From: an uncultured Eubacteriales bacterium | GTDB lineage: Bacteria > Bacillota_A > Clostridia > Oscillospirales > Oscillospiraceae | Assembly: GCA_949747935.1 (NCBI GenBank) | Contig: CATKHE010000167.1 | Coordinates: forward strand, 1 to 6,334 | DNA: 6,334 bases | Direction of reading: 5' to 3' | In this document: piece by piece, positions 1-6,334 of the stretch | Layout of the letters: each line of letters starts with the position of its first letter | How positions within the stretch are numbered: the first letter of the stretch is position 1 | Notes under the pieces: model-generated | What the model was told of the DNA's origin: nothing | Database searches by the model: none | The model's input: only the letters and a program-made list of their open reading frames with translations | Made by a program: the position numbers and the translations under genes

Positions 1-196
1 ATGCTCGCCTCCATGAGCGCGCCCGCGCAGCCGGAACCGGAGCCTGCGCCTGTACAGGAGCCCCCCGCGCCCCAGTCCCCCTCCGGCGGCAAGATGAGTC
101 AGGATGACATTGAGGCCATGCTCGCCTCCATGAGCGCGCCCGCACAGCCGGAACCGGAGCCTGCGCCTGTACAGGAGCCCCCCGCGGCCCAATCCA
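1..196 (+). repeat. In-frame tandem repeat, 117-bp period (39 codons)
   Basis: Bases 1-79 recur at 118-196 with only about three mismatches (for example G27 versus A144, and the Pro/Ala codon difference near 70/187). The spacer between them holds SPSGGK and MSQDDIEA, and the second MSQDDIEA presumably had a counterpart upstream of base 1. The near-identity includes synonymous positions, which points to recent duplication or continuing gene conversion and not to protein-level selection alone. The number of copies upstream is unknown. Confidence 0.85.
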
Positions 197-489
197 AGCC
201 CCCCGCATCGCCGACGGAGGATATCTCCTATACCAACATTATGCAGACCCTGGTGGAGGAGAAGGCTCCCCGATATATTAAAATGTTTGGGCTGTGCACC
301 TGCAAACACTGTGAAGCGGACGTCAAGGCCCTTACGCTCAGCAATCTGGTGCCCAAGTATGTGGTGCTGTCCAAGCAGGACATGATCCCCATGCTCACTG
401 TCTACGAGGGCCGCTACAACTCCACCATTATCGCTCAGCTCACCCGGTCCTGCAAGACGGTTATGGACCACCCCCACCACGGAAGATAA
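1..489 (+). CDS. ComFB-domain protein with tandem FliM/FliN-like peptide repeats, 5' end cut off
   Basis: The frame is open from base 1 to a TAA at 487-489, giving 162 visible residues. Position 1 falls inside a repeat, so the true start is upstream of the window. Visible residues 1-70 are low-complexity Pro/Glu/Ala linker with a 39-residue repeat; residues 32-44 read MSQDDIEAMLASM and the window opens with the end of an earlier copy. Residues 77-160 match the ComFB family: NIMQTLVEE helix, CTCKHC at 99-104, ADVKALTLSNLVPKYVV, and a final helix ending in HPHH. From family knowledge, ComFB of Bacillus subtilis is a small dimer that binds zinc through these cysteines, and ComFB homologues have been reported as cyclic-dinucleotide receptors. 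The repeats resemble the LSQxEIDALL segment that begins FliM and FliN and, in FliM, binds CheY-P. The gene converges on cheV and is not part of that operon. A motility-linked signalling role is inference; the ComFB assignment is firm. Confidence 0.85.
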   Translation: MLASMSAPAQPEPEPAPVQEPPAPQSPSGGKMSQDDIEAMLASMSAPAQPEPEPAPVQEPPAAQSKPPASPTEDISYTNIMQTLVEEKAPRYIKMFGLCTCKHCEADVKALTLSNLVPKYVVLSKQDMIPMLTVYEGRYNSTIIAQLTRSCKTVMDHPHHGR

Positions 490-493
490 ACGG

Positions 494-523
494 GCCGGTC
501 CCGGGCATATGCCCGGGACCGGC
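494..523. repeat. Perfect 30-bp palindrome between convergent genes
   Basis: The 15-base arm GCCGGTCCCGGGCAT at 494-508 is followed immediately by its exact reverse complement at 509-523, centred on CATATG. It starts five bases after the stop of the ComFB gene. As RNA it would make a very stable GC-rich hairpin. On the plus strand it is followed by six A and not U, so alone it is not a canonical terminator in that direction. It probably acts with the adjacent hairpin at 524-552, either as a 3'-end protecting stem or as part of a tandem terminator. Confidence 0.75.
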
Positions 524-552
524 AAAAAACCGGCCTTACGGCCGGCTTTTTT
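524..552. terminator. Bidirectional intrinsic terminator shared by the ComFB gene and cheV
   Basis: CCGGCC (530-535) pairs with GGCCGG (540-545) around a TTAC loop. Six A (524-529) lie on the left and six T (547-552) on the right, and the T tract continues as ATTTTT to 558. Each strand therefore has a GC stem followed by a U run. It would stop plus-strand transcripts from the ComFB gene and minus-strand transcripts from the flagellar operon. The TAA of cheV (551-553) lies inside the T tract, so cheV ends directly at its terminator. Confidence 0.85.
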
Positions 553-1474
553 ATTTTTCAGCGTTTTCTTCCAGCAGGTGGTCCATCACATCCACCAGAT
601 GGCCGATCTCCGGCTTGCTCATCTGCTCGTCAGCCCCCAGCTGACGGCCCTTAATCCGCATCTCCTCACTGATGAGAGAGGAGAATATAATCAGCGGAAC
701 CGGCTGGAAACGGGGATCACTCTTAATCAGCTTGGTCAGCCGGTGGCCGTCCATTTGCGGCATCTCGATATCAGTGATGACCAAGGCCACATGGTCAAAC
801 AGTCTGCCATTCTTGGGCAGGGCGTTCAGCGCTTCCCACAGCTCCCGCCCGTTGGAGAACATTCGCAGATTGACATACCCGGCTTTGCGCAGGCACTCCT
901 CAATCATTTTGGACAGGAGAATGGAGTCTTCCGCAATCCAGATGGGCTCGGTGCTCCGACTCCGGGGCCCCATCTGGTCAATCTCTTCCATCTGGATGGT
1001 AGTCTCAGGGGCAATCTCGGCCACAATGCGCTCGAAATCCAGAATAGTGACCAGGTCCTTGCCGCACTGAGCAATTCCGGTGGCCACACCCTCAGAACCG
1101 CCGGACACCGTCTTGTCCGGCTTGTGAATGTCAGTCCAGGAGATACGGCTGATGCCCACCACAGTATGAACCCGGAATGCGATGAACATCTTGTTGAAAT
1201 TGGTGACGATGAACAGGTCCTTCAGGCTCTTCTCCTTGTCCACGCTCAGATACCTGGGCAGGTCCACCACAGTGATCACGATGTCTCTGGGCTTGAAGAT
1301 GCCCTCCACCGCGGGATGGGCATGGGGCATGACCTTCACCGGCGCAGACAGGATAATCTCCCGCACCTTGGCCACATTAATGCCATACAGATTATCGTCG
1401 ATGGTAAATTCCATGATCTCAATCTCGTTGGTGCCGGACTCCAAAAGAATACCGCTGTTATGTACCTCCGCCAT
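551..1474 (-). CDS. cheV: Chemotaxis coupling protein CheV (CheW-like domain fused to a receiver domain)
   Basis: The 307-residue product has the normal CheV length and order. A CheW-like domain spans about residues 15-160 (EIMEFTIDDNLYGINVAKVREI, then VVDLPRYL and GKDLVTILDFERI). A response-regulator receiver spans about 177-300. Receiver residues are visible: acidic pair E182/D183 (IAEDS), phosphoacceptor D235 in TDIEMPQMDG, S266 in IIFSS at the switch position, and K287 in MSKPE. CheV couples chemoreceptors to CheA as CheW does, and its receiver is phosphorylated by CheA to adjust adaptation. I start at the ATG at 1474 because GAGGAG lies 8 nt upstream; the in-frame GTG at 1483 overlaps that Shine-Dalgarno sequence and would add only three residues. 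It is the last gene of the leftward operon, 55 bp after cheD, and ends at the terminator. Confidence 0.96.
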   Translation of the reverse strand: MAEVHNSGILLESGTNEIEIMEFTIDDNLYGINVAKVREIILSAPVKVMPHAHPAVEGIFKPRDIVITVVDLPRYLSVDKEKSLKDLFIVTNFNKMFIAFRVHTVVGISRISWTDIHKPDKTVSGGSEGVATGIAQCGKDLVTILDFERIVAEIAPETTIQMEEIDQMGPRSRSTEPIWIAEDSILLSKMIEECLRKAGYVNLRMFSNGRELWEALNALPKNGRLFDHVALVITDIEMPQMDGHRLTKLIKSDPRFQPVPLIIFSSLISEEMRIKGRQLGADEQMSKPEIGHLVDVMDHLLEENAEK

Positions 1475-1482
1475 TGCTGACA

Positions 1483-1488
1483 CTCCTC
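1483..1488 (-). promoter_or_regulatory. Ribosome binding site of cheV
   Basis: GAGGAG on the minus strand, 8 nt before the ATG at 1474. It decides the start, because it overlaps the alternative upstream GTG (1481-1483). Confidence 0.75.
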
Positions 1489-1529
1489 ACTCTATTTAGG
1501 ATACGCCGTCCGGCGCTCGGGGTTCAGGT

Positions 1530-2015
1530 TTAGAAAATAATATCCTTCTGGCCATAGGACCGAATACAGCCCTGCCCGCTGGCCACATCAAAAAGCAGGG
1601 TCCGGGCCACCTTGCCCCCCACGTCCTCCGCCAGGAGGCGGATATTTTCCCGCTTTAAAATCGTATGGACGCTCTCAATATTCCGCTGACCGATGTTGCC
1701 CAGACCAGCTCCGCCGCTGACCTCGAACATCTTTGCGCCGCCGGCGATCTTTACCGTCATCCGGCTGCGGGAGGCACCCTTGGCCTCCATCTGCCGCAGC
1801 GTCTCCTTGATGCCGGTGTCCGCATATTTCATCGGGTGAGTCCGTCCGGTCTCCATGTTCAGCGGCAGCATGATGTGCAGCAGCGCGCCCAGCCGCAGCC
1901 TCGGATCATGGAAACACAGGCCGATACAGGAACCTAACGCGTAAGTCACCAGAATGCCTTCCCCCTGGAGCAGCTTCATATCGGCGATTCCTACTGTCAG
2001 TTTACTCTCACGCAT
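1530..2015 (-). CDS. cheD: Chemoreceptor glutamine deamidase CheD
   Basis: The 161-residue protein matches CheD throughout: KLTVGIADMKLL, LVTYALGSCIGLC, LGALLHIMLP, KYADTGI, KIAGGAKMF, NIGQRNIESV and AEDVGGKVARTL. The catalytic triad is present as T24, C30 and H47, with the same spacing as the Thr-Cys-His triad of Thermotoga CheD. CheD deamidates specific receptor glutamines in the cytoplasm and exchanges between receptors and CheC, stimulating CheC phosphatase activity. Its ATG (2015) lies inside the end of cheC, an 8-bp overlap that suggests coupled translation and balanced amounts of the two partners. A possible AAGGA site at 2031-2035 is 15 nt from the start, rather far, which fits coupling with cheC. 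Length and all key residues look normal. Confidence 0.97.
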   Translation of the reverse strand: MRESKLTVGIADMKLLQGEGILVTYALGSCIGLCFHDPRLRLGALLHIMLPLNMETGRTHPMKYADTGIKETLRQMEAKGASRSRMTVKIAGGAKMFEVSGGAGLGNIGQRNIESVHTILKRENIRLLAEDVGGKVARTLLFDVASGQGCIRSYGQKDIIF

Positions 2016-2628
2016 CGCTAACGCCCAGCTTCCTTAATAAGAAATCCAAAGAGCGCAGATCCGGCGAGAGAAGCAGGTGGCAGGGGACTTCCTTCCCATC
2101 GCACACGAAATTTCCGCCAATGGCCATCAGATAGTCGGACATTCCGCCATACTCAGCCATCGGCACAGTCAGAATCGCGCCCTGCATGTCCACCGCGAAG
2201 GCGGGCACAGTGACCTTGATATGCACGTCGGCCAGACCGGACAGGGCGTTGATAAAGGTGGAAATCATGATATTCCCGATCTCTACCAGCGCGGACTGCT
2301 CCAGCTCAGTCAGGTGCTCATAGCTCTTGATGCTCTCGCCCAGCATGGCCCGCAGCACCAGATTGACCAGCTCCAGCTTCTGCACCGAAAGCATGATGCC
2401 GCCCACGTCGCCGCTCATCTTCACCAGCACGCCGGCGGTGACCTCCTCCGGGCCGCCGATCCACTCGATGGCCTCATTATACCCCATGATGCGCACCTCT
2501 GGCAAGGTAATTCTTACCTCCTGGTTCATCATTTGAGACAGAGCGGTCGCGGCGTTCCCTGTGCCGATACTGCCAATCTCCCGCAGGGTGTCAATCTCCA
2601 GCGAGGACAACTGATCATAATTTTTCAT
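2008..2628 (-). CDS. cheC: CheY-P phosphatase CheC with one altered active site
   Basis: The 206-residue protein is close to the length of Bacillus CheC and is built of two similar halves. CheC/FliY/CheX proteins carry the signature D/S-x3-E-x2-N-x22-P at each phosphatase site. The second copy is complete in ELEQSALVEIGNIMIST with the Pro exactly 22 residues after the Asn. The first copy reads DTLREIGS, then 22 residues, then P, so Ser20 replaces the Asn. The following GTGNAATALSQMM helix is typical of CheC. CheC removes phosphate from CheY-P and partners CheD, whose gene overlaps its 3' end. No SpoA (FliN-like) domain follows, so it is CheC and not FliY. A strong AAGGGGGAG site at 2636-2644 lies 7 nt upstream, and the stop of the preceding rod gene is 20 bp away. 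Activity is inferred to depend mainly on the second site. Confidence 0.96.
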   Translation of the reverse strand: MKNYDQLSSLEIDTLREIGSIGTGNAATALSQMMNQEVRITLPEVRIMGYNEAIEWIGGPEEVTAGVLVKMSGDVGGIMLSVQKLELVNLVLRAMLGESIKSYEHLTELEQSALVEIGNIMISTFINALSGLADVHIKVTVPAFAVDMQGAILTVPMAEYGGMSDYLMAIGGNFVCDGKEVPCHLLLSPDLRSLDFLLRKLGVSDA

Positions 2629-2635
2629 ACCTTAG

Positions 2636-2644
2636 CTCCCCCTT
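2636..2644 (-). promoter_or_regulatory. Ribosome binding site of cheC
   Basis: AAGGGGGAG on the minus strand, 7 nt before the cheC ATG at 2628. It sits entirely in the 20-bp gap after the rod gene stop (2649-2651). Confidence 0.75.
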
Positions 2645-2648
2645 ATGC

Positions 2649-3428
2649 TCAGTTGGGCAGGCCGTTAATGGTCTGCTCGATCTCATCCGAGGTCTGTACC
2701 ATCCGCAGCGCGTAGCTGTAAGCCCGCTGGGATTCGATCACCTTGACCAGCTCCTGAGCCAGGTCCACGTTGGAGGTCTCCAGGACGCCCCGCTCCACCG
2801 TGCCGGTGCCCAGGTACAAATCTCCATTCTTGTCGACCGGCAGGAAACGGCCGCTGTCCGCATGGCTCATCCCGTCATAGATCCGGTAATCAAACACGCC
2901 CACATCCAGCTCTGCGTTCCGGTCCAGCGGGTCAATGACAATAAAGTTGCCCATGCGGTCCAGGACGCAGCGCCCCTCGTTGTCAGACAGCCGCCACTCT
3001 TCCCGAGGCTGGGGCGGAATCTCCTCACCGGTGATCGGGTCAATCTCGGGCTCGGCGTCCTCGGCGGGCGGAACCTCGAACCGGGCCATCGTAAACGCGC
3101 CGTCCCGGGTAAAGGATATCTCCCCGTCCGACAGATTATACAGGGCGAAGAACCCGTCGCCCATAATGGCGAAATCAAACAGGCGTCCGGTGTCAGCATA
3201 GCCTCCGGGCTCGAAGTCCACGCTGGCCTTCGCCAGCTTGGTGCCGCTGCCCTTGGGGAGGCGCTCCTGGTCGATTCCCGTCACATTGCCGTACATCAGA
3301 TGATGGAAGGTCGCCCGTTCCGCCTTATAGCCGTAGTTGTTTACGTTCGCGATGTTGTTGGCCTGGACGTTCATCCGCTGCTGCTGCTGATACGCGCCCA
3401 CAGCGCCGGTGAAAAAGGACATATTCAT
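2649..3428 (-). CDS. Flagellar hook-basal body (rod) protein, FlgF/FlgG family, second copy
   Basis: With the ATG at 3428 the product has 259 residues. The N-terminus (MNMSFFTGAVGAYQQQQRMNVQANNIANVNNYGYKAE, residues 1-37) is the flagellar rod/hook N-terminal helix with the ANNIANVN motif. The centre has FDFAIMGDGFFAL (84-96) and SFTRDGAFTM (105-114), typical of FlgF/FlgG/FlgE. The C-terminal helix has LETSNVDLAQELVKVIESQRAYSYAL (216-241). Such proteins are secreted through the flagellar export gate without a cleaved signal and polymerise into the axial rod. An in-frame GTG at 3440 adds four residues but has GAAAGG only 1 nt upstream; from the ATG the same site is 13 nt away, and the family usually begins MNMSF. 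Residues 119-145 form an acidic, proline-rich insertion (PPAEDAEPEID, then PITGEEIPPQP). Whether it is distal (FlgG) or proximal (FlgF) rod cannot be settled here. Confidence 0.93.
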   Translation of the reverse strand: MNMSFFTGAVGAYQQQQRMNVQANNIANVNNYGYKAERATFHHLMYGNVTGIDQERLPKGSGTKLAKASVDFEPGGYADTGRLFDFAIMGDGFFALYNLSDGEISFTRDGAFTMARFEVPPAEDAEPEIDPITGEEIPPQPREEWRLSDNEGRCVLDRMGNFIVIDPLDRNAELDVGVFDYRIYDGMSHADSGRFLPVDKNGDLYLGTGTVERGVLETSNVDLAQELVKVIESQRAYSYALRMVQTSDEIEQTINGLPN

Positions 3429-3492
3429 AGCTGTCTTCACGCCTTTCTTTTACGGGGGAGGGGGACAGTGCCGCGTCCCGCGATATATCATA

Positions 3493-4245
3493 TTACAGCC
3501 GGCCGATATCGTTTACGCCCCGCTTGATTACCTCATCATAAATCTTGCTCATCTGGGCGGCGCTCTGGAGAGCCCGCTGGGTGGACATCATGCTGACCAT
3601 CTCCTTCACCAGATTCACGTTGGAGCGCTCCACCCACTTGTGGTGAATCACGGCGTTCTCATTGATCTGAGCCCCCTCGCCGGTAAACAGGCCGTAGGGG
3701 GTGCGCTCCAGGGCGTTGTTGTCCTCAAACATGAAGACGCCCAGACTGCCCAGATATTCTCCGCCCTTGGTAAACAGGTTCCCCTGCTGATCCGCCTCCA
3801 GCTTGTCGGTGGGCAGCTGGATGGGGTTTCCCTCCCGGTCCAGCACCCGGCCCAGCTCTGACAGGCACAGATAGCCCTCATTGTCCAGGGTGAAGCTGCC
3901 CGCCCGGGTGTAGGCCACGCCGTTGCCCGTTTCGATGGCGAAGAAGCCTTCTCCCTGAATCGCGAAATCCAGGGGCAGGTTGGTCTGCTCGAAAGAGCTC
4001 TGCCCAAAATCGGTATACAGCTGGTCAGGGGCCAGGATATGGCTCTGATAGGTCTCCATTGTCTGGTAGGGGGTCTTAATCTTGTTGCCGATCCGGGTCA
4101 CCATCACCTCGTCAAAGGTGCGGTCGGTGTAGTGCTCGGCCTTATATCCGGCGGTGGAGACGTTGGTCATATTGTTGGCCACTACGTCCAGCCGGCGCCC
4201 CTGGGAGAGCATCCCGGAGGTCAGGTTGTAAAACCCTCTCATCAT
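3493..4245 (-). CDS. Flagellar hook-basal body (rod) protein, FlgF/FlgG family, first copy
   Basis: The 250-residue protein begins MMRGFYNLTSGMLSQGRRLDVVANNMTNVSTAGYKAE, the rod-protein N-terminal helix with an NN-x-x-NV-x-T-x-GYK motif. The central domain has LDFAIQGEGFFAIET (92-106) and AYTRAGSFTLDNEGYL. The C-terminus has VERSNVNLVKEMVSMMSTQRALQSAAQM (208-235), the FlgG-type coiled helix. There is no signal peptide, as expected for a substrate of the flagellar export apparatus. Two ATG codons are adjacent (4245 and 4242); GAGAGGAG at 4255-4262 is 9 nt from the first, which is preferred. It lies 22 bp after fliA and 64 bp before a second family member, like the flhO-flhP or flgF-flgG pairs of Firmicutes. 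The two proteins are clearly diverged and not recent duplicates. Confidence 0.93.
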   Translation of the reverse strand: MMRGFYNLTSGMLSQGRRLDVVANNMTNVSTAGYKAEHYTDRTFDEVMVTRIGNKIKTPYQTMETYQSHILAPDQLYTDFGQSSFEQTNLPLDFAIQGEGFFAIETGNGVAYTRAGSFTLDNEGYLCLSELGRVLDREGNPIQLPTDKLEADQQGNLFTKGGEYLGSLGVFMFEDNNALERTPYGLFTGEGAQINENAVIHHKWVERSNVNLVKEMVSMMSTQRALQSAAQMSKIYDEVIKRGVNDIGRL

Positions 4246-4254
4246 AGCGCAAAA

Positions 4255-4262
4255 CTCCTCTC
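4255..4262 (-). promoter_or_regulatory. Ribosome binding site of the first rod gene
   Basis: GAGAGGAG on the minus strand, 9 nt before the ATG at 4245 and 12 nt before the second ATG at 4242, so it favours the first. It lies in the 22-bp gap after fliA. Confidence 0.7.
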
Positions 4263-4267
4263 GTTTC

Positions 4268-5086
4268 TCACTGTCTGCCAGTCATATACTGGTTCATATA
4301 CAGCTTCAGCTTCTGGATGGCCCGGGAATGGAGCTGGGAAATGCGGGGCTCGCTGACCTCCATCACCTGGGCAATCTCCTTCATGCTGAGATTTTTGTGG
4401 TAGTAGAGGGAGATGACTGTCTGCTCGTTTTCCCTCAGCGACGCGATTGCCTTGGTCAGGGTCTCCAGCATCTCCTGCCGGAGCATGGCGTCCTCCGGCC
4501 GGCTGTCCAGCCCGCCATCAGGCACCTCCGCCCCACCATTCTGCTCCCGATCCTCAAACAGGGCGTCCAGGGAGAGAACGTTGCACATGGAGGAGTTCGC
4601 CAGGTCCTCCTGATACTGATTCTGGGTTACCCCCAGCTTTTCCGCCATCTCCCGGTCGGTGGGGTAGCGGCCCAGTTCGGAAAAGAGCTCGCTGCTGGCC
4701 TGGTCAATGTTCCGGGCCTTCCGGCGCACACTGCGGGGCACCCAGTCCTGCCGCCGTGCCAGGTCGATCACTGCTCCCCGGATACGCTTGGAAACATAGG
4801 TTTCAAATTTGATTCCCTTCTCCGGGTCGAATTTGTCTACCGCACCCGCCAGGGTGAGCAGGCCCTCGTTGACGATATCGTCCACCTGGGCGAAGCTGGA
4901 ATATACCCCCCGCACCTGGAGTGCGATGGTCTTCACCAGCCCCACATAGCGCATGACCAGCGGCCATTTCAGCTCCTCACTTCCGGTGCGCTTGTAGGCC
5001 TGGAACAGCTCCTCAGCGGTCATGGCGTCCAGTTCCTCCTGTGTCCAGCTCCGCTCCTCCTGGCTGGAGGCCGCCAGCCGGGTCAT
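4268..5086 (-). CDS. fliA: Flagellar RNA polymerase sigma factor, sigma-28 (FliA/SigD)
   Basis: The 272-residue protein has the three regions of a group 3 sigma factor. Region 2 covers about 44-125 with DDIVNEGLLTLAGAVDKFDP, GIKFETYVSKRIRGAVIDLAR and the W115-V-P-R motif characteristic of FliA/SigD. Region 3 is about 127-165 (LGRYPTDREMAEKLGV). Region 4 is about 204-262 (LRENEQTVISLYYHKNLSMKEIAQVMEVSEPRISQLHSRAI), containing the helix-turn-helix. Residues 1-28 are a short hydrophilic N-terminal extension. It directs transcription of late flagellar, motor and chemotaxis genes and is normally held by FlgM until hook completion; flgM is not visible here. Its ATG overlaps the flhA stop in an ATGA arrangement, with GAGAAGGG (5097-5104) 10 nt upstream inside flhA, so translation is probably coupled. 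No flhF, flhG or pilZ gene intervenes. Confidence 0.97.
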   Translation of the reverse strand: MTRLAASSQEERSWTQEELDAMTAEELFQAYKRTGSEELKWPLVMRYVGLVKTIALQVRGVYSSFAQVDDIVNEGLLTLAGAVDKFDPEKGIKFETYVSKRIRGAVIDLARRQDWVPRSVRRKARNIDQASSELFSELGRYPTDREMAEKLGVTQNQYQEDLANSSMCNVLSLDALFEDREQNGGAEVPDGGLDSRPEDAMLRQEMLETLTKAIASLRENEQTVISLYYHKNLSMKEIAQVMEVSEPRISQLHSRAIQKLKLYMNQYMTGRQ

Positions 5087-6334
5087 ACGGCGGCCGCCCT
5101 TCTCTCAGGCTTGGCCAGCGTGATGTTGCCTAGGGACTGAATCTGCACGTCGCTGGTAATCTCATTGAAGGAAAGCACATAGACACTGGGATAGAACTGG
5201 GCCAGCATCCGGCTGAGATAGACCCGGATCACCTGACTGGTGAGGACAATAGGGGTTTGGGACAGATCGCTGAATTTTTTCAGGTAGTCGGCCAGTTGGG
5301 TCACAATGGTCTGCATCAGGTCGGGGCCCATGGCCAGATAAATTCCCTGTTCGTTTTTGCTCAGGGAGCTGATGACGCGCTTCTCCACCTCCGCGTCCAG
5401 GGTGACCACCCGGAGCTGACCATGTTCGCAGAAACGTCGGGTAATGGTGCGGCTGAGGGCCACGCGGATGTTCTCGCACACCATATCCAGGTCCTTGGTG
5501 GTCATCAGGGAATCCACCGCGGTCTCCAGGATGGTGCCCAGGTCCCGGACAGGGACCCCCTCCTTCAGCAGGCTTCTCAGGATGCGCTCCAGGTTGGCGT
5601 AGGACAGCACATTGGGAATGGCCTCCTCCACCAGCTCGGGGGCGGTACGCTTCAGGTTCTCCACCAGCTGCATGACCTCCGCCCGTCCCAACAGCTCGTA
5701 GGCGTGGCGGCGGACCACCTCGCTCAGGTGGGTCTGCATGACGGACAGCGGGTCGATTACGGTGTAGCCGTAAATTTCCGCCATCTCTTTGTTCTCGGGC
5801 AGAATCCACCGGGAGGGAATGCCGTAGGCGGGCTCGATGGTCTCAATGCCGTCGATCTCCCCGGCGGGGTTGGAGGGCTCCAGGGCCAGGTAGTAGTCCA
5901 CCAGAATTTCGCCCCGGGCCACCTCCTCGCCCTTGATCTTCACCACATATTGGTTGGTGCCCAGGGCGGAGGAGTCGTGGAGGCGGATGGATGGGATGAC
6001 AAAGCCCATGTCCTGGGCGTACTGCCGGCGGAAAATAACAATACGGCTGATGAGCTTGCCGCCGCTGCTCTCGTCCACCAGGGGGATCAGGCTGTAGCCA
6101 AACTCCATCTCGATGGGGTCTACCGTCAGCAGCCCATATACGTTGTTGATATCCTTGTAGTAGTCAGTCTCGCTGGGGGCGGCCGCCATCGCGGCCTCCG
6201 CAGGCTCTTCCGCCTGGGCCAGCTCGACGGTCTCCTTCCGCTCCAGCCGGCCGGTCATCATAAAGCCCAGCACGGTCAGGCCAATGCCCACAAACATCAG
6301 GGGGATGGTGGGGGTGCCGGGGATGACGCCCAGG
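5083..6334 (-). CDS. flhA: Flagellar export gate protein FlhA, C-terminal part (5' end outside the window)
   Basis: 416 residues are visible, reading from the window edge to the TGA at 5083-5085; FlhA is usually near 690 residues, so roughly 270-280 N-terminal residues, including most membrane helices, are missing. The visible part begins LGVIPGTPTIPL, the conserved stretch before the last transmembrane helix (about visible residues 9-32). An Ala/Glu-rich linker follows (about 33-55). The cytoplasmic domain has DPIEMEFGYSL (72-82), the IRLHDSS strand, EPAYGIP (167-173), the TVIDPLSVMQTHLSEVV region around 191-207 and the LLKEGVPVRDLGTILE helix. FlhA forms the nonameric ring of the flagellar type III export gate, and its cytoplasmic domain docks substrate-chaperone complexes. 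The ATG at 6297 is internal and not the start. It overlaps fliA by 4 bp. Confidence 0.97.
   Translation of the reverse strand, partial: LGVIPGTPTIPLMFVGIGLTVLGFMMTGRLERKETVELAQAEEPAEAAMAAAPSETDYYKDINNVYGLLTVDPIEMEFGYSLIPLVDESSGGKLISRIVIFRRQYAQDMGFVIPSIRLHDSSALGTNQYVVKIKGEEVARGEILVDYYLALEPSNPAGEIDGIETIEPAYGIPSRWILPENKEMAEIYGYTVIDPLSVMQTHLSEVVRRHAYELLGRAEVMQLVENLKRTAPELVEEAIPNVLSYANLERILRSLLKEGVPVRDLGTILETAVDSLMTTKDLDMVCENIRVALSRTITRRFCEHGQLRVVTLDAEVEKRVISSLSKNEQGIYLAMGPDLMQTIVTQLADYLKKFSDLSQTPIVLTSQVIRVYLSRMLAQFYPSVYVLSFNEITSDVQIQSLGNITLAKPERRAAAV

Follow-up and report, generated by a model that had tools for sequence, protein, structure and literature searches.

The window, the whole stretch of 6,334 nucleotides that we analyzed, begins inside a ComFB adaptor gene and continues on the opposite strand through a series of chemotaxis and flagellar genes. 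The open reading frame at positions 1–489 of the forward strand runs open through the left edge and is thus 5′-truncated, the 5′ end of the gene lying outside the window. It was assigned as the 3′ part of the adaptor gene from the list of open reading frames, its match to PF10719 and a relative of 271 amino acids (P0002) that is 99% identical over the window protein. Two terminator-like hairpins (positions 494–545; 2 found versus a mean of 0.2 in shuffled sequences) lie between this gene and the convergent cheV (551–1483, minus strand; CheW plus receiver domain). The minus strand then carries cheD (1530–2015), cheC (2008–2628), and fliA, which encodes the flagellar sigma factor (4268–5086), all assigned, like cheV, by domain match, and flhA (5083–6333; ORF list and domain match), which runs off the window. 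cheC and fliA are separated by two flagellar rod/hook genes of the FlgF/FlgG type (2649–4245). The flhA and fliA genes overlap by four bases (5083–5086), with no flhF-flhG in between.

The first 93 nucleotides of the window encode the rest of an upstream repeat unit, comprising the end of a motif (MLASM) and a Pro/Glu/Ala-rich linker, and are followed by a complete FliM/FliY-type motif, MSQDDIEAML (residues 32–41, positions 94–123). Positions 1–78 and 118–195 form a direct repeat with 96% identity and a spacing of 117 nucleotides. In the AlphaFold2 model, residues 34–44 form an isolated helix (block pLDDT 73) flanked by low-confidence linkers, a short helix such as that of the FliM_N/EIDALL peptide. 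The C-terminal part of the protein is a ComFB domain (residues 79–158, positions 235–474), which matches PF10719 with 43.8 bits, above the curated cut-off of 25. It contains CTCKHC (residues 99–104, positions 295–312), and the alignment of a relative's domain to 4wai identifies its CxCxxC, which is invariant in our alignment A1, as part of the zinc site; zinc binding by Bacillus subtilis ComFB involves C25, C27, and C30 (PMC4381287). The domain model matches c-di-GMP-bound CdgR (8hja), which places it by fold with the solved ComFB/CdgR proteins among the chains as ranked by Foldseek, other folds being possible beyond that ranking. ComFB/CdgR proteins are reported to bind c-di-GMP and c-di-AMP (PMC12313861; PMC13075795). 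The initial annotation, made from the sequence alone, had described a ComFB domain with CTCKHC, of a cyclic-dinucleotide receptor type, joined to identical tandem switch peptides beside a flagellar-chemotaxis operon. Domain, receptor type, and location were all borne out, and the tandem arrangement as well, except that the units are nearly rather than fully identical.

A protein search returned 552 relatives of the window protein, of which 120 form the scored set. P0002 starts with MASGKKGAKGNKTAHVLNLL; behind this come another conserved block, RRPLLPPILEVAQANDDNLAQQIQQALEDEF, two copies of the motif, and the ComFB domain. Full-length relatives in general consist of a conserved basic N-terminus, 1–6 motif copies, and ComFB. 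The N-terminal block was found in 78 of the 120 relatives listed of the 552, the remainder including fragments. No relative was found in the viral contigs searched. Of 64 genomes from the genus to which G001 belongs, G001 itself comes nearest, with 85% DNA identity to the window. In one relative (L028:7152–8123), the adaptor linker has also grown by expansion of a different repeat (LPEGVLGWDENGQPIWDP) and of a long run of EP. A genome scan yielded 34 loci, 15 of them with an array-bearing ComFB (L001–L015). The gene order of the window, from the convergent cheV onward, is retained in 11 of these 15, including three (L002–L004) with one additional gene ahead of cheV; in L006 there is no cheV within the 464 bases following the array-ComFB, and in L008, L012, and L015 the array-ComFB is located elsewhere. 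Among 19 cheV-adjacent regions from further genomes, 8 contain ComFB and two are too short; in the other nine genomes ComFB lies elsewhere, in several some kilobases off on the same contig. The comFB-cheV linkage is loose.

The long comFB is also linked to a ParA-family gene. This gene lies directly upstream of the long comFB, on the same strand, in 10/10 array-clade loci and in 26/26 other long-ComFB loci with upstream DNA, a count that leaves out eight array-clade and three other loci ending at a contig end before the ParA position. The pair occurs in 14 further loci (5 + 9), and in the single-contig genome G334 ParA is encoded approximately 20 nt upstream of a four-copy ComFB protein. The pairing is thus read in the loci of relatives (36/36); the window starts inside comFB, too late to reach any ParA gene upstream, and for this reason the initial annotation did not mention it. 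Of 37 loci scanned, 32 gave a readable N-terminal block of the ComFB protein, and every one of these has 2 to 5 K/R and 0 to 2 D/E; known ParA/MinD activators are described as having a short positively charged N-terminus (PMC7993993, PMC10241942). Judged by its sequence, the protein would qualify as a ParA partner on both counts, the position of its gene beside ParA in relatives' loci and its short basic N-terminus. The best solved relatives of the ParA protein are ParA/Soj proteins; an identity with FlhG is unsupported, none of the 17 matches to solved proteins being named FlhG. Because ParA-ComFB pairs outside the window's clade are mostly array-free, we regard the array as an addition and not as the core.

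The link to flagella and chemotaxis that had been proposed for the protein is supported by the gene neighborhood and by its distribution across genomes. We sampled 300 genomes evenly from one family, 60 of which have FliMN_C proteins. Long ComFB proteins (three of them cut at the 5′ end) occur in 29/300 genomes, and 28 of these 29 are flagellated, as judged by a FliMN_C match, compared to 32/271 of the others (p 1e-21, kinship uncorrected); the exception, G234, is without a FliM/FliY match. A gene for an EAL-HDOD protein stands beside comFB in 21/29 loci outside the array clade versus 3/15 within it. In L002 (8447–9724), L113, L117, and other relatives this gene is convergent to comFB, between comFB and cheV; the window does not have it, nor do most loci of the window's clade. 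The EAL match, examined in one protein, is confined to the latter half of the domain, so that the EAL-HDOD protein may be inactive. GGDEF proteins were present in 17/17 genomes tested.

To what extent the array is a conserved feature was assessed at several levels. In the 120 homologues listed of 552, 145 units of ten residues agree with the motif at 9 or all 10 positions, compared to a mean of 0.01 and a maximum of 1 in 200 shuffles of the protein parts preceding the last 100 residues. A fixed-pattern scan detected at least one motif copy in 94/120 listed homologues, some of them fragments, and none in 26. Linkers diverge while motif residues stay fixed (41 distinct linkers among 51), and each of the three carrier proteins shows synonymous codon changes at the invariant motif residues, so that conservation is at the protein level. 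A chance origin of the motif is ruled out by the shuffles, the fixed-pattern scan, and the synonymous codon variation. In 1.14 Mb of DNA (246 loci, biased to flagellar regions), the 98 distinct motif-bearing ORFs, sorted by simple patterns and with a motif definition that excludes FliM, all encode FliY, ComFB, or one other family. Spread of the motif among unrelated proteins was not seen in the 246 loci; the single ORF classed as "other" is the ComFB of L125. The third family (L016, L019, L020, L021, L024, L025, L026, L029, and L031) combines a HipA-N/HipS-like N-terminal domain with many SQDDIE motifs; a scan of four of its members gave no match to a kinase domain. In L016, L020, and L025, its gene and a HAMP-PAS-GGDEF gene point away from each other.

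The array motif is related to, but distinct from, the N-terminus of FliM. The position after the I is E in 156 and D in 4 of 160 candidate units, which include 13 unrelated IQQALE matches. FliM of these genomes has SQSQIDALL or TQ(A/E)QIDEML, with D in 32/32 readable N-termini, and SQ(D/E)(D/E)IE or SQAEIE are the usual forms in the arrays and in FliY linkers. The full LSQxEIDxLL consensus, ID included, was accordingly not found in the arrays, which keep the SQ, I, and L positions and replace D by E. By their sequence, the arrays are of the FliY-like IE class and not copies of FliM. The proposal of a multivalent FliM/FliN-like array therefore stands as far as an array of FliM/FliY-type helices is concerned, with the qualification that they are of the class found in FliY linkers; to say that it mimics the FliM N-terminus is loose because the arrays have IE and FliM has ID. 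CheY is reported to bind EIDALL in both FliM and FliY (PMC9126983) and LSQxEIDxLL of FliM (PMC5677366). In Caulobacter FliM, a change of ID abolishes reversals and Cle binding, the ID pair being needed for the action of CheY and Cle (PMC5677366). Based on a sequence pattern, a CheY-like gene lies beside fliM/fliY in 18/20 loci read, in array-ComFB and third-family genomes alike. CheY docking would be the simplest common explanation of the arrays, and because the D-to-E replacement is conservative but systematic we infer it rather than assert it.

Array copies are distributed differently between ComFB and FliY. FliY proteins of relatives (L033:7185–8687 and the genes in L146–L175) lack an N-terminal motif and often have 1–5 copies in the middle linker. 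Genomes with an array-bearing ComFB have a FliY with 0 to 1 copies in 16/17 cases, three of these FliY being cut so that their copy numbers are lower bounds. Those with an array-free ComFB have a FliY with at least 2 copies in 23/27 cases (0 to 1 in 4/27), as in G349, a near array-free relative, whose FliY has 2. G036 has arrays in both proteins, with 3 copies in FliY and one in ComFB. The initial annotation had held that absence of the repeats from orthologues would refute its proposal. In part this is the case: most long ComFB proteins outside the window's clade lack the array (27/44 scored loci are array-free), although in those genomes FliY carries the motif. A ParA tree built from 49 loci shows three state changes of the ComFB array, in the window's clade, in G353/G355, and on the long branch of G036. 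We read these changes as gains, although the counts cannot separate gain from loss. The plain rank correlation between FliY and ComFB copies across 27 genomes is −0.42 (p 0.03); the trade-off is not significant after kinship is taken into account, and with only three state changes it cannot reach significance. Proteins with identical N-block and ComFB differ in copy number by one, in one pair (P0027 and P0087) 1 versus 0. P0073 has a decayed motif, and a short, weakly supported protein tree calls for at least 7 changes of array state. Collapse of repeats in short-read assemblies may account for part of this variation.

The reading we prefer, to which we give somewhat less than an even chance, is that an adaptor protein, partner of ParA and ending in a domain of the cyclic-dinucleotide receptor type, acquired several helices for docking CheY. 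In a clade of gut bacteria of the Oscillospiraceae type, it would work together with a ParA-family ATPase encoded in the flagellar-chemotaxis locus. Its N-terminus, which in relatives is short and basic, would contact ParA on the nucleoid and activate it. The ligand of the ComFB dimer at the C-terminus would be a cyclic dinucleotide, c-di-GMP being the most likely, and the variable number of FliY-type helices in the disordered linker would hold several CheY molecules, probably CheY-P. ParA would then set the location of the adaptor, and the ligand on the ComFB dimer would decide whether CheY is held or released. Such a ParA-placed, second-messenger-gated docking platform could tune the amount of CheY-P reaching the motor, and with it swimming. 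In the window's clade, the adaptor would have taken over a docking array that many relatives keep in the rotor protein FliY. Several observations speak against this reading: the IE of the arrays where CheY-binding FliM has ID, the mostly array-free ParA-ComFB pairs outside the clade, the unstable copy number, the FliY trade-off that loses significance once kinship is considered, the arrays in both proteins of G036, and the loose linkage to cheV. A more far-reaching version, possible but doubtful, is that a ParA system with a c-di-GMP-receptor partner captures CheY-P off the motor by transplanted arrays of the docking helix of the rotor, as a second-messenger-gated spatial buffer of tunable valency, the array being able to shift among FliY, ComFB, and a diguanylate-cyclase-linked protein.

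The strongest competitor, which we nonetheless consider unlikely, is that the docking target of the array is the ParA ATPase or some other assembly factor instead of CheY, and that the pair replaces FlhF-FlhG in setting flagellar number or place. There is precedent in FlhG, which is reported to bind FliM through its N-terminus, or FliY (PMC12826062), and the IE class of the array, unlike the ID of FliM, would fit a partner other than CheY. The distribution of FlhF points in the same direction: no protein exceeds the curated TIGR03499 cut-off in 40 genomes (26 of them the ParA-ComFB genomes of the 300-genome sample, G234 included), versus 10/32 flagellated genomes without the pair (p 0.001, kinship uncorrected). 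However, 22/32 flagellated genomes have neither the pair nor an FlhF over the cut-off, and only 2/14 control genomes pass it. Matches below the cut-off occur in all 40 genomes, reaching 97 bits, with some third-family ones spanning most of the model, and these could be divergent FlhF. The Soj-like character of ParA and the scarcity of arrays in ParA-ComFB pairs outside the clade also argue against this alternative. Still less probable is a tandem repeat without a special partner, neutral or under slight selection, which spreads through linkers rich in Pro, Ala, and Glu. Units are indeed near-identical within a protein, copy number is unstable, and other repeats expand too, such as the EP and WDENGQPI runs in L028, but the fixity of the motif amid divergent linkers, its synonymous codon variation, its confinement to three protein families in 1.14 Mb, and the three ComFB state changes on the ParA tree are hard to reconcile with it. 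Least probable is a real adaptor in which ComFB couples c-di-AMP or zinc/redox sensing, not c-di-GMP, to motility, as the zinc held by B. subtilis ComFB (PMC4381287) and the invariant CxCxxC might suggest, since EAL-HDOD genes stand beside ComFB in many loci, albeit with half an EAL domain, and the third motif family adjoins GGDEF genes, both pointing to c-di-GMP.

Several known systems resemble parts of the adaptor with docking helices that we favor. Domain, CxCxxC, and fold are those of the ComFB/CdgR family (PF10719), but the ComFB proteins of B. subtilis and Synechocystis (20.4 kDa) are described as small, whereas here the domain forms the C-terminal end of a long adaptor whose N-terminus is basic and which has an array. 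According to a bioRxiv report, B. subtilis ComFB is said to suppress motility. MapZ acts on the methyltransferase CheR and has a PilZ domain where the window adaptor has ComFB. What the adaptor would share with MapZ and other PilZ adaptors is a c-di-GMP adaptor acting on chemotaxis (PMC6370697). Cle proteins of Caulobacter likewise couple c-di-GMP to the CheY-FliM peptide interface (PMC5677366); they are CheY-like and bind the FliM peptide, whereas here such a peptide is multiplied on a receptor-type protein. Partners of ParA/MinD ATPases such as PomX, TlpT, McdB, and ParB are described with a short basic N-terminus, and PomX is also Ala/Pro-rich in its N-terminal part and self-associates through its C-terminal part (PMC7993993, PMC10241942). 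The likeness that we see is one of architecture, and the adaptor differs from them in its cyclic-dinucleotide receptor-type C-terminus and its switch-peptide arrays. FlhF-FlhG shares a ParA/MinD-type ATPase in a flagellar locus and EIDAL-type peptides, but here FlhF over the cut-off is absent from the 40 genomes, ParA is Soj-like, and the partner is ComFB. FliY (a CheC-FliN rotor protein) has the same motif class, with 1–5 linker copies in relatives, and differs in being a rotor component with 0 to 1 copies in the window's clade. No description of this architecture was found in the titles and abstract openings searched, a scope outside which preprints and most subscription papers lie.

If correct, our reading would give a ParA ATPase a flagellar role beyond those of FlhG and ParC, and ComFB a role in motility through a physical adaptor. 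It would also amount to a natural experiment in which at least three lineages have a docking peptide of the motor on a receptor that is soluble and of the second-messenger type. Whether capture of CheY-P in trans sets motor gain, and how gut Oscillospiraceae manage their flagella without an FlhF over the cut-off, would thereby become testable. Most of the genomes in L085–L112 have an additional stand-alone ComFB of approximately 100 amino acids, apart from the flagellar one.
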